Positions 1 through 64,000 of a stretch of DNA of 64,000 nt are shown here, one piece after another. The notes beneath the pieces were generated by a model. That model did not search any database, was not told the origin of the DNA, and saw nothing but the letters and a program-made list of their open reading frames with translations. Made by a program: the position numbers and the translations under genes. The stretch comes from Erythrobacter sanguineus (GTDB lineage Bacteria > Pseudomonadota > Alphaproteobacteria > Sphingomonadales > Sphingomonadaceae), in NCBI GenBank assembly GCA_945878845.1, contig CAMCUB010000008.1, positions 41,908 through 105,907 of the forward strand. The letters are read 5' to 3'. Within the stretch, counting starts at the first letter, position 1. Each line of letters begins with the position of its first letter.

Positions 1-1201
1 GGTCAACATGCTCAACCTCAAGAACCAGACCGAGCAGCGCATTCACCAGCTGCTCAGCGAAAAGTTCCACCTGTTCGACGGTATTTTCGGTGCCAGCGAC
101 GAGGTGCTGGGCACATTGGTCAACGGCTTGGACTTCGAGAAGGAAGTGCTGCGGATCGTCCAAGAGTGCCGCACCGAGGAGCAGGCAGAATTTGAGTTCA
201 ATGTCTTGACCGAGAGCATCAAGGACCGGATTGATGCCGACATGGACGCTGCTCGTACCAAGGTTCTGGGAGAGCTGGACAGTGCCGTGGTTGAGAAGCT
301 GCATCATCGGCAAAGCGCCCTTGCCACAAGCATCCCTGAATTCCGCCAACGATTGCTCATGGTTGCCCATGCGGAGCTAGCTGGCGCAGCCTTTCCAGAA
401 CCGGCGAACGAGCATTTCACCTACAACGGCCAAACCTACACCACTGCATGGCCTGTTGCGGACGAGCAGGACTGGCAATTCTTCCGTGTGTCGGACGGGC
501 TAGGGTTGCAGATTGTCGAGGCTGCAAAGGCGCGGGATCATGCCTCATCGCCCGTGGCCATTCATTTCAAACCCAAGGAATATCCCTACGCCGGTCAGAT
601 GACAGCGGTGAATGCGCTGTCAGGACAGTCAGGCTGGATGCAGGTTGCCAAGGCGACCATGCCGACGCCTGCGGCATTGCGAGAAGAGCTGCTGATCGCC
701 TGCGTGACGGATAGCGGGGAGCAGATTGCCTCTGAAATCGCCGACAAGATGTTCATGGTTCCCGGCGATAGTGGCAACTCAGCCGATGCGATACCGGATG
801 AGTGGCAGTTGAAAGCCATACAGGCAGACCGGTTCGCGTCTTTCTCCGACCGCGTGAAGCGTGAAAATTTCGAATGGATCGAGGCGGAGGAAGAACGGCT
901 GGACCGTTTTGCGGCGGACATTGAGATTGAGCTTGATGCGCAGGTCGATGCGATGGAAGCTGAGATCAAGGAATTGCAACGCCAGAAGCGTTCCGCCGAC
1001 CTTTCGATGGAGCAGAAGATTGAGCTCAGCCGCAAGATCAAAAGGCTGGAAGCCGATGTCGATGACACCAAGCTATCCAAGTTTGAGCGCCGCAAGCAGC
1101 TTCGCAAGGAAGTCAGCGACAAGCTCGACGAATTTGCAGAACAGCTTAATCAAAAGCCTTCCATTGTGCCATTGATGACAGTCAGATGGACTGTCGCCTA
1201 A
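1..1201 (+). CDS. SNF2-family helicase, C-terminal part only (5' end lies outside the window)
   Basis: The reading frame is open from the left edge; the first ATG, at position 8, is internal because the codons before it (V-N) continue the same motif. The segment NLKNQTEQRIHQLLSEKF followed by FGASDEVLG is what I know from the end of the helicase core in RapA-like SNF2 helicases that sit beside Mod/Res genes. The rest is a family-specific tail with a long charged, probably coiled-coil stretch (about residues 285-385 counted from the internal ATG). The walker motifs must lie upstream. Such ATPases would move on or remodel DNA. The stop is 28 bases before the methyltransferase start, so the three genes are likely one operon. 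The role in restriction is inferred from context. Confidence 0.8.
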   Translation, partial: VNMLNLKNQTEQRIHQLLSEKFHLFDGIFGASDEVLGTLVNGLDFEKEVLRIVQECRTEEQAEFEFNVLTESIKDRIDADMDAARTKVLGELDSAVVEKLHHRQSALATSIPEFRQRLLMVAHAELAGAAFPEPANEHFTYNGQTYTTAWPVADEQDWQFFRVSDGLGLQIVEAAKARDHASSPVAIHFKPKEYPYAGQMTAVNALSGQSGWMQVAKATMPTPAALREELLIACVTDSGEQIASEIADKMFMVPGDSGNSADAIPDEWQLKAIQADRFASFSDRVKRENFEWIEAEEERLDRFAADIEIELDAQVDAMEAEIKELQRQKRSADLSMEQKIELSRKIKRLEADVDDTKLSKFERRKQLRKEVSDKLDEFAEQLNQKPSIVPLMTVRWTVA

Positions 1202-1229
1202 TGCACTATTCTCGATTAGATCACGGATT

Positions 1230-2885
1230 ATGACTAAGAAAACCAAACTTGAACTGACTTGGCCCGGCAAGGATGAGCGCCCGAAGCTGGAGCCGCGCAT
1301 CCTGATTGAGAACCCTGAGAAGAGCTATCACGCTGCCGCCCGTCGGTCAGATGATGACATCTTCGATAATATGCTCATCAAGGGTGATAACTTGCTCGCG
1401 CTTAAAGCGTTGGAGCAGGATTATGCGGGTAAAATAAAGTGCGTTTTTATCGATCCCCCATATAACACAGGGTCTGCGTTCACCCATTACGATGACGGTC
1501 TTGAGCACTCACTTTGGCTAAGCCTTATACGTGATCGACTGGAATGCATTCATCGGCTGCTGGCTGAAGATGGCTCGCTTTGGGTCACGCTTGATGACAA
1601 CGAGTCGCATTATTTCAAAGTGATGTGCGATGAAGTGTTTGGGCGACGCAATTTTATCGCAAATGTCGTTTGGCAAAACCGCTACTCTCGATCAAACGAT
1701 GCAATAATTTCATTATCGCACAACTCAGTTCTAACATATGCTAAAAGCGCAGAGATCTGGAAAAAAGTCCGTAATCGCCTCACAAGGAATGCTTCTCAAG
1801 ACAAGCAGTATAAGAATCCAGACAACGACCCGCGTGGTCCGTGGCGTGCAATTCCTTGGGATGCCCCTAATATCCGACGCAATCTTGAATATCCGATTGT
1901 GACCCCGACAGGAAAAATAAGGAAGCCGCCAGAGGGACGCTGCTGGTCTCGTACGGAAGACCAATGGCTTGCGCTAGTGGATGCCGGGTTGGCGTATTTT
2001 GGGAAATCTGGTGATGGAGCTCCTTCGTTCAAACAGTTCTTGAGCGAGGCATCAGCAATTGTGCCGAACACGTGGTGGTCACACGAAGAGACTGGCCATA
2101 CGGATGAGGCTAAGAAGGAGATGCATGGGCTATTTGGCAAGGATAATGCCTTTGATACTCCAAAGCCTGAGCGTTTGATGCACCGCATAATAGAGATTGG
2201 TTCTAATCCCGGCGACCTAGTGCTAGACAGCTTCGCCGGTTCCGGCACAACTGGCGCTGTTGCCCACAAAATGGGCCGTCGCTGGATCATGGTAGAAATT
2301 GGGGAACATGCCGACACCCATGTCCTACCCCGCCTTCAAAAAGTCATCGATGGTACGGACCAAGGCGGCATCAGCAAGGCCGTGGATTGGAAAGGCGGCG
2401 GCGGTTTCCGCTACTTTACCCTCGCGCCATCGCTGCTCAGCCAAGACAAGTACGGCAACTGGGTCATCGCCAAGGACTACAATCCGGCGATGCTCGCAGA
2501 AGCCATGTGCAAGCATATGGGCTTCACTTATGCGCCATCGCCCAACCCGCAGGAATATTGGCTGCACGGCTCATCAACCGAAACCGACTTTATCTATGTC
2601 ACAACCCAAAGCCTGACCTACGATGCCTGCGCCAAGATCGCGCATGATGTAGGCCCAAACCGCTCTCTTCTCATTTGCTGTAAAGCCTATGATGACGGCG
2701 CAGATGCCTTCGAGAACCTGACCATGGTGAAAATCCCGACCTCCATTTTGCAAAAGTGCGAATGGGGCCGGGACGACTACTCACTGAACATCCAGAACCT
2801 GCCGATGGCAGAGGATGACGCAGCGGAAGAAGCGCCATCGACCGATGGCTTGCCGCTCTTTGGTGGGGAGAACGGCAATGGTTGA
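1230..2885 (+). CDS. Type III-like site-specific DNA methyltransferase (Mod)
   Basis: 551 residues of the N6-adenine/N4-cytosine methyltransferase family. The catalytic motif DPPYNTG is at residues 75-81 and the AdoMet-binding FAGSGTT at about 335-341, so the order is catalytic motif first, the beta arrangement typical of type III Mod subunits. The region between them (about 170-300) probably carries target recognition, and the roughly 180 residues after the AdoMet motif are an extension of unknown role. It would methylate a specific DNA site to mark self DNA. The stop codon overlaps the Res start (ATGGTTGA), which implies translational coupling. The target site cannot be read from sequence. 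Confidence 0.92.
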   Translation: MTKKTKLELTWPGKDERPKLEPRILIENPEKSYHAAARRSDDDIFDNMLIKGDNLLALKALEQDYAGKIKCVFIDPPYNTGSAFTHYDDGLEHSLWLSLIRDRLECIHRLLAEDGSLWVTLDDNESHYFKVMCDEVFGRRNFIANVVWQNRYSRSNDAIISLSHNSVLTYAKSAEIWKKVRNRLTRNASQDKQYKNPDNDPRGPWRAIPWDAPNIRRNLEYPIVTPTGKIRKPPEGRCWSRTEDQWLALVDAGLAYFGKSGDGAPSFKQFLSEASAIVPNTWWSHEETGHTDEAKKEMHGLFGKDNAFDTPKPERLMHRIIEIGSNPGDLVLDSFAGSGTTGAVAHKMGRRWIMVEIGEHADTHVLPRLQKVIDGTDQGGISKAVDWKGGGGFRYFTLAPSLLSQDKYGNWVIAKDYNPAMLAEAMCKHMGFTYAPSPNPQEYWLHGSSTETDFIYVTTQSLTYDACAKIAHDVGPNRSLLICCKAYDDGADAFENLTMVKIPTSILQKCEWGRDDYSLNIQNLPMAEDDAAEEAPSTDGLPLFGGENGNG

Positions 2886-5571
2886 GCCTGTCAACGAAAC
2901 CCGCATTCGCCGTCAGATTGCACAGCGCCTGAGCCTTCGTGCGCCGCAAGAGAATGCCCTGACCATTTTGGGCGAAGTGCTGGCCGAGATGGATTTCGCT
3001 GAACCCAGCGATTTGGTTGAGCTGCTTAAGAAAATTCAGGTGCAGTACCCTTCAGTCCAGTCGTTCGAACGCGACTTTCCCTCGCTCTGCTTCGCGCTGG
3101 CAACGGGCGTGGGCAAGACCCGGTTGATGGGCGCATTCATCGCCTATCTGTACCTGACAGGGCGCTCCAAAAACTTCTTCGTCCTCGCGCCCAACACCAC
3201 GATCTACAACAAGCTGGTCGAGGATTTCTCCAAGACGACCTCACCCAAATATGTGTTTCGAGGCATCTCGCAGTTTGCCCAGATGGCACCGTTGATCGTG
3301 ACCGGCGACACATGGCAGGAAGGTCGCGGCATCCGTGGCTCCGACCTTTATGGATCGGAAGCCATCATCAACATCTTCAACGTCGATAAGATCAACAGGG
3401 AAACCGGCAAAATCCGCAGTTTCCGTGAAACGCTTGGCGACAGCTATTTCGATTACCTGTCCAAGCTGCCTGACCTTGTGATGCTGATGGATGAGGCGCA
3501 CCGCTACCGGGCCAAGGCTGGCGCGAATGCAATCTTTGAGCTTGATCCAAAGATTGGCTTGGAACTGACAGCAACGCCCAAGACGGTTGGCGCAAGCCCC
3601 AAGGATTTCAAGAACGTCATTTACAGCTACGGTCTTGGCAACGCCATGGCAGACGGCTTCGTGAAAGAGCCAGCCGTAGCAACTCGCGCCGATTTCCGCG
3701 CATCGGACTACGATGCCCAATCGCTTGAGCGGATCATGCTTGAGGACGGCGTGCACTATCATGAGCACGTGAAGAACGAGCTGGAACTCTATTCCCGCGA
3801 AACAGGCCGCAAGCGTGTTCACCCGTTCATGCTCGTCGTGGCGCAGGACACGAAACACGCCAAAGACCTGCGCGATCAGATCGAAAGCGATGACTTCTTT
3901 GCGGGCAACTACAAGGGCCGCGTCATCGAGGTTCACTCGAACCTGAAAGGTGAGGAAAGCGATGAGGCCATGCAGCGCCTCGTGACGCTGGAAACGGCTG
4001 GCGACACGGACATCGTCATCCACGTCAACAAGCTGAAAGAAGGCTGGGACGTTACCAACCTCTATACCATCGTTCCTCTGCGTGCCTCAGCCTCAGACAT
4101 TCTGACTGAGCAGACATTGGGACGCGGTTTGCGTCTGCCCTATGGCGAACGCACTGGAAATGAGGCTGTTGATACCCTCACTGTCATTGCACACGACCGT
4201 TTCGATGAGGTGATCAAGAAGGCACGGGACGCAGACTCCCTCGTGCAGATCAAGGAATACCGGATCGGCAATGGCGGCGACATTTCGACCGAGCCAGAAA
4301 CGATCATCAAGGTTGAGCCAAAGTTCGTATCGGCCCTGACCGGCGCTGGCACCGACACATCGGCTTCATCTGGCACCGAAACGAAGGCTCCGCTCTTCAC
4401 GACGCAGGAAGACCGGCAGGCCGTTGAAACGACCATCGACCTCATCCGCGACAAGTATGAGCGGGAGTTGAAAGGCGGCGTCAGCGATTTGCAAAAGCCT
4501 GAAGTTCAGGAACGCATCGCCAAGGACGTGCAACGGCTAACCCAAGCGCGGCAAGGCACATTGGACGGCATCGTTGCGCCCACCGATTTCGCCAAGGTCG
4601 TCGCCGCAGTGGTGACGAGCATTGCCGAGAACACCATCGAAATCCCCGAAATCGTCATTCTGCCAAGCCGGGAGGTCAACTTCTGGTTCGAAGATTTCGA
4701 CCTGAGTGGCGTCGATGATGTGCGTTTGCAGCCGATTTCAGACAAGCTGCTAATCCGCAATCTGCGCGATCAATCGCAGCGTGAACTCGCGCGGGCGTTG
4801 GAAGGCCCCAAGGAAAGCCAGGTCGAAAACTATCTGGTCAAGCACCTGATGGATTACCCGCAGGTGGACTACGACACCCAAGCTGATCTGCTCTACAAGC
4901 TGGCCGGACAGATGATCGACCACCTCCGCAGCTACCTGCCCAACGAGCAGGATGTTGAGAACGTCGCCCTCGCGCATGGCAAGATGCTGGCACAGCGCAT
5001 CTTCGCCCGAATGAAGCAGCATTACCGCGAGACGCCAGCGGACTATCAGGCCAGCAAAACGCGGTCGTTCCGCACCTTGCAGCCGCAGCACTACAGCTAT
5101 GCCGCTTCCAAGCTTCTGCCCATGACACAGGCAGCAACGCCACTTTCAGCAACACCAAGCTTCGTGTTCCAAGGCGGCGCAAAGTGCCCGTATCAGTTTC
5201 ACAAATTCGACAGCGATCCCGAACGCCGCTTTGCGGTGCTGATCGACAGCGACTTTGAGAAAGACGTGCTGCGCTGGCTCAAGCCCGGCTACAATCAATT
5301 CCGCATCGAGTATCAATCAGGCAAACGCTATGAGCCTGATTTCGTGGTGGAAACGGCATCGGAAAAGCTGATCGTTGAGATCAAGGCCGATAACCAAATG
5401 ACCGACCCGGTTGTGCAGGACAAGGCACGGGCAGCGAAGGAATGGGTCAAACACGCCAGCCGGTTCGCCGCCGAAGGTGATGGCAAGCCGTGGCGCTATG
5501 CCTTGATTTCTGACCAAGCGATCAACGAGAGCGCCACGTTGGCTGGTTTGCTGGCAAGGTTCGCAGATTGA
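2878..5571 (+). CDS. Type III restriction enzyme Res-like helicase-nuclease
   Basis: 897 residues from the ATG at 2878. The frame is open from 2815, but 2878 overlaps the Mod stop and gives the conserved N-terminus. It has a superfamily 2 helicase core: Walker A ATGVGKT at residues 75-81, DEAH at 205-208, LTATP at about 225, and the later helicase motifs near 400-430 (HVNKLKEGWDV, EQTLGRGLRLP). The C-terminus carries a PD-(D/E)XK nuclease signature: P820-D821 and E834-I-K836. The protein is therefore expected to translocate on DNA and cut it when sites are unmethylated. All key residues are present, so the enzyme looks intact. Confidence 0.92.
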   Translation: MVEPVNETRIRRQIAQRLSLRAPQENALTILGEVLAEMDFAEPSDLVELLKKIQVQYPSVQSFERDFPSLCFALATGVGKTRLMGAFIAYLYLTGRSKNFFVLAPNTTIYNKLVEDFSKTTSPKYVFRGISQFAQMAPLIVTGDTWQEGRGIRGSDLYGSEAIINIFNVDKINRETGKIRSFRETLGDSYFDYLSKLPDLVMLMDEAHRYRAKAGANAIFELDPKIGLELTATPKTVGASPKDFKNVIYSYGLGNAMADGFVKEPAVATRADFRASDYDAQSLERIMLEDGVHYHEHVKNELELYSRETGRKRVHPFMLVVAQDTKHAKDLRDQIESDDFFAGNYKGRVIEVHSNLKGEESDEAMQRLVTLETAGDTDIVIHVNKLKEGWDVTNLYTIVPLRASASDILTEQTLGRGLRLPYGERTGNEAVDTLTVIAHDRFDEVIKKARDADSLVQIKEYRIGNGGDISTEPETIIKVEPKFVSALTGAGTDTSASSGTETKAPLFTTQEDRQAVETTIDLIRDKYERELKGGVSDLQKPEVQERIAKDVQRLTQARQGTLDGIVAPTDFAKVVAAVVTSIAENTIEIPEIVILPSREVNFWFEDFDLSGVDDVRLQPISDKLLIRNLRDQSQRELARALEGPKESQVENYLVKHLMDYPQVDYDTQADLLYKLAGQMIDHLRSYLPNEQDVENVALAHGKMLAQRIFARMKQHYRETPADYQASKTRSFRTLQPQHYSYAASKLLPMTQAATPLSATPSFVFQGGAKCPYQFHKFDSDPERRFAVLIDSDFEKDVLRWLKPGYNQFRIEYQSGKRYEPDFVVETASEKLIVEIKADNQMTDPVVQDKARAAKEWVKHASRFAAEGDGKPWRYALISDQAINESATLAGLLARFAD

Positions 5572-5581
5572 GCTGATCAAT

Positions 5582-5622
5582 AAAAAGATGGCATGACGCA
5601 GGAACGATTGCGCCATGCCATC
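5582..5622 (-). terminator. Rho-independent terminator read on the minus strand
   Basis: A 13-bp stem with one mismatch (arms 5587-5599 and 5610-5622, 10-nt loop) lies between convergent genes. On the minus strand the stem is followed by TTTTT, so it best fits the end of the transcript of the transglycosylase-like operon, about 115 bases past its stop. It may also slow transcription leaving the Res gene. Confidence 0.75.
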
Positions 5623-5737
5623 AAGGTGGCCGCACGTAGGCAAAGACCGTGCAGCTAGGTTTTATGTTATGGTTCAGTAAGCGCGATCCTCGTCACCGCT
5701 GTCGGGCAGCTTGCCGTGGCGGAGGTTGGCTGAGGGG

Positions 5738-7078
5738 TTAGCGAAGACCTGAGAGATCACGGTCTTCGTCACCGGTATCGAGGGCCAACGGGTGCGTATC
5801 CTTGTCGATCTTCGGCCCTGTCATCAGGTGCGTCCGGTATTGCTTGAGCACCTTAAGATCGCGGGCCGCGATGACCTTGTGAATGGCATCGACGGCAGAC
5901 TTCACCTTGCTGTGAACCACGTCAGCCGGGTTCGCCATTTCCACCTCGAACACATGGTGAGCGAGTGCGACGGCGTCGCAGAGCACCGTGAGATTGTGGT
6001 GGGCATGGTAACGGTCACTCTGCGCATCGTGGTAGCGCCCGTTGGTCGGCGGGCACGGTACACACATGTCACCCAGAGTGAGATGCCGGCCAAGGACGCT
6101 GGGCCACGGCCACTGCGCCTTCGAACCAAAGAACACAGGGTCAGCAGGTGCGACGAGCTGGGCCAACTTCATCTCATTACCATCAATCTGGGGCAGCGTG
6201 AAAATCTTGTTGCTGCGCAGCATGATGAAGGGAGATGCCGTATCGTAGGAGATACGCAGGTGCGGGTTGATGTGCTTGTTGATCGCCTGCTGTAGTGCAG
6301 TCAGCATCACGGCCATGTCCAAGGTCGAAGTGCCAAGAACATGGATCCAGTTCTTAGTCTGCAACAGCCCATCGTTGGCCATGGTGATCACACGGCGGCA
6401 AATCTCATACATATTGCGACGCATGACGCCTGCGATGGCCCAGCCTTCGAAGGGATAATGCTTGACGGCTTCATACCAGCGATCAGCTTGGTGCGGATTG
6501 TTGCCCTGAATTACGTTCAACCAGCGCACCTTCCCGAGAGTGCGATTAGCAGCAAAGTAGTCGAGATGATCAAGCGTGGCGTCGAGGCAAGCATCGAAAT
6601 CCTTGTAGCGATAGGGATGGTTCTCGAACCGGGTTGGCCCGGTCGGCACGTCTAGCGTCATTGCCAGATCGCAGTGAGTTTCCAGCCAGTTCAGGATGCG
6701 CGGACGGTCACGGACCGGGTCAAGCGTCTTGCTGTTATTCGCAATCTGATACCCACCGCTATCTCCGATGACGCGGGCAAATTTGCGATCACGCTCGGTG
6801 ATGATGCAGCCGTTGTTTTGCTTCAGCGCCTGCCCCGCAGAATAGAGCACATGGCTCCAGCGGAACAGCGGGTTGGCGGGGGCGATGAAATCAAAGTCGC
6901 CGGGGTTGATGCCCTGCGGCAACGGACGCTGCCAGTTCTTGGCATAGGCATCGATTGCGTAGCTCGGGCTGACAGACGGCGTATAGATCGCCCAGTCACG
7001 TGGGATAGGGTCATTCTGCAAGTTGGGAAGGAAGCTGAAAGAAGGCACAGCGGTATCGTCAGGGCGCGAAGCGTCCAT
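5738..7078 (-). CDS. DpdA-like tRNA-guanine transglycosylase-fold protein (probable DNA base-exchange enzyme)
   Basis: 446 residues from the ATG at 7078, which follows an AGGAG Shine-Dalgarno; the frame continues upstream but only into the intergenic hairpin and the neighbouring gene. Motifs line up with bacterial Tgt: GDSGGYQ (106-112, the base-binding DSGG), LDVP with D143 at the position of the Tgt catalytic/binding Asp 156, VIQG (189-192), AIAG (214-217), and YDTASP with D279 at the position of the Tgt nucleophile Asp 280. C339-x2-C342 plus a later HHNL resemble a partial zinc site. Tgt swaps guanine for a 7-deazaguanine in tRNA; the DpdA branch does so in DNA. The housekeeping tgt context is absent and the gene sits beside restriction genes, so the DNA role is favoured, but by inference. 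It is the second gene of an operon with the 619-residue protein. Confidence 0.72.
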   Translation of the reverse strand: MDASRPDDTAVPSFSFLPNLQNDPIPRDWAIYTPSVSPSYAIDAYAKNWQRPLPQGINPGDFDFIAPANPLFRWSHVLYSAGQALKQNNGCIITERDRKFARVIGDSGGYQIANNSKTLDPVRDRPRILNWLETHCDLAMTLDVPTGPTRFENHPYRYKDFDACLDATLDHLDYFAANRTLGKVRWLNVIQGNNPHQADRWYEAVKHYPFEGWAIAGVMRRNMYEICRRVITMANDGLLQTKNWIHVLGTSTLDMAVMLTALQQAINKHINPHLRISYDTASPFIMLRSNKIFTLPQIDGNEMKLAQLVAPADPVFFGSKAQWPWPSVLGRHLTLGDMCVPCPPTNGRYHDAQSDRYHAHHNLTVLCDAVALAHHVFEVEMANPADVVHSKVKSAVDAIHKVIAARDLKVLKQYRTHLMTGPKIDKDTHPLALDTGDEDRDLSGLR

Positions 7079-7108
7079 GGTAATTCTCCTAGATTTTGTG
7101 GGGTTGTC

Positions 7109-7132
7109 GGGAGGGACACCGAGGCCCCTCCC
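7109..7132. promoter_or_regulatory. Perfect hairpin between the two genes of the transglycosylase-like operon
   Basis: A 7-bp perfect stem, GGGAGGG and CCCTCCC, with a 10-nt loop lies in the 70-nt gap between the 619-residue gene and the DpdA-like gene. There is no T-run after it on either strand, so it is more likely an RNA processing, stability or attenuation element than a full terminator. It could set different amounts of the two proteins. Confidence 0.5.
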
Positions 7133-7148
7133 AGTCGGTGAAGTGTGG

Positions 7149-9008
7149 TTAGGCGGGCACTGCTTCCGCATCGACTTCAGCGATTTCGACATGGATCGGC
7201 GCAGATGCGATGTCTGCCGCAGTGGCATTCGACGGCACGGGTGCGTTGACCTTTGCGAAGTACTTGGGCGAGAGCACCAGATCGTTGTCGCAGGTCGGGA
7301 CGTAGACATCGTACTCGCCGGTTTCGTCAGCGAACGAAGCCTTCAGCACACCTGCGATGTTTCCCGACAGCGTGACATCGCAGACATCGAACTTGTGGAG
7401 CTTGGCGAAAAGACCATACACATCCTTGGGCCGCAGCGTGAGTTCGAACGCCTTGTCCAGTGCTGCTGTGATGGTCAGCTTGCCATCGGTCTGCCCCTTG
7501 AAGATCACCGTCAGCTTGTCCGCTTCGAACTTGATCTTCATCGGCTGCGCCCCCTTCTTAGTTGGCGACACGGACTTGAACTTCTTAAGGTGCTCAACGA
7601 ACAGCTTGCTGAGTTCGGCCTTGGTCAGCGTGACAGAAAACTGCTCTTCGTAAGCCTCGACGTTGACCGGCTGATAGCGGCCCTTGGTCATGTAGTTCCA
7701 GAACAGGTGGCGCTTGGCAGTTTTGCGTCCGGCCTTAGCCAAGGCGGTGTTGTTCAGGCACCAGCTGATTGCGCTTCCCGAAGCCTTACCATCATTGAGC
7801 ACGGGCACAGGGTCGCGCGACAGCGTGTAGAGTGAACGCATAGTGCGGTCGTGAAGCTTGTCGGCCACAATCTTGCGAGACGACTTGAGCATGTACAGGT
7901 AATCCTGCGTCTGCACGATGTTCGAGGCAATTCCCGGCCCGGGCTTGGCGTGAACGACAACGGATGTCGGAGCCATACACGCCGAAACCATCAGCTTCGC
8001 GCCCGCAGCATCCGGCACCATCGAGAACAAGCTGTATTCCTCGATTTCCAGCGCACCGGCGATGTTGTCCACACGGAGCTTGGTCTTCTTGCCGGTATCG
8101 ACCAGTTCACCGAGGCTGAGCGTCCGCGAAACAAACTCTGCCGCTTTATCAACCGGCAGCATAACCTTGTCGTTCAGCTTGCGCAGCATGCCATCGATTT
8201 CGCTGTTTTCCAGCGGCACCTCGCCGATGATAGAGACCGTGCCATTATCGTGCCGTCCGTACATCACCACCACATTGTCACCAGTCGCATAGCTTGGGTC
8301 CATGGCGAAGCTGGCCTTGACGTTGGCAGTCGCAATGGCAGCCTTGATGTTGTCCTTCAGGGCAGTTTCAATGATCGAACGATCATCAGCAGTTTCGCCG
8401 TCTGCCTGGGGTTCGCCGTGACGCTGCATGAACAGCACCTTTTCGAAGCCGCCAGCATCTTTGATCGCATCAACCAGAGGCACAACATTGGTCACAAGCT
8501 GATTGCGAAACTTAGCATCGAGCCATTCCAGCACAGCGCAATAGCGCGACGTGTTTGAGGCGTGGTATTCGTAGTCGAACTCCAACACGAGGCGACAAAT
8601 GGTGGTGAAACGCGAGGCACCTTGGCGCGGCGTGTCGATCTTGATGCGCTTTTCTGCCTCCCATTCCTTCTCGGTCTTTTTGAGGTCATTTGTAACCTGC
8701 TCGTCAGCCACCGCCTTGGGATTGGTAGTCAGCTCTGCCTTGTGAGCAGCGACATTGTCCTTGCGCTGCGGGATTTCCTTGTTGTGTTCGGCGATCTTGC
8801 CGTTGCGAGCCTTGATCTGCTGCGTCAGCCAGCCCGCCCCGCCATTGGGAGCAAGCGTGTTGAGATACACGAGATAAACATGCGCGACTGCCTCCATTGC
8901 GGAGGCCTTCGAAGCGATATAGGCCTTGCGTGCAGCTGTTGTGTGCTTTTCCGCAGCCACAGAGGGCGACAGAGTGATGGTGTTTTCGGTTTCGGTGTGG
9001 TCAGTCAT
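7149..9008 (-). CDS. Hypothetical protein, first gene of the transglycosylase-like operon
   Basis: 619 residues, not recognised as a known family. The N-terminal third is helical and charged, with a likely coiled coil at about residues 60-125. The middle has mixed alpha/beta segments. About residues 465-590 show regular short beta strands, including FELTLRPKDVYGLF and a strand ending in YDVYVPT, whose layout reminds me of a sliding-clamp domain; this is only a visual resemblance. There is no signal peptide, membrane segment, nucleotide-binding loop or obvious catalytic motif. The gene is followed after 70 bases by the DpdA-like gene, so the two products probably work together. Composition is lower in GC than the backbone. 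Confidence 0.75.
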   Translation of the reverse strand: MTDHTETENTITLSPSVAAEKHTTAARKAYIASKASAMEAVAHVYLVYLNTLAPNGGAGWLTQQIKARNGKIAEHNKEIPQRKDNVAAHKAELTTNPKAVADEQVTNDLKKTEKEWEAEKRIKIDTPRQGASRFTTICRLVLEFDYEYHASNTSRYCAVLEWLDAKFRNQLVTNVVPLVDAIKDAGGFEKVLFMQRHGEPQADGETADDRSIIETALKDNIKAAIATANVKASFAMDPSYATGDNVVVMYGRHDNGTVSIIGEVPLENSEIDGMLRKLNDKVMLPVDKAAEFVSRTLSLGELVDTGKKTKLRVDNIAGALEIEEYSLFSMVPDAAGAKLMVSACMAPTSVVVHAKPGPGIASNIVQTQDYLYMLKSSRKIVADKLHDRTMRSLYTLSRDPVPVLNDGKASGSAISWCLNNTALAKAGRKTAKRHLFWNYMTKGRYQPVNVEAYEEQFSVTLTKAELSKLFVEHLKKFKSVSPTKKGAQPMKIKFEADKLTVIFKGQTDGKLTITAALDKAFELTLRPKDVYGLFAKLHKFDVCDVTLSGNIAGVLKASFADETGEYDVYVPTCDNDLVLSPKYFAKVNAPVPSNATAADIASAPIHVEIAEVDAEAVPA

Positions 9009-9017
9009 TTTGAGTTA

Positions 9018-9073
9018 CTCACATTACAAGTGAGCGTGTCACTGGGATCACGCATCAGCTTCGGTTGAGCTGA
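9018..9073. promoter_or_regulatory. Inverted repeats in the divergent control region
   Basis: The region between the minus-strand operon and the plus-strand gene at 9188 holds CTCAC-N7-GTGAG (9018-9034), the overlapping GTGA-N5-TCAC (9030-9042) and TCAGCT-N7-AGCTGA (9055-9073). They are close to the start of the 619-residue gene and fit operator sites for a dimeric repressor. The regulator is not known; no HTH gene was recognised next to it. Confidence 0.45.
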
Positions 9074-9187
9074 CGATGGTCCACCTAGTCGGGGCGGCGC
9101 TGTTCTCAAAAAGCACTATCCTTCACGAAGAATGATCTCGCCCGACGCCTACACAGGTGCCAGAGATGTGCTGAAAAGGGGGGCAGG

Positions 9188-10075
9188 ATGACCGATTACG
9201 GTGAAGTGAGGTTTTACTTTCAATACGCCAATCCGGTTGAGACCGAAGACGAACTCGCCGGGCAAAAGCGACCGACCATGCGCGGCACCAAACATCCATG
9301 GGAAAACAGCCCGTACTTCTGGTGGTGGCTGTTTCTGAGAGAGAACGCAGCCTACACGCAGACCTGTAATGGCAACGGTGGTGAGCCTTGCAGCGCCCTC
9401 TATGCCGATTTTGGCGATGTTCGGCCGGACAACTTCATGGCTTGGTGGTTGAACCGTGGGCGTCAGCTATTCTGCGAACCACATGGAGCAGCCAGTCGTA
9501 TTGTACCGCCCGACGAGCGCAGCTACGGCGACCAGACATTCCGGATTGTGGTTGAATTAGAGAGGTTCGGCGATACGGATCGCGCGATTGCGGAAGTTCG
9601 CAGTTTCCTCCAGCAGCAGCAGCCCGAGGGTGATTATGGACGAGGCGGACGCAACATCAGCCGCGCACTCTATCAGCTGTTCACCAAGCCCAATCTGCAT
9701 TCTCTCCGCCAGCACTATCAAGCTCACCAGCTGATTAAGGCTGACCCGAACATAGTCGATGCAAAATTTGTTGAGCAAGCGGGTATCAAGCTGGGCAGCT
9801 CCAGCGTAGCAACCGCAGCCAAGTCCTATCGGGAAAGCATCGCAAGGATGGTCGAATACGCTGGCAAAGGCGTATTCCCAATCATGACGAAAGCGCAAGC
9901 CAATCGGGTTCCGGCCTACCTCGAAAGCCGGAAGCTAGCTGGCCAAGAGCGCCGTCGGGAAATCGCAGCAGGCTTGCACTGTGCACCTTTTGGACCGCTT
10001 GAAGAGCCTGAGCCAGCCCTGACACATTCCACAACCAATCAGGGATTTCGGAACTTTGTTCAACGAACCAGCTGA
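9188..10075 (+). CDS. Hypothetical protein of the accessory island
   Basis: 295 residues; the start follows a purine-rich site (AAAAGGGGGGCAGG). I do not recognise the family. The first 100 residues are rich in aromatic residues (for example SPYFWWWLFLREN and FMAWWLNRGRQLF) and contain three cysteines in C-x8-C and a later C-x-P-H, which could form a metal site. The rest is predicted helical, with a basic segment RKLAGQERRREIAAG near residue 250. There is no signal peptide or membrane segment. It is transcribed away from the DpdA-like operon, from a shared control region with palindromes, so it may belong to the same system. Confidence 0.7.
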   Translation: MTDYGEVRFYFQYANPVETEDELAGQKRPTMRGTKHPWENSPYFWWWLFLRENAAYTQTCNGNGGEPCSALYADFGDVRPDNFMAWWLNRGRQLFCEPHGAASRIVPPDERSYGDQTFRIVVELERFGDTDRAIAEVRSFLQQQQPEGDYGRGGRNISRALYQLFTKPNLHSLRQHYQAHQLIKADPNIVDAKFVEQAGIKLGSSSVATAAKSYRESIARMVEYAGKGVFPIMTKAQANRVPAYLESRKLAGQERRREIAAGLHCAPFGPLEEPEPALTHSTTNQGFRNFVQRTS

Positions 10076-10126
10076 CCGCAAGACCGCTAGGTTCGCATAG
10101 GATTGTTTCGGTTGCCCATAACAGCC

Positions 10127-10153
10127 CCTGACCATAAAATGGGAATGGTCAGG
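10127..10153. promoter_or_regulatory. 9-bp perfect inverted repeat upstream of the H-NS-like gene
   Basis: CCTGACCAT and ATGGTCAGG are separated by 9 bases and end 32 bases before the ATG at 10186. The position suits an operator or a 5' leader hairpin of the H-NS-like gene; since the previous gene ends at 10075 it could also act as its terminator, although no T-run follows. Confidence 0.5.
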
Positions 10154-10185
10154 TCCAAAATCACAATCACCTTAAGGAACTCAAG

Positions 10186-10392
10186 ATGAGCAAACTTGCC
10201 GAGCTGATGGCAAAAAAGGCCGAGCTGGAAAAGCAGATCGAAGCTGCCAAGCAGGCTGAGCAGTCCGATGCCATCAAACAGATTGTCGAGTTGGCCAAGA
10301 CATATGGCATCACATATGCCGAGTTGAAGCCGCATCTGACCCGTCGCCGTCAGCGCCGCACCAAGGCTGAGATTGCAGCCGCCAAGGGCTGA
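10186..10392 (+). CDS. Small H-NS-family-like protein without the DNA-binding core
   Basis: 68 residues. Residues 1-45 (SKLAELMAKKAELEKQIEAA and on) match the start of alphaproteobacterial H-NS/HvrA proteins: a coiled-coil oligomerisation helix, followed by the K-x-YGIT-x-AEL turn. Full proteins then carry a core such as W-x-GRGR-x-P-x-W, which is missing; instead there is a short basic tail with RRRQRR. The protein may bind DNA weakly through that tail, or pair with a full H-NS homologue and tune it, as the truncated H-NST proteins of enterobacterial islands do. A good Shine-Dalgarno (AAGGAA) precedes the start. It closes the island. Confidence 0.75.
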   Translation: MSKLAELMAKKAELEKQIEAAKQAEQSDAIKQIVELAKTYGITYAELKPHLTRRRQRRTKAEIAAAKG

Positions 10393-10558
10393 GCACGCCT
10401 GCTTGCGCTGTGCCCTGCGATTTTAAGCTTCGTACAGCGCCCGCAGCCCTTGCCCGCTACAAAACTAGCGGCCCAACTGCACAACCAGCTTAATCGCTGC
10501 TGCAAACGCGGATTTGACGCCAACGAGCTTTGCTGTCGCGCTTACACCCGCTTCGTTT

Positions 10559-10918
10559 TCAGGCTGTCAGTAGCTGAGCCGCGTAGATGTCGGGCTTGAA
10601 GCCAACGATGCGACGTCCTCCTAGATCGAGCACGGGCCGTTTGATCATCGAGGGGTTGGCCAACATCAGCGCAACAGCCTTGTCTGCATCGATGTTCTGC
10701 TTGTCTTCATCCGGCAAGGCGCGAAAGGTCGTCCCAGCTCGGTTCAGCAGAACTTCCCATCCAAGCTCCGCAACCCAATCTTGCAGCATCGTCTGGGCCA
10801 CGCCTGACTTTTTGTAGTCATGGAAGACGAAAGCTATTCCCTGTGAATTCAGCCAATCCTTGGCCTTCTTAATCGTGTCGCAATTCGGAATTCCGAACAT
10901 CGTCAATGTCATAGCCAC
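10559..10918 (-). CDS. ArsC/Spx/MgsR-family protein (YffB-like)
   Basis: 119 residues with the arsenate-reductase-like thioredoxin fold. FGIPNCDTIKKA near the N-terminus gives the single reactive cysteine, followed by F-HDY-KSG and LLNRAGTTFRALP, the pattern of the YffB/Spx branch. In that branch arsenate reduction is unproven; members act in thiol redox chemistry or bind RNA polymerase. A second start, two codons in (10912), is possible. The gene stands alone and may belong to the backbone rather than the island. Confidence 0.85.
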   Translation of the reverse strand: MAMTLTMFGIPNCDTIKKAKDWLNSQGIAFVFHDYKKSGVAQTMLQDWVAELGWEVLLNRAGTTFRALPDEDKQNIDADKAVALMLANPSMIKRPVLDLGGRRIVGFKPDIYAAQLLTA

Positions 10919-11235
10919 AGTCCTGCTTCATTGCTGCACTTGTCTTCGAGGTAGGCATGGGGACCGTTTCTAGACGCTGCACCTTATGCATTAGAACGTG
11001 CGTTGCTCAAGATCATCCCAATTTTTACGGCATACCCAATTGCACGGTCATTTTATTTTATTGCCTAATTTCAATGACTTAAGCAAATAAGTGTACAACT
11101 ATCCTGTCTAGCTCGCAATTGGGGATGCCGTAGAGGTGGATCGTCATGGAAATTCCGTCGTTTGCCTGCATTTGCCGTCTTGACGGGCCGGGGCCCGAAG
11201 TGGGACGTGTTTGGCGATCAATCGCGGGGGTGGCA
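10919..11235. other. AT-rich intergenic region at the island edge
   Basis: No gene is seen in these 317 bases if the next gene starts at 11236. The part 11030-11120 is clearly AT-rich. CCCAATTGC (11035-11043) and GCAATTGGG (11115-11123) form a perfect 9-bp inverted repeat around 71 bases, which could be the ends of a small element or a long-range palindrome. No tRNA, integrase or direct repeat typical of an attachment site was found. Confidence 0.4.
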
Positions 11236-11655
11236 ATGGCGTTCTGGGATGCGGACCTGACAACACGCAGCGGCGCGGAAACCGCCGCCGATCAAGGCGG
11301 GCTGGCGTGTTTCATCACCGCCGGGCTGACCGTGCTGGGCGCGTTGTTCTTCGGCGGAATGGTGGGCTTCGACACTTTAGAGGGTCAGCTCACGGCCGGC
11401 GTCATCGGCCTTCAGGCGCTGGTCGCGCTCATCGCGGGGTTCCGGCTGAAGGCGGGCAAGGGCGTGTTCTGGGGCAGCGCGGTGGCGGCGATGCTGGTGC
11501 TGGAGATCATCAACAAGCTGATGAATGCGCTGGCGTTCGGCGGATTGGTGCTGAACGCCGTCTTCCTCGTCATGGTGGTGCAGGGCGTGCGGGGCGCATG
11601 GGCGCTGCGCCGCGGCACCGGGTTCGAGGACGATCAGGTCGAGGTGTTCGAGTAG
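11236..11655 (+). CDS. Hypothetical inner-membrane protein
   Basis: 139 residues from ATG 11236, preceded by GGGGGTGG; an upstream in-frame start at 11146 would add 30 residues that look non-coding. Four hydrophobic segments follow one another (about residues 15-37, 45-60, 70-88 and 92-115), so it is a small four-helix membrane protein. The last 20 residues are acidic and cytoplasmic or periplasmic. No family recognised. Confidence 0.65.
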   Translation: MAFWDADLTTRSGAETAADQGGLACFITAGLTVLGALFFGGMVGFDTLEGQLTAGVIGLQALVALIAGFRLKAGKGVFWGSAVAAMLVLEIINKLMNALAFGGLVLNAVFLVMVVQGVRGAWALRRGTGFEDDQVEVFE

Positions 11656-11661
11656 GTTAGG

Positions 11662-12135
11662 TTAGCCGCGCGGGGCGAGATGCGCATCGGCAATCGCCAC
11701 GGCCAGCGCGTCGGCCGCATCGCTCCCGGCAATCGCCACGCCGGGCAGCAGCACCTTGACCATCGCGGCGACCTGCGCCTTTTCCGCCGTGCCGGTGCCG
11801 GTGACCGCCTTCTTGACGAGCCGCGCGGCGTGTTCGTTGACCGTCAGCCCCGCCGCCCCGCACGCCGCCAGCACAGAGCCGCGCGCCTGGGCGAGCTTGA
11901 GGGTCGATTGCGGGTTTCTGTTGACGAAGATTTCCTCCGCCGCCGCACGGGTCGGGCAGTGCTGCGCGATCACCTCGGCTAGCCCCGCCTGAAGCGCCGC
12001 CAGCCGCTCGGCCATCGGCGCTTGTGCGTCGGTCTTGATCTGCCCGTTCGCAACGTGGCTCAGCCTTGCGCCCTCGGCCCGGATCACGCCCCAGCCGGTC
12101 GACGACAGCGAGGGGTCGAGGCCGAGGATCAGCAT
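11662..12135 (-). CDS. ruvC: Holliday junction endodeoxyribonuclease RuvC
   Basis: 157 residues, the usual length, from the ATG at 12135 (the frame continues upstream but only this start gives the family N-terminus and follows GGGAGGGGGGAGGA). The start MLILGLDPSLSSTGWG carries the first catalytic Asp; EEIFVNRNPQSTLKLAQARG and the C-terminal SDAADALAVAIADAH supply the other acidic residues. RuvC cuts Holliday junctions after RuvAB branch migration. It lies 34 bases after yebC, in the same direction; the ruvAB genes are not in view downstream. Confidence 0.97.
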   Translation of the reverse strand: MLILGLDPSLSSTGWGVIRAEGARLSHVANGQIKTDAQAPMAERLAALQAGLAEVIAQHCPTRAAAEEIFVNRNPQSTLKLAQARGSVLAACGAAGLTVNEHAARLVKKAVTGTGTAEKAQVAAMVKVLLPGVAIAGSDAADALAVAIADAHLAPRG

Positions 12136-12140
12136 TCCTC

Positions 12141-12162
12141 CCCCTCCCTCCTGCGGGAGGGG
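12141..12162 (-). promoter_or_regulatory. Hairpin that contains the ruvC ribosome binding site
   Basis: An 8-bp perfect stem (CCCCTCCC and GGGAGGGG on the plus strand, 6-nt loop) fills the yebC-ruvC gap. In the minus-strand RNA its 3' arm overlaps the purine-rich Shine-Dalgarno of ruvC. If it folds, it would lower ruvC translation unless ribosomes finishing yebC open it. It also resembles G/C-rich palindromes found between genes in this group. Confidence 0.5.
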
Positions 12163-12169
12163 AGCAGGG

Positions 12170-12913
12170 TCAACCCAGCTTCTCCATGACGTCGTCAGGG
12201 ATCTCGTAGTTCCCCCAGACGGTCTGCACGTCGTCGTCATCGTCGAGCGTGTCGATCAGCTTCATCAGCGTGCCGGCGACTTCCTCGTTGACCTCGACGC
12301 TGAGCACCGGCTTCCACGCCAGCTTCACGTTGTCGGCCGGGCCGAGCACCTTTTCAAGCTCGCCCGCCACCCCGTGAAGTGCATCGGCTGCGGTCCAGAT
12401 GGTGTGGCCGTCCTCGGAGGATTCCACATCATCCGCGCCCGCTTCGATCGCGGCTTCGAGGACCTTCTCCTCGTCGCCCGCAGCGGCCGAATACTCGATC
12501 AGCCCGCGCCGCTCGAAGCCATGCGAAACCGAGCCTTCGCTACCGAGGTTGCCGCCGTTCTTGCTGAAGGCGGTGCGCACGTTGGTCGCGGTGCGGTTGC
12601 GGTTATCGGTCAGCGCCTCGACGATCAGCGCCACGCCGCCGGGGCCATAGCCTTCATAGCGGATCTCGATGTAGTCCTCGCCGCCCGCCATGCTGGCCTT
12701 GTCGATCGCGCGCTGGATATTGTCCTTGGGCATCGACTGCGCGCGCGCCGCGTTGACAGCGAGGCGCAGGCGCGGGTTCATGTCGGGATCGGGCATGCCC
12801 ATCTTGGCCGCCACGGTGATCTCGCGGCTGAGCTTGGAGAACATCGCCGCGCGTTTCTTGTCCTGCGCGCCCTTGCGATGCATGATGTTCTTGAACTTGG
12901 AATGGCCTGCCAT
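12170..12913 (-). CDS. yebC: YebC/PmpR-family protein (translation factor/transcriptional regulator)
   Basis: 247 residues with the invariant N-terminus [24 protein letters not shown], the middle YEGYGPGG and the acidic C-terminal half, all typical of the TACO1/YebC family. Family members bind ribosomes and help with proline-rich stretches; some were described as DNA-binding regulators. It heads the yebC-ruvC operon. Confidence 0.96.
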
Positions 12914-13704
12914 TGGACGACTTCACCGAAAATGTTGGAAGATTGGAGGCGGGCCTTACTCCGGGGGGTGAGGGCGATGCAAGGGTGCGCGCGCTGACGG
13001 TGCGCGAGCGGGTTGATGATGTGGCCTGGTTCATCGCATGGCCAACCTTCGCTGCGCGGCCGCTTGCTTCGGCGAGAGAGCGGGTTTTGGTGCTGCTGGC
13101 GGTTGTTCCTGTCCACCTTGTGTTCGGCGCCATCGTCTTCGTGCAACTTTGGCTTATAGGCCGGCTTGCCGGCCCGCTGCCTCGTCCAGTCGTCGCCCCC
13201 GATACGCTGTCAACAAGCCCGCTCGCCTTCCTCGTGCTCGCCCCGCTGCTCGAGGAGCTGGTGTTCCGCAGCTGGCTGACCGGGCGGGTCGCCGCATTGC
13301 GCTTTGCCGCTTGCGGCTTTGCGGCGCTGGCGCTGATGCTGGCGGGGGTGTCGCTGCTGCCGGATCACGCCCGGACGCTGGGCTGGGCGGGAGCAGGCGT
13401 GGCGCTGGCGGGCCTCGTTCACTGGGGCCTGACCCGCGAGCGCGAGCCGATGCGCGCAGTGCCGCCCGCCTTTATCCGCCACTTCGGCTGGATCGTGTGG
13501 GCACAGGCGCTCTTGTTCGGCCTCATCCACCTCGGCAATTTCGCGGCTCCCGCCAGCCCGCTTGGGGTGCTGGTGGTGATGCCACAGGTGCTCGGCGGCC
13601 TGCTGCTGGCCTACATCCGCACCCGCGCGGGGCTAGCGGCGGGAATCGCGTATCACGCGGGGTATAATGGGCTGGTGCTGGCTGCCGCTTCGGGCTTCGG
13701 GTGA
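12913..13704 (+). CDS. CPBP-family intramembrane glutamic endopeptidase
   Basis: Up to 263 residues with several membrane helices. The family motifs are all present: EELVFRSW (EExxxR), FGLIHLGN and AYHAGYN, which supply the catalytic Glu pair and the His/Asn residues. Relatives are ABI/Rce1-type proteases that process membrane or prenylated proteins. The start is uncertain: the longest frame begins with TTG at 12913, directly beside the yebC start; the GTG at 12985 after CAAGG is another choice. It is divergent from yebC and convergent with the next gene. Confidence 0.85.
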
Positions 13705-13708
13705 GCGC

Positions 13709-14056
13709 TCAGACCCGTACCGCAGTCCCGCTCGCTGAGACCATCAGCATCGAGCCGGTGTCGCCGATCACTTCGTAATCGAGGTCGATCGCGACCACCG
13801 CATTGGCCCCGCGCGCGGCAGCTTCGGCCTGGAGTTCCTCGATCGCCTGATTGCGCGCGTCTGCCAGAATGCGCTCATACGAGCCTGAGCGCCCGCCGAC
13901 GATGTCGCGCACGCTGGCGAACAGATCGCGGAACAGGTTGGCGCCGACGATCACTTCGCCGGTGACGATGCCCAGATAGTCCTGGATCGGCCGGCCTTCG
14001 AGGGTCGGGGTGGTGCTGACGATGACGCTGCGCGCTTCTTTCCAGGGGGATGCCAT
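13709..14056 (-). CDS. YbjQ-family (UPF0145) protein
   Basis: 115 residues, the family length. Features: [25 protein letters not shown] near the N-terminus, the GGRSGSYE loop, and [13 protein letters not shown] near the C-terminus. The family forms ring-like oligomers related to dodecin-like and heavy-metal-binding folds; the true function is unknown. A Shine-Dalgarno GAAGGAGAG precedes the ATG, and a strong palindrome lies just upstream. Confidence 0.92.
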
Positions 14057-14074
14057 TGCCGTCTCTCCTTCAAA

Positions 14075-14098
14075 GCTGTGTTAATGAAATAACACAGC
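14075..14098. promoter_or_regulatory. Palindromic operator candidate upstream of the YbjQ gene
   Basis: GCTGTGTTA and TAACACAGC form a perfect 9-bp inverted repeat with a 6-base AT-rich spacer, starting 19 bases upstream of the ATG. It lies where the promoter/leader should be and looks like a TetR- or MarR-type site. A leader hairpin is the other option. Confidence 0.55.
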
Positions 14099-14141
14099 CC
14101 GGAGATGTTTCAATGATTGACTGGCGCGCGTGACGCACGCC

Positions 14142-14378
14142 TCAGGCCATCCCCAGCGCGGCCTTGTAGGTTTCCAGCAGCATGTCCTGTTCGCTGCGGT
14201 CGTCGGGCTTCATCTTCCGGAGGCGCACGATCTGGCGCATGATCTTGGGGTCATAGCCCACCGCCTTGGCTTCCATGTAGACATCGCGGATGTCGTCGGC
14301 GATGCCCTTCTTTTCTTCCTCGAGGCGTTCGATGCGCTCGATCAGCAGGCGCAGGCGGTCGTCGGCGGTTTCGGCCAT
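14142..14378 (-). CDS. gapR: GapR-family DNA-binding protein (DUF2312)
   Basis: 78 residues from the ATG at 14378 (GGAG lies before it; a start 15 bases upstream is less likely). The sequence [20 protein letters not shown] and then [20 protein letters not shown] is the DUF2312 signature. Caulobacter GapR is a nucleoid-associated protein that clamps AT-rich, overtwisted DNA ahead of replication and transcription. The gene symbol is assigned by family. Confidence 0.92.
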
Positions 14379-14457
14379 TGGGGGCTCCATCACATGTGAG
14401 AATCGGTTGGCCGGTGCGATAGCCAGCCGGAACGCCCGATTGAACCGCCCGCGCGAA

Positions 14458-14769
14458 TTATTCCTGTGCGTTCTTCGCGACGCTCGCCGCCATGCGGGCG
14501 AGTTGTTCCTCGGTGGCGGTGGTCTGGCGGGTCGCTTTCCACTCCGCGCTGGGCATCCCGTGGATCACTTCGCGCGCTTCTTCCTTGTCGCCCGGATAGC
14601 CCGCATCGCGGATCCAGTCGGCAAGGCAGTTGCGGCAGAAGCCCGCGAGGCCCATCAACTCGATGTTCTGCGCATCGTGGCGGTGCCGCAGGTGCCGCAC
14701 CAGCCGGCGGAAGGCGGCGGCGGCCTCAGCATCGTCCAGCGAATCGAGCGGATCGGCATTGCTATTCAT
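14458..14769 (-). CDS. DUF1244 domain protein
   Basis: 103 residues from ATG 14769, preceded by AAGGAAAA. Residues about 20-90 hold the DUF1244 signature: [32 protein letters not shown] with its two cysteines, and [16 protein letters not shown]. The family is common in proteobacteria and of unknown role; the cysteines may bind a metal. It is divergent from pyruvate kinase. Confidence 0.93.
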
Positions 14770-14834
14770 CGCGGCTTTTCCTTGAGTTGAAATGCGCCTG
14801 TGCCATAGGCTCGCGGCAAGAGGGATACCCATAA

Positions 14835-16295
14835 ATGTCACGACGGATCGACCCGCGCGGCCGCAAGGTCAAGATTCTCGCCACCATCGGCCCCGCAAGC
14901 CGCTCGCCCGAGATGCTCGAGCGGCTGGTGCGCGCCGGCGCAGACGCCTTCCGCCTCAACATGAGCCACGGCACCCACGCCGATCACGAGCCGGTGGTCG
15001 CCGCGATCCGCGCGCTGGAAAAGCAGTTCGCGCGGCCGATCGCGATCCTTGCCGACCTGCAGGGGCCCAAGCTTCGCGTCGGCACCTTTGCCGAGGGGCA
15101 GGCGGTGATCCGCCATTCGGGCCACTTCGTGCTCGACCGGGACGAGACGCCCGGCGATCACAATCGCGTCTATCTGCCGCACTCCGAGCTGTTCGGCATC
15201 ATGGAGCGCGGGCAGCGCCTGCTGATCAATGACGGCAAGATCCGCCTGAAGGTGCTCGAGGCGGACAATAATCGCATCCTGTGCAGCGCCGAGGTTGGCG
15301 GGGTGATCTCCGACCGCAAGGGCGTTAACGTCCCCGATGCCGAAGTGCCGATCCCGGCGCTCACCGAGAAAGACCGCCGCGATCTTGCCTTTGCCACCGA
15401 TCAGGGGGCGGACTGGATCGCGCTCTCCTTCGTGCAGCGGCCCGAGGACATTGCCGAGGCGCGCAAGCTGATCGGCACCCATGGCACGGCGATCTGCGCC
15501 AAGATCGAGAAGCCCAAGGCGGTCGACCGGCTCGATGCGATCATCGAACAGGCCGACGGCATCATGGTCGCGCGCGGTGATCTGGGGGTCGAGCTCGAAC
15601 CCTATGAGGTGCCGCCGCTCCAGAAGCAGATCGTCAATGCGGCGCGCCGCGCGGGCAAGCCGGTGATCGTGGCGACGCAGATGCTCGAAAGCATGATCGA
15701 GGCCCCGACGCCGACCCGCGCCGAAGTCTCGGACGTCGCCAATGCGGTCTATGACGGGGCGGACGCGGTGATGCTCTCGGCCGAGAGTGCGGCCGGAGCG
15801 TGGCCGGAAGAATCGGTCGCGATGATGGACAAGATCGCGGTGCAGGTGGAACGCGACGAGGGTTACAAGGCGCGCGTGCGCTTCCTCGAGACGCCGCCCG
15901 ATGCGACCACCTCCGACGCGCTGGCGCATGCCTGCATGACCATTGCCGACACCGTGCCGATCAGCGCGATCACGGTCTTCACCACCAGCGGATCGACCGC
16001 GCGGCGGGTGGCGCGCGAGCGGCCCGCGACGCCGATGCTGGTGCTCACCCCCTCGATCCGCACCGCGCGCAAGGTCGGGCTGCTGTGGGGCGCGCATGCG
16101 GTGGCGACCAAAGACATCGGCAGCTTTGAAGAGATGATCGGAAAGGGCAAGCGCATGGCGCTGCGCCACAAGGTCGCGAGCGCGGGCGCCAAGCTGATCG
16201 TGCTGGCCGGGGTGCCGTTCGGAACGCCGGGAGCGACCAACCTGCTCCACGTGGTGACCGTGACCGGCGACGAGCTCGACAAGCACAAGGACTGA
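14835..16295 (+). CDS. pyk: Pyruvate kinase
   Basis: 486 residues, the usual size. Key segments are KILATIGPASRS and RLNMSHG at the N-terminus, the catalytic CAKIEKPKAV around residue 220, MVARGDLGVELE, and IVATQMLESM. It converts phosphoenolpyruvate and ADP to pyruvate and ATP, the last step of lower glycolysis/Entner-Doudoroff. It is a single-gene unit that ends in a hairpin shared with the convergent TPS gene. Confidence 0.97.
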   Translation: MSRRIDPRGRKVKILATIGPASRSPEMLERLVRAGADAFRLNMSHGTHADHEPVVAAIRALEKQFARPIAILADLQGPKLRVGTFAEGQAVIRHSGHFVLDRDETPGDHNRVYLPHSELFGIMERGQRLLINDGKIRLKVLEADNNRILCSAEVGGVISDRKGVNVPDAEVPIPALTEKDRRDLAFATDQGADWIALSFVQRPEDIAEARKLIGTHGTAICAKIEKPKAVDRLDAIIEQADGIMVARGDLGVELEPYEVPPLQKQIVNAARRAGKPVIVATQMLESMIEAPTPTRAEVSDVANAVYDGADAVMLSAESAAGAWPEESVAMMDKIAVQVERDEGYKARVRFLETPPDATTSDALAHACMTIADTVPISAITVFTTSGSTARRVARERPATPMLVLTPSIRTARKVGLLWGAHAVATKDIGSFEEMIGKGKRMALRHKVASAGAKLIVLAGVPFGTPGATNLLHVVTVTGDELDKHKD

Positions 16296-16301
16296 GGTCC
16301 T

Positions 16302-16321
16302 GGCAGCCGCAACCGGCTGCC
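16302..16321. terminator. Hairpin between convergent pyk and TPS genes
   Basis: GGCAGCC and GGCTGCC form a perfect 7-bp stem with a 6-nt loop in the 31-base gap between two convergent stops. No T-run follows on either strand, so termination strength is doubtful. Confidence 0.45.
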
Positions 16322-16326
16322 TCGTC

Positions 16327-17955
16327 TCAGAACGACTGGCTGACCCTCATGTTGATGCGCGGCGTCTTGTCGCCGGTATCGTAGCGGTCCTCGGCAAGCG
16401 GCACCGCGATCTCGAAATCGAGGTCGAGGTCGCGGGTGATGTCGGTCCGCAGCCCCGCGCCGCTCGATACCAGCGTCTCGCCCCCGCGCCCGGCGGCAAG
16501 GTTCGACACCGTTCCCGCGTCGGCGAAGGCATAGAGCTGGACATTGCGCACTGCGCCCAGCGCGCGCGGCCAGTCATAGCGCAGTTCGGCGAGGCCCGCC
16601 GCGCCCTCGTCGCCCACCGCCTGCGCGACGTCGTAGCCGCGCAGGAATTGCGTGCCGCCCAGCGAGAAGCTCTCGCCGATCAGCACCGGGGCGGTGGATA
16701 GCTGGCCGACGCTCGTCAGCTGCAGGCTAACGCGCGGGGCGATCCCGCGCCGCCAGCTGAGCCACCAGCCGAGCGTGGTGAAATCGGGCTCGGCTTCGAT
16801 GCGCGAGGCGAGCGGGCTGCCGGTCGGCGTTGCCCCGAAGGTCGGGATGCCCTGACTCACCGTCGCGCGGCCCTGCAGGTTGCCGCCGGCAAGCGGAGCG
16901 AAGCCGTAGAACCCGAGCCGCACCAGCGCGATCCGGTCGTGGCGGGCCAGCGTGCCGACGCTGTCCTGCGTCAGATTCTGCAATTCGGCGCTGGTCTCGA
17001 GCCACAGGCTGCGCTGCTGGGCGCGCATCAGCGGGTGGCGGATGCGGAGGCCGCCCTGCCTTGATTCGCCGAGCAGCTCGCGGTTGGCGAGATAGGCGCC
17101 GGGTTCGGTGCGCGAATAGGAGCCGAAGGCGCCCACGGTGGTGCCGCGGTCGTTGATGACCACGGTGTAGCGCGCGCTGAAGAAGGCGAGTTCGTCCGGC
17201 TCGAGCGGGGTGGCCGAGAAACTGAGGTCGACGCGGTCGCGGGCTGAGATCAGGCCGTTGGCATCAAGATCGATCCGCGCCCTGATCGGCCCCAGCGGCT
17301 TGCTGCCGTCGGTGGTAGCGAGCACGCTGCCGCCGAAATCGCTGCGCCGGGCATCGACCACCAGGATGCGGCGCTCGCCCTCGCGATCGAAGCGGGTCGA
17401 GCGGATCCACACCCCCGGCAGATCGTCGGCCAACAGCACCTCGCGCTGGAGTGCGGCGAGGGTGACCGGGCGGCCACCCACCAGGCGTTGGAGCTGGCGG
17501 CGGATGGCGGGATCGTCGGAGCCTTCGATCCGCACCCCGTCGATCCGCCCCTCCTCGATCCGCACCCGCAGCATCCCGCCGATGAGCGGCTGTTCGGGAA
17601 TCCAGGCGGTGGCAAGGACATAGCCTGCGTCGCGCGCGCGGGCGGCGATCGCGTCGGTCAGGCGGCCGAGTTCGGCGCGGTCCAGCGGGCGTCCGGCAAA
17701 AGGTTCGACCACGGGCGAGAAATCGGATTGGCGCATCGCCACAAGCCCGTCGACGACGATCGCGCCGACATCGAGCACCGGGCCGCCCGAGGGCGTGAGC
17801 GGGGTGTCGAGCACTGGCAGCACCTCGATCCGCACCTGATCGGCGGTGGGCAGGGCCTGTTCGTCACGGTTAGCCTGAGTCTGGGGATTGGTCCGGTCGA
17901 GCGCGTCCTGCGCCGCCAACGGGTTAGCCGCCAGCGCCGTCATCATGCATCCCAA
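16327..17955 (-). CDS. ShlB/FhaC-family two-partner secretion outer-membrane transporter (TpsB)
   Basis: About 540 residues. The N-terminus is a short hydrophobic stretch ending in NPLAAQ, a likely signal peptide; the start is unclear because the frame opens with TTG at 17955 and the nearest ATGs (17946, 17943) would shorten the signal. POTRA-like sequence spans about residues 55-200 (RIEEGRIDGVRIEGSDDPAI), and the rest is a beta-barrel ending in the terminal phenylalanine VSQSF. The barrel motif LGGTQFLRGYDV is the lid-loop region with the conserved RGY. It would export a large exoprotein, but no TpsA gene with a TPS domain is adjacent; the divergent FecR-domain protein is the only candidate partner in view. 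Confidence 0.9.
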   Translation of the reverse strand: MGCMMTALAANPLAAQDALDRTNPQTQANRDEQALPTADQVRIEVLPVLDTPLTPSGGPVLDVGAIVVDGLVAMRQSDFSPVVEPFAGRPLDRAELGRLTDAIAARARDAGYVLATAWIPEQPLIGGMLRVRIEEGRIDGVRIEGSDDPAIRRQLQRLVGGRPVTLAALQREVLLADDLPGVWIRSTRFDREGERRILVVDARRSDFGGSVLATTDGSKPLGPIRARIDLDANGLISARDRVDLSFSATPLEPDELAFFSARYTVVINDRGTTVGAFGSYSRTEPGAYLANRELLGESRQGGLRIRHPLMRAQQRSLWLETSAELQNLTQDSVGTLARHDRIALVRLGFYGFAPLAGGNLQGRATVSQGIPTFGATPTGSPLASRIEAEPDFTTLGWWLSWRRGIAPRVSLQLTSVGQLSTAPVLIGESFSLGGTQFLRGYDVAQAVGDEGAAGLAELRYDWPRALGAVRNVQLYAFADAGTVSNLAAGRGGETLVSSGAGLRTDITRDLDLDFEIAVPLAEDRYDTGDKTPRINMRVSQSF

Positions 17956-18118
17956 TAGCTTAACCGCCCGCGGAATAGCTTTGCCCTCGACAACTGGAAA
18001 CGAGCCATCCCTCTACCTTCCAAAGGTTAATCAAGTCTCAGCCGCACAATTTCTTAACCATGTCCCTAAACACGAAATCCGCAGGTCATCTGCTAACTCG
18101 CATAACCGGAGAACCTCT

Positions 18119-19546
18119 ATGCGTCTTATGCAACGACTGATTCTGCCTATTTTGCTGCTGCTTTTCAGCGGTGTTCCTGCGCTTGCGCAGAGCGGGCCCT
18201 GGACCGTGTCCGAGGCGAAGGGGGTCGTTACCGTGATCGACGCGCAGGGCCAGCGCTCCGCGAAGGTCGGGACCCAGCTTGCCGCGGGCGCCACGCTGCG
18301 CACGGCGGCGCGCGCTTCGGCGGTGCTGGTGCGGGGCAAGGAATTCGTGACGCTGCGGCAGAACGCCCAGCTGCGCATCGCACCGGCCGAGCGGACCCGC
18401 GGGATCGTCCAGATCCTTCAGGATTACGGCAGCGCGCTGTTCAACATCGGCAAGCAGCCCAAGCCGCATTTCGGGGTGGAGACGCCCTATCTGGCGGCGG
18501 TGGTGAAGGGGACGACTTTCGTGATCACCGTGACCAATGAAGGCGCGAGCCTGCAAGTCACCGAGGGCGCGGTGGAGACCGCGACGCTCGATGGCGGCGC
18601 GACCGAGCTGATCACGCCGGGCAGTGTAGCGATGATCGCGGCGGCCGATCCGCTGCGCATGGTGGTCGAGGGCGAGGGGCGCCGCGTGGTCGATTCGCCC
18701 GCGCGCGCCGCGGCCCCGCCGGCTCCGGCTACGGCCCCGGCCCCGGCTGCGCCGGTGGCTACGGGTGGTGCGGAGCCTGTGACCCCCGCTCCGGCCCGCA
18801 GCGAGGCTTCGCTCCAGCCTGCGTCGAGCCTGCAGGACACCAGCCCGCGGATCGATCAGGCGATCGTCAGCACCCCGCAGGATCTCGGCCAGGTCTCGAA
18901 CGGCTTTGCCAGCGGCGAGGTCGTGGTGCTGGCCGCGGTGGATGTCGCGGATGTGCGCGGCGAAGGCAAAGCTGGCGGTAACGGGGGCGGCAACTCCGGA
19001 GGCAACGGGGGCGGCAATTCGGGCGAAGGCTCGGGCGGCAATTCGGGCGGCGGCAATGGCGGCATGCCCGATGACGGCGAGGTCTGCGTCGGCGACACCT
19101 GCGTCTCGGTCGGCGAAGGGGCCGACGACGGCAACGGCAACGGCAACGGTTCCGATGATGACGCTGACGAAGGCGACGACGACGGCGGCAAGGGCAACGG
19201 CAACGGCGGCGGCAACGGGTCCGACGACGATGATGATGCCGATGAAGGCGATGACGACGACGGCGGCAAGGGCAACGGCAACGGCGGCGGGAACGGCAAC
19301 GACTCCGACGACGGTGATGACGCTGACGAGGGCGACGATGGCAAAGGCGACGACAACGGCGCTGATGATGACGCTGATGAAGGCGACGACGACGGCAACG
19401 GCAACGGCAACGGCAACGGGAACGGCAACGGCAACGGCAACGGGAACGGGAACGGTAACGGTAACGGCAACGGCGGCGGCAGCGGGCGCGGGGGTCTGGC
19501 GCTCGGCGGCGATGTCATCTCCGGCACCGTCTCGGTGCGCGCCTGA
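18119..19546 (+). CDS. FecR-domain secreted/periplasmic protein with acidic Asp/Gly/Asn-rich tail
   Basis: 475 residues from ATG 18119 (GGAGAA upstream); the frame runs further upstream without coding signs. A signal peptide covers residues 1-24 (MRLMQRLILPILLLLFSGVP, then ALAQ). A FecR domain follows (about 25-170; EAKGVVTVIDAQGQRSAKVG, TPYLAAVVKGTTFVI). A Pro/Ala linker leads to about 180 residues of low complexity made of repeated DDDADEGDDD-type and GNGNGN-type units, then a short end GRGGLALGGDVISG. Asp-rich repeats may bind calcium. The gene lies between the TPS transporter and a CHASE2-EAL protein, which suggests an exported matrix or surface component linked to c-di-GMP. That role is inferred. 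Confidence 0.88.
   Translation: MRLMQRLILPILLLLFSGVPALAQSGPWTVSEAKGVVTVIDAQGQRSAKVGTQLAAGATLRTAARASAVLVRGKEFVTLRQNAQLRIAPAERTRGIVQILQDYGSALFNIGKQPKPHFGVETPYLAAVVKGTTFVITVTNEGASLQVTEGAVETATLDGGATELITPGSVAMIAAADPLRMVVEGEGRRVVDSPARAAAPPAPATAPAPAAPVATGGAEPVTPAPARSEASLQPASSLQDTSPRIDQAIVSTPQDLGQVSNGFASGEVVVLAAVDVADVRGEGKAGGNGGGNSGGNGGGNSGEGSGGNSGGGNGGMPDDGEVCVGDTCVSVGEGADDGNGNGNGSDDDADEGDDDGGKGNGNGGGNGSDDDDDADEGDDDDGGKGNGNGGGNGNDSDDGDDADEGDDGKGDDNGADDDADEGDDDGNGNGNGNGNGNGNGNGNGNGNGNGNGGGSGRGGLALGGDVISGTVSVRA
18960..19491 (+). repeat. Low-complexity coding repeat region of the FecR-domain gene
   Basis: Short in-frame repeats of GGCAAC/GGCGGC and GACGAT/GATGAC units encode Gly-Asn and Asp-rich runs. 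Units such as GNGNGGGNG + DDDDADEGDDD recur about three to four times, and 19396-19470 is almost pure GGCAAC. Such tracts change length easily by slippage. Confidence 0.9.
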
Positions 19547-19566
19547 GCGGATCTGCGCCTCCTGCC

Positions 19567-21936
19567 ATGAGCTTCCTGCGCCTCTCCTTGGGCCGCTACC
19601 GCCACGACTTGCGATCGGATAGCTGGCGCACCGCCGCGCTGATGATCGTCGCGCTCGCGCTGCTGGTATCGGTCGCCGCGCTGAGCGGCGCCTTCCGCAG
19701 CACCGAAAACCGCCTCGGCGAACTCACCTTCGCACTGTTCGGTCGCGAGGCGAGCGGGCAGGTTCATGTGGTCGAGATGGACGCCGCCAGCATGGCCGCG
19801 ATCCGCCGCTGGCCCTGGCCGCGCGACCATTTTGCGCGCGTGGTGCGCAATCTCGATGCCGCAGGCGTGCGCTCGGTCAGCTTCGATATCGACTTCTCGA
19901 GCAGCGCCGATCCGGCAGGCGATGCCGCCTTCGGCGCCGCCATCGCTCAGGCACGGGCCCCGGTCGCCCTGCCGACCTTCGCGCAGGCCGCCGGCTTCGG
20001 CGACCGCCGCCAGCTCGATTCGCTCCCCATTCCCGTGCTGCGTGAACACGCCCAGCTCGCCTCGGTCTCGGTCGCGCCCGATCCCGACGGCTATGTTCGG
20101 CGCCTGCCCTTCGGCACGGTGACGAGCGGCACCGCGCGCCCTTCGCTCGCCGCGACCGTCGCCGGGCGCAACGGGACCGTGGGGGCCGACTTCCCGGTCG
20201 ATTTCGCGATCGACCCTGCCAGCGTGCCCCGCCACAGCTTCGTCGCCATTGAGAGCAGGATGTTCCCGCGCGGCAGCCTCGCCGGCAAGGACGTGATCAT
20301 CGGCGCGACCGCCATCGAACTGGGCGATCGCTATGCGGTGCCGCAGCACGGGGTGATCCCGGGCGTCATCATCCAGGCTCTGGGGGCCGAGACGCTGCGT
20401 GGCGGCGTGCCGGTCTACGGATCATGGTCGCTGCCGCTGCTGCTGGCCTGCTTGCCCGCGCTGGCCATCCTTGCCGCCGGACGCCGCCGCGCGGTGGTGG
20501 TGCGCACCGGCCTTGCCGCGCTGGTGCTGGCCGCAGGCTGGCTGGGCATGCGGCTCGGCCTGTCGCTGTGGTTCGAGATCGTCCCCGCGCTCCTTCTGGT
20601 GGCGGCGGCAGGCGCGGTCCGTTACCTCGTGCTCGCCCATCGCTTTGCCGAGCAGCGGCGGCGGATCGATCCCGCTTCGGGCCTGCCCAACCGTCTCGCT
20701 CTCGCAGCCCGGCCTGCGAGCCCGGCTGATCGCTTCGTCATCGCCGCGCAGATCGACGATTTCGACGCGCTCAAGCTCGCGCTCGAGAGCGACAGCCTCG
20801 GCGTGCTGCTCCGCCGCATCGCCGAACGCCTCCGCGTCGCCAGCGGCGTGCCCGCCATTTACCGCAGCGAGGATCGCACGCTGGTGTGGCTCTCGCCGCT
20901 GCCGATCGACGAGCTCGAATCCCAGCTCAATGGCCTGCGCGCGCTGATGCGCAGCCCCTTCGAGCTTGGCGGCAGGCGGATTGGCGTGTCGCTGACCTTC
21001 GGGGTCGCCGATGCCGACATGGCCGATCCCGCCTGGCTCGCCGCCCATGCCGCGAGCCAGGCCAAGCGCGCCGGCAAGTTCTGGCGGCTCCACACCATCG
21101 AGGCGGGCGAGGCCATCAGCCGCGAGCTTTCGCTGCTCGGGGATCTTGACGATGCGCTGAAGAACGGCGGCATCACCGTGCTCTATCAGCCCAAGCTCAA
21201 CCTCGTGACGCGCCGGATCGACGCGGTCGAGGCGCTGGTGCGCTGGAACCACCCCGAGCGCGGGTTCCTGCCCCCTGACTTCTTCATCCCGCTGTTCGAA
21301 GAACGTGGCCGTCTCGACGATCTGACGCTGGCGGTGATCGCGCAGGCGCTGATCGACGCGCAAGGCTGGCGCGCGCGCGGGCTCCATATCGGCGTGGCGG
21401 TCAATATCTCGGCCGCGCTGCTGACCGCGGAGAGCTTCGAGACCCGCGCTCTGGCGCTGGTTGCGAAGGGCGGGCTCGCTGCGGGCCTGGTCACCTTCGA
21501 GGTTACCGAAAGCGCGCAGTTCGAGGATGTGGGCCTCGCCATCGCCGCGCTCGAACGCTTCCGCGCGGCCGGCATCCGCATCTCGATGGACGATTATGGC
21601 ACTGGCCAGTCGGCGCTCAACTACCTCAAGCTGTTGCCCCTGTCCGAGCTGAAGATCGACCGCATGTTCGTGGCGCAGGCCCATGTCGACAAGGGCGATG
21701 CGATGCTGGTGCGATCGACCGTGCAGCTCGCCCACGAACTCGGCCTCAAGGTCGTGGCCGAGGGGATCGAGGAGAGTGCGTGCCTCGAATTCCTCGGGCA
21801 GATCGGCTGCGACTATGCGCAAGGCTATTTCGTCGGGCGGCCGCTGACGGCGGCGGATCTGGCGGCGCTGGCGGCGGAGACCGATGCCGCTGCCGAGGAC
21901 TCAGAACGCCAGCCGGTGCGCCTGCGGGTTGCCTGA
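19567..21936 (+). CDS. CHASE2 - degenerate GGDEF - EAL membrane phosphodiesterase
   Basis: 789 residues. An N-terminal membrane helix (about 23-45) is followed by a periplasmic CHASE2 sensor (about 45-275, with MDAASMAAIRRWPWPRDHFA), then three membrane helices (about 280-360). The GGDEF position reads SEDRT, so the cyclase site is lost. The EAL domain is intact: E555-A-L, NHPERGF, VNIS, DDYGTG at 675-680 and VAEGIE. It should hydrolyse c-di-GMP in response to an external signal. It follows the FecR gene by 20 bases, likely in one transcript. Confidence 0.94.
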   Translation: MSFLRLSLGRYRHDLRSDSWRTAALMIVALALLVSVAALSGAFRSTENRLGELTFALFGREASGQVHVVEMDAASMAAIRRWPWPRDHFARVVRNLDAAGVRSVSFDIDFSSSADPAGDAAFGAAIAQARAPVALPTFAQAAGFGDRRQLDSLPIPVLREHAQLASVSVAPDPDGYVRRLPFGTVTSGTARPSLAATVAGRNGTVGADFPVDFAIDPASVPRHSFVAIESRMFPRGSLAGKDVIIGATAIELGDRYAVPQHGVIPGVIIQALGAETLRGGVPVYGSWSLPLLLACLPALAILAAGRRRAVVVRTGLAALVLAAGWLGMRLGLSLWFEIVPALLLVAAAGAVRYLVLAHRFAEQRRRIDPASGLPNRLALAARPASPADRFVIAAQIDDFDALKLALESDSLGVLLRRIAERLRVASGVPAIYRSEDRTLVWLSPLPIDELESQLNGLRALMRSPFELGGRRIGVSLTFGVADADMADPAWLAAHAASQAKRAGKFWRLHTIEAGEAISRELSLLGDLDDALKNGGITVLYQPKLNLVTRRIDAVEALVRWNHPERGFLPPDFFIPLFEERGRLDDLTLAVIAQALIDAQGWRARGLHIGVAVNISAALLTAESFETRALALVAKGGLAAGLVTFEVTESAQFEDVGLAIAALERFRAAGIRISMDDYGTGQSALNYLKLLPLSELKIDRMFVAQAHVDKGDAMLVRSTVQLAHELGLKVVAEGIEESACLEFLGQIGCDYAQGYFVGRPLTAADLAALAAETDAAAEDSERQPVRLRVA

Positions 21937-22029
21937 GGCGCGCGAAGGCCCGGCTTCTCAACCCCGCATCTGCCTGTTAGGCTGCCTCACGCAAGACGCC
22001 GCCCAAGCGGCGCGGCGGAGGAGGACGGG

Positions 22030-22341
22030 ATGAAACACATCATCATCGCAGGCGTCGCGGCAGCGGGGCTGGCGGGCTGCGCCACCACCGGCAGTGCGCC
22101 CGATTCTGCGGCGGCGATGCCCGAGGCCCCCGCGGCGATGACCTGCAAGGCGGAAGCCGTGCAGAATCACATCGGCCAGCAAGCGACTCAGGCGAAGGGG
22201 ACGGCGATCCTCAAGGACAGCGGCGCGCGCACGCTCCGGTGGGGTCCGCCCAATCGCGCCTGGACGATGGATTACCGCGAGGACCGCGTGAACGTCCGCT
22301 ATGACGAGGCGATGAAGATCACGGGCATCACCTGCGGATGA
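22030..22341 (+). CDS. Peptidase inhibitor I78-family lipoprotein
   Basis: 103 residues. The signal peptide ends in LAGCATT, a lipobox with the lipidated cysteine at residue 17. The C-terminal half has the I78 pattern: TLRWGPPNRAWTMDYREDRV, N-x-RYDE, and the terminal TCG, with a second cysteine (MTCKAE) for a disulfide. Family members inhibit serine proteases such as subtilisin. It opens a four-gene operon; its stop overlaps the RidA start. Confidence 0.85.
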   Translation: MKHIIIAGVAAAGLAGCATTGSAPDSAAAMPEAPAAMTCKAEAVQNHIGQQATQAKGTAILKDSGARTLRWGPPNRAWTMDYREDRVNVRYDEAMKITGITCG

Positions 22342-22754
22342 CACTGAAGAATACAGAGCGTCAGCGGACCACCTCCGGCTCGCCCTTCGAGGCGACCTTC
22401 GGCTTTGCGCGCGCGGTGCGGGAGGGCAATCGCATCATCGTCGCAGGGACAGGCCCGGTCGAGCCCGACGGCTCCACCACGCGCGATTTGCAGGGGGTGG
22501 GCGACGCGGCCGCGCAGGCGGAGCGCTGCTGCACGATCATCGTCGCCGCGATCGAGGAACTGGGCGGCTCGGCGGCGGACGTGGTGCGCACCCGGATGCT
22601 GCTCACCGACCCGGCCGATCAGGACGCGGTCGGCGCGGTCCATGCCAAGTTCTTCGCCGAGGCCAAGCCTGCCGCGACCATGGCGGGCGTCGCCTGGCTG
22701 TGCCGTCCCGAATGGCGCGTCGAGATCGAGGCCGAAGCGGTGATCCCGGAATGA
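22338..22754 (+). CDS. RidA (YjgF/YER057c)-family protein
   Basis: 138 residues. The fold is recognised from FEATFGFARAVREGNRIIVA, the middle Q-x-ERCCTIIVAAIEELGG and RTRMLLTD, and the end PEWRVEIEAEAVIP. RidA proteins hydrolyse reactive enamines/imines such as 2-aminoacrylate; the conserved C-terminal arginine and glutamate region is partly altered, so this may be a different subgroup. The start overlaps the previous stop and the stop overlaps the next start. Confidence 0.88.
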   Translation: MTLKNTERQRTTSGSPFEATFGFARAVREGNRIIVAGTGPVEPDGSTTRDLQGVGDAAAQAERCCTIIVAAIEELGGSAADVVRTRMLLTDPADQDAVGAVHAKFFAEAKPAATMAGVAWLCRPEWRVEIEAEAVIPE

Positions 22755-23353
22755 TGAAGCGCGCGGGGGCCTATCTGGCGGCGGTCATTCTCGGGCTCGC
22801 GCTCGGGCTCGGCAGCGCCCTGTGGCTGGCGGGGCTGTGGCCGGCGCGCAGCAACATGGCATTCGGCAATGTCGATGTCGGCGGCTGGCGCACCGATTTC
22901 GCGATCGGATCCAAGGCCGCCGATCCCTACGTCCGCGCGCGTGTCGCCCGGCACGGCTTGCTGGCGCTCGCCAAGACCGAGGCGGTGTACTTCACCCGCG
23001 CGACCGACGATACCGGCGCGCCTTTGCGCGAGGGGTGTACCTACAATCTATCGGGTGGCCAGATGCCCGCAGGCTGGTGGTCGGTGACGCTCTACGACGC
23101 AGCCAGCTTGCTCCCGGCCAACACCGACGGCGCACTAAGCATCAATGCCGAGCGGGCCGGCGGCGGCGCTTGGTCCGCGGTGATCGCGCCGCAGCGGCCG
23201 ATGGACGGCGGCATGTGGATTTCCAGCCGGGGCGCGAAAAACTTCGACCTGACGCTCAGGCTCTATATGCCGAGCGCCGCGCTGCTTGCGAACCCGAACG
23301 CCGCGCTCACGCTGCCCCGGATTGAGCGCGTCAACTGTGAGGGCGAACAATGA
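22751..23353 (+). CDS. DUF1214 domain protein
   Basis: 200 residues from ATG 22751, which overlaps the RidA stop. An N-terminal membrane anchor (residues 5-27) precedes a periplasmic DUF1214 domain: YNLSGGQMPAGWWSVTLYDA and then the C-terminal R-x-Y-P-like segment. DUF1214 and DUF1254 usually occur together, often in one protein; here they are split into two overlapping genes. Function unknown. Confidence 0.9.
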   Translation: MMKRAGAYLAAVILGLALGLGSALWLAGLWPARSNMAFGNVDVGGWRTDFAIGSKAADPYVRARVARHGLLALAKTEAVYFTRATDDTGAPLREGCTYNLSGGQMPAGWWSVTLYDAASLLPANTDGALSINAERAGGGAWSAVIAPQRPMDGGMWISSRGAKNFDLTLRLYMPSAALLANPNAALTLPRIERVNCEGEQ

Positions 23354-23871
23354 AGCGCTGGGCCGGACCTCTTGCCGCGCTGCTGGCCACCGCCGTGGCA
23401 GCGCACGCACTCGCACTCCACTTCGCCCCTGCGGTGATCATGGACCGCGCGATGACAGCGCTCGCCGCAAGGGGCGTGGCGCTCCACGCCTTCACCACGC
23501 CGCAGCGGGTGACGCCGCAGACGCAGACGGTGGTGCGCTCTTCGCCCGATCTCTATTATGCGCTGTGCCGCTATGACCTTGGCGATGCGGGCGCGCGGCT
23601 TTCGGTAAGGATGGGCGCTTGGCCCGATTACCAGTCGCTCGCCTTCTTCGACGCTCGCACCGACAATTTCGCCACCCTGCGCGGCACCGGGCGTCAGATC
23701 GCGGTGCGCCTGCTCCCGCCGGGGAGCGCTCCGCAAGCAGGTGCGATCGTCAGCCCGAGTGCCAAGGGTGTGATCCTGATCCGCCGCCTCGCGCCCACGG
23801 CAGAGCGCTTCGCCGCCGCCAGCGAGGCGGGCAAGGCGGATGCCTGCACTCTCGAGCCGGTCAGCGGCTGA
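23350..23871 (+). CDS. DUF1254 domain protein
   Basis: 173 residues with an N-terminal signal/anchor (about 1-25) and a DUF1254-like region (SSPDLYYALCRYDLGDAGAR, MGAWPDYQSLAFFD). It overlaps the DUF1214 gene by 4 bases and is probably its partner. It overlaps the convergent gene on the other strand by 11 bases. Confidence 0.85.
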   Translation: MKRWAGPLAALLATAVAAHALALHFAPAVIMDRAMTALAARGVALHAFTTPQRVTPQTQTVVRSSPDLYYALCRYDLGDAGARLSVRMGAWPDYQSLAFFDARTDNFATLRGTGRQIAVRLLPPGSAPQAGAIVSPSAKGVILIRRLAPTAERFAAASEAGKADACTLEPVSG

Positions 23872-24229
23872 CCCGCGCCACGCGCGCGTCGAGCAAGGCG
23901 ATCAGCGCATCGAGATCGGCCAGCCCGTTCAGTTCCGAGGCGCTCACCAGCACCTCGGGCACCGGCCCTGCGCCGCCCAGCAGGATCGCGGGCAGCGGCA
24001 GATCGCGGGTATCGAGCCGTGCCCGGAACTCGTCGCGATAGAGGAACAGGGTCGGCAGCCCGACCCTTGCGAGGAACGCGCGCCATGCGGGCCGCTTCGA
24101 TACTGCGCCATATGTCAGCGCACACAGCGAGCAGGGGTAGGTCGCCGGGCTCACCAGCTTGTGCACCGCATCGCCCGCGGCGCCGAGCAGGCCGCCCTTG
24201 GCGTTGTAGATGAAAATCAGTGTGCGCAT
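23861..24229 (-). CDS. Conserved hypothetical protein with a CxxC motif
   Basis: 122 residues from ATG 24229; the frame runs upstream across the divergent region without coding signs. It starts RTLIFIYNAKGGLLGAAGD, and YPCSLCALTYG gives a CxxC pair; a thioredoxin-like or metal-binding role is possible. I know similar proteins as conserved unknowns in proteobacteria. It is divergent from the valine operon. Confidence 0.75.
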   Translation of the reverse strand: MRTLIFIYNAKGGLLGAAGDAVHKLVSPATYPCSLCALTYGAVSKRPAWRAFLARVGLPTLFLYRDEFRARLDTRDLPLPAILLGGAGPVPEVLVSASELNGLADLDALIALLDARVARVSR

Positions 24230-24367
24230 TTGTCCTATCATTTGTCTCGTTACGCGTGCCTGCGCGCGAGGGATGTGATGCATATCAAACGCGCCTAGCA
24301 AAATTCCGCTGACCCCCGGCACCGCCCGCTCTTTTCCCGGCCACGCAACGCCGCTAGAGCACTCGCC

Positions 24368-25513
24368 ATGCACGGACAATTCCAACTCACCGACGATCAA
24401 CTGGCAATCCGCGAGGTTGCCCAGCGATTTACCGCCGACGCCATTGCGCCCTTCGCGGCCGAGTGGGACGAAAAGCACATCTTCCCGCGCGACACGATCC
24501 GCAAGAGCGCGGAGCTGGGCTTCGGGGCGATCTATGTCTCCGAACAATCGGGCGGGATCGGGCTCGGGCGGCTCGAGGCGGCGCTGATCATGGAGGCGAT
24601 GGCCTATGGCTGCCCCTCGACCAGCGCCTTCATCTCGATCCACAACATGGCCGCCTGGATGATCGACCGCTTCGGCGGAGAGGCGGTCAAGGCGAAGTAT
24701 CTGCCCAGCCTCGTCACCATGGACAATATCGCCAGCTACTGCCTGACCGAGCCGGGCTCGGGCTCGGACGCGGCGGCGCTCAAAACCACCGCGCGCCGTG
24801 ACGGCGATCACTACGTCCTCAACGGCACCAAGCAGTTCATCTCCGGCGCGGGCGCGAACGAGATCTATGTCGTGATGGTCCGCACCGGTGAGGATGGGCC
24901 CAAGGGCATTTCCTGCGTGGTGCTTGAAAAGGACATGCCCGGCGTCAGCTTCGGCGCGCAGGAGAAGAAGCTCGGCTGGCACTCGCAGCCGACCGCGCAG
25001 CTGATCCTCGATGACGTGCGCGTTCCGGCCGAAAACCTGCTCGGCGGCGAGGGCGAAGGGTTCCGGATCGCGATGATGGGTTTGGACGGTGGTCGTCTGA
25101 ACATCGGCGCCTGCTCGCTGGGGGGCGCACAAAGGTGCCTCGACGAGGCGATCCAGTATACCAAGGACCGCAAGCAGTTCGGCCAGGCGGTGGCCGATTT
25201 CCAGAACACCCAGTTCATGCTCGCCGACATGGCGACCGATCTGGAAGCCGCGCGCGCGTTGCTCTATCTCGCCGCCGCCAAGGTCACCGACAACGCGCCC
25301 GACAAGACGCGCTTCTCCGCGATGGCCAAGCGGCTGGCGACCGACAATGGCAGCGCCATCGTCGACAAGGCGCTCCAGCTGTTCGGCGGCTATGGCTACC
25401 TGCAGGACTATCCGATCGAACGCTTCTGGCGCGACCTGCGCGTGCACTCGATCCTCGAAGGCACCAACCAGGTGATGCGCATGGTGGTGGGCCGGGATCT
25501 GCTGCGGCAGTGA
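24368..25513 (+). CDS. Acyl-CoA dehydrogenase, probable isobutyryl-CoA dehydrogenase
   Basis: 381 residues, the usual length. Motifs are YCLTEPGSGSDAAALKT (flavin/substrate loop), the central beta domain, and the C-terminal LFGGYGYLQDYPIERFWRD and EGTNQVMRMVVGRDLL. It oxidises a branched short acyl-CoA, with FAD, to methacrylyl-CoA in valine breakdown. The substrate is deduced from the following genes for the next steps. Confidence 0.93.
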   Translation: MHGQFQLTDDQLAIREVAQRFTADAIAPFAAEWDEKHIFPRDTIRKSAELGFGAIYVSEQSGGIGLGRLEAALIMEAMAYGCPSTSAFISIHNMAAWMIDRFGGEAVKAKYLPSLVTMDNIASYCLTEPGSGSDAAALKTTARRDGDHYVLNGTKQFISGAGANEIYVVMVRTGEDGPKGISCVVLEKDMPGVSFGAQEKKLGWHSQPTAQLILDDVRVPAENLLGGEGEGFRIAMMGLDGGRLNIGACSLGGAQRCLDEAIQYTKDRKQFGQAVADFQNTQFMLADMATDLEAARALLYLAAAKVTDNAPDKTRFSAMAKRLATDNGSAIVDKALQLFGGYGYLQDYPIERFWRDLRVHSILEGTNQVMRMVVGRDLLRQ

Positions 25514-25914
25514 TGGCCACAAGGCTTGCCCTGACGACATTGGTGGTGCCCGATTACGATGCGGGGATCGCCTTTTGTGTCGACGCGCTGGGCTTCGACC
25601 TTATCGAGGACACCGATATGGGCGCGGGCAAGCGCTGGGTGGTGGTCGGCGGCAGGGAGGGCGGACGCTTGCTCATCGCCAAGGCCGCGACGCCTGCGCA
25701 GACCGCCGCGATCGGCAACCAGACCGGCGGCCGGGTGGGTTTTTTCGCTCACACGGACGATTTCGCAGGAGCCCATGCACGGCTCGTCGAAGCTGGCGTG
25801 AATTTCCATGAAGAACCGCGTCACGAAAGCTATGGCACGGTGGCGGTGTTCAGCGACCCTTTCGGCAATCGCTGGGACCTGATCGAACCGAAAGAACTGG
25901 GGCGCAATGACTGA
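25513..25914 (+). CDS. VOC-family (glyoxalase/bleomycin-resistance fold) protein
   Basis: 133 residues from ATG 25513, which overlaps the dehydrogenase stop. It has the two beta-alpha-beta-beta-beta modules: LTTLVVPDYDAGIAFCVDAL and VAVFSDPFGNRWDLIEP. Function unknown; its overlap with both neighbours ties it to the valine operon, perhaps for a side product. Confidence 0.9.
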   Translation: MATRLALTTLVVPDYDAGIAFCVDALGFDLIEDTDMGAGKRWVVVGGREGGRLLIAKAATPAQTAAIGNQTGGRVGFFAHTDDFAGAHARLVEAGVNFHEEPRHESYGTVAVFSDPFGNRWDLIEPKELGRND

Positions 25915-26965
25915 CGACGTTCTGATCCGCGTGAATGGCCCGATTGGCCATATCAGCCTCAACCGGCCCAAGGCGCTCCACGCCCTGACGCTGCCGATGT
26001 GCCACGCGATGAGCGCCGCGCTCAGCGAATGGGCGGCGGATGACGCGATCAAGGCGGTGATCCTCGACCATGATGAGGGCCGCGGCTTCTGCGCGGGCGG
26101 GGACATCGCCTTCCTGCGCGATTCGGCGCTGAACGATGGCGGCGTGTCGGGCCGCAAGTTCTTCCACGACGAATACCAGCTCAACCACCAGATGTTCAGC
26201 TACGCCAAGCCGATCGTCGCCTTCATGGACGGCATCACGATGGGCGGGGGCGTGGGCATCTCGCAGCCGGCAAAGTACCGCGTGGCGACCGAGAACACCC
26301 GCTTCGCCATGCCCGAGACCGGGATCGGCCTGTTTCCCGATGTCGGCGGCGGCTGGTATCTGTCGCGCCTCGGCCAGCGGCTCGGCCAGTTCCTGGCGCT
26401 GACCGGCGCGCGGCTCGACGGGGCGGAGTGCCTGTGGACCGGGCTCGCGACGCATTATGTGCCGCATGACATGCTTGAGGATATCAAGGCGCGCATTCAC
26501 GATCACCCCGACCGCATCGCCGGCGTGCTCAGCGAACCGGTCGGCACGCCGCCCAAGGCGCGGATCGAGGTCAATGCCGACAAGATCGCCAAGCACTTCG
26601 CCTCGGATCGCTACGAGGACATCCTCGCCAGCCTGGAGGCGGCGTCCGATGCCGGGGACGACTGGGCGGTGAAGGAGCGCGACACGCTCGGCACCAAGAG
26701 CCCGCAGACATGCAAGGTCGCGCTGCGGCAGTTGGCGGAGAGTGCGAAGCTGACCGATTTTGCCGACAACATGCGGATGGAATACCGCATCGCGTCGCGC
26801 GTCCTCACCCGCCCCGACTTCGCCGAAGGGGTGCGCGCGGTGATCATCGACAAGACCAATGATCCCAAGTGGGACCCGGCCACCCCCGAGGAGGTCGGCG
26901 AAGACCTCATCGATGCGATCTTCGCGCCTCTGCCCGAAGGCGAGGAGTGGGTGCCGCTCGCCTAA
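25907..26965 (+). CDS. 3-hydroxyisobutyryl-CoA hydrolase (enoyl-CoA hydratase/isomerase family)
   Basis: 352 residues, longer than plain hydratases and typical of HIBCH. FCAGGDIAFLRD and MDGITMGGGVGIS form the oxyanion hole; MPETGIGLFPDVGGGWYLSR carries the Glu and Asp of the hydrolase type. It releases CoA from 3-hydroxyisobutyryl-CoA. It overlaps the VOC gene by 8 bases. Confidence 0.93.
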   Translation: MTDDVLIRVNGPIGHISLNRPKALHALTLPMCHAMSAALSEWAADDAIKAVILDHDEGRGFCAGGDIAFLRDSALNDGGVSGRKFFHDEYQLNHQMFSYAKPIVAFMDGITMGGGVGISQPAKYRVATENTRFAMPETGIGLFPDVGGGWYLSRLGQRLGQFLALTGARLDGAECLWTGLATHYVPHDMLEDIKARIHDHPDRIAGVLSEPVGTPPKARIEVNADKIAKHFASDRYEDILASLEAASDAGDDWAVKERDTLGTKSPQTCKVALRQLAESAKLTDFADNMRMEYRIASRVLTRPDFAEGVRAVIIDKTNDPKWDPATPEEVGEDLIDAIFAPLPEGEEWVPLA

Positions 26966-26986
26966 CAAATTGCGGGTTGCTCGCTT

Positions 26987-27065
26987 CGTCATTGCGAGCG
27001 AAGCGAAGCAACCCATGGACCATCGCCATGGATCGCCGCGTCACCTGCGGTTCCTCGCGATGACG
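26987..27065. repeat. Intergenic palindromic repeat (REP/MITE-like)
   Basis: The ends CGTCATTGCGAG (26987-26998) and CTCGCGATGACG (27054-27065) are inverted copies with 11 of 12 matches. Inside are GCGAAGCGAAGCAACCCATGG and a second small palindrome around CCATGG. I know this TCATTGCGAGCGAAGCGAAGC sequence type as a dispersed intergenic repeat in several proteobacterial genomes. It lies between two genes of the valine operon and may fold in the mRNA. Confidence 0.7.
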
Positions 27066-27079
27066 AACGAGGGAAGACC

Positions 27080-27874
27080 ATGACCTACGAAACCATCACC
27101 GTTGAAACCGATGCCCGGGGCACCAAGGGCGTCACGCTGCTGACGATCAACCGTCCGCAGGCATTGAACGCATTGAATTCGCAGGTGCTCGCCGAGCTGA
27201 TCGACGCCTTCGCCGCCTATCAGGCCGACGCGAGTCAGCTGTGCGCTATCCTCACCGGCAGCGGCGACAAGGCCTTTGCGGCAGGCGCGGACATCAAGGA
27301 GATGTCCGACAAGGCTGCGGCCGACTTCTACCTCGACGATTTCTTCAGCCCCTGGACGAGCGAGATCGTCAAGAAGACGCGCAAGCCGTGGATTGCGGCG
27401 GTCAACGGATTTGCGCTGGGCGGCGGGTGCGAGCTTGCCATGATGGCGGACTTCATCATCGCGAGCGACAAGGCGAAGTTCGGCCAGCCAGAAATCAAGC
27501 TTGGCGTCGCGCCGGGCATGGGCGGATCGCAGCGGCTGACCCGCGCGATCGGCAAGTCGAAGTCGATGGAAATGTGCCTTACCGGCCGGATGATGGGTGC
27601 CGAAGAGGCCGAGCGCAGCAACCTCGTCGCGCGCGTGGTGCCGCATGAGGAGCTGATCGCCGAAACGCTCAAGACCGCCGCGGCCATCGCCGCCATGCCG
27701 CCGATGGCGACCATCGCCAACAAGGAGATGGTCAACTCCGCCTTCGAGATGACGCTCGACCAGGGCCTGATCGTCGAGCGCCGGATCTTCCAGATCCTCA
27801 CCGCGAGCGAGGACAAGGCTGAGGGCATGGCGGCGTTCATCGAGAAGCGCGAAGGGCAGTGGAAGGGGCGCTAA
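27080..27874 (+). CDS. Enoyl-CoA hydratase
   Basis: 264 residues. [11 protein letters not shown] and [18 protein letters not shown] form the oxyanion hole; [21 protein letters not shown] has the two catalytic glutamates' region. In this operon it most likely hydrates methacrylyl-CoA to 3-hydroxyisobutyryl-CoA, although such hydratases are often broad. The start follows GGGAAGACC. Confidence 0.93.
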
Positions 27875-27900
27875 GTCCGCTACCTCGGGAGGGGAGACAA

Positions 27901-28767
27901 ATGAAAATCGCCTTTATCGGCCTCGGCAACATGGGTGGCGGGATGGCCGCGAACCTTGTGAAGGCAGGCCACGACGTCCGCGCCTTCGATCTCAGCGAAC
28001 CCGCGCTTGCCGCTGCGCGCGAGGCCGGGTGCACGACGTTCAGCACCGCCAAGGAAGCCTGCCAAGGCGCCGAGGCCGTGGTCTCGATGCTGCCCAACGG
28101 CGCCATCGTCAAAGCGGTCTATTGGGACGATGTCATCGGCCACGCCCCCGAAGGCGCGATCCTGCTCGACTGCTCGACCATCGACGTCGCCACCGCGCGT
28201 GAAGTGATCTCGGTGACCGAGGCCCATGGCTACCAGATGGTCGACGCCCCGGTCTCGGGCGGGATTGCCGCCGCGAATGGTGGCACGCTGACCTTCATGG
28301 TCGGTGGGTCGGACGAGGCGTTTGTCCGCGCCCAGCCAATCCTCGCTGCGATGGGCAAGGCCGTGATCCATGCGGGCGCAGCCGGCAACGGTCAGGCGGC
28401 CAAGATCTGCAACAACATGCTGCTCGCGATCCACATGATCGGCACCTGCGAGGCCTTCGCCATGGCGGAGAAGCTCGGGCTCGACGCGCAGACGTTCTAC
28501 GACATTTCCAGCGTTTCGAGCGGCCAGTGCTGGTCGATGACGTCCTATTGTCCTGTCCCCGGCGTCGGCCCGGTGACGCCTGCCGACAACGGCTATCAGG
28601 GCGGATTTGCTGCCGGGCTGATGCTCAAGGACCTGAAGCTGGCGATGGAAGCGGCGGCGGGCGCTAGGGCCAAGGTCGAACTGGGCGAGCACGCCCGCGC
28701 GATCTACGAGGCCTTCGCCGCCGAGAACGCCGGGACCGACTTTTCGGGCATCATCCGCACGCTCTAG
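27901..28767 (+). CDS. mmsB: 3-hydroxyisobutyrate dehydrogenase
   Basis: 288 residues from ATG 27901, preceded by GGGAGGGGAGA. It has the N-terminal Rossmann motif FIGLGNMGGGMAANLVKAGH, the substrate-binding DAPVSGGIAAANGGTLTFMV, and AAKICNNMLL with the catalytic Lys. It oxidises 3-hydroxyisobutyrate to methylmalonate semialdehyde with NAD. The mmsA gene for the next step is not in the window. Its stop overlaps the convergent gene's stop. Confidence 0.94.
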   Translation: MKIAFIGLGNMGGGMAANLVKAGHDVRAFDLSEPALAAAREAGCTTFSTAKEACQGAEAVVSMLPNGAIVKAVYWDDVIGHAPEGAILLDCSTIDVATAREVISVTEAHGYQMVDAPVSGGIAAANGGTLTFMVGGSDEAFVRAQPILAAMGKAVIHAGAAGNGQAAKICNNMLLAIHMIGTCEAFAMAEKLGLDAQTFYDISSVSSGQCWSMTSYCPVPGVGPVTPADNGYQGGFAAGLMLKDLKLAMEAAAGARAKVELGEHARAIYEAFAAENAGTDFSGIIRTL

Positions 28768-29507
28768 CCGCCGAGCGGCGGACATTGCCTGCGCGCGGCC
28801 GCGCGCAGGCGGGCCGCGGCTTCGGCATCGCGGCGCGCAAGCGGACCGAGGCTGGTCTTGAGCATGGCGCAATCGAACCGCACCCCGCGGGCGATGCTAC
28901 CTTGCGCGATGGCGGCGAAGGCAGCGGGCGGCATCACCCGCGCGCCGCGGTGCAGGAAGGCGGCGTGCCAGCGATCGCCCCCGACCACGACGGCAATGAT
29001 CGTGTCGCGTGCCGCCGCCGCCTCAGTCTCCGGTCCATCGAGAACCGCCGGGCCAAGCTCGAGCAGCAGCGCATCGGGGGTGGCATCGCGCAGGAACAGC
29101 GCGGCATAGCGGCGCGCGGCCTCGGGCCGGTCGGCGTTGGCGAGCGCCAAGCGCAGCATCGCGGCCTGCGCCAGCGGCTCGCGCCAGCCGCGTCTGGCGG
29201 CGACCTGGATCGTCTCGGCGGCCTTGGCGTCCTGACCCGCCTTGGCCTGACCGACAGCCAGCAGCGTGAGATTTTCCGCGGGCAGGGGCCGCCGGCGGAC
29301 GAGCCGCTCGGCCTCCGCAAGCGCGGTTTGCGGATCGCCGCTCTCGAGCGCGGCTGCGGTGACCCGTATCTGGGCGTAATTGCGCAAAGGCTCGGGCACG
29401 ATCCGGGCGAGGGCGGGGGTGGCCTCGGCCTGCTTGTCGATCTGCAACGCGGTCGTGACCAGCGCGACCGCGATCAGGGCGGCGAACCATGCGATGCGCC
29501 CGATCAT
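28764..29507 (-). CDS. Hypothetical anchored protein with tetratricopeptide-like helices
   Basis: 247 residues. An N-terminal membrane helix (about 3-20) is followed by helical repeats rich in Ala (ALESGDPQTALAEAERLVRR, ENLTLLAVGQAKAGQDAKAA) that look like degenerate TPRs. The C-terminus has two cysteines. Its start overlaps the stop of the O-antigen ligase gene, so it is an envelope polysaccharide accessory protein by context. Confidence 0.75.
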   Translation of the reverse strand: MIGRIAWFAALIAVALVTTALQIDKQAEATPALARIVPEPLRNYAQIRVTAAALESGDPQTALAEAERLVRRRPLPAENLTLLAVGQAKAGQDAKAAETIQVAARRGWREPLAQAAMLRLALANADRPEAARRYAALFLRDATPDALLLELGPAVLDGPETEAAAARDTIIAVVVGGDRWHAAFLHRGARVMPPAAFAAIAQGSIARGVRFDCAMLKTSLGPLARRDAEAAARLRAAARRQCPPLGG

Positions 29508-30499
29508 GCGCGGGCGCTCCGTTGTTCAATGGAGGTGCGCGCCAGCACCAGCAACGCGAACCCCGCCAGCGCGAGGATCGTCTGATTGCGCAGCGGGTAA
29601 TCGGTGATGGATTGCAAGGCGATGGCAAGGAGGAAGGTGCTGCCCGACCAGGCAATCCAGCGCTGCGGCGAATGCCGTGCCGCCCAGCTCAACCAGCCGA
29701 CCAGTACTAACCACAAGGCTGCGAGGCCAAGTCCCGGCGCGCCGGCCTCGATGGCGAGTTCGAGAAAATCATTATGCGCGCGCCCCGGCTTGCGCAAGGA
29801 CAGGTTCTCGAGCGATTCGTCGACCTGGTAGATCTCGTCGAAGCTCCCAATCCCGGCGCCCAGCGGCCAGTATCGTCCGGCAATGAAGGTGGCGTCGTCC
29901 CAGATGAAACGGCGCGGATCGTCCTTCGCTTCGAATCGCTCGAGCGTATCGCTGACCCGGCCGGGGGCAGTGACCAGCACCGTGCCGAGGCCCGCCGCGA
30001 GCAGCGCGGCTGTGCCAGCGACGATGATCACGCTGCTCTTTCCGCGCTGCCCCTCACCCTTGCCCAGACCCCAGGCTGCGGCCCTTGCTGCGGCCAGCAA
30101 CAGCGGCAGCAGCGACAGCACGAGAGAGGTGCGCGACTGGGTCAGAACCACCCCGAGCAGCAACATCGCACCGACGGCGAGCCGCGCCGGCAGCAGCGCC
30201 GGATGCGGGCGCGGGGCAGGCAGGACCGCGACAAGACCCAGAGCGAAGGTCAGGAACAGGCCTGTCGAATTGCGGTTGGCGAAGGTGCCCAGCAGGATCG
30301 CTCCGGGATCGCGCGAGCCGTAAAGCGTCGCGCTCTCCGTCGGTGCGCCAAGCTGGGCTGCGCCGAGCAGAATGGTGAACAGGCCGAAGCCGACCACCAG
30401 CCAGCCCATATCAATCAGCCGCTCGCGCGCGAGGCTCCAGCCCGCCCACAGGACCGCCATGGGGGTGATCAGTGCGGTGAGGGCGAGCAGGGTGCGCAA
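29504..30499 (-). CDS. O-antigen ligase/Wzy-family membrane protein, 5'-truncated
   Basis: The longest start is a TTG at 30499 (331 residues). It holds FANRNSTGLFLTFALGL, TQSRTSLVLSLLPLLL, and the PGRAHNDFLELAIEAG motif of WaaL/Wzy proteins. The frame is open back to a stop at 30566-30568, and the untranslated extra part reads LALVGDGGTWRPFSVDP, which matches the middle of N-terminal regions in relatives. About 100 residues with several membrane helices are therefore missing, because the upstream DNA is a cysQ stump. Probably non-functional or altered. Confidence 0.82.
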   Translation of the reverse strand: MRTLLALTALITPMAVLWAGWSLARERLIDMGWLVVGFGLFTILLGAAQLGAPTESATLYGSRDPGAILLGTFANRNSTGLFLTFALGLVAVLPAPRPHPALLPARLAVGAMLLLGVVLTQSRTSLVLSLLPLLLAAARAAAWGLGKGEGQRGKSSVIIVAGTAALLAAGLGTVLVTAPGRVSDTLERFEAKDDPRRFIWDDATFIAGRYWPLGAGIGSFDEIYQVDESLENLSLRKPGRAHNDFLELAIEAGAPGLGLAALWLVLVGWLSWAARHSPQRWIAWSGSTFLLAIALQSITDYPLRNQTILALAGFALLVLARTSIEQRSARA

Positions 30500-30533
30500 C
30501 GGATCGACGCTGAACGGGCGCCAGGTCCCGCCA

Positions 30534-30647
30534 TCACCGACCAGCGCGAGCGAGCGCCTTACCCGCTAGGCCCGAATTCTCGCGCACGTCGATAAGCAAC
30601 CGCCCGGCCTCGGCGGCAAGGTGCGCGGCGAGCGCGGCGTCGGTCAT
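30534..30647 (-). pseudogene. cysQ: cysQ remnant, first 37 codons
   Basis: An ATG at 30647, 11 bases after the cysNC stop, starts a frame MTDAALAAHLAAEAGRLLID followed by VRENSGLAGKALARAG and a stop. This matches the N-terminus of CysQ (3',5'-bisphosphate nucleotidase), which usually ends the cysD-cysNC-cysQ operon at about 250 residues. The similarity stops at about KALA; the DNA then continues as the truncated ligase gene in another frame. The fused region is about 30535-30560. Confidence 0.75.
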
Positions 30648-30658
30648 CGCTGCCAGCG

Positions 30659-32572
30659 TCATTTGAGCGGCAGGATCTGCTGGATGATGAAGCGCGCCGC
30701 TTCTTCCGTGGTCATGTCCACGGTGTTGACGCGGATCTCCGGATTCTCGGGCGGCTCGTAGGGACTGTCGATCCCGGTGAAGTTCTTGAGTTTGCCCTCG
30801 CGCGCCTTTTTGTAGAGGCCCTTCACGTCGCGCGCCTCGGCCACGCTCAGCGGGGTGTCGACGAAGATCTCGATGAACTCGCCTTCGGGCAGCATCTTGC
30901 GGACCATCTCGCGCTCGGCACGGAACGGGCTGATGAAGGCGGTGAGCACGATCAGTCCCGCATCCGCCATCAGCTTGGCGACCTCGCCCACGCGGCGGAT
31001 GTTCTCGATCCGGTCGGCTTCGGTGAAGCCCAGATCGCGGTTGAGGCCGTGGCGGACATTGTCGCCATCGAGCAGGAAGGTGTGGCGGTTCATCACGAAC
31101 AGCTGCTTTTCAACCTCGTTGGCGATGGTCGATTTGCCGCTGCCCGAAAGCCCCGTGAACCATAGCACGCGGGGCTTCTGGTTCTTCATCCCCGCATGGT
31201 CATCGCGGGCAACGCTGACCGGCTGCCAGTGGACATTGTCCGCGCGGCGCAGGTTGAACTCGATCATCCCGGCCGCGACGGTCGCGTTCGTGAACTTGTC
31301 GATGAGGATGAACCCGCCAAGCTGGCGGTTGGTCGCATAGGGCTCGAAGGCGATCGGGCGGTCGGTGGCGAATTCGGCAACGCCGATGCCGTTGAGGCCG
31401 AGCGTCTTGGCCGCCAGATGCTCGAGGCTGTTGATATCGATCTCGTATTCGGGTTGCTGGACGGTCGCGGTGACCATCTGCGTGCCGAGCTTGAGCCAAT
31501 ATCCGCGGCCCGGCTTCATCGCCTCTTCGTCCATCCACACCAGCGTGGCGCGGAACTGGTCCGAGGCCTGCGGCGGATCGCCTGCGGCCGCGATCAGATC
31601 GCCGCGCGAGCAATCGACCTCGTCCGCCAGCGTGAGCGTGACCGATTGGCCCGCGACCGCTTCTTCCAGATCACCGTCGAAAGTGGTGATGGTCTTGACC
31701 GTGCTGGTCTTGCCCGAGGGCACGATCCGCACCGCATCACCCGGGTGGATGGTGCCGCTGGCGATCTGGCCGGCAAAGCCGCGGAAGTCGAGATTGGGGC
31801 GGTTGACCCACTGCACCGGCATCCGGAACGGTTGCTCTTGCGCGGCCGCCGCATCGACTTCGACGCCCTCGAGATGCTCGATCAGCGCCGGGCCTTCATA
31901 CCACGGAGTGTTGGCCGAGGGCGCAACGGTGATGTTGTCGCCCTTGAAGCCCGAGATCGGGATGGCGGTGAACTGCTCGATCCCGATGCTTGCGGCAAAC
32001 CGGCTGTAATCCGTTACAATGGCGTCGAAGACCTGCCGGTCGTAGCCCACCAGATCCATCTTGTTCACCGCCAGCACCACATGACGGATGCCGAGCAGGT
32101 GGACGAGGTAGGAGTGCCGCCGCGTCTGTTGGAGCACACCCTTGCGCGCATCGATCAGGATCACGGCAAGGTCGGCGGTCGATGCGCCGGTCACCATGTT
32201 GCGGGTGTATTGCTCGTGGCCTGGCGTGTCGGCGACGATGAACTTGCGCTTTTCGGTTGCGAAGAAGCGGTAGGCGACGTCGATGGTAATCCCCTGCTCG
32301 CGTTCGGCGGCGAGGCCATCGACCAGCAGCGCAAAGTCGATTTCCTGTCCTTGCGTGCCGTGGCGCTTGCTGTCGCTTTCGAGAGCGGCGAGCTGGTCCT
32401 CGAAGATCATCTTGCTGTCGTAAAGCAGCCGCCCGATCAGGGTCGACTTGCCATCATCGACGCTGCCGCAGGTGATGAAGCGCAGCAGGCTCTTGTTCTG
32501 ATGCGCTTCGAGGTAGGCGTCGATGTCCTCGGCGATAAGGGCGTCGGTTTGGAAGCTGGAGGGCGTGTCCAT
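30659..32572 (-). CDS. cysNC: Bifunctional sulfate adenylyltransferase subunit 1 / adenylylsulfate kinase
   Basis: 637 residues with two domains. CysN part (about 1-440): GTPase loop [23 protein letters not shown] and NKMDLV. CysC part (about 460-637): [18 protein letters not shown] as P-loop, then the APS kinase segments [15 protein letters not shown] and [13 protein letters not shown]. It drives ATP sulfurylation of sulfate by GTP hydrolysis and then makes PAPS. Its start overlaps the cysD stop (ATGA). Confidence 0.97.
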
Positions 32573-33483
32573 CAGAAGTAGCCCTCCTGCTTCTTCTTCT
32601 CCATGCTGGCGTCACCGCCGTCCTTGTCGATCACGCGGCCCTGGCGCTCGCTGGTGGTGGTGAGCAGCATTTCCTGCACCACCTCTGACAGCGTCGCCGC
32701 CGTGCTTTCGACCGCGCCGGTGAGGGGGAAGCAGCCCAGCGTACGGAACCGGATCGAGCGCATGGTGATCTCGGGCGTCTTGCCCATCGCCGCTTCCAGC
32801 CGGGGCAGATCATCGGCCATGAACAGCCCGCCTTCATATTCGTAGGTCGGACGCTCCGCCGCGAAGTAGAGCGGGACGATCTCGATGCCTTCGTTCATGA
32901 TGTACTGCCAGATGTCGAGCTCGGTCCAGTTCGAGATCGGGAAGACGCGGATGCTCTCGCCCTTTTTCTTGCGGGCGTTGTAGAGGTTCCAGAGCTCGGG
33001 GCGCTGGTTCTTGGGGTCCCAGGCGTGGCTCGCCGTGCGGAAGCTGAACACGCGCTCCTTGGCGCGGCTCTTTTCCTCGTCGCGCCGCGCGCCTCCGAAT
33101 GCGACATCGAAGCCGTGGAGGTCGAGCGCCTGCTTCAGACCCTCGGTCTTCCACATATCGGTGTGGAGCGGCCCGTGCGCGAAAGGGTTGATCCCGCGCT
33201 CTGCGGCCTCGGGGTTCCGGTGAACGAACAGCTCCATCCCGGCATCGCGCGCAGCCTTTTCGCGCAAGGCATACATGTCCTTGAACTTCCAGGTGGTGTC
33301 GACATGCAGCAGCGGGAAGGGCGGCGGGGCGGGATAGAACGCCTTCTTGGCCAAATGCAGCATCACCGCCGAATCCTTGCCGATCGAGTAGAGCATCACC
33401 GGCTTGTCGGCCTCGGCCACGACTTCGCGCAGGATGTGGATGCTCTCGGCTTCGAGCCGTTCGAGATGGGTCAAGGAACGCAT
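32572..33483 (-). CDS. cysD: Sulfate adenylyltransferase subunit 2
   Basis: 303 residues from ATG 33483; the extra upstream frame is not conserved. [20 protein letters not shown] and the PP-loop [20 protein letters not shown] start the protein; the [15 protein letters not shown] segment follows. With CysN it forms adenosine phosphosulfate from sulfate and ATP. It heads the cys operon and is divergent from the CoA-transferase gene. Confidence 0.97.
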
Positions 33484-33601
33484 GGTCGTGCAGGTAAAGG
33501 CTGGGGGATGCGAGACAAGCAATTTTGCCTTTGCCTATCTATGGCGAGGCTTGCCCTAGCAAGGGCGGCGCGCTTAAGGCTTGGCGCAAAGGGAGAGACA
33601 T

Positions 33602-34684
33602 ATGAGCCAGCCAACCGGGCCGCTTTCCGGCCTTCGCGTCCTCGAATTTGCCGGCATTGGCCCGGGGCCGCATGTCGCGATGCTGCTGGCCGACCTTGGC
33701 GCCGAGGTGGTGCGGATCGACCGGCCGGGCGCGAAAGCCAGCAATCCGGTGGTCGAGCGTGCGCGGCACCGGCTCGCGGTGGACCTCAAGAGCGAGGCGG
33801 GCCGCGAGGCTGTGCTGGGCGCCGCCGCGCATGCCGACGTGCTGATCGAAGGCTTCCGCCCCGGCGTGATGGAGCGGCTGGGTCTGGGACCGGACGCGCT
33901 GCTTGGCCTCAACCCACGACTGGTCTATGCCCGCATGACCGGCTGGGGACAGGAAGGCCCGCTCGCCCAGGCCGCCGGGCATGACATCAACTACATCGCG
34001 ATCACCGGCGCGCTCGCCGCCGTCGGCAAACCGGGCGAGACCGCGACCCCGCCGCAAAACCTCGTCGGCGATTTCGGCGGCGGGTCGATGTATTGCGCCT
34101 TCGGAATCATGGCCGCGCTCTACGAACGCGAGAAGTCGGGCAAGGGTCAGGTGGTCGACGCGGCGATCGTCGACGGGGCGACCAGCTTGATGAGCTTCTT
34201 CTTCGGCGTGCGCCATATGCCGCACCTTTCCACCGAGCGGGGCAAAGGGATGCTCGGCGGGGCGGCGCATTTCTACCGCTGCTTCACCTGCGCTGACGGC
34301 AAGGAGATCTCCTTGGGCTCGATCGAGCCCCAGTTCTACGCCGAGATGCTGGCGCGAACGGGCGCTCCGGAGGAATTGGCGCAGGCGCAGATGAACCCCG
34401 CCAACTGGGACGACTATGCCGAGAAGCTTGCGGCGCTTTTCGCCACCAAGACACAGGCCGAGTGGTGCGAGCTGCTCGAGGGCACCGACGCCTGCTTTGC
34501 CCCCGTGCTCGGGATCGAAGAGGCGCGGACACATCCGCACATGCAGGCACGCGGGGCTTACGTCGAGCATGACGGCATCTGGCACACCGCCCCCGCACCG
34601 CGCTTCAGCCGCACCCCGGGCGCCGTCCGCTCCAGCGCTGACGACGGCGCGGATGTAGTCGCCAGCTGGCAGGGTGCGGCCTGA
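33602..34684 (+). CDS. CaiB/BaiF-family CoA-transferase, probable alpha-methylacyl-CoA racemase
   Basis: 360 residues from ATG 33602 (GGGAGAGACAT before it). [20 protein letters not shown] and [14 protein letters not shown] are the family start; [20 protein letters not shown] is the active-site stretch with the conserved Asp/His region of racemases. It would invert the 2-methyl centre of branched acyl-CoAs, which fits lipid or sterol side-chain breakdown. The stop overlaps the start of the MaoC gene. Confidence 0.9.
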
Positions 34685-35133
34685 TGGCGGGCAAGTTCTT
34701 CGACGAATGGCAGGTCGGCGAGCGGATCGAACACCCGATCCGCCGCACCGTGACCGAGACCGACAACCTGCTGTTCTCGACCATGACGCACAACCCCCAG
34801 CCGCTGCACATCGACGTGGAGGCGGCGAAGGCGAGCGGCTTCGGGCAAATTCTGGTCAATTCCACCTTCACCTTCAGCCTTCTCGTCGGGCTGTCGGTGG
34901 GCGAGACGACCTTGGGCACGCTGGTCGCCAACCTCGGATTCGACAAGGTGGTGACACCCAAGCCGGTGTTTATCGGCGACACGCTGCGGGCGTCATCCGA
35001 GGTCAAGGAACTGCGGGAAAGCAAGTCGCGCCCCGATGCCGGGATCGTGACCTGGGTGCACGAGATGCACAATCAACGCGATGAAGTGGTGTGCCGCTGC
35101 GAGCGTTCGGCGCTGATCCAGCGCAAGATTTAG
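34684..35133 (+). CDS. MaoC-family dehydratase
   Basis: 149 residues with a single hot-dog domain. The active-site pattern is D-x-x-H-like: [20 protein letters not shown] with the catalytic His. It hydrates enoyl-CoA type substrates, and by position probably the product of the CoA-transferase/racemase path. It is coupled to that gene by a TGATG overlap. Confidence 0.9.
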
Positions 35134-35141
35134 GCGTTACA

Positions 35142-35162
35142 AAGGTGACACGGCGTCACCTT
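35142..35162 (+). terminator. Hairpin after the MaoC gene
   Basis: AAGGTGAC and GTCACCTT form a perfect 8-bp stem with a 5-nt loop, 9 bases after the stop. The T-run is weak. The remaining 170 bases up to the next gene are AT-richer, with a 26-codon ORF (from 35203) that I do not support as a gene. Confidence 0.55.
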
Positions 35163-35336
35163 CCCTACATCCAAAAAATCATAACAAATCAGTTTGTTGA
35201 TTGAGATGAGGCGAGGCGGACGAAGATTTTTCGCGGCGGGACCAACGCAGGTCGCGCTGGTGTTGGTGCGCAAGAGCGAGGACTGACGATGCGAAAGAAC
35301 GCCGCCCTATAGCTGATCGCCGACGTGTAGGAAAAT

Positions 35337-36743
35337 CTACTGCGCCGCCATCACCTCGCCGCCCAGCGCCTGCCATAGCACGATCCGCGCACGCGCCGCC
35401 CGGCCGAGCGCGGCAGCCGCTGCCTCGCCGCTCGAATCCGCCGCGCGGCGCGCCTCGAGCACTTCGAGGAAGCTCGCCAGACCTGCGCGGTAGCGGGTCT
35501 CGGCAATCGCGGCGGCACGGTTCAGCTGATCGCGCTGGGTGACCGCGAGGGCGGCCTCGGCATCGGCGGCGGTGACCACGCCATAGGCGCTCTCCGCATC
35601 GCCCAGCGCCTGATAGACCGCCCCGCGATAGGCCGCGAAGGCAGCGCGCTTTTCCGCCGCAGCGCCATCGATCTGCGCGCCCACCCGTCCGAAATCGAGC
35701 AGCGGCCCGGCAATCCCGCCGGCCAGCGTACCGACCACCGAATCGTCGAAGAAGTCCGCCGGCCGGAACGAGAGCAAGCCGATCACCCCCGACAGCGTGA
35801 TGCGCGGGAACCGCGCCCGCGCGGCGGCGGCAAGGTCGGCATCGGTCGCGGCGAGTTCAGCCGCAGCGGCGGCCACGTCAGGCCGGTTGGCGAGGAGATC
35901 GGAGGGCAGGCTCGCCGGAGCCGCCGCAGGCGCGAGCGCCGGGGCAGGCGCGGCGAGCGCGGCGCGCACGGCTGAGGCGTCCTGTGCGGTCAGCGTCACC
36001 AGCCTGCCGATGATCCGCGCCCGGTCGCTGGTCAGCGCGGCGAGGCGTGTGGCCGATCCGCTCGCAGTCGCCTCGGCGCGCACGCGGTCGAAGCCGGGGG
36101 CAATGCCTGCGTCTTCACGCACCTTGGCGAGGCTCACGAGCTGGCGCGCGGCGGCGCCATCGGCCTCGATCGCTGCAGCGCGCGCGTCGAGCACGCGCCA
36201 GTCGGTGATGCTCGCCGCGATCTCGGCGAGCAGCGCGAGACGCACGCCTTGCGCCTGCGCGGTGGCACCATCGATCCGGGCGAGTGCGGCGCGTTCCTGC
36301 GCTTTCAGCCGTCCGAAGATGTCCGGGTCCCAGCTGGCAGTGATGTTGGCGCCGTAGGAAGTCTGCTCGCGCGGGATGAAGCCCTGCTGGCCTGCCTGCC
36401 CGAACTGCGCCGGGTTGATGCGGTTGCGGGTGACATCGGCATCGGCGGAGATGTTCGGCAGGCGCTCAGCGCCTGCGCCCCGGGCCCCAGCGCGCGCCGC
36501 ATCGATCCGCGCGGCGGCCTCAGCGAGGTTGGGGGCATTGGCCAGCGCAGCCTGCGAGAGCGCGGCATAGGCCGGATCGCCCGTCGGCATCAGCGCGGCG
36601 AGCGCTGTGCCCGTGCCGCTTTCCGGCGCAAAGAAGAAGGCCCGCGGCAGATCCGGCGTAGGCGTGGCGACCTCGGGCACGCTCGCGCAGGCGGCGAGCG
36701 TCAGCGGGGCGAGCGCGGCCCCGATCAAAGGCAGGCGGCGCAT
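35337..36743 (-). CDS. TolC/NodT-family outer-membrane efflux lipoprotein
   Basis: 468 residues from ATG 36743. The signal ends in LTLAACASV, a lipobox. Two repeated halves of helix and beta strand follow (LPNISADADVTRNR; LASFLEVLEARRAADSSGEA), typical of the RND outer-membrane factor family. It is the exit channel of the ABC-type efflux system encoded just upstream; its start lies 4 bases after the stop of the adaptor gene. Confidence 0.93.
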   Translation of the reverse strand: MRRLPLIGAALAPLTLAACASVPEVATPTPDLPRAFFFAPESGTGTALAALMPTGDPAYAALSQAALANAPNLAEAAARIDAARAGARGAGAERLPNISADADVTRNRINPAQFGQAGQQGFIPREQTSYGANITASWDPDIFGRLKAQERAALARIDGATAQAQGVRLALLAEIAASITDWRVLDARAAAIEADGAAARQLVSLAKVREDAGIAPGFDRVRAEATASGSATRLAALTSDRARIIGRLVTLTAQDASAVRAALAAPAPALAPAAAPASLPSDLLANRPDVAAAAAELAATDADLAAAARARFPRITLSGVIGLLSFRPADFFDDSVVGTLAGGIAGPLLDFGRVGAQIDGAAAEKRAAFAAYRGAVYQALGDAESAYGVVTAADAEAALAVTQRDQLNRAAAIAETRYRAGLASFLEVLEARRAADSSGEAAAAALGRAARARIVLWQALGGEVMAAQ

Positions 36744-36747
36744 CGCC

Positions 36748-37734
36748 TCAGCCCTCCGTCTTGGCGGGCGCACCCGCCTTGGCCGGGATGAAGGCGTCGA
36801 TCTGCTGGCCGACGCGGAAGGCATCGGACGGGGGCAGGGCATAGATCAGCTGGAGCACGCGCACGTCGACGCGTTCGGCAGCGCTGTTGGTGAGCGAGCG
36901 CTTGGGCACCACCTGCGGCTCGGCGCGCACGAAGGTGGCCTTGACGTGGAGCTCGGCCGCGCCGCGCGGGGAGATGACTGCCGCCTCGCCCAGCGCGACG
37001 CGGGCGATTTCGTTCTCGTCGATATCGACGCGCACGTGGAGCGGGTTGGTCTCGCCCATCTGGATGAAGGGGGTGCTGTTGCCGCCACCCTGAGTGGAGA
37101 CGAACTCGCCGCTGCGGATATTGACCGCGAGGATCTCGCCCGCGATCGGCGCGCGGACCACGAGGCGCCCGATCTCGGTGCGCGCGGCGGCGGCGGCGGC
37201 CTCGGCCGAGGCAAGCCGCGCGCGGGCGAGCTTGAGACGGGTGGTGGCGGCGGCCTCCTCGCCCTCGGCGCGGATCACTTCGGCGCGGCTGACCGCGGCG
37301 GGATCGGAGAGGTTGCGGTAGAGCGCGAGCTGCTGGCGCGCGGTGGACTGCGCGGCGGCGGCCTCGGCGATCGAGGCGCGGGCCTCGCTGATGGCGGCGG
37401 TGGATTGCGCAAGGCTCGCCTGCGCGGCGCGGGCATCGACCGTGAACAGCACGTCGCCCTTCGCGACGCGGTCACCCGGGCGCACGCGGACGTCGGTGAC
37501 AAGGCCCGACAGCGCCGAGCCGATGTCGATGATCTCGCTCGCCGGCTCAACGATGCCCGAGCCAGCGACCCGCGCCTTGCCGGCAAGGTCGCCGACCGCC
37601 TTGGGGGGCTGTTCGGAGGGCTCGGCGGTCGAGCGGTCGGGCAGGCCGACCAGGATCAGCCATGCGGCGACCGCGAGGCCGATCAGCGCCAGCGCGGGCA
37701 GGATCTGGCGGGCAAAGCTAAGATTGCGGAGCAT
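36748..37734 (-). CDS. HlyD/MacA-type periplasmic adaptor
   Basis: 328 residues from ATG 37734 (GAGGA upstream); longer starts overlap non-coding sequence. One membrane helix (about 11-28), a lipoyl half (SALSGLVTDVRVRPGDRVAK), a coiled-coil hairpin with Ala-rich helices (about 85-180), and the second lipoyl half (VVRAPIAGEILAVNIRSGE) are visible. It joins the inner-membrane ABC transporter to the TolC-like channel. Confidence 0.92.
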   Translation of the reverse strand: MLRNLSFARQILPALALIGLAVAAWLILVGLPDRSTAEPSEQPPKAVGDLAGKARVAGSGIVEPASEIIDIGSALSGLVTDVRVRPGDRVAKGDVLFTVDARAAQASLAQSTAAISEARASIAEAAAAQSTARQQLALYRNLSDPAAVSRAEVIRAEGEEAAATTRLKLARARLASAEAAAAAARTEIGRLVVRAPIAGEILAVNIRSGEFVSTQGGGNSTPFIQMGETNPLHVRVDIDENEIARVALGEAAVISPRGAAELHVKATFVRAEPQVVPKRSLTNSAAERVDVRVLQLIYALPPSDAFRVGQQIDAFIPAKAGAPAKTEG

Positions 37735-37795
37735 GGCGTCCTCGGGGGGTTTGTTGGGAGAGAGGCGGGGGGGGGAGAGGGTGAGGAGGAAGGTG

Positions 37796-38545
37796 TCAGT
37801 GGTCATCGGGCATCTCCTTCCCGTCATGGGTGATGCGCCCGTCCTCGAGCACGATGATCCGGTCGGCCAGATCGAAGATGCGGTTGTCGTGGGTGACGAT
37901 GATGCAGGCGCGGTCGGGGGCGACCGCGACCTCGCGCAGCAGGTCCATGACGCGGCGGCCCGATCGGGCGTCGAGCGCAGCGGTCGGCTCGTCGCAGACG
38001 ACGAGGCGCGGCTCGTGCACCAGCGCGCGGGCGATGGCGACGCGCTGCTGCTGCCCCCCCGAAAGCTGGCGCGGCAGCTTGTCGGCCTGATTGCCGATGT
38101 TGAGCTTGTCGAGCAGCACCTTGGCCCGCTCGCGCGCTTCCTTGATCGGCACGCCTTGCGCGATCAGCGGAACCGCGGCGTTGGCGGCGGCGTCGATCGA
38201 GGGGATGAGATTGTATTGCTGGAAGATGAAGCCGATGTTCTGTAGGCGGAACTTGACCAGCTGGGTGTCGGTCAGCTTGTAGATGTCGGTGCCGAACACC
38301 TTCACCTCGCCCTCGGTCGGGTAGAGGATGCCGCACATGATCGAGATGAGGGTCGTCTTGCCCGACCCGCTCTCGCCCACGACATAGGTGAGCTCGCCCG
38401 ACTGGATGTCGGTGTCGATCCCGTGGAGCACGCGGATGGTGGTCTGCCCCGCCTCGAAATCGCGGGTAATGCCGCGCGCGCAGATCGCCGCCTCGGGAGC
38501 GCAGCCGGGGGTGGTTGCCTGTTCCATGATCTGACCCTCGCTCAC
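37796..38545 (-). CDS. ABC transporter ATP-binding protein (MacB/LolD/DevA type)
   Basis: 249 residues. Walker [15 protein letters not shown]-loop [13 protein letters not shown], signature [19 protein letters not shown], Walker [13 protein letters not shown] and the H-loop THDNRI are all intact. The first ATG overlaps the permease stop by 4 bases; a start 18 bases inside is also possible. It powers the efflux permease. Confidence 0.95.
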
Positions 38546-39678
38546 CGGAACACCGCCGCCGGTTCGGTCCTGAGCACCGAGCGGATCGCGATCAGCCCGG
38601 TGATGGCAAGGATCACCACGACCGCGACGAGGCTGATCAGCGGAATTTGCCAGGGGATGTAGAAGCCTTTGAAGAAGGGGTTGGCGCCGAAGCCGCGGAT
38701 GAAGGCGACGGTGCCGACCACGCCGAGGCCGTAGCCGATCATGCCGACAAGGCCCGCTTGCACCGCCACCATCTGCACGATCTTGGCGTTGGTGACCCCG
38801 ATCGCTTTCAGCGCGCCGAACTGCTTGATATTGTCGCGCAGGAACAGGCTGAAGGTGAGGCCCACGATCGCCACCCCGACGACGAAGCCGAGGAACACGG
38901 TGATCCCGAAGTTCACCGGAATGCCGGTGTTCTCGATGATGAAATTGACCCCGGCGCGGGCGAATTCGGCGCGGGTTTCGGCCTTCAGCCCGGTCTCCTT
39001 CTCGATCCGCGCGGCGACCTCTTCCGGGGTCAGGCCGTCGCTGACGCCGACCAGCACGAAGGAAAGGCGGTTGCGGGTGCCGGGGACGAAATTGAGCGCG
39101 CTCGAATAGCGGGTGTAGAGCACCACGGTGCTGGTGAAGCTGGGGATCGCATCGGCGACGCCGCGGATCACAGCGCGCTGGTCATTCAGCTCGAGCCGCT
39201 CGCCGAGCGGGCTGGCGCCGTTGGAGAACAGGCGGGTCACGCCAACATCGTCGATCACCACCGTGTCGGGCGCGAACAGCACATTCCTGTCGCCGCTGGC
39301 CATGCGCTTGGGCAGGCCGATCAGTGTCGCATCGTCGACCCCGACGATCCCGACGCCCTCAAGATCGCCGTCCTTGGTGCGGACATTGGCCTGGGCTCGC
39401 AGGTGCGGCACCGCCCACTCCACCCCAGGCACCGAGCGCACCTTGTCGAGCGCGGTGCCAGGCATGGCATAGCTGACATCGGTGGTGCGGCTGACCGGGT
39501 CCATCACCCACACTTCGGCCTCGGGCGCGTTGTAGACGCCGCTGGCGCCGCGTTCGACGAGGTTGACGAAGATCGTCATCTGCTGGGTGATGAGCAGGGT
39601 CGAGAAACCGATGCCGAACAAGAGCCCATAGAACTTCTGGGCGTCCCCGGTGAGCATTCTGATGGCGATCCAGAGCAC
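38542..39678 (-). CDS. FtsX-like ABC permease (MacB/DevC type)
   Basis: 378 residues. One N-terminal membrane helix (about 20-40), a large periplasmic MacB-type domain (about 45-255, ERGASGVYNAPEAEVWVMDP), and three helices at the C-terminus (FGITVFLGFVVGVAIVGLTF and following) form the standard layout. With the ATPase, adaptor and outer-membrane factor it makes a tripartite exporter. DevC-type proteins export glycolipids, other MacB proteins drugs or peptides; the substrate here is unknown. It is the first gene of the operon, downstream of TetR operators. Confidence 0.93.
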   Translation of the reverse strand: MLWIAIRMLTGDAQKFYGLLFGIGFSTLLITQQMTIFVNLVERGASGVYNAPEAEVWVMDPVSRTTDVSYAMPGTALDKVRSVPGVEWAVPHLRAQANVRTKDGDLEGVGIVGVDDATLIGLPKRMASGDRNVLFAPDTVVIDDVGVTRLFSNGASPLGERLELNDQRAVIRGVADAIPSFTSTVVLYTRYSSALNFVPGTRNRLSFVLVGVSDGLTPEEVAARIEKETGLKAETRAEFARAGVNFIIENTGIPVNFGITVFLGFVVGVAIVGLTFSLFLRDNIKQFGALKAIGVTNAKIVQMVAVQAGLVGMIGYGLGVVGTVAFIRGFGANPFFKGFYIPWQIPLISLVAVVVILAITGLIAIRSVLRTEPAAVFR

Positions 39679-39737
39679 GTTCGCAGGAACCTTTATCAGC
39701 GAGTGGGGTTGCGCGAGGGAGAGACTCGGCGTATTAT

Positions 39738-39771
39738 TGAACGGTCGCGTTTAACTGAACGGAGCCGTTCA
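39738..39771. promoter_or_regulatory. Tandem TetR operators of the efflux operon
   Basis: TGAACGGAGCCGTTCA (39756-39771) is a perfect 7-2-7 palindrome. A second, imperfect copy, TGAACGGTCGCGTTTA, lies at 39738-39753, two bases away. They sit between the divergent efflux operon and the TetR gene, and the perfect copy covers the TetR ribosome binding site. Autoregulation and control of both directions is the simplest reading. Confidence 0.75.
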
Positions 39772-39773
39772 CT

Positions 39774-40451
39774 TTGTCAATCGGGCTTTCAGCCAGTCTT
39801 GAAAAAAAACCTGTCCGCCGCGATCCGGCTAGCAAGCGGGCCGGGCGCCCGCTCGACGCTGCCAAACGCGCGGCGATCATCGACACCGCCGCGCATCATT
39901 TCTTCCACCACGGCTATGCGGCTTCCGCGATCGAGCAGATCGCGGCCGATGCGGGCGTCTCCAAGGTCACGATCTACAACCAGTTCGGCGACAAGCGCGC
40001 GCTGTTTGCCGCCGCGGTCGAATGCGAATGCGAGAAGATGCGCGGCCATTTCTCGCTCGACGCCATGCCGCAGGGCACGATCCGCGAACGCCTGACCGCG
40101 ATCGGCGAGGCGATCTTCGCTTTCCTGTTCCGCCCGGAAATGATCCAGTTCGAGCGGCGCATCGCCGCCGAGACCGAGAACGACCCCGCGATCGGCCTTG
40201 CCTTTCTCGAGGCTGGCCCGTGGCGCATGAAGCAGGGCTTCGGCGCCTGGTTGGCGCACGAATGCGAGCTGGGCGCGCTGGCGATCCCCGATCCGGGTCT
40301 TGCCGCCGAGCAATTCGTCTCGATGTGCAAGGGCATGGCCGATCTCGAACGCCGCTTCGGCGCGGACCTGTGCGCAGCCGAGCGCGACCGGCGCATCTCG
40401 GGCGCGGTCGAGGTGTTCCTTGCCGCCTATGCCGCGCCGCAAGATCGATAA
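39774..40451 (+). CDS. TetR/AcrR-family transcriptional regulator
   Basis: 225 residues from a TTG at 39774 with GGAG 9 bases before it; no ATG is available before the HTH. The N-terminal HTH spans about residues 35-75 (HHGYAASAIEQIAADAGVSK, VTIYNQFGDKRALF). The C-terminal ligand domain is of the AefR-like type. It is divergent from the efflux operon and borders two palindromic operators, so it likely represses efflux until its ligand binds. Confidence 0.92.
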   Translation: MSIGLSASLEKKPVRRDPASKRAGRPLDAAKRAAIIDTAAHHFFHHGYAASAIEQIAADAGVSKVTIYNQFGDKRALFAAAVECECEKMRGHFSLDAMPQGTIRERLTAIGEAIFAFLFRPEMIQFERRIAAETENDPAIGLAFLEAGPWRMKQGFGAWLAHECELGALAIPDPGLAAEQFVSMCKGMADLERRFGADLCAAERDRRISGAVEVFLAAYAAPQDR

Positions 40452-40483
40452 TCCGCATCCCTGTGTTCGAAAATTAGCATCAC

Positions 40484-40497
40484 GCGCGGGCCCGCGC
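40484..40497. other. 14-bp perfect GC palindrome before ftsH
   Basis: GCGCGGGCCCGCGC lies between the TetR stop and the ftsH start. It has no loop or T-run, so it is at most a weak structural or binding element. Downstream, TTGCCA (40505-) and TACATT about 16 bases later could be the ftsH promoter. Confidence 0.3.
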
Positions 40498-40559
40498 ATT
40501 ATCTTGCCATTCACTCAGGCGCTCCTACATTGCGAAGCTGACGAAAGGATTCCCCGAGC

Positions 40560-42527
<1,968 letters not shown>

Positions 42528-42564
42528 GGCTCGCGCCTGAGCATTCTCGCAGCAATCACCAAGG

Positions 42565-42592
42565 AGGGCGTCGGGAGCGATCCGGGCGCCCT
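42565..42592 (+). terminator. Possible terminator after ftsH
   Basis: AGGGCG and CGCCCT are complementary arms with a 16-nt loop 38 bases after the ftsH stop, followed by TTTG. The stem is short and the loop long, so support is modest. Confidence 0.4.
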
Positions 42593-42655
42593 TTGCTTGG
42601 CGATTTCAGCGCGCGTTCAGCCGCCCGGCCGCAAGGCGGCGCGCGGAGGTGGGAC

Positions 42656-43060
42656 ATGATCCTTGCACTGCGCTTGCTCGCCATGGCGGCGGCTCTCGTG
42701 CCGCTTGCCGCCCCGTCGGCGGCGCAATCGGCCGAGGCGTCATCATCCGTGACGCTAGGGGAGTGGATCGCCCGCGATCAGGCCATGGGACGGCTCGCGC
42801 CGACACCCGAACGCACCGCGCAGCTCGATGCCTTGCAGCGCGACATTGTTGCAGCCCTGCGCATGGCGCGCGCGGCGGTGGAGGCGAAGGAGGCCGCCAG
42901 CCAGCCGCAGGGCACCACCTGCCTGCCGCCGCCGGGTTCGGTCCAGTTCACCTCGGACGAGATCGGCACGTGGCTCTACACCCGCGCTCCGAGCGAATAT
43001 GGGGACAGCATGGCTGAGGTGATGGAGCGGTTTCTGGCCCACCGCTTCCCCTGCCGCTGA
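42656..43060 (+). CDS. Rap1a/Tai-like periplasmic protein
   Basis: 134 residues from ATG 42656 (GGAGGTGGGAC before it). A signal peptide (about 1-22, ending in APSAAQ) is followed by a helical region and a C-terminus TTCLPPPGSVQF ... MAEVMERFLAHRFPC. That C-terminal layout, a CLPP turn followed by a helix ending in FPC, is that of Rap1a/Tai immunity proteins, with two cysteines for a disulfide. No type VI effector gene is near, so it would be an orphan. The family assignment is tentative. Confidence 0.7.
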   Translation: MILALRLLAMAAALVPLAAPSAAQSAEASSSVTLGEWIARDQAMGRLAPTPERTAQLDALQRDIVAALRMARAAVEAKEAASQPQGTTCLPPPGSVQFTSDEIGTWLYTRAPSEYGDSMAEVMERFLAHRFPCR

Positions 43061-43819
43061 TCAGGCCAGCGCGGCTCTATCCCGCGCGGCAAGCTGCGCC
43101 AGCTTGCGCTCGATCCCGTCCCAAAGCCGCATGAAGGACATTGCTGCGGGCGAGCGCGGGGCGAAGGCTCCGATCGGGCGGCGATGCACCGCGCATTGTT
43201 CGACCGCGCTCACCATCGGGATTGCCGGCCAGCCCGGGTTCGCCGCCAAAGCCTCAAGGTGCAGCGTGCGCCGCCGGTCGATCATCGAGAGCACTGGCAG
43301 GATCGGCGGCGGGCGTTTGGTGTTGCGGCGGATTTCCTCGACCACAAACTCGAACGCCCGCGCCGAGAGCGGCGAGGGCGGCAGCGGCACGATCACGAGG
43401 GTGGCGGCCCGCATCACCTGCGCGCTCAGTTCATTGAGCATCGGCGGGCAATCGAGGATCAACCGGCCATAGCTGCGCTCGATCTGCTTGCAGAGCGTCG
43501 CCAGCCGGTTCCGCTGGCCCATCCTGAGCAGCATCGCATCCAGTTCGCGCAAGGAGCTGTCGGCCGGGAGCAGGTCGAGCCCGGCAAAGCTGCTGGGCTG
43601 GATCAGGGTGTGGGCGGGGATGTCGCCCGCAAACAGGCTGCGCGCCTGCCGCTTGCGGGGCGCATCGAGCGCGAACATGAACCCCGCGCCGTCGGCGGGA
43701 TCGAGATCCCACAGCAGCGTCCGGCGCGCAGGGTCCTGCGCGCTGCACCAGGCAAGATTGGTGGCCAAGGTCGTCTTACCGACACCGCCCTTCGCGCTGT
43801 AGACCGCTATCACTGCCAT
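43061..43819 (-). CDS. ParA-family ATPase, copy 1
   Basis: 252 residues from ATG 43819; longer starts run into the intergenic region. The deviant Walker A is YSAKGGVGKTTLATNLA; LLWDLDPADG and RLILDCPPMLN follow. The C-terminal half is very similar to the second ParA protein at 45089 (shared CPP-LNELSAQV-RAA, VIVPLPPSPLSARAFE, GAFAPRSPAA). No parB or parS is visible. It may position protein complexes rather than a chromosome. Confidence 0.9.
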   Translation of the reverse strand: MAVIAVYSAKGGVGKTTLATNLAWCSAQDPARRTLLWDLDPADGAGFMFALDAPRKRQARSLFAGDIPAHTLIQPSSFAGLDLLPADSSLRELDAMLLRMGQRNRLATLCKQIERSYGRLILDCPPMLNELSAQVMRAATLVIVPLPPSPLSARAFEFVVEEIRRNTKRPPPILPVLSMIDRRRTLHLEALAANPGWPAIPMVSAVEQCAVHRRPIGAFAPRSPAAMSFMRLWDGIERKLAQLAARDRAALA

Positions 43820-43928
43820 CACGCACTCCTGCGCGTGAACCTGCGCCTTGGCTGGCTGACCGGCAAGGCCACCGCCACCGCGTTCCCGCCGCGGGACAGG
43901 GCGGGGGACAAAGCTTACGCCCGCGCGC

Positions 43929-45008
43929 TCAGAAGGCGCCCAGCAGCAGCAGCACCTGAAGGAACAAGACCAGCACGATCTGGGTGCAGAACAGCAGCAC
44001 GCACCACCGCCAGAACGCCGAGAAGCGGCTGAGGCCGTAGGCATGGCGCAGCTGCTTGTAGAGGTGAAGCGGCGCTGCGATGATGAACAGCAGCGCGGCC
44101 CAGTCACCGCCGTCGGGAATCGTGCTGAGGATCGACATGACGATGAACAGCAAGGACATGAAGCTCAGCGAATAGGTGATGAAGATCGCGTGGTCATAGG
44201 CCTTGTACTGCCGCCGCCACGCGAACATCAGCCACAGGAACGGCAGCGAGAGCGGGATCAGGAGCCAGCTGAACTTGTAGCCGTTCGATTGCAGCTTGTA
44301 GAGCATCAGGCTGGGGTTCTTCTGCCACTTCTTGATGATGCCCTCGTCGAGGAACTCGATCCCCGTGCCGGTCACATCGATATCGCTGGTGTCGATTTCG
44401 ACCGCTCTTCTGGGCTGGGATTCGAGCACCTTGTTGAGCCCGGTCAACTCGTTGTCGATCTCGCCGCGCCGCGGATCGCCCTTGGACAGGCTGTCGCGTT
44501 CCTTCTGGAGATCGGTGACCTGCTTCTGCACCTCGGTCTTGACCACCGAAGCGCCCGACGTGGCATCGGAGTAGCCGCTGGAGAAGCCCTTGCCGAAATC
44601 GCTCGGCGCCGAAATCCCGACCATCTGGAACACCGCGAACATCGCGAAGACGGTGAACAGGAACATTGCCATCGGGCTGACGAACTTCGCCCGCTCGCCC
44701 GCAATGTAGCGGCGGGTCACTTGGCCGGGCTTGAAGGTCAGCAGCGGGAGCGTCTCCCACAGCTTGCCGTCGAGGTGCAGCACCCCGTGCATGATGTCAT
44801 GCCCGATCGCGGCAAGGCTGCGGTGGATATGGCCCTTCTGGCCGCATTCGGGGCAGAAATTGCCTGAGAACACGGTCTGGCAATTGGCGCAGGTGGTCGG
44901 CCCCGCGTGGGTGTGCCCCGCCGCATCGGCTTGCGGACGATCGAGCGTGCGGCCGAGCAGCCCGCCTTCGATTGCCGTCCCGATACCCTCGCCGAAATCG
45001 CTCATCAC
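43929..45008 (-). CDS. DUF3667 zinc-ribbon membrane protein
   Basis: 359 residues (a second ATG 3 bases in is possible). A zinc ribbon C-x2-C ... C-x2-C (CANCQTVFSGNFCPECG, about residues 40-56) is followed by the DUF3667 segment LDGKLWETLPLLTFKPGQVT and RRYIAGERAKFVSP, one membrane helix, a periplasmic charged region of about 130 residues and three further helices. Function unknown. It lies between two ParA-family genes, all in the same direction. Confidence 0.9.
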   Translation of the reverse strand: MMSDFGEGIGTAIEGGLLGRTLDRPQADAAGHTHAGPTTCANCQTVFSGNFCPECGQKGHIHRSLAAIGHDIMHGVLHLDGKLWETLPLLTFKPGQVTRRYIAGERAKFVSPMAMFLFTVFAMFAVFQMVGISAPSDFGKGFSSGYSDATSGASVVKTEVQKQVTDLQKERDSLSKGDPRRGEIDNELTGLNKVLESQPRRAVEIDTSDIDVTGTGIEFLDEGIIKKWQKNPSLMLYKLQSNGYKFSWLLIPLSLPFLWLMFAWRRQYKAYDHAIFITYSLSFMSLLFIVMSILSTIPDGGDWAALLFIIAAPLHLYKQLRHAYGLSRFSAFWRWCVLLFCTQIVLVLFLQVLLLLGAF

Positions 45009-45088
45009 TTACGCCCCTGTCTTGGGGCGCTTATAGGCGCAAAGCCGAGGGGCGAGAAAGCCGCTATTTGCCCCCTGCCAGAGGCGCG

Positions 45089-45820
45089 TTACTTGCTTGC
45101 GAGCTTGCGCTCGATCGCCGTCCACAGCTGCGCGATCGCGCGCGCCGCGGGCGAGCGCGGGGCAAAGGCGCCGACCGGCTGGCGCATCGTCGCGCATTGC
45201 TCCACCGCGCTCGCCAGCGGGATCGCCGGCCAGGTCGGGTTCGCCTCGCGCGCGGTCTTGTGGAGCGAGCGCCTGAGATCGAGCATCGAGAGCACCGGCA
45301 GGATCGGCGGGTGCCCCTTGCCGATCCCGCGCACCTCCTCGACCACCACCTCGAAGGCGCGGGCCGAGAGCGGCGAGGGCGGCAGCGGAACGATTACCAG
45401 ATCGGCCGCACGGATCACCTGCGCGGAGAGTTCGTTGAGCACCGGCGGACAATCGAAGATGATCCGGTCATAGCTCTTGCCCAGCGTCTCGGTGAGCTTG
45501 GCCAACCGCTTCTTCTTGCCCATCTTGTCGAGCTGGCGGTCCAGCGACCGGATGCTCTCGTCCGCCGGCAGCAAATCGAGGCCGCTATAGGCGGTCGCCT
45601 GGATCAGCTTTTCGGGATCGCTGCCCTCGTCGAACATGCTGTCGGCGCTGCGCTTTTTCTTGGGGTCGATCCCCAGCAGGAAGCCCGATCCGTTCGAGGC
45701 GTCGAGGTCCCACAGCAGCGTCTTGCGGCGCGAAATGGCGCTCGCACACCACGCCAGATTGACCGAGAGCGTGGTCTTTCCGACCCCGCCCTTGACGCTG
45801 TAGACCGCGATCGATGCCAT
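45089..45820 (-). CDS. ParA-family ATPase, copy 2
   Basis: 243 residues. Deviant Walker A YSVKGGVGKTTLSVNLA; LLWDLDASNG; RIIFDCPPVLN. It is a close paralogue of copy 1 and is the first gene of the ParA/DUF3667/ParA run. The pair flanking a membrane protein suggests an ATP-driven positioning or cell-pole system, inferred from layout. Confidence 0.9.
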   Translation of the reverse strand: MASIAVYSVKGGVGKTTLSVNLAWCASAISRRKTLLWDLDASNGSGFLLGIDPKKKRSADSMFDEGSDPEKLIQATAYSGLDLLPADESIRSLDRQLDKMGKKKRLAKLTETLGKSYDRIIFDCPPVLNELSAQVIRAADLVIVPLPPSPLSARAFEVVVEEVRGIGKGHPPILPVLSMLDLRRSLHKTAREANPTWPAIPLASAVEQCATMRQPVGAFAPRSPAARAIAQLWTAIERKLASK

Positions 45821-45956
45821 GCGTCCCGCCCGTGTTACAGTTTGATTACAGGGATAAGGGATAGCGCCGCCGCCGCCAATGGCAAGCGCGCGCGCGCATC
45901 AGTCAAACTGTGGTCAAGCGAGACGCGCGAAAGGACCGGCAGACCCGCCAAAGCAA

Positions 45957-45981
45957 AAGGGGCCGGCGTGGCCGACCCCTT
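45957..45981 (-). terminator. rpoZ terminator
   Basis: AAGGGG-cc-GGC, loop GTG, GCC-ga-CCCCTT gives a stem of 9 pairs with one 2x2 internal bulge, 50 bases after the rpoZ stop. On the minus strand it is followed by TTTTGCTTT. Confidence 0.7.
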
Positions 45982-46030
45982 GCATGGGTTGCGGTGCGGT
46001 GCCGAGGGGAGGCCCCTCGCGCAGCGACGA

Positions 46031-46375
46031 TCAGCCGTCGTAATCGCCGCCCAGCGACGAGGTGCGCGCGGGTGCCGATGCGGTGATCCGCAGCGCTTCG
46101 GCCGACTGGCTGAGCGAACCGATCTCATCGGCCTCGTCCTCGTCATCGGGGAGGATCTTTTGGAGGCCCACGACCAGCGATTCATGCAGGCCTGCGGGGG
46201 TCACGGTCTGCTCGGCGATTTCCCGGAGCGCCACGACCGGGTTCTTGTCGCGATCGCGATCAATGGTCAGCTCGCTCCCGCCCGAAATCTCGCGCGCGCG
46301 CTGGGCCGCGAGCAGCACCAGATCAAAGCGGTTGGGAATCTTGTCGACGCAATCTTCAACGGTCACGCGTGCCAT
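46031..46375 (-). CDS. rpoZ: RNA polymerase omega subunit
   Basis: 114 residues. [20 protein letters not shown] and [12 protein letters not shown] are the classic omega start; [11 protein letters not shown] follows. The acidic C-terminal tail ([10 protein letters not shown]) is usual in alphaproteobacteria. Omega helps assemble RNA polymerase and, in many groups, binds ppGpp. It is transcribed alone and ends in a terminator. Confidence 0.96.
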
Positions 46376-46502
46376 GCTTGGGCCTTTTCGAGAATCGCGA
46401 AACTAGGGAAGCGCGCCAGCTAGGGGCGGGGGGGCGCGAAGTCAAGGAAAAGGGGGGGCACGCCTCTTCTCGCGGGCGCGGCGATCGTGTAGGCTCGGCG
46501 CC

Positions 46503-47304
46503 GTGCCCGCGCTGCCGCAGACCCGCTTCATCACCGCCGCCCCGCCTGCCGCGATCACGCAAGGTGTGTTCGAGTTGTGGCAGCTGGAAGATGACGGCCG
46601 GCTTCATGCGGGCCTGCCCAAGCCCTATGTCGAGGTGGTCGTCAGCCTGTCCGGCGTCCACTGGTGGCGGCCCGCGCTGGAGGGGGCTGAGCATCTCTAT
46701 TGCGATGCCTGGGTAACGCCGATCCAGTCCGGCTCTCGCTACGCCCGCGCGGTCGGGCGCGGCCATCTCATCGGCGCGCGGCTCGAGCCGTGGGCGGCGC
46801 TGGCGCTGCTCGGTCCGCTGCCGCCCGGCGACGGCACGCCGCCGCCTCGCCGAGCTCTGGGACGCCGACGAGGCGTGCGCACTGGTGGGCGCCTTGCGCG
46901 CGGCTGGCAGTGATGCGGTGCGCTTTGCGCTGTTCGGGCGCTGGCTCGCCGATCAGAGCGCGCTTGGCGGCGAGCGGCCCGATTTCGGTGCGCTCGCAGA
47001 TGCTGCGCGCGCGGGCTCTCTGGCCGAGGCGCTGGGGGTGCACCCGCGCACTCTGCGCCGTAACTTCGCCCGCGCGGCGGGGCTCAGTCCCAAGCGCTGG
47101 CTGCGGCTCCACCGGCTCGATGCGGTGCTGCGCCGTTCTGGCGCGGGCGGGGCGGAGCAGTCGCTCGCCGATCTCGCGCAAGAGATGGGCTATGCCGATC
47201 AGGCGCACCTCACCCGCGATGTCGCCGCGCTGACGGGCGCGACGCCGGCCGCGCTCCAGCGGCGTGGGCCAAGCCTGCCGCCGCACCTTTTTCCGCTGAG
47301 CTGA
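46503..47304 (+). pseudogene. AraC-family regulator with a frameshift
   Basis: The first part (from GTG 46503) reads TQGVFELWQLEDDGRLHAGL and LPKPYVEVVVSLSGVHWWRP, an AraC-associated N-terminal domain. In that frame it soon becomes arginine-rich. The other frame continues from 46846 with LAELWDADEACALVGALRAA and the HTH LAEALGVHPRTLRRNFARAA ... DLAQEMGYADQAHLTRDVAA. The break is in a GCC repeat at about 46838-46845. One base lost or gained there restores one protein of about 267 residues. Either a true mutation or a sequencing error. The C-terminal part could still be made from ATG 46885 or so. Confidence 0.8.
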
Positions 47305-47366
47305 CCGCTTTGTTCAATCCTCGCGCCGCGGCGCTGCGCTAAAGGGGTGGGCAAGGAGATCAGGCG

Positions 47367-47711
47367 ATGACGATGTTGCGCAAGATTGCAGGCGTGCTGG
47401 GCGGCGTGTTTGCGGCCGGGCTGGTGATTGCCGGGGTGGAGACGGCGGGGCACGGCCTTGCGACGGGGGAGGCGGTGTTCGCGCTGGTTGTCGCTGGCTA
47501 TGGCCTCGGCGCGCTGGCGGGCACGGCAGTGTGCGCGGCGGTGGCGGGGCGAGGGCTTAGCATCGCCGTGCCAATCGTGCTGGGCGGGCTCGCCCTCATC
47601 AACCTTTTCGCCTTTCCCCACCCCTTGTGGTTTGTGCCCGCCGCAGCGGTTGCGCTGGTGGCAGAATGGTGGATCGGCACGCGCATCGCGGCGCGGATCG
47701 GAACGGGCTGA
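47367..47711 (+). CDS. Small inner-membrane protein
   Basis: 114 residues with four hydrophobic segments (about 7-27, 36-58, 66-83 and 88-105). No family recognised. It follows the AraC pseudogene and precedes chrA, with a 163-base gap; no clear functional link. Confidence 0.7.
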   Translation: MTMLRKIAGVLGGVFAAGLVIAGVETAGHGLATGEAVFALVVAGYGLGALAGTAVCAAVAGRGLSIAVPIVLGGLALINLFAFPHPLWFVPAAAVALVAEWWIGTRIAARIGTG

Positions 47712-47874
47712 ACGCCGCGCTTCGCAGCCCCCTTGCACGCAGCAGCAGTCCCCGTTAGCACCCGCTACACGGGGCCGAGCAACCTCCCGTCCAGGCTGAG
47801 ACAGGCCCAAGCGTTGCCTCGTCATTCCCCGGCCGTGCGGCTATCCGCGCGGCGGGGCCATTTTCGAGGTAGGC

Positions 47875-49224
47875 ATGGCCGAACTGGACGTACCGAATGC
47901 TGCATCGGGCGCGGATGTGACCGCCCCCGCTCCCACGTTCTCCGAACTTCTCTCCGCCTTCACCCGCATCGGGTTCCTGAGCTTCGGCGGGCCTGCGGGG
48001 CAGATCGCGCTGATGCACCGCGAGCTGGTGGAGGAGCGGCGCTGGGTGGCGGAGGAGGACTTTCTCCACGCGCTCAATTTCTGCCACCTGCTCCCGGGGC
48101 CCGAGGCGCAGCAGCTGGCGACGTGGATCGGCTGGCGCTTGGCTGGCGTGCGCGGGGGGCTGGCGGCGGGGCTGCTGTTTGTCATCCCGGGGGCCTGCAT
48201 CATCCTCGCGCTGTCGGTGTTCTATGCGCTCGCCGCGAACCTTGGCTGGGTGGCGGCGCTGTTTCTGGGGGTGAAAGCCGCGGTGCTGGCGATCGTGGTG
48301 CAGGCCTTGCTGCGGATCGCCGGGCGTGCGCTCGACACGGGAGTGAAGCGGGGGCTGGCGGCGGCGGCCTTTGCGGGGCTGTTCCTGTTCGGCCTGCCCT
48401 TCCCGCTGATCGTGCTCGGATCGGGGGTGATCGGCATGATCATCGCCCGAACGCGGCCTGACCTCTTGGCGCTCAAGCCCGCGAAGGGCGGCGGCACGCT
48501 GCCCGCCAACCCGTGGCGCACCACGATCCTGTCGGTGCTGGTGTGGGGCGCGATCTGGGCTGCGCCGATGGTGCTGATTGCCGCTACCTTGGGGCAGGAC
48601 CACGTCTTGTGGCAGATCGGCGCGTTCTTCTCGCAGCTGGCGATCGTGACCTTCGGCGGCGCCTATGCGGTGTTGGCCTACATGGCGCAGGAGGCGGTGC
48701 AGGGCTTCGGGTGGCTTCAAGCGGGCGAGATGGCCGACGGGCTGGGCCTCGCCGAGACGACGCCGGGGCCGCTGATCCTGGTGACGCAGTTCGTCGGCTA
48801 CCTCGCCGCCTTCCGCGCGCCTGAGCCGTTCTCGCCGCTCGTCGCGGGATTGTTGGGGGCGGGGCTGACGACCTGGGTGACCTTCGCGCCGTGCTTCCTG
48901 TGGATCTTCGCCTTCGCGCCGTGGATCGACCGGCTGGGTAACGCCGTGTGGCTCAAGGGTGGGCTTGCGGCGGTGACCGCGGCGGTGGTGGGGGTTATCG
49001 CCAACCTCACCGTGTGGTTCGCGCTCCACGTGCTGTTCGCCCGCGTTGGCGAGATCGAGGCGGGGCCGCTCACCCTGTCATGGCCCGAGCTTGCCAGCTT
49101 CGACTGGCGCGCGGGGCTGCTGGCGGCGCTGGCCTTCGCGCTCGCCTTCGGGGCCAAGTGGGGCGTGCTGCGGCTGCTGGCGGTGTGTGCGGCGGGGGGG
49201 CTTGCGCTTAGCCTGATAGGCTAG
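47875..49224 (+). CDS. chrA: Chromate efflux transporter (CHR family)
   Basis: 449 residues with two homologous CHR halves. FTRIGFLSFGGPAGQIALMH and LPGPEAQQLATWIGWRLAGV mark the first half; VTFGGAYAVLAYMAQEAV and GLAETTPGPLILVTQFVGYL the second. About 10-12 membrane helices. ChrA exports chromate with the proton gradient. The stop overlaps that of amj on the other strand. Confidence 0.94.
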   Translation: MAELDVPNAASGADVTAPAPTFSELLSAFTRIGFLSFGGPAGQIALMHRELVEERRWVAEEDFLHALNFCHLLPGPEAQQLATWIGWRLAGVRGGLAAGLLFVIPGACIILALSVFYALAANLGWVAALFLGVKAAVLAIVVQALLRIAGRALDTGVKRGLAAAAFAGLFLFGLPFPLIVLGSGVIGMIIARTRPDLLALKPAKGGGTLPANPWRTTILSVLVWGAIWAAPMVLIAATLGQDHVLWQIGAFFSQLAIVTFGGAYAVLAYMAQEAVQGFGWLQAGEMADGLGLAETTPGPLILVTQFVGYLAAFRAPEPFSPLVAGLLGAGLTTWVTFAPCFLWIFAFAPWIDRLGNAVWLKGGLAAVTAAVVGVIANLTVWFALHVLFARVGEIEAGPLTLSWPELASFDWRAGLLAALAFALAFGAKWGVLRLLAVCAAGGLALSLIG

Positions 49225-50024
49225 AGCCAGCCCGCCGCCCATGCGATCACGACGGCTGCGGGCACCAGCATGAGCTGCGCCAGCAGCGTGCCCGCCAACC
49301 GGCTCAGCGACACCCAGATCATCGCTCGGCGGAAGGTCGCCTCCGAGACACTGCCATCGACCACATCGTCGGTCAGCGCGGAGATCTGCGGGTCGATCAG
49401 GGCGAACAGCAGGATCGTCGCAAAGCCGTTGACGATCGCGGTCATCTGCGAGGCGGTGACGCGGAATTCGGGCACCAGATAGCCCGCATAGAGCGAGGCG
49501 ATCACGCCCACCGCGAGCAGCGCCTGCGCCAGCGCATTGGCGATCAGCACGCTCCAGCTCACCCCCCGCTCGCCCTGTAGCGACTTTAAGGTCTGGCCCG
49601 AGGGGACCGCGACAGAATCCCGCAAGGTTGCAAGGCCCGCAGGCGTCATGCTGGCGAGGATCAGCCGGGTGGTCGAGCGATTGGTCTGGAAATAGGTAAT
49701 GGCGGCAGCGAACACCCGCTGCCCGGTCGGCACCAGCACGATGCCGAGCGCTACGGAGATTGCGGCGGCGAGCAGCACCAGCCTGAGGTCCCAGATCAGC
49801 ATGGAGCCATCTCCGGTCGCCAGCGCTGTCTCGATCCGCTTGGCGAGGAAGGGGCCGAGAAAGCCGTTCGAGGTGCGGCTGACCAGCAACAGCACATTGA
49901 ACAGCGCGAAGCTGAGCGCGATGCGCCCCGTCCGCACCCCCGCGATCCGCGCAGCATAGGCGAGCGCGCCGATGAGATTGATCACCCCCGTCAGCGCGCA
50001 GATGAGCAGCAGTTCGGTGTCCAT
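49221..50024 (-). CDS. amj: Amj-family alternate lipid II flippase (DUF2837)
   Basis: 267 residues and about six to eight membrane helices. GVINLIGALAYAARIAGVRT and RIALSFALFNVLLLVSRTSN match the start of Bacillus subtilis Amj. Amj flips lipid-linked peptidoglycan precursors and can replace MurJ. The name is a family assignment; in gram-negatives the substrate may differ. It lies convergent to chrA and next to the TauE gene. Confidence 0.85.
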   Translation of the reverse strand: MDTELLLICALTGVINLIGALAYAARIAGVRTGRIALSFALFNVLLLVSRTSNGFLGPFLAKRIETALATGDGSMLIWDLRLVLLAAAISVALGIVLVPTGQRVFAAAITYFQTNRSTTRLILASMTPAGLATLRDSVAVPSGQTLKSLQGERGVSWSVLIANALAQALLAVGVIASLYAGYLVPEFRVTASQMTAIVNGFATILLFALIDPQISALTDDVVDGSVSEATFRRAMIWVSLSRLAGTLLAQLMLVPAAVVIAWAAGWL

Positions 50025-50052
50025 CAGCTATCCCCCGGCGCCGCGCCGGGCG

Positions 50053-50835
50053 TCAGAAGATCGGCCACGCCTTGTAGACGTTGTAGGCACTGGTTACGAT
50101 CAGCACTAGCGACACCGCGAGCAGCAGCGTGCGGAACGGCACCTTGGCGGCGATCCGCGCACCAAACGGCGCGGCAATCACGCCGCCGATGATAAGCCCG
50201 GCGGCGATGTTGGCGTATTGCGAGAAAATCTCGCTGCCGAGCGATACTACGAAGGCGATCGTGATCGATGTCGTCACGAGGAATTCCGTTGTATTGACGG
50301 TGCCGATCACCTTGCGTGGATCACCGCCCTGCACGAGGAGGTTGGAAGTCACCACCGGCCCCCAGCCACCCCCGCCAGCCGCATCAAGGAACCCCCCTGT
50401 CACCGCCAGCGGCGCGGTGTATTTCGGATCGGATACATGGGGTTCGAGCTGCCGGATGGCCTTGACCAGCAGGTAGATCCCGATCCCGGTCAGATAGAGC
50501 ATCACGAAAGGCCGTGCCACCGACGCATCGATGTTCGACAGCACCGTTGCTCCCGCAACTCCGCCGATGATGCCGAACGGTGCCAGCCGCTTGAACAAGG
50601 CCCAATCGATGTTCTTGTGCGCGATATGGCTGGTGCCCGATGCTGCAGTGGTGAACATCTCGACCCCGTGGACGCTGGCCGAGGCCACTGCCGGAGGTAG
50701 CCCCATCACACTGACAAGCATTGTTTGGGTGATCACCCCGAAGGCCATGCCCAGCGCTCCGTCGATCATCTGTGCGGTAAAGCCGATGGCGATGAAGGGC
50801 AGGAGATCGAAGAAGAGCTGGGTCAAATCCGGCAT
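50053..50835 (-). CDS. TauE/SafE-family anion exporter
   Basis: 260 residues, eight membrane helices. FIAIGFTAQMIDGALGMAFG and GGFLDAAGGGGWGPVVTSNL are the two family repeats. Members move sulfite, sulfoacetate or related sulfur compounds. It is 38 bases after the TonB receptor gene and last in the Rrf2/YezD/receptor group, which supports sulfur metabolism. Confidence 0.94.
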   Translation of the reverse strand: MPDLTQLFFDLLPFIAIGFTAQMIDGALGMAFGVITQTMLVSVMGLPPAVASASVHGVEMFTTAASGTSHIAHKNIDWALFKRLAPFGIIGGVAGATVLSNIDASVARPFVMLYLTGIGIYLLVKAIRQLEPHVSDPKYTAPLAVTGGFLDAAGGGGWGPVVTSNLLVQGGDPRKVIGTVNTTEFLVTTSITIAFVVSLGSEIFSQYANIAAGLIIGGVIAAPFGARIAAKVPFRTLLLAVSLVLIVTSAYNVYKAWPIF

Positions 50836-50873
50836 GAGGCGGTCCTCTCTGCGAGGTGGAAGGGGCAGGTCAA

Positions 50874-53318
50874 TCAGAAAGTGACGGCGGCGGTCGCGCC
50901 CCAGGTGCGCGGATCGCCGGGCAGGCCTGCGATCAGCCCGGTGTTGCCCGGGCCGACGAAGAGCTGCTCGAAATAGTCCTCGTCAAAGGCGTTCCGCACC
51001 CAGGCGAAAAGGTTGAGCCCATCATCGGTGCGGAAGCCGAGACGGAAGTTGGAGAGGCTGTAGCCGTCGATATTCGTGTAGGCCGAGGGCGAGGGGTTGG
51101 ACGAGAAGCTCGAGCGGTAGGTGCCGTCATAGCCGAGGTAGACCTCGCCGTCCTTGCCAAGAAATGTTGCAGGCACATTGCCCTCCGCCCCGAACGAGAC
51201 CGCCCACTTGGACACGCCCGGCAGGCGCTGGCTGGAGATGTCGCAATTGGCCGGGCTGAGGCCGCCCGGCGTGCCAGGCGCGGACGGGGTCTGTCCCGCG
51301 CCGACCGTGGTGCCGCCCGACAGCTCGGGCGGGCAGGGCGCATCGACGAAGCGCACATATTTGGCGTCGGTATAGGCCCCGCTGGCATAGGCGTTGAAGC
51401 GGTCGCTCGGGCGGATCGAGAAGTCTGCCTCTACACCTTGCGAACGCACCTTGTCCGCATTGGCCAGGAACCCACGCAGCACCCCGAACTGGCCGTTGTT
51501 GACGGTCGCCTGGTAGTCGCTGATTTCGGTGCGATAGGCGGCGAGGTTGAGGGTTGCCTTGCGATCCCAGAACTGGCTCTTGAGGCCGACTTCGAAGTGA
51601 TCGACCTTCTCCGGCCGGATCGTGCCCGCGGCCGCGATCGGCACGCCATTGGCATCGGTCGGCAAGCCGTTCTGGTTGATCCCGATGGTCTTGAAGCTGC
51701 GCGCATAGGTCGCATAGCCGAGCACATCGGGCGCAAACTCGTAGCTGGCCGTCAGGTCGTAGGTGAGGTTCCAGTCGGTGTCGGACGGCGCGCTGACCTG
51801 CGGCGTGAAGACCGCCAGCTGCGCGCGGCTGCGGGCATCGGTCTCGGTGCCGGTCAGTTCCACGCCCGTGCCGGTGAACACCCGGCGCTGATAGAAGCCC
51901 GACTTCTTGTCATAGTTCAGCCGCGCCCCCGGCTGGATGGTGAAAGCCTCGGTCACCTTCCAGCTCAGCTGGCCGAACAGCGCGGCGCTGGTGCTCTTGA
52001 GGAACTGGGTGTTGCGCGCGGTCAGCCCGTTGAGCACGCTCGGATCGTTTGACAGCACGTTGGTGGGCGCGATCGTCCAGCGGCTCGAATTGATGCCGTG
52101 CTGTTCGGTCCCCTGCGTGTCGATCCGCTGGTCGAAGGCAAAGGCGCCGAGCACGAAGTCGAACTTCTCGCCCGAATAGGCGTAGCGGAATTCCTGCGTG
52201 TACTGGTCCTGCTGCGAGGGGTTCTGCGACAGCGCGACAATCGAAAGCCCGGTGAAGTCGCGGTCATTCTCGGGCTTCCAGTCCCAGGTCCGCCACGCGG
52301 TGACCGAGGTGAAGGTCCCCGGCCCCACGTCCCATGTCAACTTCAGCGCCAGCCCGGCGATGACATTGCCCGCGTTGAGATTGGAATCGAGGTCGGTCAG
52401 CCGGTCGAACGGGTTGGTCGAGGGCGGGGCGTAGTTCTGCGCCGCTGCGAGGGCTGCGAACTGGCGGTTCAACGGCCGCTGGGTCGCCCCGGTGCCGACG
52501 AACACCGAGCCGCAGCACACCGCGTCCTGCTTGTTGTAATCGCCCACCAGCTTGACCTTGAGGCTGTCGGTCGGCTCCCACAGAAGCTGGGCGCGCAGGC
52601 CGATATTGTCGAGACTCTGGGTGTTCTCGCCGGTGGAAACGTTGCGGATCGTGCCGTTGCGGCTGGTGCCGGAAAAGGCAACCCGCGCGGCGACCTTCTC
52701 CGACAGCGGGCCTGACACCGCAAGGCGCGCCTGCTGGAAGTTGTAATTGCCGATGCTGACCTCGGCGCGGCCCTCGAAGTCGAAGGTCGGCTGGTTGGTC
52801 TGGATGTTGATCGCGCCCGCGGTGGTGTTCTTGCCGTAGAGCGTGCCCTGCGGCCCGCGCAGCACTTCGATCTGCGACACATCGAGGAAGTCGAAGGTCG
52901 CCGAGGCGACGCGCGAATAATAGACGTCGTCGACATAGATGCCGACGCCCTGCTCGAAACCGTCGCTGGTGAGGCCGAAGGGCACGCCCAGCCCGCGGAT
53001 ATTGACCGCGGTGTTGCGCGGGTTGGAGGAATAGAACTGCAAGGTCGGCGCAAGCTGCTGGAGGCGGTTCACGTTGAAGGCCCCCGTCTCGTCAAGCTGC
53101 TGCGCGCCCAGCACCGACACGGCGAGCGGAATGTCCTGCGCGCTTTCGGAGCGGCGGCGGGCGGTGACGATGATGTCATTGCTGTCCGGCTCCTCGGCGG
53201 TGGTGTCGGCAGGCGCCTGGTCCTGCGCGGAAACGGGTGTTGCGCCGAGCGCGGCCAGCGCGGCCGCGGGCAGCACGGCAGAGAGCAGCAGGCTGCTGCG
53301 GATCGAAAGCGGATGCAT
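50874..53318 (-). CDS. TonB-dependent outer-membrane receptor
   Basis: 814 residues. Signal peptide about 1-31 (ending PVSAQ). A TonB box-like DIIVTARRR at about 48-56 leads to the plug (VNIRGLGVPFGLTSDGFEQG; VLRGPQGTLYGKNTTAGAIN), and a 22-strand barrel ends in the terminal F (AAVTF). The DDVYYSRVASATFDFLD segment is common in sphingomonad receptors. The substrate is unknown; the neighbours point to an organic sulfur compound. Confidence 0.95.
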   Translation of the reverse strand: MHPLSIRSSLLLSAVLPAAALAALGATPVSAQDQAPADTTAEEPDSNDIIVTARRRSESAQDIPLAVSVLGAQQLDETGAFNVNRLQQLAPTLQFYSSNPRNTAVNIRGLGVPFGLTSDGFEQGVGIYVDDVYYSRVASATFDFLDVSQIEVLRGPQGTLYGKNTTAGAINIQTNQPTFDFEGRAEVSIGNYNFQQARLAVSGPLSEKVAARVAFSGTSRNGTIRNVSTGENTQSLDNIGLRAQLLWEPTDSLKVKLVGDYNKQDAVCCGSVFVGTGATQRPLNRQFAALAAAQNYAPPSTNPFDRLTDLDSNLNAGNVIAGLALKLTWDVGPGTFTSVTAWRTWDWKPENDRDFTGLSIVALSQNPSQQDQYTQEFRYAYSGEKFDFVLGAFAFDQRIDTQGTEQHGINSSRWTIAPTNVLSNDPSVLNGLTARNTQFLKSTSAALFGQLSWKVTEAFTIQPGARLNYDKKSGFYQRRVFTGTGVELTGTETDARSRAQLAVFTPQVSAPSDTDWNLTYDLTASYEFAPDVLGYATYARSFKTIGINQNGLPTDANGVPIAAAGTIRPEKVDHFEVGLKSQFWDRKATLNLAAYRTEISDYQATVNNGQFGVLRGFLANADKVRSQGVEADFSIRPSDRFNAYASGAYTDAKYVRFVDAPCPPELSGGTTVGAGQTPSAPGTPGGLSPANCDISSQRLPGVSKWAVSFGAEGNVPATFLGKDGEVYLGYDGTYRSSFSSNPSPSAYTNIDGYSLSNFRLGFRTDDGLNLFAWVRNAFDEDYFEQLFVGPGNTGLIAGLPGDPRTWGATAAVTF

Positions 53319-53410
53319 GATGAACGCCTTTGCAAGCGGGTATGCATCCGGCGGTCCGGTCTGCGGGTCCCTGTTTTTTGGTGTGAGAGGAGAGGGTCAC
53401 GTCTGGCCGT

Positions 53411-53578
53411 TCAGTCGGTCAGCCGCTTCCTTTCGGTAACGTCGATCTGCATGACTTTGCCGTCATGCACGGTCAGCTGGATCGCGCCGTAGCGCAGACG
53501 CGAGAGCGCCTCGCCGACCAGCGCCAGAGCTTCGGGCAGAATGCTCCCCGAAGCAGAGCCTTTCTCGCTGTGGTCCAT
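53411..53578 (-). CDS. YezD-family protein (DUF2292)
   Basis: 55 residues from ATG 53578 (AAGGAAAGG upstream). LSRLRYGAIQLTVHDGKVMQ and ID-x-TERKRL are the DUF2292 signature. These tiny proteins are often beside sulfur-starvation genes. It is preceded by a palindrome and followed by the TonB receptor. Confidence 0.9.
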   Translation of the reverse strand: MDHSEKGSASGSILPEALALVGEALSRLRYGAIQLTVHDGKVMQIDVTERKRLTD

Positions 53579-53627
53579 GGATGGGCCTTTCCTTGCGCGG
53601 AAGGTGTCCGCGGCGCAGGAATTAAAC

Positions 53628-53644
53628 TCAAGCGAATTGCTTGA
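53628..53644. promoter_or_regulatory. Palindromic operator candidate upstream of yezD
   Basis: TCAAGC-GAATT-GCTTGA is a perfect 6-5-6 inverted repeat, 50 bases upstream of the YezD start. An Rrf2 protein encoded just upstream is the natural ligand. It fits control of yezD, the receptor and the exporter. Confidence 0.6.
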
Positions 53645-53723
53645 CAATAGGGTGATTGGCGCATTTTTTCTGCGAACCGGCAAAAGGTGGGCTTTATGCG
53701 CCGAGCCGTTAACGGCCCTGATA

Positions 53724-54164
53724 TCAGACCGTATCGCCGTCGAACGGCGGTACCGGCGCGATCGGATCGGAAAGTCGAATGCCGTCAAGAATTTGCGCCG
53801 TCCGGTCGCGCACATCGAGCATCAGTGCACGGGTGCGGCACTCGCCTTCCTCGAGGCAGTTCTTGCATTTCTCGTGAGCATAGCGGCTCGCACAGGGCAC
53901 CAACGCAAGGCTGCCGCGCATGTGCCGCATGAGGTCGCCATAGGTAATGTCGATCGGCGGGATGGCGAGCCAATAGCCGCCGTCGCGCCCACGCAGCGAT
54001 TCGACTAGGCCCGAACGGCTCAGCTCGGACAGGATCACGGTCAGGAACTTGGCCGGGATATTCTGCGTCTCGGCGATGGCGGCAAGCTGCACTGGCCCCT
54101 CGCCATAGTGATCGGCCAGGTGCTGCATGGCGCGGATCGCGTAGCGGGTCTTCTGCGACAGCAT
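53724..54164 (-). CDS. Rrf2-family transcriptional regulator
   Basis: 146 residues from ATG 54164. MLSQKTRYAIRAMQHLADHY and the HTH LAAIAETQNIPAKFLTVILS, then GLVESLRGRDGGYWLA, are family hallmarks. C-x9-C-x2-C-x5-C (CASRYAHEKCKNCLEEGEC) supplies several cysteines that could hold an iron-sulfur cluster. Relatives include IscR and CymR. The gene context suggests control of sulfur uptake. Confidence 0.93.
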   Translation of the reverse strand: MLSQKTRYAIRAMQHLADHYGEGPVQLAAIAETQNIPAKFLTVILSELSRSGLVESLRGRDGGYWLAIPPIDITYGDLMRHMRGSLALVPCASRYAHEKCKNCLEEGECRTRALMLDVRDRTAQILDGIRLSDPIAPVPPFDGDTV

Positions 54165-54299
54165 GAGGCATTGTCTATCCCCCGCGTATGGATTGCGGTC
54201 AAGACCGGGGACGGGACAGTCGGTGCATCCCCGCAAACCTGCCCCCGTTCACCGCGCGAGGCTGTCATGCCGTCCCATCGCTGGGCTAGAGCAAACACC

Positions 54300-55502
54300 A
54301 TGGCTTCCGCCCCCGCACCCGCTCCTGCCGAATCGCGCGGCAGCCCGCCCGATTACCGCGACCCCGATCCCTTCAGCCTGACCGCGGCGGGGCATGGTTT
54401 CACCTTCTACCCCCACGGACCGGACCGGCTGAAGGCGCTTATCGCACTGATCGAGAGCGCGCAGACAAGCCTCAAGGTGTTCTACTATCTGTTCGACAGC
54501 GACAACTCGGGCACCATGGTCCGCGACGCGCTGGTCGCGGCGGCGGGGCGCGGGGTCAAGGTCGACCTCATCGTCGATGATTTCGGCAATGACGCAGGCG
54601 CAGAGTTTTTCGATCCGCTGGTCGAGGCGGGGGGCACCTTCGCGATCTTCTCGCCGCAATGGGGCCTGCGCTACTTCACGCGCAACCACCAGAAGATGAC
54701 CATCGCCGACGAGGCCTGCGTGATGACCGGCGGCGCCAATATCTCGGACCACTACTTCGCGATTCCCGCCGAGAACGGCTGGTGCGACCTGATGGTGCAG
54801 ATCGAGGGCCCGGTGGTCGAACAGTTCACCCGCTGGTTCGGCCTGCTCCAGAAGTGGGTCGGACACGAGGCGCAAGGCCGCACCCGGCAGCTGCGTGCCT
54901 TGCGCGATATCGTCAAGCAGTGGGACGGCGGGGACGGCCCGGTGCGCCTGCTGGTCGGCGGACCGCTGGTGAGGCAAGGGCACTGGGCCTGGGTGCTGCG
55001 CAAGGATCTCGTTACCGCCACGCGGCTCGATTCGGTCTCGGCCTATTTCTCCCCGCCGCGCAGCTTCCGCCGCCTGTTCGCCCGCATCGGCCGCCGCGGG
55101 AGCGCGCGCATGGTCATGGCCGGCAAGTCCGACATCGGGGCCGCGATCGACATGGCGCGGCTGCTCTACGGCAAGCTTTTGCGCGCGCGGGTGAAGATCT
55201 TCGAGTTCGGGGTCTGCAAGCTCCACATGAAACTCATCGTGGTCGACGACATCGCCTATGTCGGCAGCGCCAATCTCGACAAGCGGAGCTTCCGCATCAA
55301 TGTCGAGCTGATGGTGCGCATCGATGACCCCGCGGTCGCGGCCGCGCTGCGCAAGCTGGTCGACCACATGGCCGAGGGCAGCGAGCCGATCACCCCGGCC
55401 TGGTATGCCCGCAACAGCACCTTCCTCAACCGGATGCGCTGGCAGATCGCCTATTGGCTGAGCCTTGCGGACTACCGTATCAGCAAGGCGGGGACGGTTT
55501 AA
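54300..55502 (+). CDS. Phospholipase D-family protein, probable cardiolipin synthase
   Basis: 400 residues from ATG 54300; an in-frame ATG at 54267 has a better GAGG site and would add 11 residues. Two HKD motifs are complete: NHQKMTIADEACVMTGGANI and HMKLIVVDDIAYVGSANLDK. No N-terminal membrane helices are present, unlike ClsA, so it is closer to ClsB/C. It would make cardiolipin or act as a phosphatidyl transferase. Confidence 0.9.
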   Translation: MASAPAPAPAESRGSPPDYRDPDPFSLTAAGHGFTFYPHGPDRLKALIALIESAQTSLKVFYYLFDSDNSGTMVRDALVAAAGRGVKVDLIVDDFGNDAGAEFFDPLVEAGGTFAIFSPQWGLRYFTRNHQKMTIADEACVMTGGANISDHYFAIPAENGWCDLMVQIEGPVVEQFTRWFGLLQKWVGHEAQGRTRQLRALRDIVKQWDGGDGPVRLLVGGPLVRQGHWAWVLRKDLVTATRLDSVSAYFSPPRSFRRLFARIGRRGSARMVMAGKSDIGAAIDMARLLYGKLLRARVKIFEFGVCKLHMKLIVVDDIAYVGSANLDKRSFRINVELMVRIDDPAVAAALRKLVDHMAEGSEPITPAWYARNSTFLNRMRWQIAYWLSLADYRISKAGTV

Positions 55503-55569
55503 CCTGTTAACTGGACGGACTTACTATCGTTAACGCGGCTTTTACGGGTTGCCCCTTAGACATTCCACC

Positions 55570-56727
55570 ATGCGGGGAATGCTCGACAATTTGCGACTGA
55601 AGGTGATGCCGCCGATCCCGGAGGCGATCCGCGACCAGTTCACCATTCTGCGCGCGCGGCGGGTCGAGACGCAGACCAACGTGATGTACATGATGCTGCT
55701 CGCCACCACGCCGACCGCGGCCTGGGCGGGGGCGGCCAATCTCCACTGGGCGATCAAGTTCGGCATGCCCGCGCTCTTGGCGGTGCTGTGCGTGCTCGGC
55801 CTGATCGAGAACGCGATCAGCCGCCGCCGCCCGCTCGGCCTGCGCCGCGCGCAGCTGATCGTGAAGAAGACCGCGAGCGTGACGGGCTGGGTCGGCGTGA
55901 TGTGCAGCAGCTGGGCGGTGCTCAACTGGTTCGCCTCTCCGCCTGAGGCCCACGCCGCCTTCGCGATGATCATCGCCATGGGCGCGCTGGCGACCGCGTA
56001 CTGCCTCTCGGCGATCCGCTTTGCCGCGATCCTCAACCTCGTCATCGGCGTGGTGCCGATTTCGGCGCTGATGCTGCTGTCGGGCCGCCCGGCGGAGATC
56101 GCCGCGGCGACCTCTCTGGTGCTGGCGACGCTGATCCTCGTGCGCTTCATCCTTCAGGGCCACGCGATGCTGGTCGATCTGCTGCAATTGCAGCACCAGA
56201 CCCGCGACCTTGCCCATACCGACCCGCTCACCGGCCTTGCCAACCGCCGCGCGCTCGACGAGCGGATCGCCGGCCTGCTCGCCAAGGGCGAGGGCGCGCC
56301 GCCGTTCCGGCTTGCGCTGCTCGATCTCGGCGGGTTCAAGCCGGTCAACGACCGCTACGGCCATGCCTTCGGCGACCGCCTGCTTTGCGGGGTGGCCGAG
56401 CGGCTTCGCGAGGTGGTCGGCGATGATGGCCTCGTGGTGCGCCAGGGCGGCGACGAGTTCGCGGTGCTGATCCCGCCGCATTCACGCCTCCATGATATGC
56501 CGCTCGCCGAGCGCCTGCCGATCGCGCTGGTGCGCCCGCATATGATCGAGGGCGTGGCCGTCAGCGTCGGCGCCAGCGCCGGCGTGGCGCAATGGCCGAC
56601 CGATGGCGCGGACGCCGAAGCCCTGTTCGATTTCGCCGACCGCGCGCTCTATCAGGCCAAGGCCGAGACGCGCGATGGAGGGGCTGCGGCCGATGCCCCC
56701 GCAGAGCAGGTCGCGCTTAGCGCCTGA
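55570..56727 (+). CDS. Membrane GGDEF diguanylate cyclase
   Basis: 385 residues from ATG 55570. About five to six membrane helices (40-205) are followed by a linker and a GGDEF domain: DPLTGLANRRALDERIAGLL and the signature GGDEF at 293-297. No RxxD inhibition site is seen at the expected place. It should make c-di-GMP. Confidence 0.94.
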   Translation: MRGMLDNLRLKVMPPIPEAIRDQFTILRARRVETQTNVMYMMLLATTPTAAWAGAANLHWAIKFGMPALLAVLCVLGLIENAISRRRPLGLRRAQLIVKKTASVTGWVGVMCSSWAVLNWFASPPEAHAAFAMIIAMGALATAYCLSAIRFAAILNLVIGVVPISALMLLSGRPAEIAAATSLVLATLILVRFILQGHAMLVDLLQLQHQTRDLAHTDPLTGLANRRALDERIAGLLAKGEGAPPFRLALLDLGGFKPVNDRYGHAFGDRLLCGVAERLREVVGDDGLVVRQGGDEFAVLIPPHSRLHDMPLAERLPIALVRPHMIEGVAVSVGASAGVAQWPTDGADAEALFDFADRALYQAKAETRDGGAAADAPAEQVALSA

Positions 56728-56754
56728 CGGCGCGCGCCGCACAAGCGGACAAAG

Positions 56755-56769
56755 CGGACAGGGTGTCCG
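56755..56769 (+). terminator. Small hairpin after the GGDEF gene
   Basis: CGGACA-GGG-TGTCCG is a perfect 6-bp stem 27 bases after the stop, then GTTTGGG. It lies between convergent genes. The weak T-run limits confidence. Confidence 0.4.
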
Positions 56770-56915
56770 GTTTGGGAACTCGCTCATTCAGTTCAATTTT
56801 CAAAAGTATATTCCGCCGTGCGTCATGCAGACGGAATTGGCGGCGAACCGCTGTTCGCCTGCCAAAGAGCTGCCGCTCGGCTATCGGCCCCGGAGCGGAC
56901 TTTTGCGAAGGTCGA

Positions 56916-57827
56916 TCATGCCGCCTCCAAGAGTGGATCGGGCGTGGCTGGTACCGCAGCCGTGCCTGCGTGCGGGTTGCGATACACGCATCCCCTTGAC
57001 GTCTTGAGGTGGCGCTCCAGCGATACCAGCACTTCGTCGTTTTCCTCGGCGTCGAACTTGCGGGCAAACAAGTCGCTACTTCTTACCAGATGCTCCAGAT
57101 CGCCGCTGATGTAATTGCGCGGGCGCAGCTTGATGTCACCATCGGGCACCCAGTCGATCATCCTGAGATCATCATTCATGATGATGCCCTGATCGCCGCT
57201 GTTCATGATCACGGTTTGGAAGAACGATTCATCGGCAATGAAGCTATTGCGATAAAACTGCTTGAACCGTTCGACGCTGGGATCGTGGCAGACGAACTCG
57301 CAAAAACTGCGCGTAACGGCTTTCCATTGGGTCCCGATAAATGGGGTGTCGCCCGTCAGGAACGGCCGCGCTACGCCGGTTGCAGTCAATTTGCCGCCCT
57401 CCTCGACGAACAAATGGCTGATCCGGTTCATTGTGTCCGGGCGTTCGATAGCCTGATTCAGGACGCGAATGAACTGCTTGCCGGGATTGGCTGCGAAAAA
57501 CTGGCGGATATAGTCTTGGCTCTTGAGCGGGAAATCCTGGCCCGACAGGTTGATGTAATGCGACCAGATGGCATCCATCTCGAGCAGGCGCGCCATGCCC
57601 CGCAATTCTGCATCCACCAAGCTGTACCCACCCCACAGCGCGTCTCGCGATTCGAGCACCGCCACGCCTTGATAGGGCTCCAGGAAGGCTATGATTTCAT
57701 CGGCCAGAACCGCACCGGAACTCTTGTCGATATGGATCACATACTGGTTGCCGGGTGCGTAAATTGCCTTGAACAGGCGCTTGAACTGCTCAGGGTAGCG
57801 GTGAACGAGGAGGAAATAGCCAATCAT
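56916..57827 (-). CDS. Core-2/I-branching-type beta-1,6-N-acetylglucosaminyltransferase (GT14)
   Basis: 303 residues from ATG 57827, with AAGGTG 6 bases ahead; ATGs at 57842 and 57857 are possible. MIGYFLLVHRYPEQFKRLFK starts the protein and YINLSGQDFPLKSQDYI is the GT14 signature. ADESFFQTVIMNS places E200 at the catalytic Glu of mammalian C2GnT. It would add a sugar, probably GlcNAc, to a glycan. GC is below that of its neighbours, so transfer is likely. The start-side region (57828-58114) has no gene I can support. Confidence 0.9.
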   Translation of the reverse strand: MIGYFLLVHRYPEQFKRLFKAIYAPGNQYVIHIDKSSGAVLADEIIAFLEPYQGVAVLESRDALWGGYSLVDAELRGMARLLEMDAIWSHYINLSGQDFPLKSQDYIRQFFAANPGKQFIRVLNQAIERPDTMNRISHLFVEEGGKLTATGVARPFLTGDTPFIGTQWKAVTRSFCEFVCHDPSVERFKQFYRNSFIADESFFQTVIMNSGDQGIIMNDDLRMIDWVPDGDIKLRPRNYISGDLEHLVRSSDLFARKFDAEENDEVLVSLERHLKTSRGCVYRNPHAGTAAVPATPDPLLEAA

Positions 57828-58114
57828 GGGGCGCACCTTCATCGGTCGTCCGCACACGGCTGCCTATGGCCCGCGCACGACGATTGATTTTCCTGTCTCA
57901 GGAAAGCCAATCAAATGAAGTTCTGATTGTGTAGAGACAGCGCCCGGCAGAATAGCGCTGAATGCAGCGCAATGGCGTGCATTGAAGATGGTTATCGCGA
58001 GGTCCCAATACAAGGGCGACGTAACGTCATATCAAATGCGGCATCGCTTCCGATACACACCGATCTCCGACCATTCGTGGCTGGAGGGTGGTATCGAAAA
58101 ACCCGCCCCCCTCG

Positions 58115-59635
58115 CTACTCCTGCCCCCAGTCTGAATAGTCCTTGAAGTTGGGCGAGGTGAACTTGGTGATGTCGCTCTGGAAGTGCAGCGGCACGTTGC
58201 CGGTCGAGCCGTGGCGCTGCTTGGCAACGATCAGCGTCGCGCGGCCCACCAGACCTTCGAACTTCTCTTCCCACTGACGGTATTTCTCCTGCACGTCGGG
58301 CGCCGAGGAGGCGTCGGGCGTGTCGGGCTTGACCAGCAGGTGGTAGTAATCGCCGCGGAAGATGAACCAAACCATGTCGGCGTCCTGCTCGATCGAGCCG
58401 GATTCTCTGAGGTCGGAGAGCATCGGGCGCTTGTCCTCGCGGCTTTCGACCGCGCGGCTGAGCTGCGACAGGGCGATCACCGGGACCTGCAATTCCTTCG
58501 CCAGCGTCTTCAATCCGCGGCTGATCTCCGAGATTTCATTGACGCGGTTGTCGTTGGCGCGCCCCGAGCCTTGCAGCAGCTGCAGGTAGTCGACGATGAT
58601 GAGGCCAATGTCGTGCCGCCGCTTCATCCGCCGCGCGCGGGTGCGCAAGCTCCCGATGGTGAGCGCGGGCGTATCGTCGATATAGAGCGGCAGTTCGGCA
58701 AGGCGCTGGCTGGCATAGGACAGCTTCTGGAAATCCTCGCGGGTGAGTTTACCGCTGCGCAGCGCTTCCGACGAGATCTCCGCCTGCTCGGCAAGGATAC
58801 GCGTCGCCAGCTGGTCGCTGCTCATTTCCAAGCTGAAGAAGGCGACCGGCGCGCCATAGTTGAACTCGCCGCCCTCGCGCTGCCAGTTGAGGTGGGCCTC
58901 GGCGCAGTTGAACGCGATGTTCGTGGCGAGCGAGGTCTTGCCCATGCCGGGGCGTCCGGCGAGGATCACGAGGTCGGAATTATGCAGGCCCGAGGTCTTC
59001 TGGTCGATGGTGGCAAGGCCGGTGGTCTTGCCCGACAACCCGCCGCCCGAGTTCATCGCGGCCTCGGCCATCTTGATCGCTGCCATCGCGGCTTCGCGGA
59101 AGGTCGCCGCCTCGCGCCCCGTCGCCGCGCCCTCGGCGACCTTGAACAGGTCGGCCTCGGCCTGTGCGATGCGGTCCAGCGGCGAGGTGTCTTGCGAGGT
59201 GTCGAGCGCGCCTTCGACCAGCCCGCGACCGACACTCACCAACTCGCGCAGCAGGGCGAGGTCGTAGATCTGCTGGGCCAGTTCGCGCGGCACCAGCAGG
59301 CCGGCGCCGCTCGCAGTGAGCTGCGCCAGATAGGACGTGCCGCCCAACTCGCGCAGCGCCTCGTCTGCCTCGAAGAACGGGCGCAGCGTGACCGGCGAGG
59401 CGGTGGCGTTGCGCTCGAGCAGCGCCAGCACGCGCTCGTAGATGCGGGCGTGCAGGGCTTCGAAGAAGTGGTCGGGCCGGATCGGGACCGGCAACTCCTC
59501 GATCACCCGGTTGTCGATCAGCACCGCGCCAAGGAAGGCGGCTTCCGCGTCAAGATTGGCGGGCAGCTTCTTCACCGGCAGCTCGCCGGAGGGGTCTTGG
59601 GGTTTGATCGGGGTGACTTTTTCGGGTTCGGCCAT
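58115..59635 (-). CDS. dnaB: Replicative DNA helicase DnaB
   Basis: 506 residues from ATG 59635; upstream codons are not conserved. LPANLDAEAAFLGAVLIDNR starts the N-terminal domain; Walker A is AGRPGMGKTSLATNIAF, followed by FSLEMSSDQLATRIL and LIIVDYLQLLQG. It unwinds DNA at the replication fork as a hexamer. It is divergent from the UPF0262 gene. Confidence 0.97.
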   Translation of the reverse strand: MAEPEKVTPIKPQDPSGELPVKKLPANLDAEAAFLGAVLIDNRVIEELPVPIRPDHFFEALHARIYERVLALLERNATASPVTLRPFFEADEALRELGGTSYLAQLTASGAGLLVPRELAQQIYDLALLRELVSVGRGLVEGALDTSQDTSPLDRIAQAEADLFKVAEGAATGREAATFREAAMAAIKMAEAAMNSGGGLSGKTTGLATIDQKTSGLHNSDLVILAGRPGMGKTSLATNIAFNCAEAHLNWQREGGEFNYGAPVAFFSLEMSSDQLATRILAEQAEISSEALRSGKLTREDFQKLSYASQRLAELPLYIDDTPALTIGSLRTRARRMKRRHDIGLIIVDYLQLLQGSGRANDNRVNEISEISRGLKTLAKELQVPVIALSQLSRAVESREDKRPMLSDLRESGSIEQDADMVWFIFRGDYYHLLVKPDTPDASSAPDVQEKYRQWEEKFEGLVGRATLIVAKQRHGSTGNVPLHFQSDITKFTSPNFKDYSDWGQE

Positions 59636-59772
59636 CCGGCCCTGATGCGCACCGCCCGCTGCTTCGTGCAAGGGCGAAAGGCGCCAATATTTTTCTCGCA
59701 TGCTGTGGATAGTGGGGAGAGTGCGTCGAAGTGCTTGAAGTCGCCCCCTTCGATCTGCGAAGGCGGTGAACC

Positions 59773-60306
59773 ATGGCCGATACGCCGTCCGATTCCCTGC
59801 CTCCCTCCCACGCGCCCGGCGGTGCGGGGGCGCAGCGCATTGCCCAGGTGACGCTCGACGAGGCGACGATCCTGTGGCGCAATGCCGACGTCGAGCAGGA
59901 GCGGCGGGTCGCGATCTATGACCTGATCGAGGAAAACACCTTCAAGCCCGTGCGCTCGGCGGAGCGCGGGTCGAGCGGGCCCTATCACCTGCACCTGTCC
60001 GTCACCGACGGGCGGCTGGCGATGGACATCAAGGACACCGGCGAGCAGCTGCTCGAGACGCTGCTGATCGGCATGGCCCGCTTCCGCCGCCCGATCCGCG
60101 AGTACTTCGCGATCTGCGATTCGTATTATCAGGCGATCCGCAAGGCGACTCCGACCGAGATCGAGACGATCGACATGGCGCGGCGCGGCATTCACAACAG
60201 CGCCGCCGAACTGCTGCTCGAGCGGCTCGAGGGCAAGGTCGAGACCGATTTCGCCACCGCGCGGCGGCTGTTCACGCTGATCTGCGTGCTGCACATCAAG
60301 GGCTGA
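59773..60306 (+). CDS. UPF0262-family protein
   Basis: 177 residues. VTLDEATILWRNADVEQERR, VAIYDLIEENTFKPV and MARFRRPIREYFAICDSYYQ are the UPF0262 pattern, conserved in alphaproteobacteria. Function unknown; no membrane segment. It starts a run of four plus-strand genes. Confidence 0.93.
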   Translation: MADTPSDSLPPSHAPGGAGAQRIAQVTLDEATILWRNADVEQERRVAIYDLIEENTFKPVRSAERGSSGPYHLHLSVTDGRLAMDIKDTGEQLLETLLIGMARFRRPIREYFAICDSYYQAIRKATPTEIETIDMARRGIHNSAAELLLERLEGKVETDFATARRLFTLICVLHIKG

Positions 60307-60311
60307 GGGGC

Positions 60312-61046
60312 ATGGCCCAGGGAGCCAAGGCGCGGCCCAAACGCCGCGCGGGCCGTGCGCCCCGGCGCTGGCTGCTGCGGCTGGCGGCGCTGCTGGTGCT
60401 GTTCGGTCTCGCCTTTGCCGCATGGCTTTGGTGGGACATGCGCGGCTGGCGGCCCGACCCTGAGCTCTACCCCGAGCAGGGCGCGCTCGTCCCCGCTGGC
60501 CCTTCGCCGATGCGGTTCGAGACGCTGAAGGCGATCGGCGCGACGTTCATCTACTTGCCCCTTGCGCAAGGGCCCGCGGCCGAGGCGCCCGGCGGCTTCG
60601 CCGACCGCTTTGCCTCCGCCCGCAAGGCCGGGCTCAAGGTCGGCGTTGTCCTGCCCTTCGACCCCTGCCTTGGCGCCGACGCGCAGAGCGGGGTCTTCGC
60701 CCAGATGGTGCCGCGCGATTCGGGCCTGCTCCCGCCCGCCATCGCGCTCGAAGGCCTCGCCGATGCCTGCGATCCCAAGGTCAGCGACGCCGCGGTCGAG
60801 AGCGAGCTGATGACGCTCATCAACCAGATCGAGCTTCACGCTGGCAAGCCCGTGATCCTCAAGCTCGCCCCCGCCTTCGAGGCCCGGCACCGCACCGCCA
60901 GCGCGCTCGCCCGCGACCTGTGGCTGGCGCGCGACCGGGCGCGGCCGGACTATGCCGGGCGGCCCTGGCTGCTATGGAGCGCCAACTCGGCGCGCGTGAC
61001 CGAGGCGGGCACGGAGCCGGTCGAATGGGTGGTGGTGCAGAAGTGA
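60312..61046 (+). CDS. GH25-like (lysozyme fold) membrane-anchored protein
   Basis: 244 residues. A basic N-terminus and membrane helix (about 20-41) lead to a periplasmic domain with a TIM-barrel-like pattern: FIYLPLAQG, GVVLPFDPC, VILKLAPAFEA, WLLWSANS. It resembles GH25 lysozyme-type proteins of sphingomonads, but the usual DxSxxQG start and DxE triad are not visible, so peptidoglycan cleavage is doubtful. The stop overlaps the cdd start. Confidence 0.78.
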   Translation: MAQGAKARPKRRAGRAPRRWLLRLAALLVLFGLAFAAWLWWDMRGWRPDPELYPEQGALVPAGPSPMRFETLKAIGATFIYLPLAQGPAAEAPGGFADRFASARKAGLKVGVVLPFDPCLGADAQSGVFAQMVPRDSGLLPPAIALEGLADACDPKVSDAAVESELMTLINQIELHAGKPVILKLAPAFEARHRTASALARDLWLARDRARPDYAGRPWLLWSANSARVTEAGTEPVEWVVVQK

Positions 61047-61468
61047 TGCTCGAGAGCGCACAGGAACAGGCCCTGATCGACGCGGCCTTTGCGGCGGCGC
61101 GCGGGGCCTACGCGCCCTATTCCGACTACCCCGTCGGCGCGGCGCTGCTGTTCGATGACGGCGCGGTCGTCACCGGCTGCAATGTCGAGAACGCGAGCTA
61201 CGGCCTGTCGCTCTGCGCCGAGACCGTCGCGGTCGCCAAGGCGTTCGAGGCCGGACGGCGCGGGGGCCTCACGGCGGTCGCGGTGGTGGGCCTCAAGGCC
61301 GACAAGGAGCCTATCACCCCCTGCGGCCGCTGCCGTCAGGTGCTCAACGAGGTCGCTGCATTGGGCGACACCGACCCGCTGGTGCTGTGCGTCAGCGCCG
61401 AGGGCGTGCGCCGCGTCGCGCTGTCCGCGCTGCTGCCCCACGCCTTCGGGCCTTCGCACCTTGGCTAG
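61046..61468 (+). CDS. cdd: Cytidine deaminase
   Basis: 140 residues from ATG 61046. GAYAPYSDYPVGAALLF, CNVENASYGLSLCAETVAVA with the CAE zinc/catalytic motif, and TPCGRCRQVLNE with the second zinc cysteines (PCGxC) are present. It deaminates (deoxy)cytidine for pyrimidine salvage. Overlap TGATG with the previous gene indicates coupling. Confidence 0.95.
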   Translation: MLESAQEQALIDAAFAAARGAYAPYSDYPVGAALLFDDGAVVTGCNVENASYGLSLCAETVAVAKAFEAGRRGGLTAVAVVGLKADKEPITPCGRCRQVLNEVAALGDTDPLVLCVSAEGVRRVALSALLPHAFGPSHLG

Positions 61469-61491
61469 GCATCGGGACTAGGGTGCGCGCG

Positions 61492-61956
61492 ATGATCCGG
61501 ACTCTCGGCCCACGCGACACGCTCGACTATTACGATAGCCAGTCGGTGACGCTGGCCTGCCCGGTCGCTCCGCTTGAGGCGTGGAACATCATCATGGCCC
61601 ATCCCCAGCCGGTGCTGCGTGCCGCATTCGCGGTGCGCGATGCGATCTCCGCGCGGTTCGGGGTCAAGCGCATCTGCGGGTTCACCGGCGCGCGCGTCAC
61701 GCAGGTGGCAGCCGGGGACTACCTCGATTTCTTTCTGGTCGAGGAGCTTGCGCCCGACACGCTCGTCCTGACGGCGCGCGACCGACACCTCGATGTGATG
61801 ACCTGCGTATCGTCAGAGGGGCCGCAGCTGACGATCACGGCGTCAGTGGTCACCCACAACCTGTTCGGCCGCGCCTATATGGTGCCGGTCGGCATCGCAC
61901 ATCGCCCTATCGTACGCGGCATGCTTGACCGGCTGGCGCGCGCGGTGGCGGGTTAG
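61492..61956 (+). CDS. DUF2867-family protein
   Basis: 154 residues from ATG 61492 (a GTG 9 bases earlier is possible). [20 protein letters not shown] and [20 protein letters not shown], then [20 protein letters not shown], resemble the SRPBCC-like DUF2867 domain. The ligand is unknown. Its stop overlaps the carboxypeptidase stop on the other strand. Confidence 0.8.
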
Positions 61957-63092
61957 GCGTCCCGCGCCTCCAGCCACTCGACCAGCGCCGCCAGACACTC
62001 GCGGCCCAAGAGCTTGCAGCGCTCTGGCGACCAGCCCTGTTCGGGCTCGGGGAAGTCGGCGAGGTCCTTGTAGGGCATCTCCAGCGTCATCGCGACCGCG
62101 CCGAAGCGTTCGGCGAGCTGGTTGGTGCTCATGGTGAGGTTCGCGCGGCCCGGCGAGGCCTTGGGGTAGCCGAGCTTGGTCTGGAAGTCGGGCGTGCGGC
62201 GGTCGAGGATCGCCTGATAGCGGTAGTAACCCTCGCCTTGGCTCTCTTTCCACGAAGGAATGCCCTCGAACCCGGCGAGGAACACGGCGGGGATCGCCTC
62301 GTCGGCATGGACGTCCATCGCGAAGTCGACGCCGGTTTCATCCATGCGGTTGCGGATCGCGAGCACTTCGGGCGAGCGTTCGGGGGTCGGCTCGGCCCAT
62401 TCGCGATTGAGATTGGTGCCAACCGCATTGGTACGAAGATGCCCGCGCCGCGAACCATCGGGGTTGCAATTGGGCACGATGTGCAACCGGCACTTGGCCC
62501 GCAAGGCGCGCGACACCGGATCGGCCGGGTCGACCAGGCACTCCAGCGCGCCCTCCATCCACCACTCGGCCTGCGTCTCGCCCGGGTGCTGGCGGGCGTA
62601 GAGCCACACCTGTGTCTCGCCTTCGCCCATTTCGAGGCAATCGATCGGCTGGCCATCCAGTGTGGTGCCGAGCCGGACGTAATCGACGCCCTCGGTCGAG
62701 GCGGCCTCGGCGATCAGATCGTGGTGGCGCTCCATCGAATAGGGCGCGAAATAGGCGACCCAGAACACGCCGCCCGCGGGCAGGTAGCGGATGGTGAGCG
62801 TGCCCCCGTCCTCGTCCTTGTCATAGGTGCTCGCCGCGCGCTCCCAGTAATCGCGGTCTTCGCTGACGCAGGCGTTGTAATCGGGCCAGCCGCCCGGATA
62901 GGCGCTCGCCGCAAGGCCGGTGAGCTTCAGCACCACGTCCTCGCCCGCAGGGGCGGAAACGCGGAAGTGGAACCACTGGAAGAACTCGGATTCATTGTCG
63001 CGCCGGATCGCGAGGCGCGCGGTGTTCCCGGCAATCCTGAGCACGTCGATATTGCCGCTGTCGAACCCGGCATCGATAAACAGAGAGGTCAT
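61953..63092 (-). CDS. M14-family carboxypeptidase (cytosolic carboxypeptidase-like)
   Basis: 379 residues from ATG 63092. An N-terminal beta domain (about 1-120) precedes the peptidase: zinc site [17 protein letters not shown] (HxxE), substrate segment [27 protein letters not shown]-type third ligand at [12 protein letters not shown], and LEMPYKD with the catalytic Glu. It removes C-terminal residues or processes glutamate side chains. It overlaps the DUF4136 gene by 4 bases. Confidence 0.93.
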
Positions 63093-63721
63093 TTGGTTCC
63101 TTGCAGCTTCTTGGCGTCGATCGTCACGGTCTCGCCATTGCCACCGGGAAAGTCCTTGAACAACCCGGCTGCGAGCGTGCGCGCACTGGTGGCGACCTGC
63201 GCATAGGGCGATTTCACCCCCGTTGCCACCTGCGCGCGGCCTTCCCACAGGGTTTCGCCCCCGGTCCGGGTGATGCGCAGTTCGAGCGCGGTGTTGGCAG
63301 CCGGCCCCTCGCGCCCGCCGCCGAGATTGATCCCGACCCCGAGCCCGAGCCCTGAGCCGAAGCTCCCCGCACTCCCGCCGACGCCGACGCTGACCGGGCC
63401 TTGCCGCTCGACAGGCGCGGCAACAATCGGCGTGCGGGCGGAGCGGATCGCGGCGGTCTGGTCGGCGGGGACGCCTTCGGGGACGACGGTGTAGCCCGCC
63501 TTGGTCAGCTCAGCCCGCACCGCCTCAGCAATGGCATTGCGGGCGGCGAGATTGGCGATGTCCTCGGGAAAGGTGATCGCGATCGTGCCGCGGCCGAGTT
63601 CGCTCGCGGACGGCGCGACGAAGCGGGTGACCTCGACCGGGCCGGTATAGGGCGTGGTCGCGCAAGCAGACAGGGCAAGGGCGGCGGCACCGAGGGGGGC
63701 GAGCAGGCGGAAGGGCAACAT
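63089..63721 (-). CDS. DUF4136-family lipoprotein
   Basis: 210 residues. The signal ends in LALSACATT, a lipobox (Cys about 19). The mature part has the DUF4136 pattern: [40 protein letters not shown], and a Gly-rich middle [20 protein letters not shown]. Function unknown, outer-membrane or periplasmic. Confidence 0.88.
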
Positions 63722-63839
63722 GGCGCAAGTTCCTTTTGTGACCTGCCACTTATAGGCTGTGCACCTGAACGTGCACAGTCCGCGATGTGTGTGCTTGAGG
63801 TTGAGATTTCTCTAAGCGATTTTGTGCTAGGGGGCCGCC

Positions 63840-64000
63840 ATGATGACGCAAAGCAAACCTTCAGTGCTCGTGACCGGCGGGGCCGGCTATATCGGCAGCC
63901 ACGCGGTGCTTGCCCTGCGTGATGCGGGATGGCCGGTCGCGGTGATCGACAATCTGACCACGGGCTTCCGCTTCGCGATTCCCGAGAGCGTGCCGCTCTA
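63840..64000 (+). CDS. galE: UDP-glucose 4-epimerase (3' end outside the window)
   Basis: The first 53 codons are present: [20 protein letters not shown] is the NAD-binding GxxGxxG motif and [14 protein letters not shown] the next strand. Starts with ATGATG; the first at 63840 was used. It interconverts UDP-glucose and UDP-galactose. The right edge cuts the gene. Confidence 0.9.

Follow-up and report, generated by a model that had tools for sequence, protein, structure and literature searches.

We describe two adjacent genes in a 64,000-nucleotide stretch of Erythrobacter sanguineus DNA (the window) that appear to form a module of mobile defence islands, in which a DpdA2-like DNA-guanine transglycosylase would be tethered by a PCNA-type clamp partner; we put the probability of this reading at roughly 0.6. 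The enzyme is a 446-aa member of the Tgt superfamily (positions 5738..7078, minus strand), recognised by hhalign comparison and its invariant residues. The partner is a 619-aa protein (7149..9008, minus strand), predicted using AlphaFold2 and Foldseek to combine a helical N-terminal part with a PCNA/beta-clamp-like part. The bolder proposal, at slightly less than even odds, is that this is the first bacterial DNA base-modification system with a dedicated clamp, i.e., a PCNA-like protein tethering a guanine-to-7-deazaguanine transglycosylase to replicating DNA, and that it came from or is shared with jumbo phages.

The enzyme gene lies in an open reading frame listed at 5738-7309 (minus strand), with AGGAG just 5' of the start at 7078. 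A preliminary description of this DNA had named a Tgt-type protein with D106 (in DSGG), D143 and D279, and the residues sit as claimed. In the hhalign alignments, D106, the first residue of DSGGYQ (codon 6761..6763), aligns with the Asp of the Tgt DSGG motif, D143 (6650..6652) with the Tgt base-recognition Asp, and D279 in YDTASP (6242..6244) with the nucleophile Asp of Tgt FDCVLPTR, all three codons being on the minus strand. We take their roles to be those carried over from Tgt biochemistry, namely catalysis for D106, base recognition for D143 and nucleophile for D279. All three are invariant in 34/34 aligned family members (the window protein among them; identity down to 20%), as are S107, G109, Q111, W201, G212, A214, H246 and H361, and the DSGG, D and (F/Y)D motif Asp of the Tgt superfamily are present in the family in that order.

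Comparison of the enzyme family with phage DpdA2 gave a Prob of 97.6 (E 3.5e-12, 314 columns) versus 95.4 (E 1.8e-8, 318 columns) for 31 bacterial Tgt; by profile, tRNA Tgt is the more distant of the two, which bears out the earlier DpdA-like assignment. The kinship is remote, so the family is a sister family of DpdA2 rather than a member of it. For the enzyme homologues, the best 120 of 683 were taken. The bacterial tRNA Tgt family PF01702 scored 11.8 bits on the 446-aa protein, below its cut-off of 26.3, and the enzyme A4 profile reached PDB Tgt at an E value of 0.044 only. NCBIfam NF041059 (dpd-cluster DpdA) had no match in the genome and none in the NCBIfam scan of the 446-aa protein, and Pfam, NCBIfam, PHROGs and PADLOC scans of the enzyme, the partner and a 295-aa neighbour gave nothing above cut-off.

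Bacterial tRNA Tgt carries a CxCxxC...H zinc site. In the enzyme family the Cys triad aligns with a Cys-free stretch, while C339 is present in 20/34 members and the His at 361 in all. It is very unlikely that the enzyme is a second Tgt acting on tRNA or other RNA: although it preserves the Tgt-superfamily residues, its profile is closer to DpdA2, the zinc Cys triad is absent, a canonical Tgt is already encoded by a separate gene in the same genome, and a clamp partner would make little sense for tRNA. As described in PMC10103133, DNA substrates can be labelled by means of a bacterial Tgt, and the substrate is thus not fixed by the fold alone.

The preliminary description left the partner unrecognised, and this no longer holds, as a sliding-clamp protein is predicted. 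The AlphaFold2 model (pLDDT 83.4, pTM 0.64) was made from 36 sequences and replaced a first one made from 12 (pLDDT 54.8). With this model, Foldseek returned 368 matches at E <= 1e-3, and all 50 matches listed were PCNA. Residues 284-576 (7281..8159, minus strand), two domains by secondary structure, are predicted to adopt the sliding-clamp (PCNA/DnaN) fold of repeated domains, whereas residues 15-227 (8328..8966, minus strand) are helical in the secondary structure of the model. Comparison with 30 DnaN by hhalign gave no signal (Prob 1.0), and no Pfam clamp family matched the partner above cut-off; sequence similarity to clamps is undetectable, so the clamp claim rests on the predicted fold. 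Neither single sequences nor the partner, c1 (see below) and third-gene profiles found a credible match in PDB sequence searches, and a protein search with the partner alignment returned only the 16 members already known. The model is of a single chain; the partner may form a closed ring around DNA, be loaded there and contact the enzyme.

The two genes were searched for together in other bacteria, a check proposed earlier, and the partner family adjoins the enzyme gene in 27/29 bacterial loci, a count for which the profiles were made in part from those same neighbours (c15, c99 and c49 types). With a profile of the window partner and its close homologues alone, 14/29 loci matched at E <= 1e-5 and a fifteenth at 6e-4. 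The partner types compare with c9 at hhalign Prob 99.3 (c15), 88.1 (c49) and 83.0 (c99), and with each other at 54.8 (c15-c49), 8.7 (c15-c99) and 0.1 (c99-c49). The loci lacking a partner are L016, which begins at the end of a contig, and L019, where an 8.6-kb contig holds none; in L002 and L011 it is seen in part only. An order-wide search placed the partner beside 10/13 enzyme matches (the window's own locus counted, and two weak matches of 6e-9 and 9e-6 included), the three misses being fragments. Some of these loci seem to come from the same genomes as the 29, so neither count is independent of the other. Neither a best match to tRNA Tgt nor a lack of co-occurrence, the two outcomes that the preliminary description had set against itself, turned up.

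Mapped onto the enzyme tree, partner type required 6 changes where the least possible is 5, and 0/200 shuffles were as low. The tree was built quickly, two long viral branches join in it, and near-copies by themselves make labels cluster; it left out duplicates, L001, L016 and ORFs of fewer than 350 aa. All viral rows except L046, L069 and L070 carried the label of a pairing with c1, a family of 245-aa genes; L053 was so labelled too, c1 not being seen there because the contig begins at the enzyme gene. Enzyme and partner share inheritance by this computation. A Vut_1/YhhQ-type gene, which we count towards a deazaguanine link, neighbours the enzyme in three related bacterial loci, L017-L019 (Pfam E 1.6e-6, on L018 only), a count that leaves aside L164 and L165, which have the partner type of L017 and L018.

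The clamp-fold protein could instead act, for example, in regulation or as a scaffold and never tether the enzyme to DNA. Its large helical N-terminal part is unexplained, a common fold shows no function, and the scan of island proteins recognised no loader. We nevertheless regard this as quite unlikely, given the strict pairing and common inheritance with the enzyme and the presence of known or likely clamp genes beside two mutually unmatched DpdA lineages.

The second of these lineages is that of phage 9g, where polymerase, replicative clamp and dpdA genes follow in a row. A homologue of the 9g clamp gene adjoins dpdA in 6/7 viral loci with 9g-type DpdA, and 9g DpdA has no match to the enzyme family (hhalign Prob 3.2). 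Under the bolder proposal, two unmatched DpdA lineages beside known or likely clamp genes would suggest clamp coupling as a general principle of DNA transglycosylation. In viral relatives of the window enzyme, c1 lies up to 2.5 kb upstream of the enzyme gene, on the same strand, in 36/40 loci, and within 100 bp in 32 of those 36. In a search of six phage records, the partner profile matched once only, at the C-terminal end of a c1 protein (E 0.004), and direct hhalign comparison of partner and c1 gave Prob 56.5 (E 1.1e-4), falling to 43.4 and 9.7 with partner subsets. These similarities hint weakly that c1 may be a clamp. Prob values were 0.3 for c1 against DnaN, 0.3 for c1 against the 9g clamp and 0.2 for the partner against the 9g clamp. 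PF09116 (gp45) was found in 1/8 phage records (nt-1 only), a result that speaks neither for nor against c1 as the clamp. A phage polymerase cluster occurs in 28/40 viral loci, and the adjacency of c1 and enzyme in phages may reflect replication clusters only.

A link of the phage relatives to deazaguanines is suggested by FolE- or QueE-type clusters, each type named from one member, in 22/40 viral loci (flanks of up to 8 kb). Phage PA5oct encodes a member of the enzyme family and is said in PMC7824862 to have a system for deazaguanine synthesis and incorporation, and the DNA of Vibrio phage nt-1, the source of DpdA2, is described in PMC6884629 as containing mainly dPreQ0, and also dG+ and dADG.

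The similar gene order in phages and the rarity of the enzyme family, found in 9/396 genomes of the order, would fit a chromosomal remnant of a phage replication/modification region with no present role. We consider this the most improbable of the alternatives: tblastn found no match to the phage polymerases in any of the 29 bacterial loci, the catalytic residues are invariant and both reading frames intact, and the extra N-terminal part of the bacterial partners is absent from the phage c1 proteins (about 245 aa).

The putative tethered-transglycosylase module is set in a 22-kb island (C8, about 30.2-52.5 kb) with a G+C content near 0.54 versus about 0.66 outside. Enzyme and partner genes probably form one operon, being on the same strand and 70 nt apart (gap 7079..7148, minus strand, with AGGAG before the 446-aa start). 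We do not count a hairpin in this gap as a defining part (z < -2 in 6/10 loci, but -0.55, within the chance range, in the window). A divergent 295-aa third gene of unrecognised fold (9188..10075, plus strand) has likely relatives in the same place in 10/15 loci with the window's partner type (window counted). As described earlier, the pair adjoins type III Mod (1230..2885, plus strand; PADLOC MTase_III E 8.1e-210) and Res (2815..5571, plus strand; REase_III E 1.8e-238) genes, but the proposed link to these genes is not supported: homologues of this Mod or Res occur in 1/29 other loci (L010 only), and we treat both as neighbours and not as a conserved or defining feature. The gene of a 947-aa SNF2/DrmD-like helicase begins outside the window and reaches into it with its C-terminal part (8..1201, plus strand); PADLOC DpdE models match the helicase only below DrmD models. 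The island also encodes a dCTPase-type deaminase. PADLOC, as far as its library has the models, found no dpd-cluster proteins among 12 island ORFs (small ORFs excluded).

In the proposed mechanism, the enzyme would swap guanine in DNA, its presumed substrate, for a preQ0-derived 7-deazaguanine. The incoming base would be host preQ0 (or preQ1); the host genome encodes QueC (E 2e-69) and QueF (E 1.4e-29). The predicted clamp gene adjoins the enzyme gene in nearly all bacterial relatives found, and its product, with the predicted fold of a PCNA-type sliding clamp, thus probably keeps the enzyme attached to DNA. The two proteins may touch, perhaps via the acidic tail that is conserved at the enzyme's C-terminus, and the clamp would ride newly replicated DNA. 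Herpesvirus UL44 binds DNA without a loader, and as the island proteins scanned include no recognised clamp loader, the partner may bind in a similar loader-free way or rely on the loader of the host. In our view the pair most likely serves to mark resident DNA and so shield it from restriction systems, with modification of invading DNA as a defence a close second.

As a defence, the same enzyme and clamp would modify replicating foreign DNA, blocking it or flagging it for another island nuclease. The pair sits in islands with varied defence genes: besides the type III RM and the deaminase of the window's island, there are an Hma system (L009), type IIG (L021), type I RM (L015) and an SspH-like protein (L011), from a check in which 7/10 chosen neighbours of five loci matched. 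7-Deazaguanine phages are known to face modification-dependent restriction (GrwAB, as described in PMC12137116). However, no nuclease gene recurred as a constant neighbour, and marked foreign DNA would also gain protection from restriction. We rate defence as less likely than not, though a serious contender.

To our knowledge, how a transglycosylase that must find guanines genome-wide reaches DNA is not settled. A dedicated clamp partner in bacteria, away from a phage polymerase gene, would explain this delivery. If true, the tethered pair would be a compact DNA-modification module of defence islands, unnamed by the PADLOC models used, and a function would be suggested for hypothetical proteins of jumbo phages. 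The preliminary description had called a two-gene form new, which stands for the clamp partner only: phages with dpdA alone are known (PMC6884629), and a genome-mining preprint (PMC11888242) treats dpdAB as the core that a bacterial dpd island must have.

Among known systems, phage DpdA2 of nt-1 is nearest in profile, and the motif order DSGG, D..P, HxLG, SYD(S/T) is common to both, yet identity in the profile alignment is about 14% and no clamp gene adjoins DpdA2 in nt-1 (gp45 near 211.6 kb, DpdA2 at 237.9 kb). Many phage members of the enzyme family accompany FolE or QueE genes, whereas none of the scanned proteins of the window's island was recognised as a preQ0 synthesis enzyme. The DpdA of the Salmonella dpd cluster has a solved structure (PDB 7UI4). 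Like the bacterial dpd cluster (dpdA-K), the pair combines a DpdA-type enzyme and a partner in a genomic island, with presumed reliance on preQ0; in contrast, no dpd restriction genes were named among the island ORFs scanned, and DpdB has a DndB domain according to PMC11888242 where the partner here is clamp-like. Phage 9g shares the adjacency of dpdA and clamp gene, but neither protein aligns with the pair here and its clamp gene lies beside a phage polymerase gene. Residues 284-576 of the partner resemble PCNA, 9-1-1 and DnaN clamps in predicted fold; unlike them, the partner has no sequence match, an extra helical part and no recognised polymerase beside it among the proteins scanned. A precedent for the proposed coupling is T4 alpha-glucosyltransferase, a DNA-base modifying enzyme that binds the sliding clamp gp45, although, as far as PMC13216743 describes it, this interaction is not the main cause of alpha-glucosylation dominance, and the T4 enzyme uses the replication clamp rather than a dedicated one.

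Single-sequence tools detect almost nothing in the 446-aa protein (window 5738-7078, minus strand), and its match to PF01702 falls under the cut-off (E 0.12). A protein search returned 683 homologues at E ≤ 1e-3, the best 120 of which were listed. The 34 aligned members of the family come from bacteria and from viral contigs and, apart from the window protein itself, are 20-50% identical to it; residues D106, S107, G109, Q111, D143, W201, G212, A214, H246, D279 and H361 are invariant in all of them. When the ORFs and residues were re-read in the sequence, the genes, coordinates and three Asp residues of the preliminary description all proved correct. Profile-profile comparison aligned the DSGG motif and the recognition and nucleophile Asp, whose roles we take to be those of the corresponding Tgt residues. 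The closest family was phage DpdA2 (Vibrio phage nt-1 and 10 relatives; Prob 97.6, E 3.5e-12, 314 columns), above bacterial tRNA Tgt (31 sequences; Prob 95.4, E 1.8e-8, 318 columns); these E values, from single profile pairs of unequal depth, amount to a preference, not proof, for a position closer to DpdA2. Comparison with the DpdA lineage of phage 9g gave no signal (Prob 3.2), the Tgt zinc Cys triad is absent from the profile alignment of the 34 members, and the NCBIfam model for dpd-cluster DpdA has no match anywhere in the genome. A separate Tgt is encoded elsewhere (E 8e-154), as are QueC and QueF, so the cell should have both preQ0 and preQ1.

We predict that this enzyme and the 619-aa protein encoded beside it (7149-9008, minus strand; predicted PCNA-type clamp fold) form a clamp-tethered DNA-guanine transglycosylase, in which the partner would hold the enzyme on DNA and the enzyme would exchange guanine there. 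The expected co-occurrence of the two genes was recovered, a partner-family protein adjoining the enzyme in 27 of 29 bacterial loci, a count obtained with profiles partly built from those same neighbours (partner types c15, c99 and c49). Except in the c49 type, which has it on the opposite strand, the partner gene is upstream of the enzyme gene and codirectional with it. Partner types follow the enzyme tree with 6 changes (minimum possible 5), a value as low as which was reached in none of 200 shuffles. The enzyme family is rare and scattered in the window's order, since only 9 of 396 genomes carry it, the window genome counted. In the gap between the two genes, 3' of the partner gene, a hairpin of differing sequence has z below -2 in 6 of 10 loci and -0.55 in the window (7079-7148); it possibly sets the ratio of both proteins. 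T4 alpha-glucosyltransferase, which binds gp45, is a precedent for an enzyme that modifies bases and is recruited by a clamp, although the same paper explains the predominance of alpha-glucosylation chiefly by expression (PMC13216743). A conserved acidic stretch at the enzyme's C-terminus could, we speculate, serve as a docking peptide; a loose tail pattern fits 106 of 120 sequences longer than 400 aa, including that of the window.

Among viral relatives, 36 of 40 loci have a gene of a 245-aa family (c1) less than 2.5 kb upstream of the enzyme and on its strand, the distance being under 100 bp in 32 of them. This family corresponds to PHROG 12062 (two members tested), a family without assigned function. 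The partner profile aligns over the full c1 length (Prob 56.5, E 1.1e-4), and across six phage records its single match was the c1 C-terminus in one record (E 0.004, coordinates confirmed); comparisons of c1 with DnaN, the 9g clamp and the PDB gave no match. From this suggestive similarity, c1 is likely a clamp. A family-B DNA polymerase cluster occurs in 28 of the 40 viral loci. Phage 9g, whose DpdA has no match to the enzyme family, has its polymerase, clamp and dpdA genes in adjacent positions, and a homologue of that clamp is kept beside 9g-type DpdA in 6 of 7 viral loci (four of these near-identical). In phages, such adjacency could simply reflect replication clusters. In bacterial islands the clamp-like protein and enzyme stand together; searches of the 29 bacterial loci with four phage polymerases as queries gave no match, and the scanned proteins of the window island included no recognisable polymerase. 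FolE- or QueE-type genes were present in 22 of 40 viral loci, within fetched flanks of at most 8 kb. Cultured Pseudomonas phages, including Paride and PA5oct, encode the enzyme family annotated as hypothetical; a 2021 survey describes a deazaguanine synthesis and incorporation system in PA5oct and may already name the enzyme gene (PMC7824862).

A 295-aa gene (9188-10075, plus strand) is divergent from the pair, and a member of its family is so placed in 10 of the 15 loci that share the window's partner type. Its relatives share just 16-29% identity with the window's copy. The alignment of the family (A7) shows invariant F, WW, F and GxFP; Pfam and PDB searches gave no match. Close to the pair, 3 of 9 c15-type loci (L025:13010-13939, L027 and L030) carry a gene for an EndoIII/OGG-like DNA glycosylase, which could be a base-specific restriction partner; the L025 protein, the sole copy tested, matches PADLOC OGG (E 1.7e-5) and has a weak iron-sulfur motif. 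Near the enzyme in bacterial loci L017-L019 and in 18 viral loci is a glycosyltransferase-like gene (cluster c5), whose Pfam matches stay under the cut-off and whose product might add a sugar to the modified base.

The first 10 kb of the window are the last part of an island of 22 kb (contig CAMCUB010000008.1, about 30.2-52.5 kb), whose G+C is near 0.54, against about 0.66 outside. Two recombinases, one of the serine and one of the tyrosine type, are encoded in its left part, as is a 532-aa deaminase (L172:16573-18171; PADLOC dCTPase match, 1.1e-156). The gene for a 947-aa SNF2/DrmD-like helicase spans the start of the window and is followed by type III Mod (1230-2885, plus) and Res (2815-5571, plus), the 446-aa and 619-aa genes and the divergent 295-aa gene, beyond which come an ArsC-family gene and then high-G+C sequence. 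The preliminary description had suggested, from position only, a link between the pair and the adjacent Mod/Res, but this link is not conserved. The pair occurs near many different defence systems and is therefore a feature of defence islands, not of any single restriction system. In N. arvoryzae (L010), the ArsC-family gene, Res and Mod are 80%, 92% and 75% identical to the window's, whereas the enzyme is only about 44% identical, so pair and restriction genes change independently. Related islands sit beside a related ArsC-family gene in two genomes (window 10559-10918, L010:6331-6702), a site that is likely an integration hotspot with near-identical Res and divergent enzyme pairs. At L009:12541-21273, HmaA, HmaB and HmaC homologues adjoin the pair. 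Marking of resident DNA against restriction and modification of foreign DNA for defence are both candidate roles that would fit.

Among the papers listed by full-text searches that covered few subscription papers, none describes such an enzyme and clamp pair in its title or abstract opening. We file it as putative DpdA-type DNA modification whose new part is the clamp-like partner, which here takes the place that DpdB holds in bacterial dpd systems.
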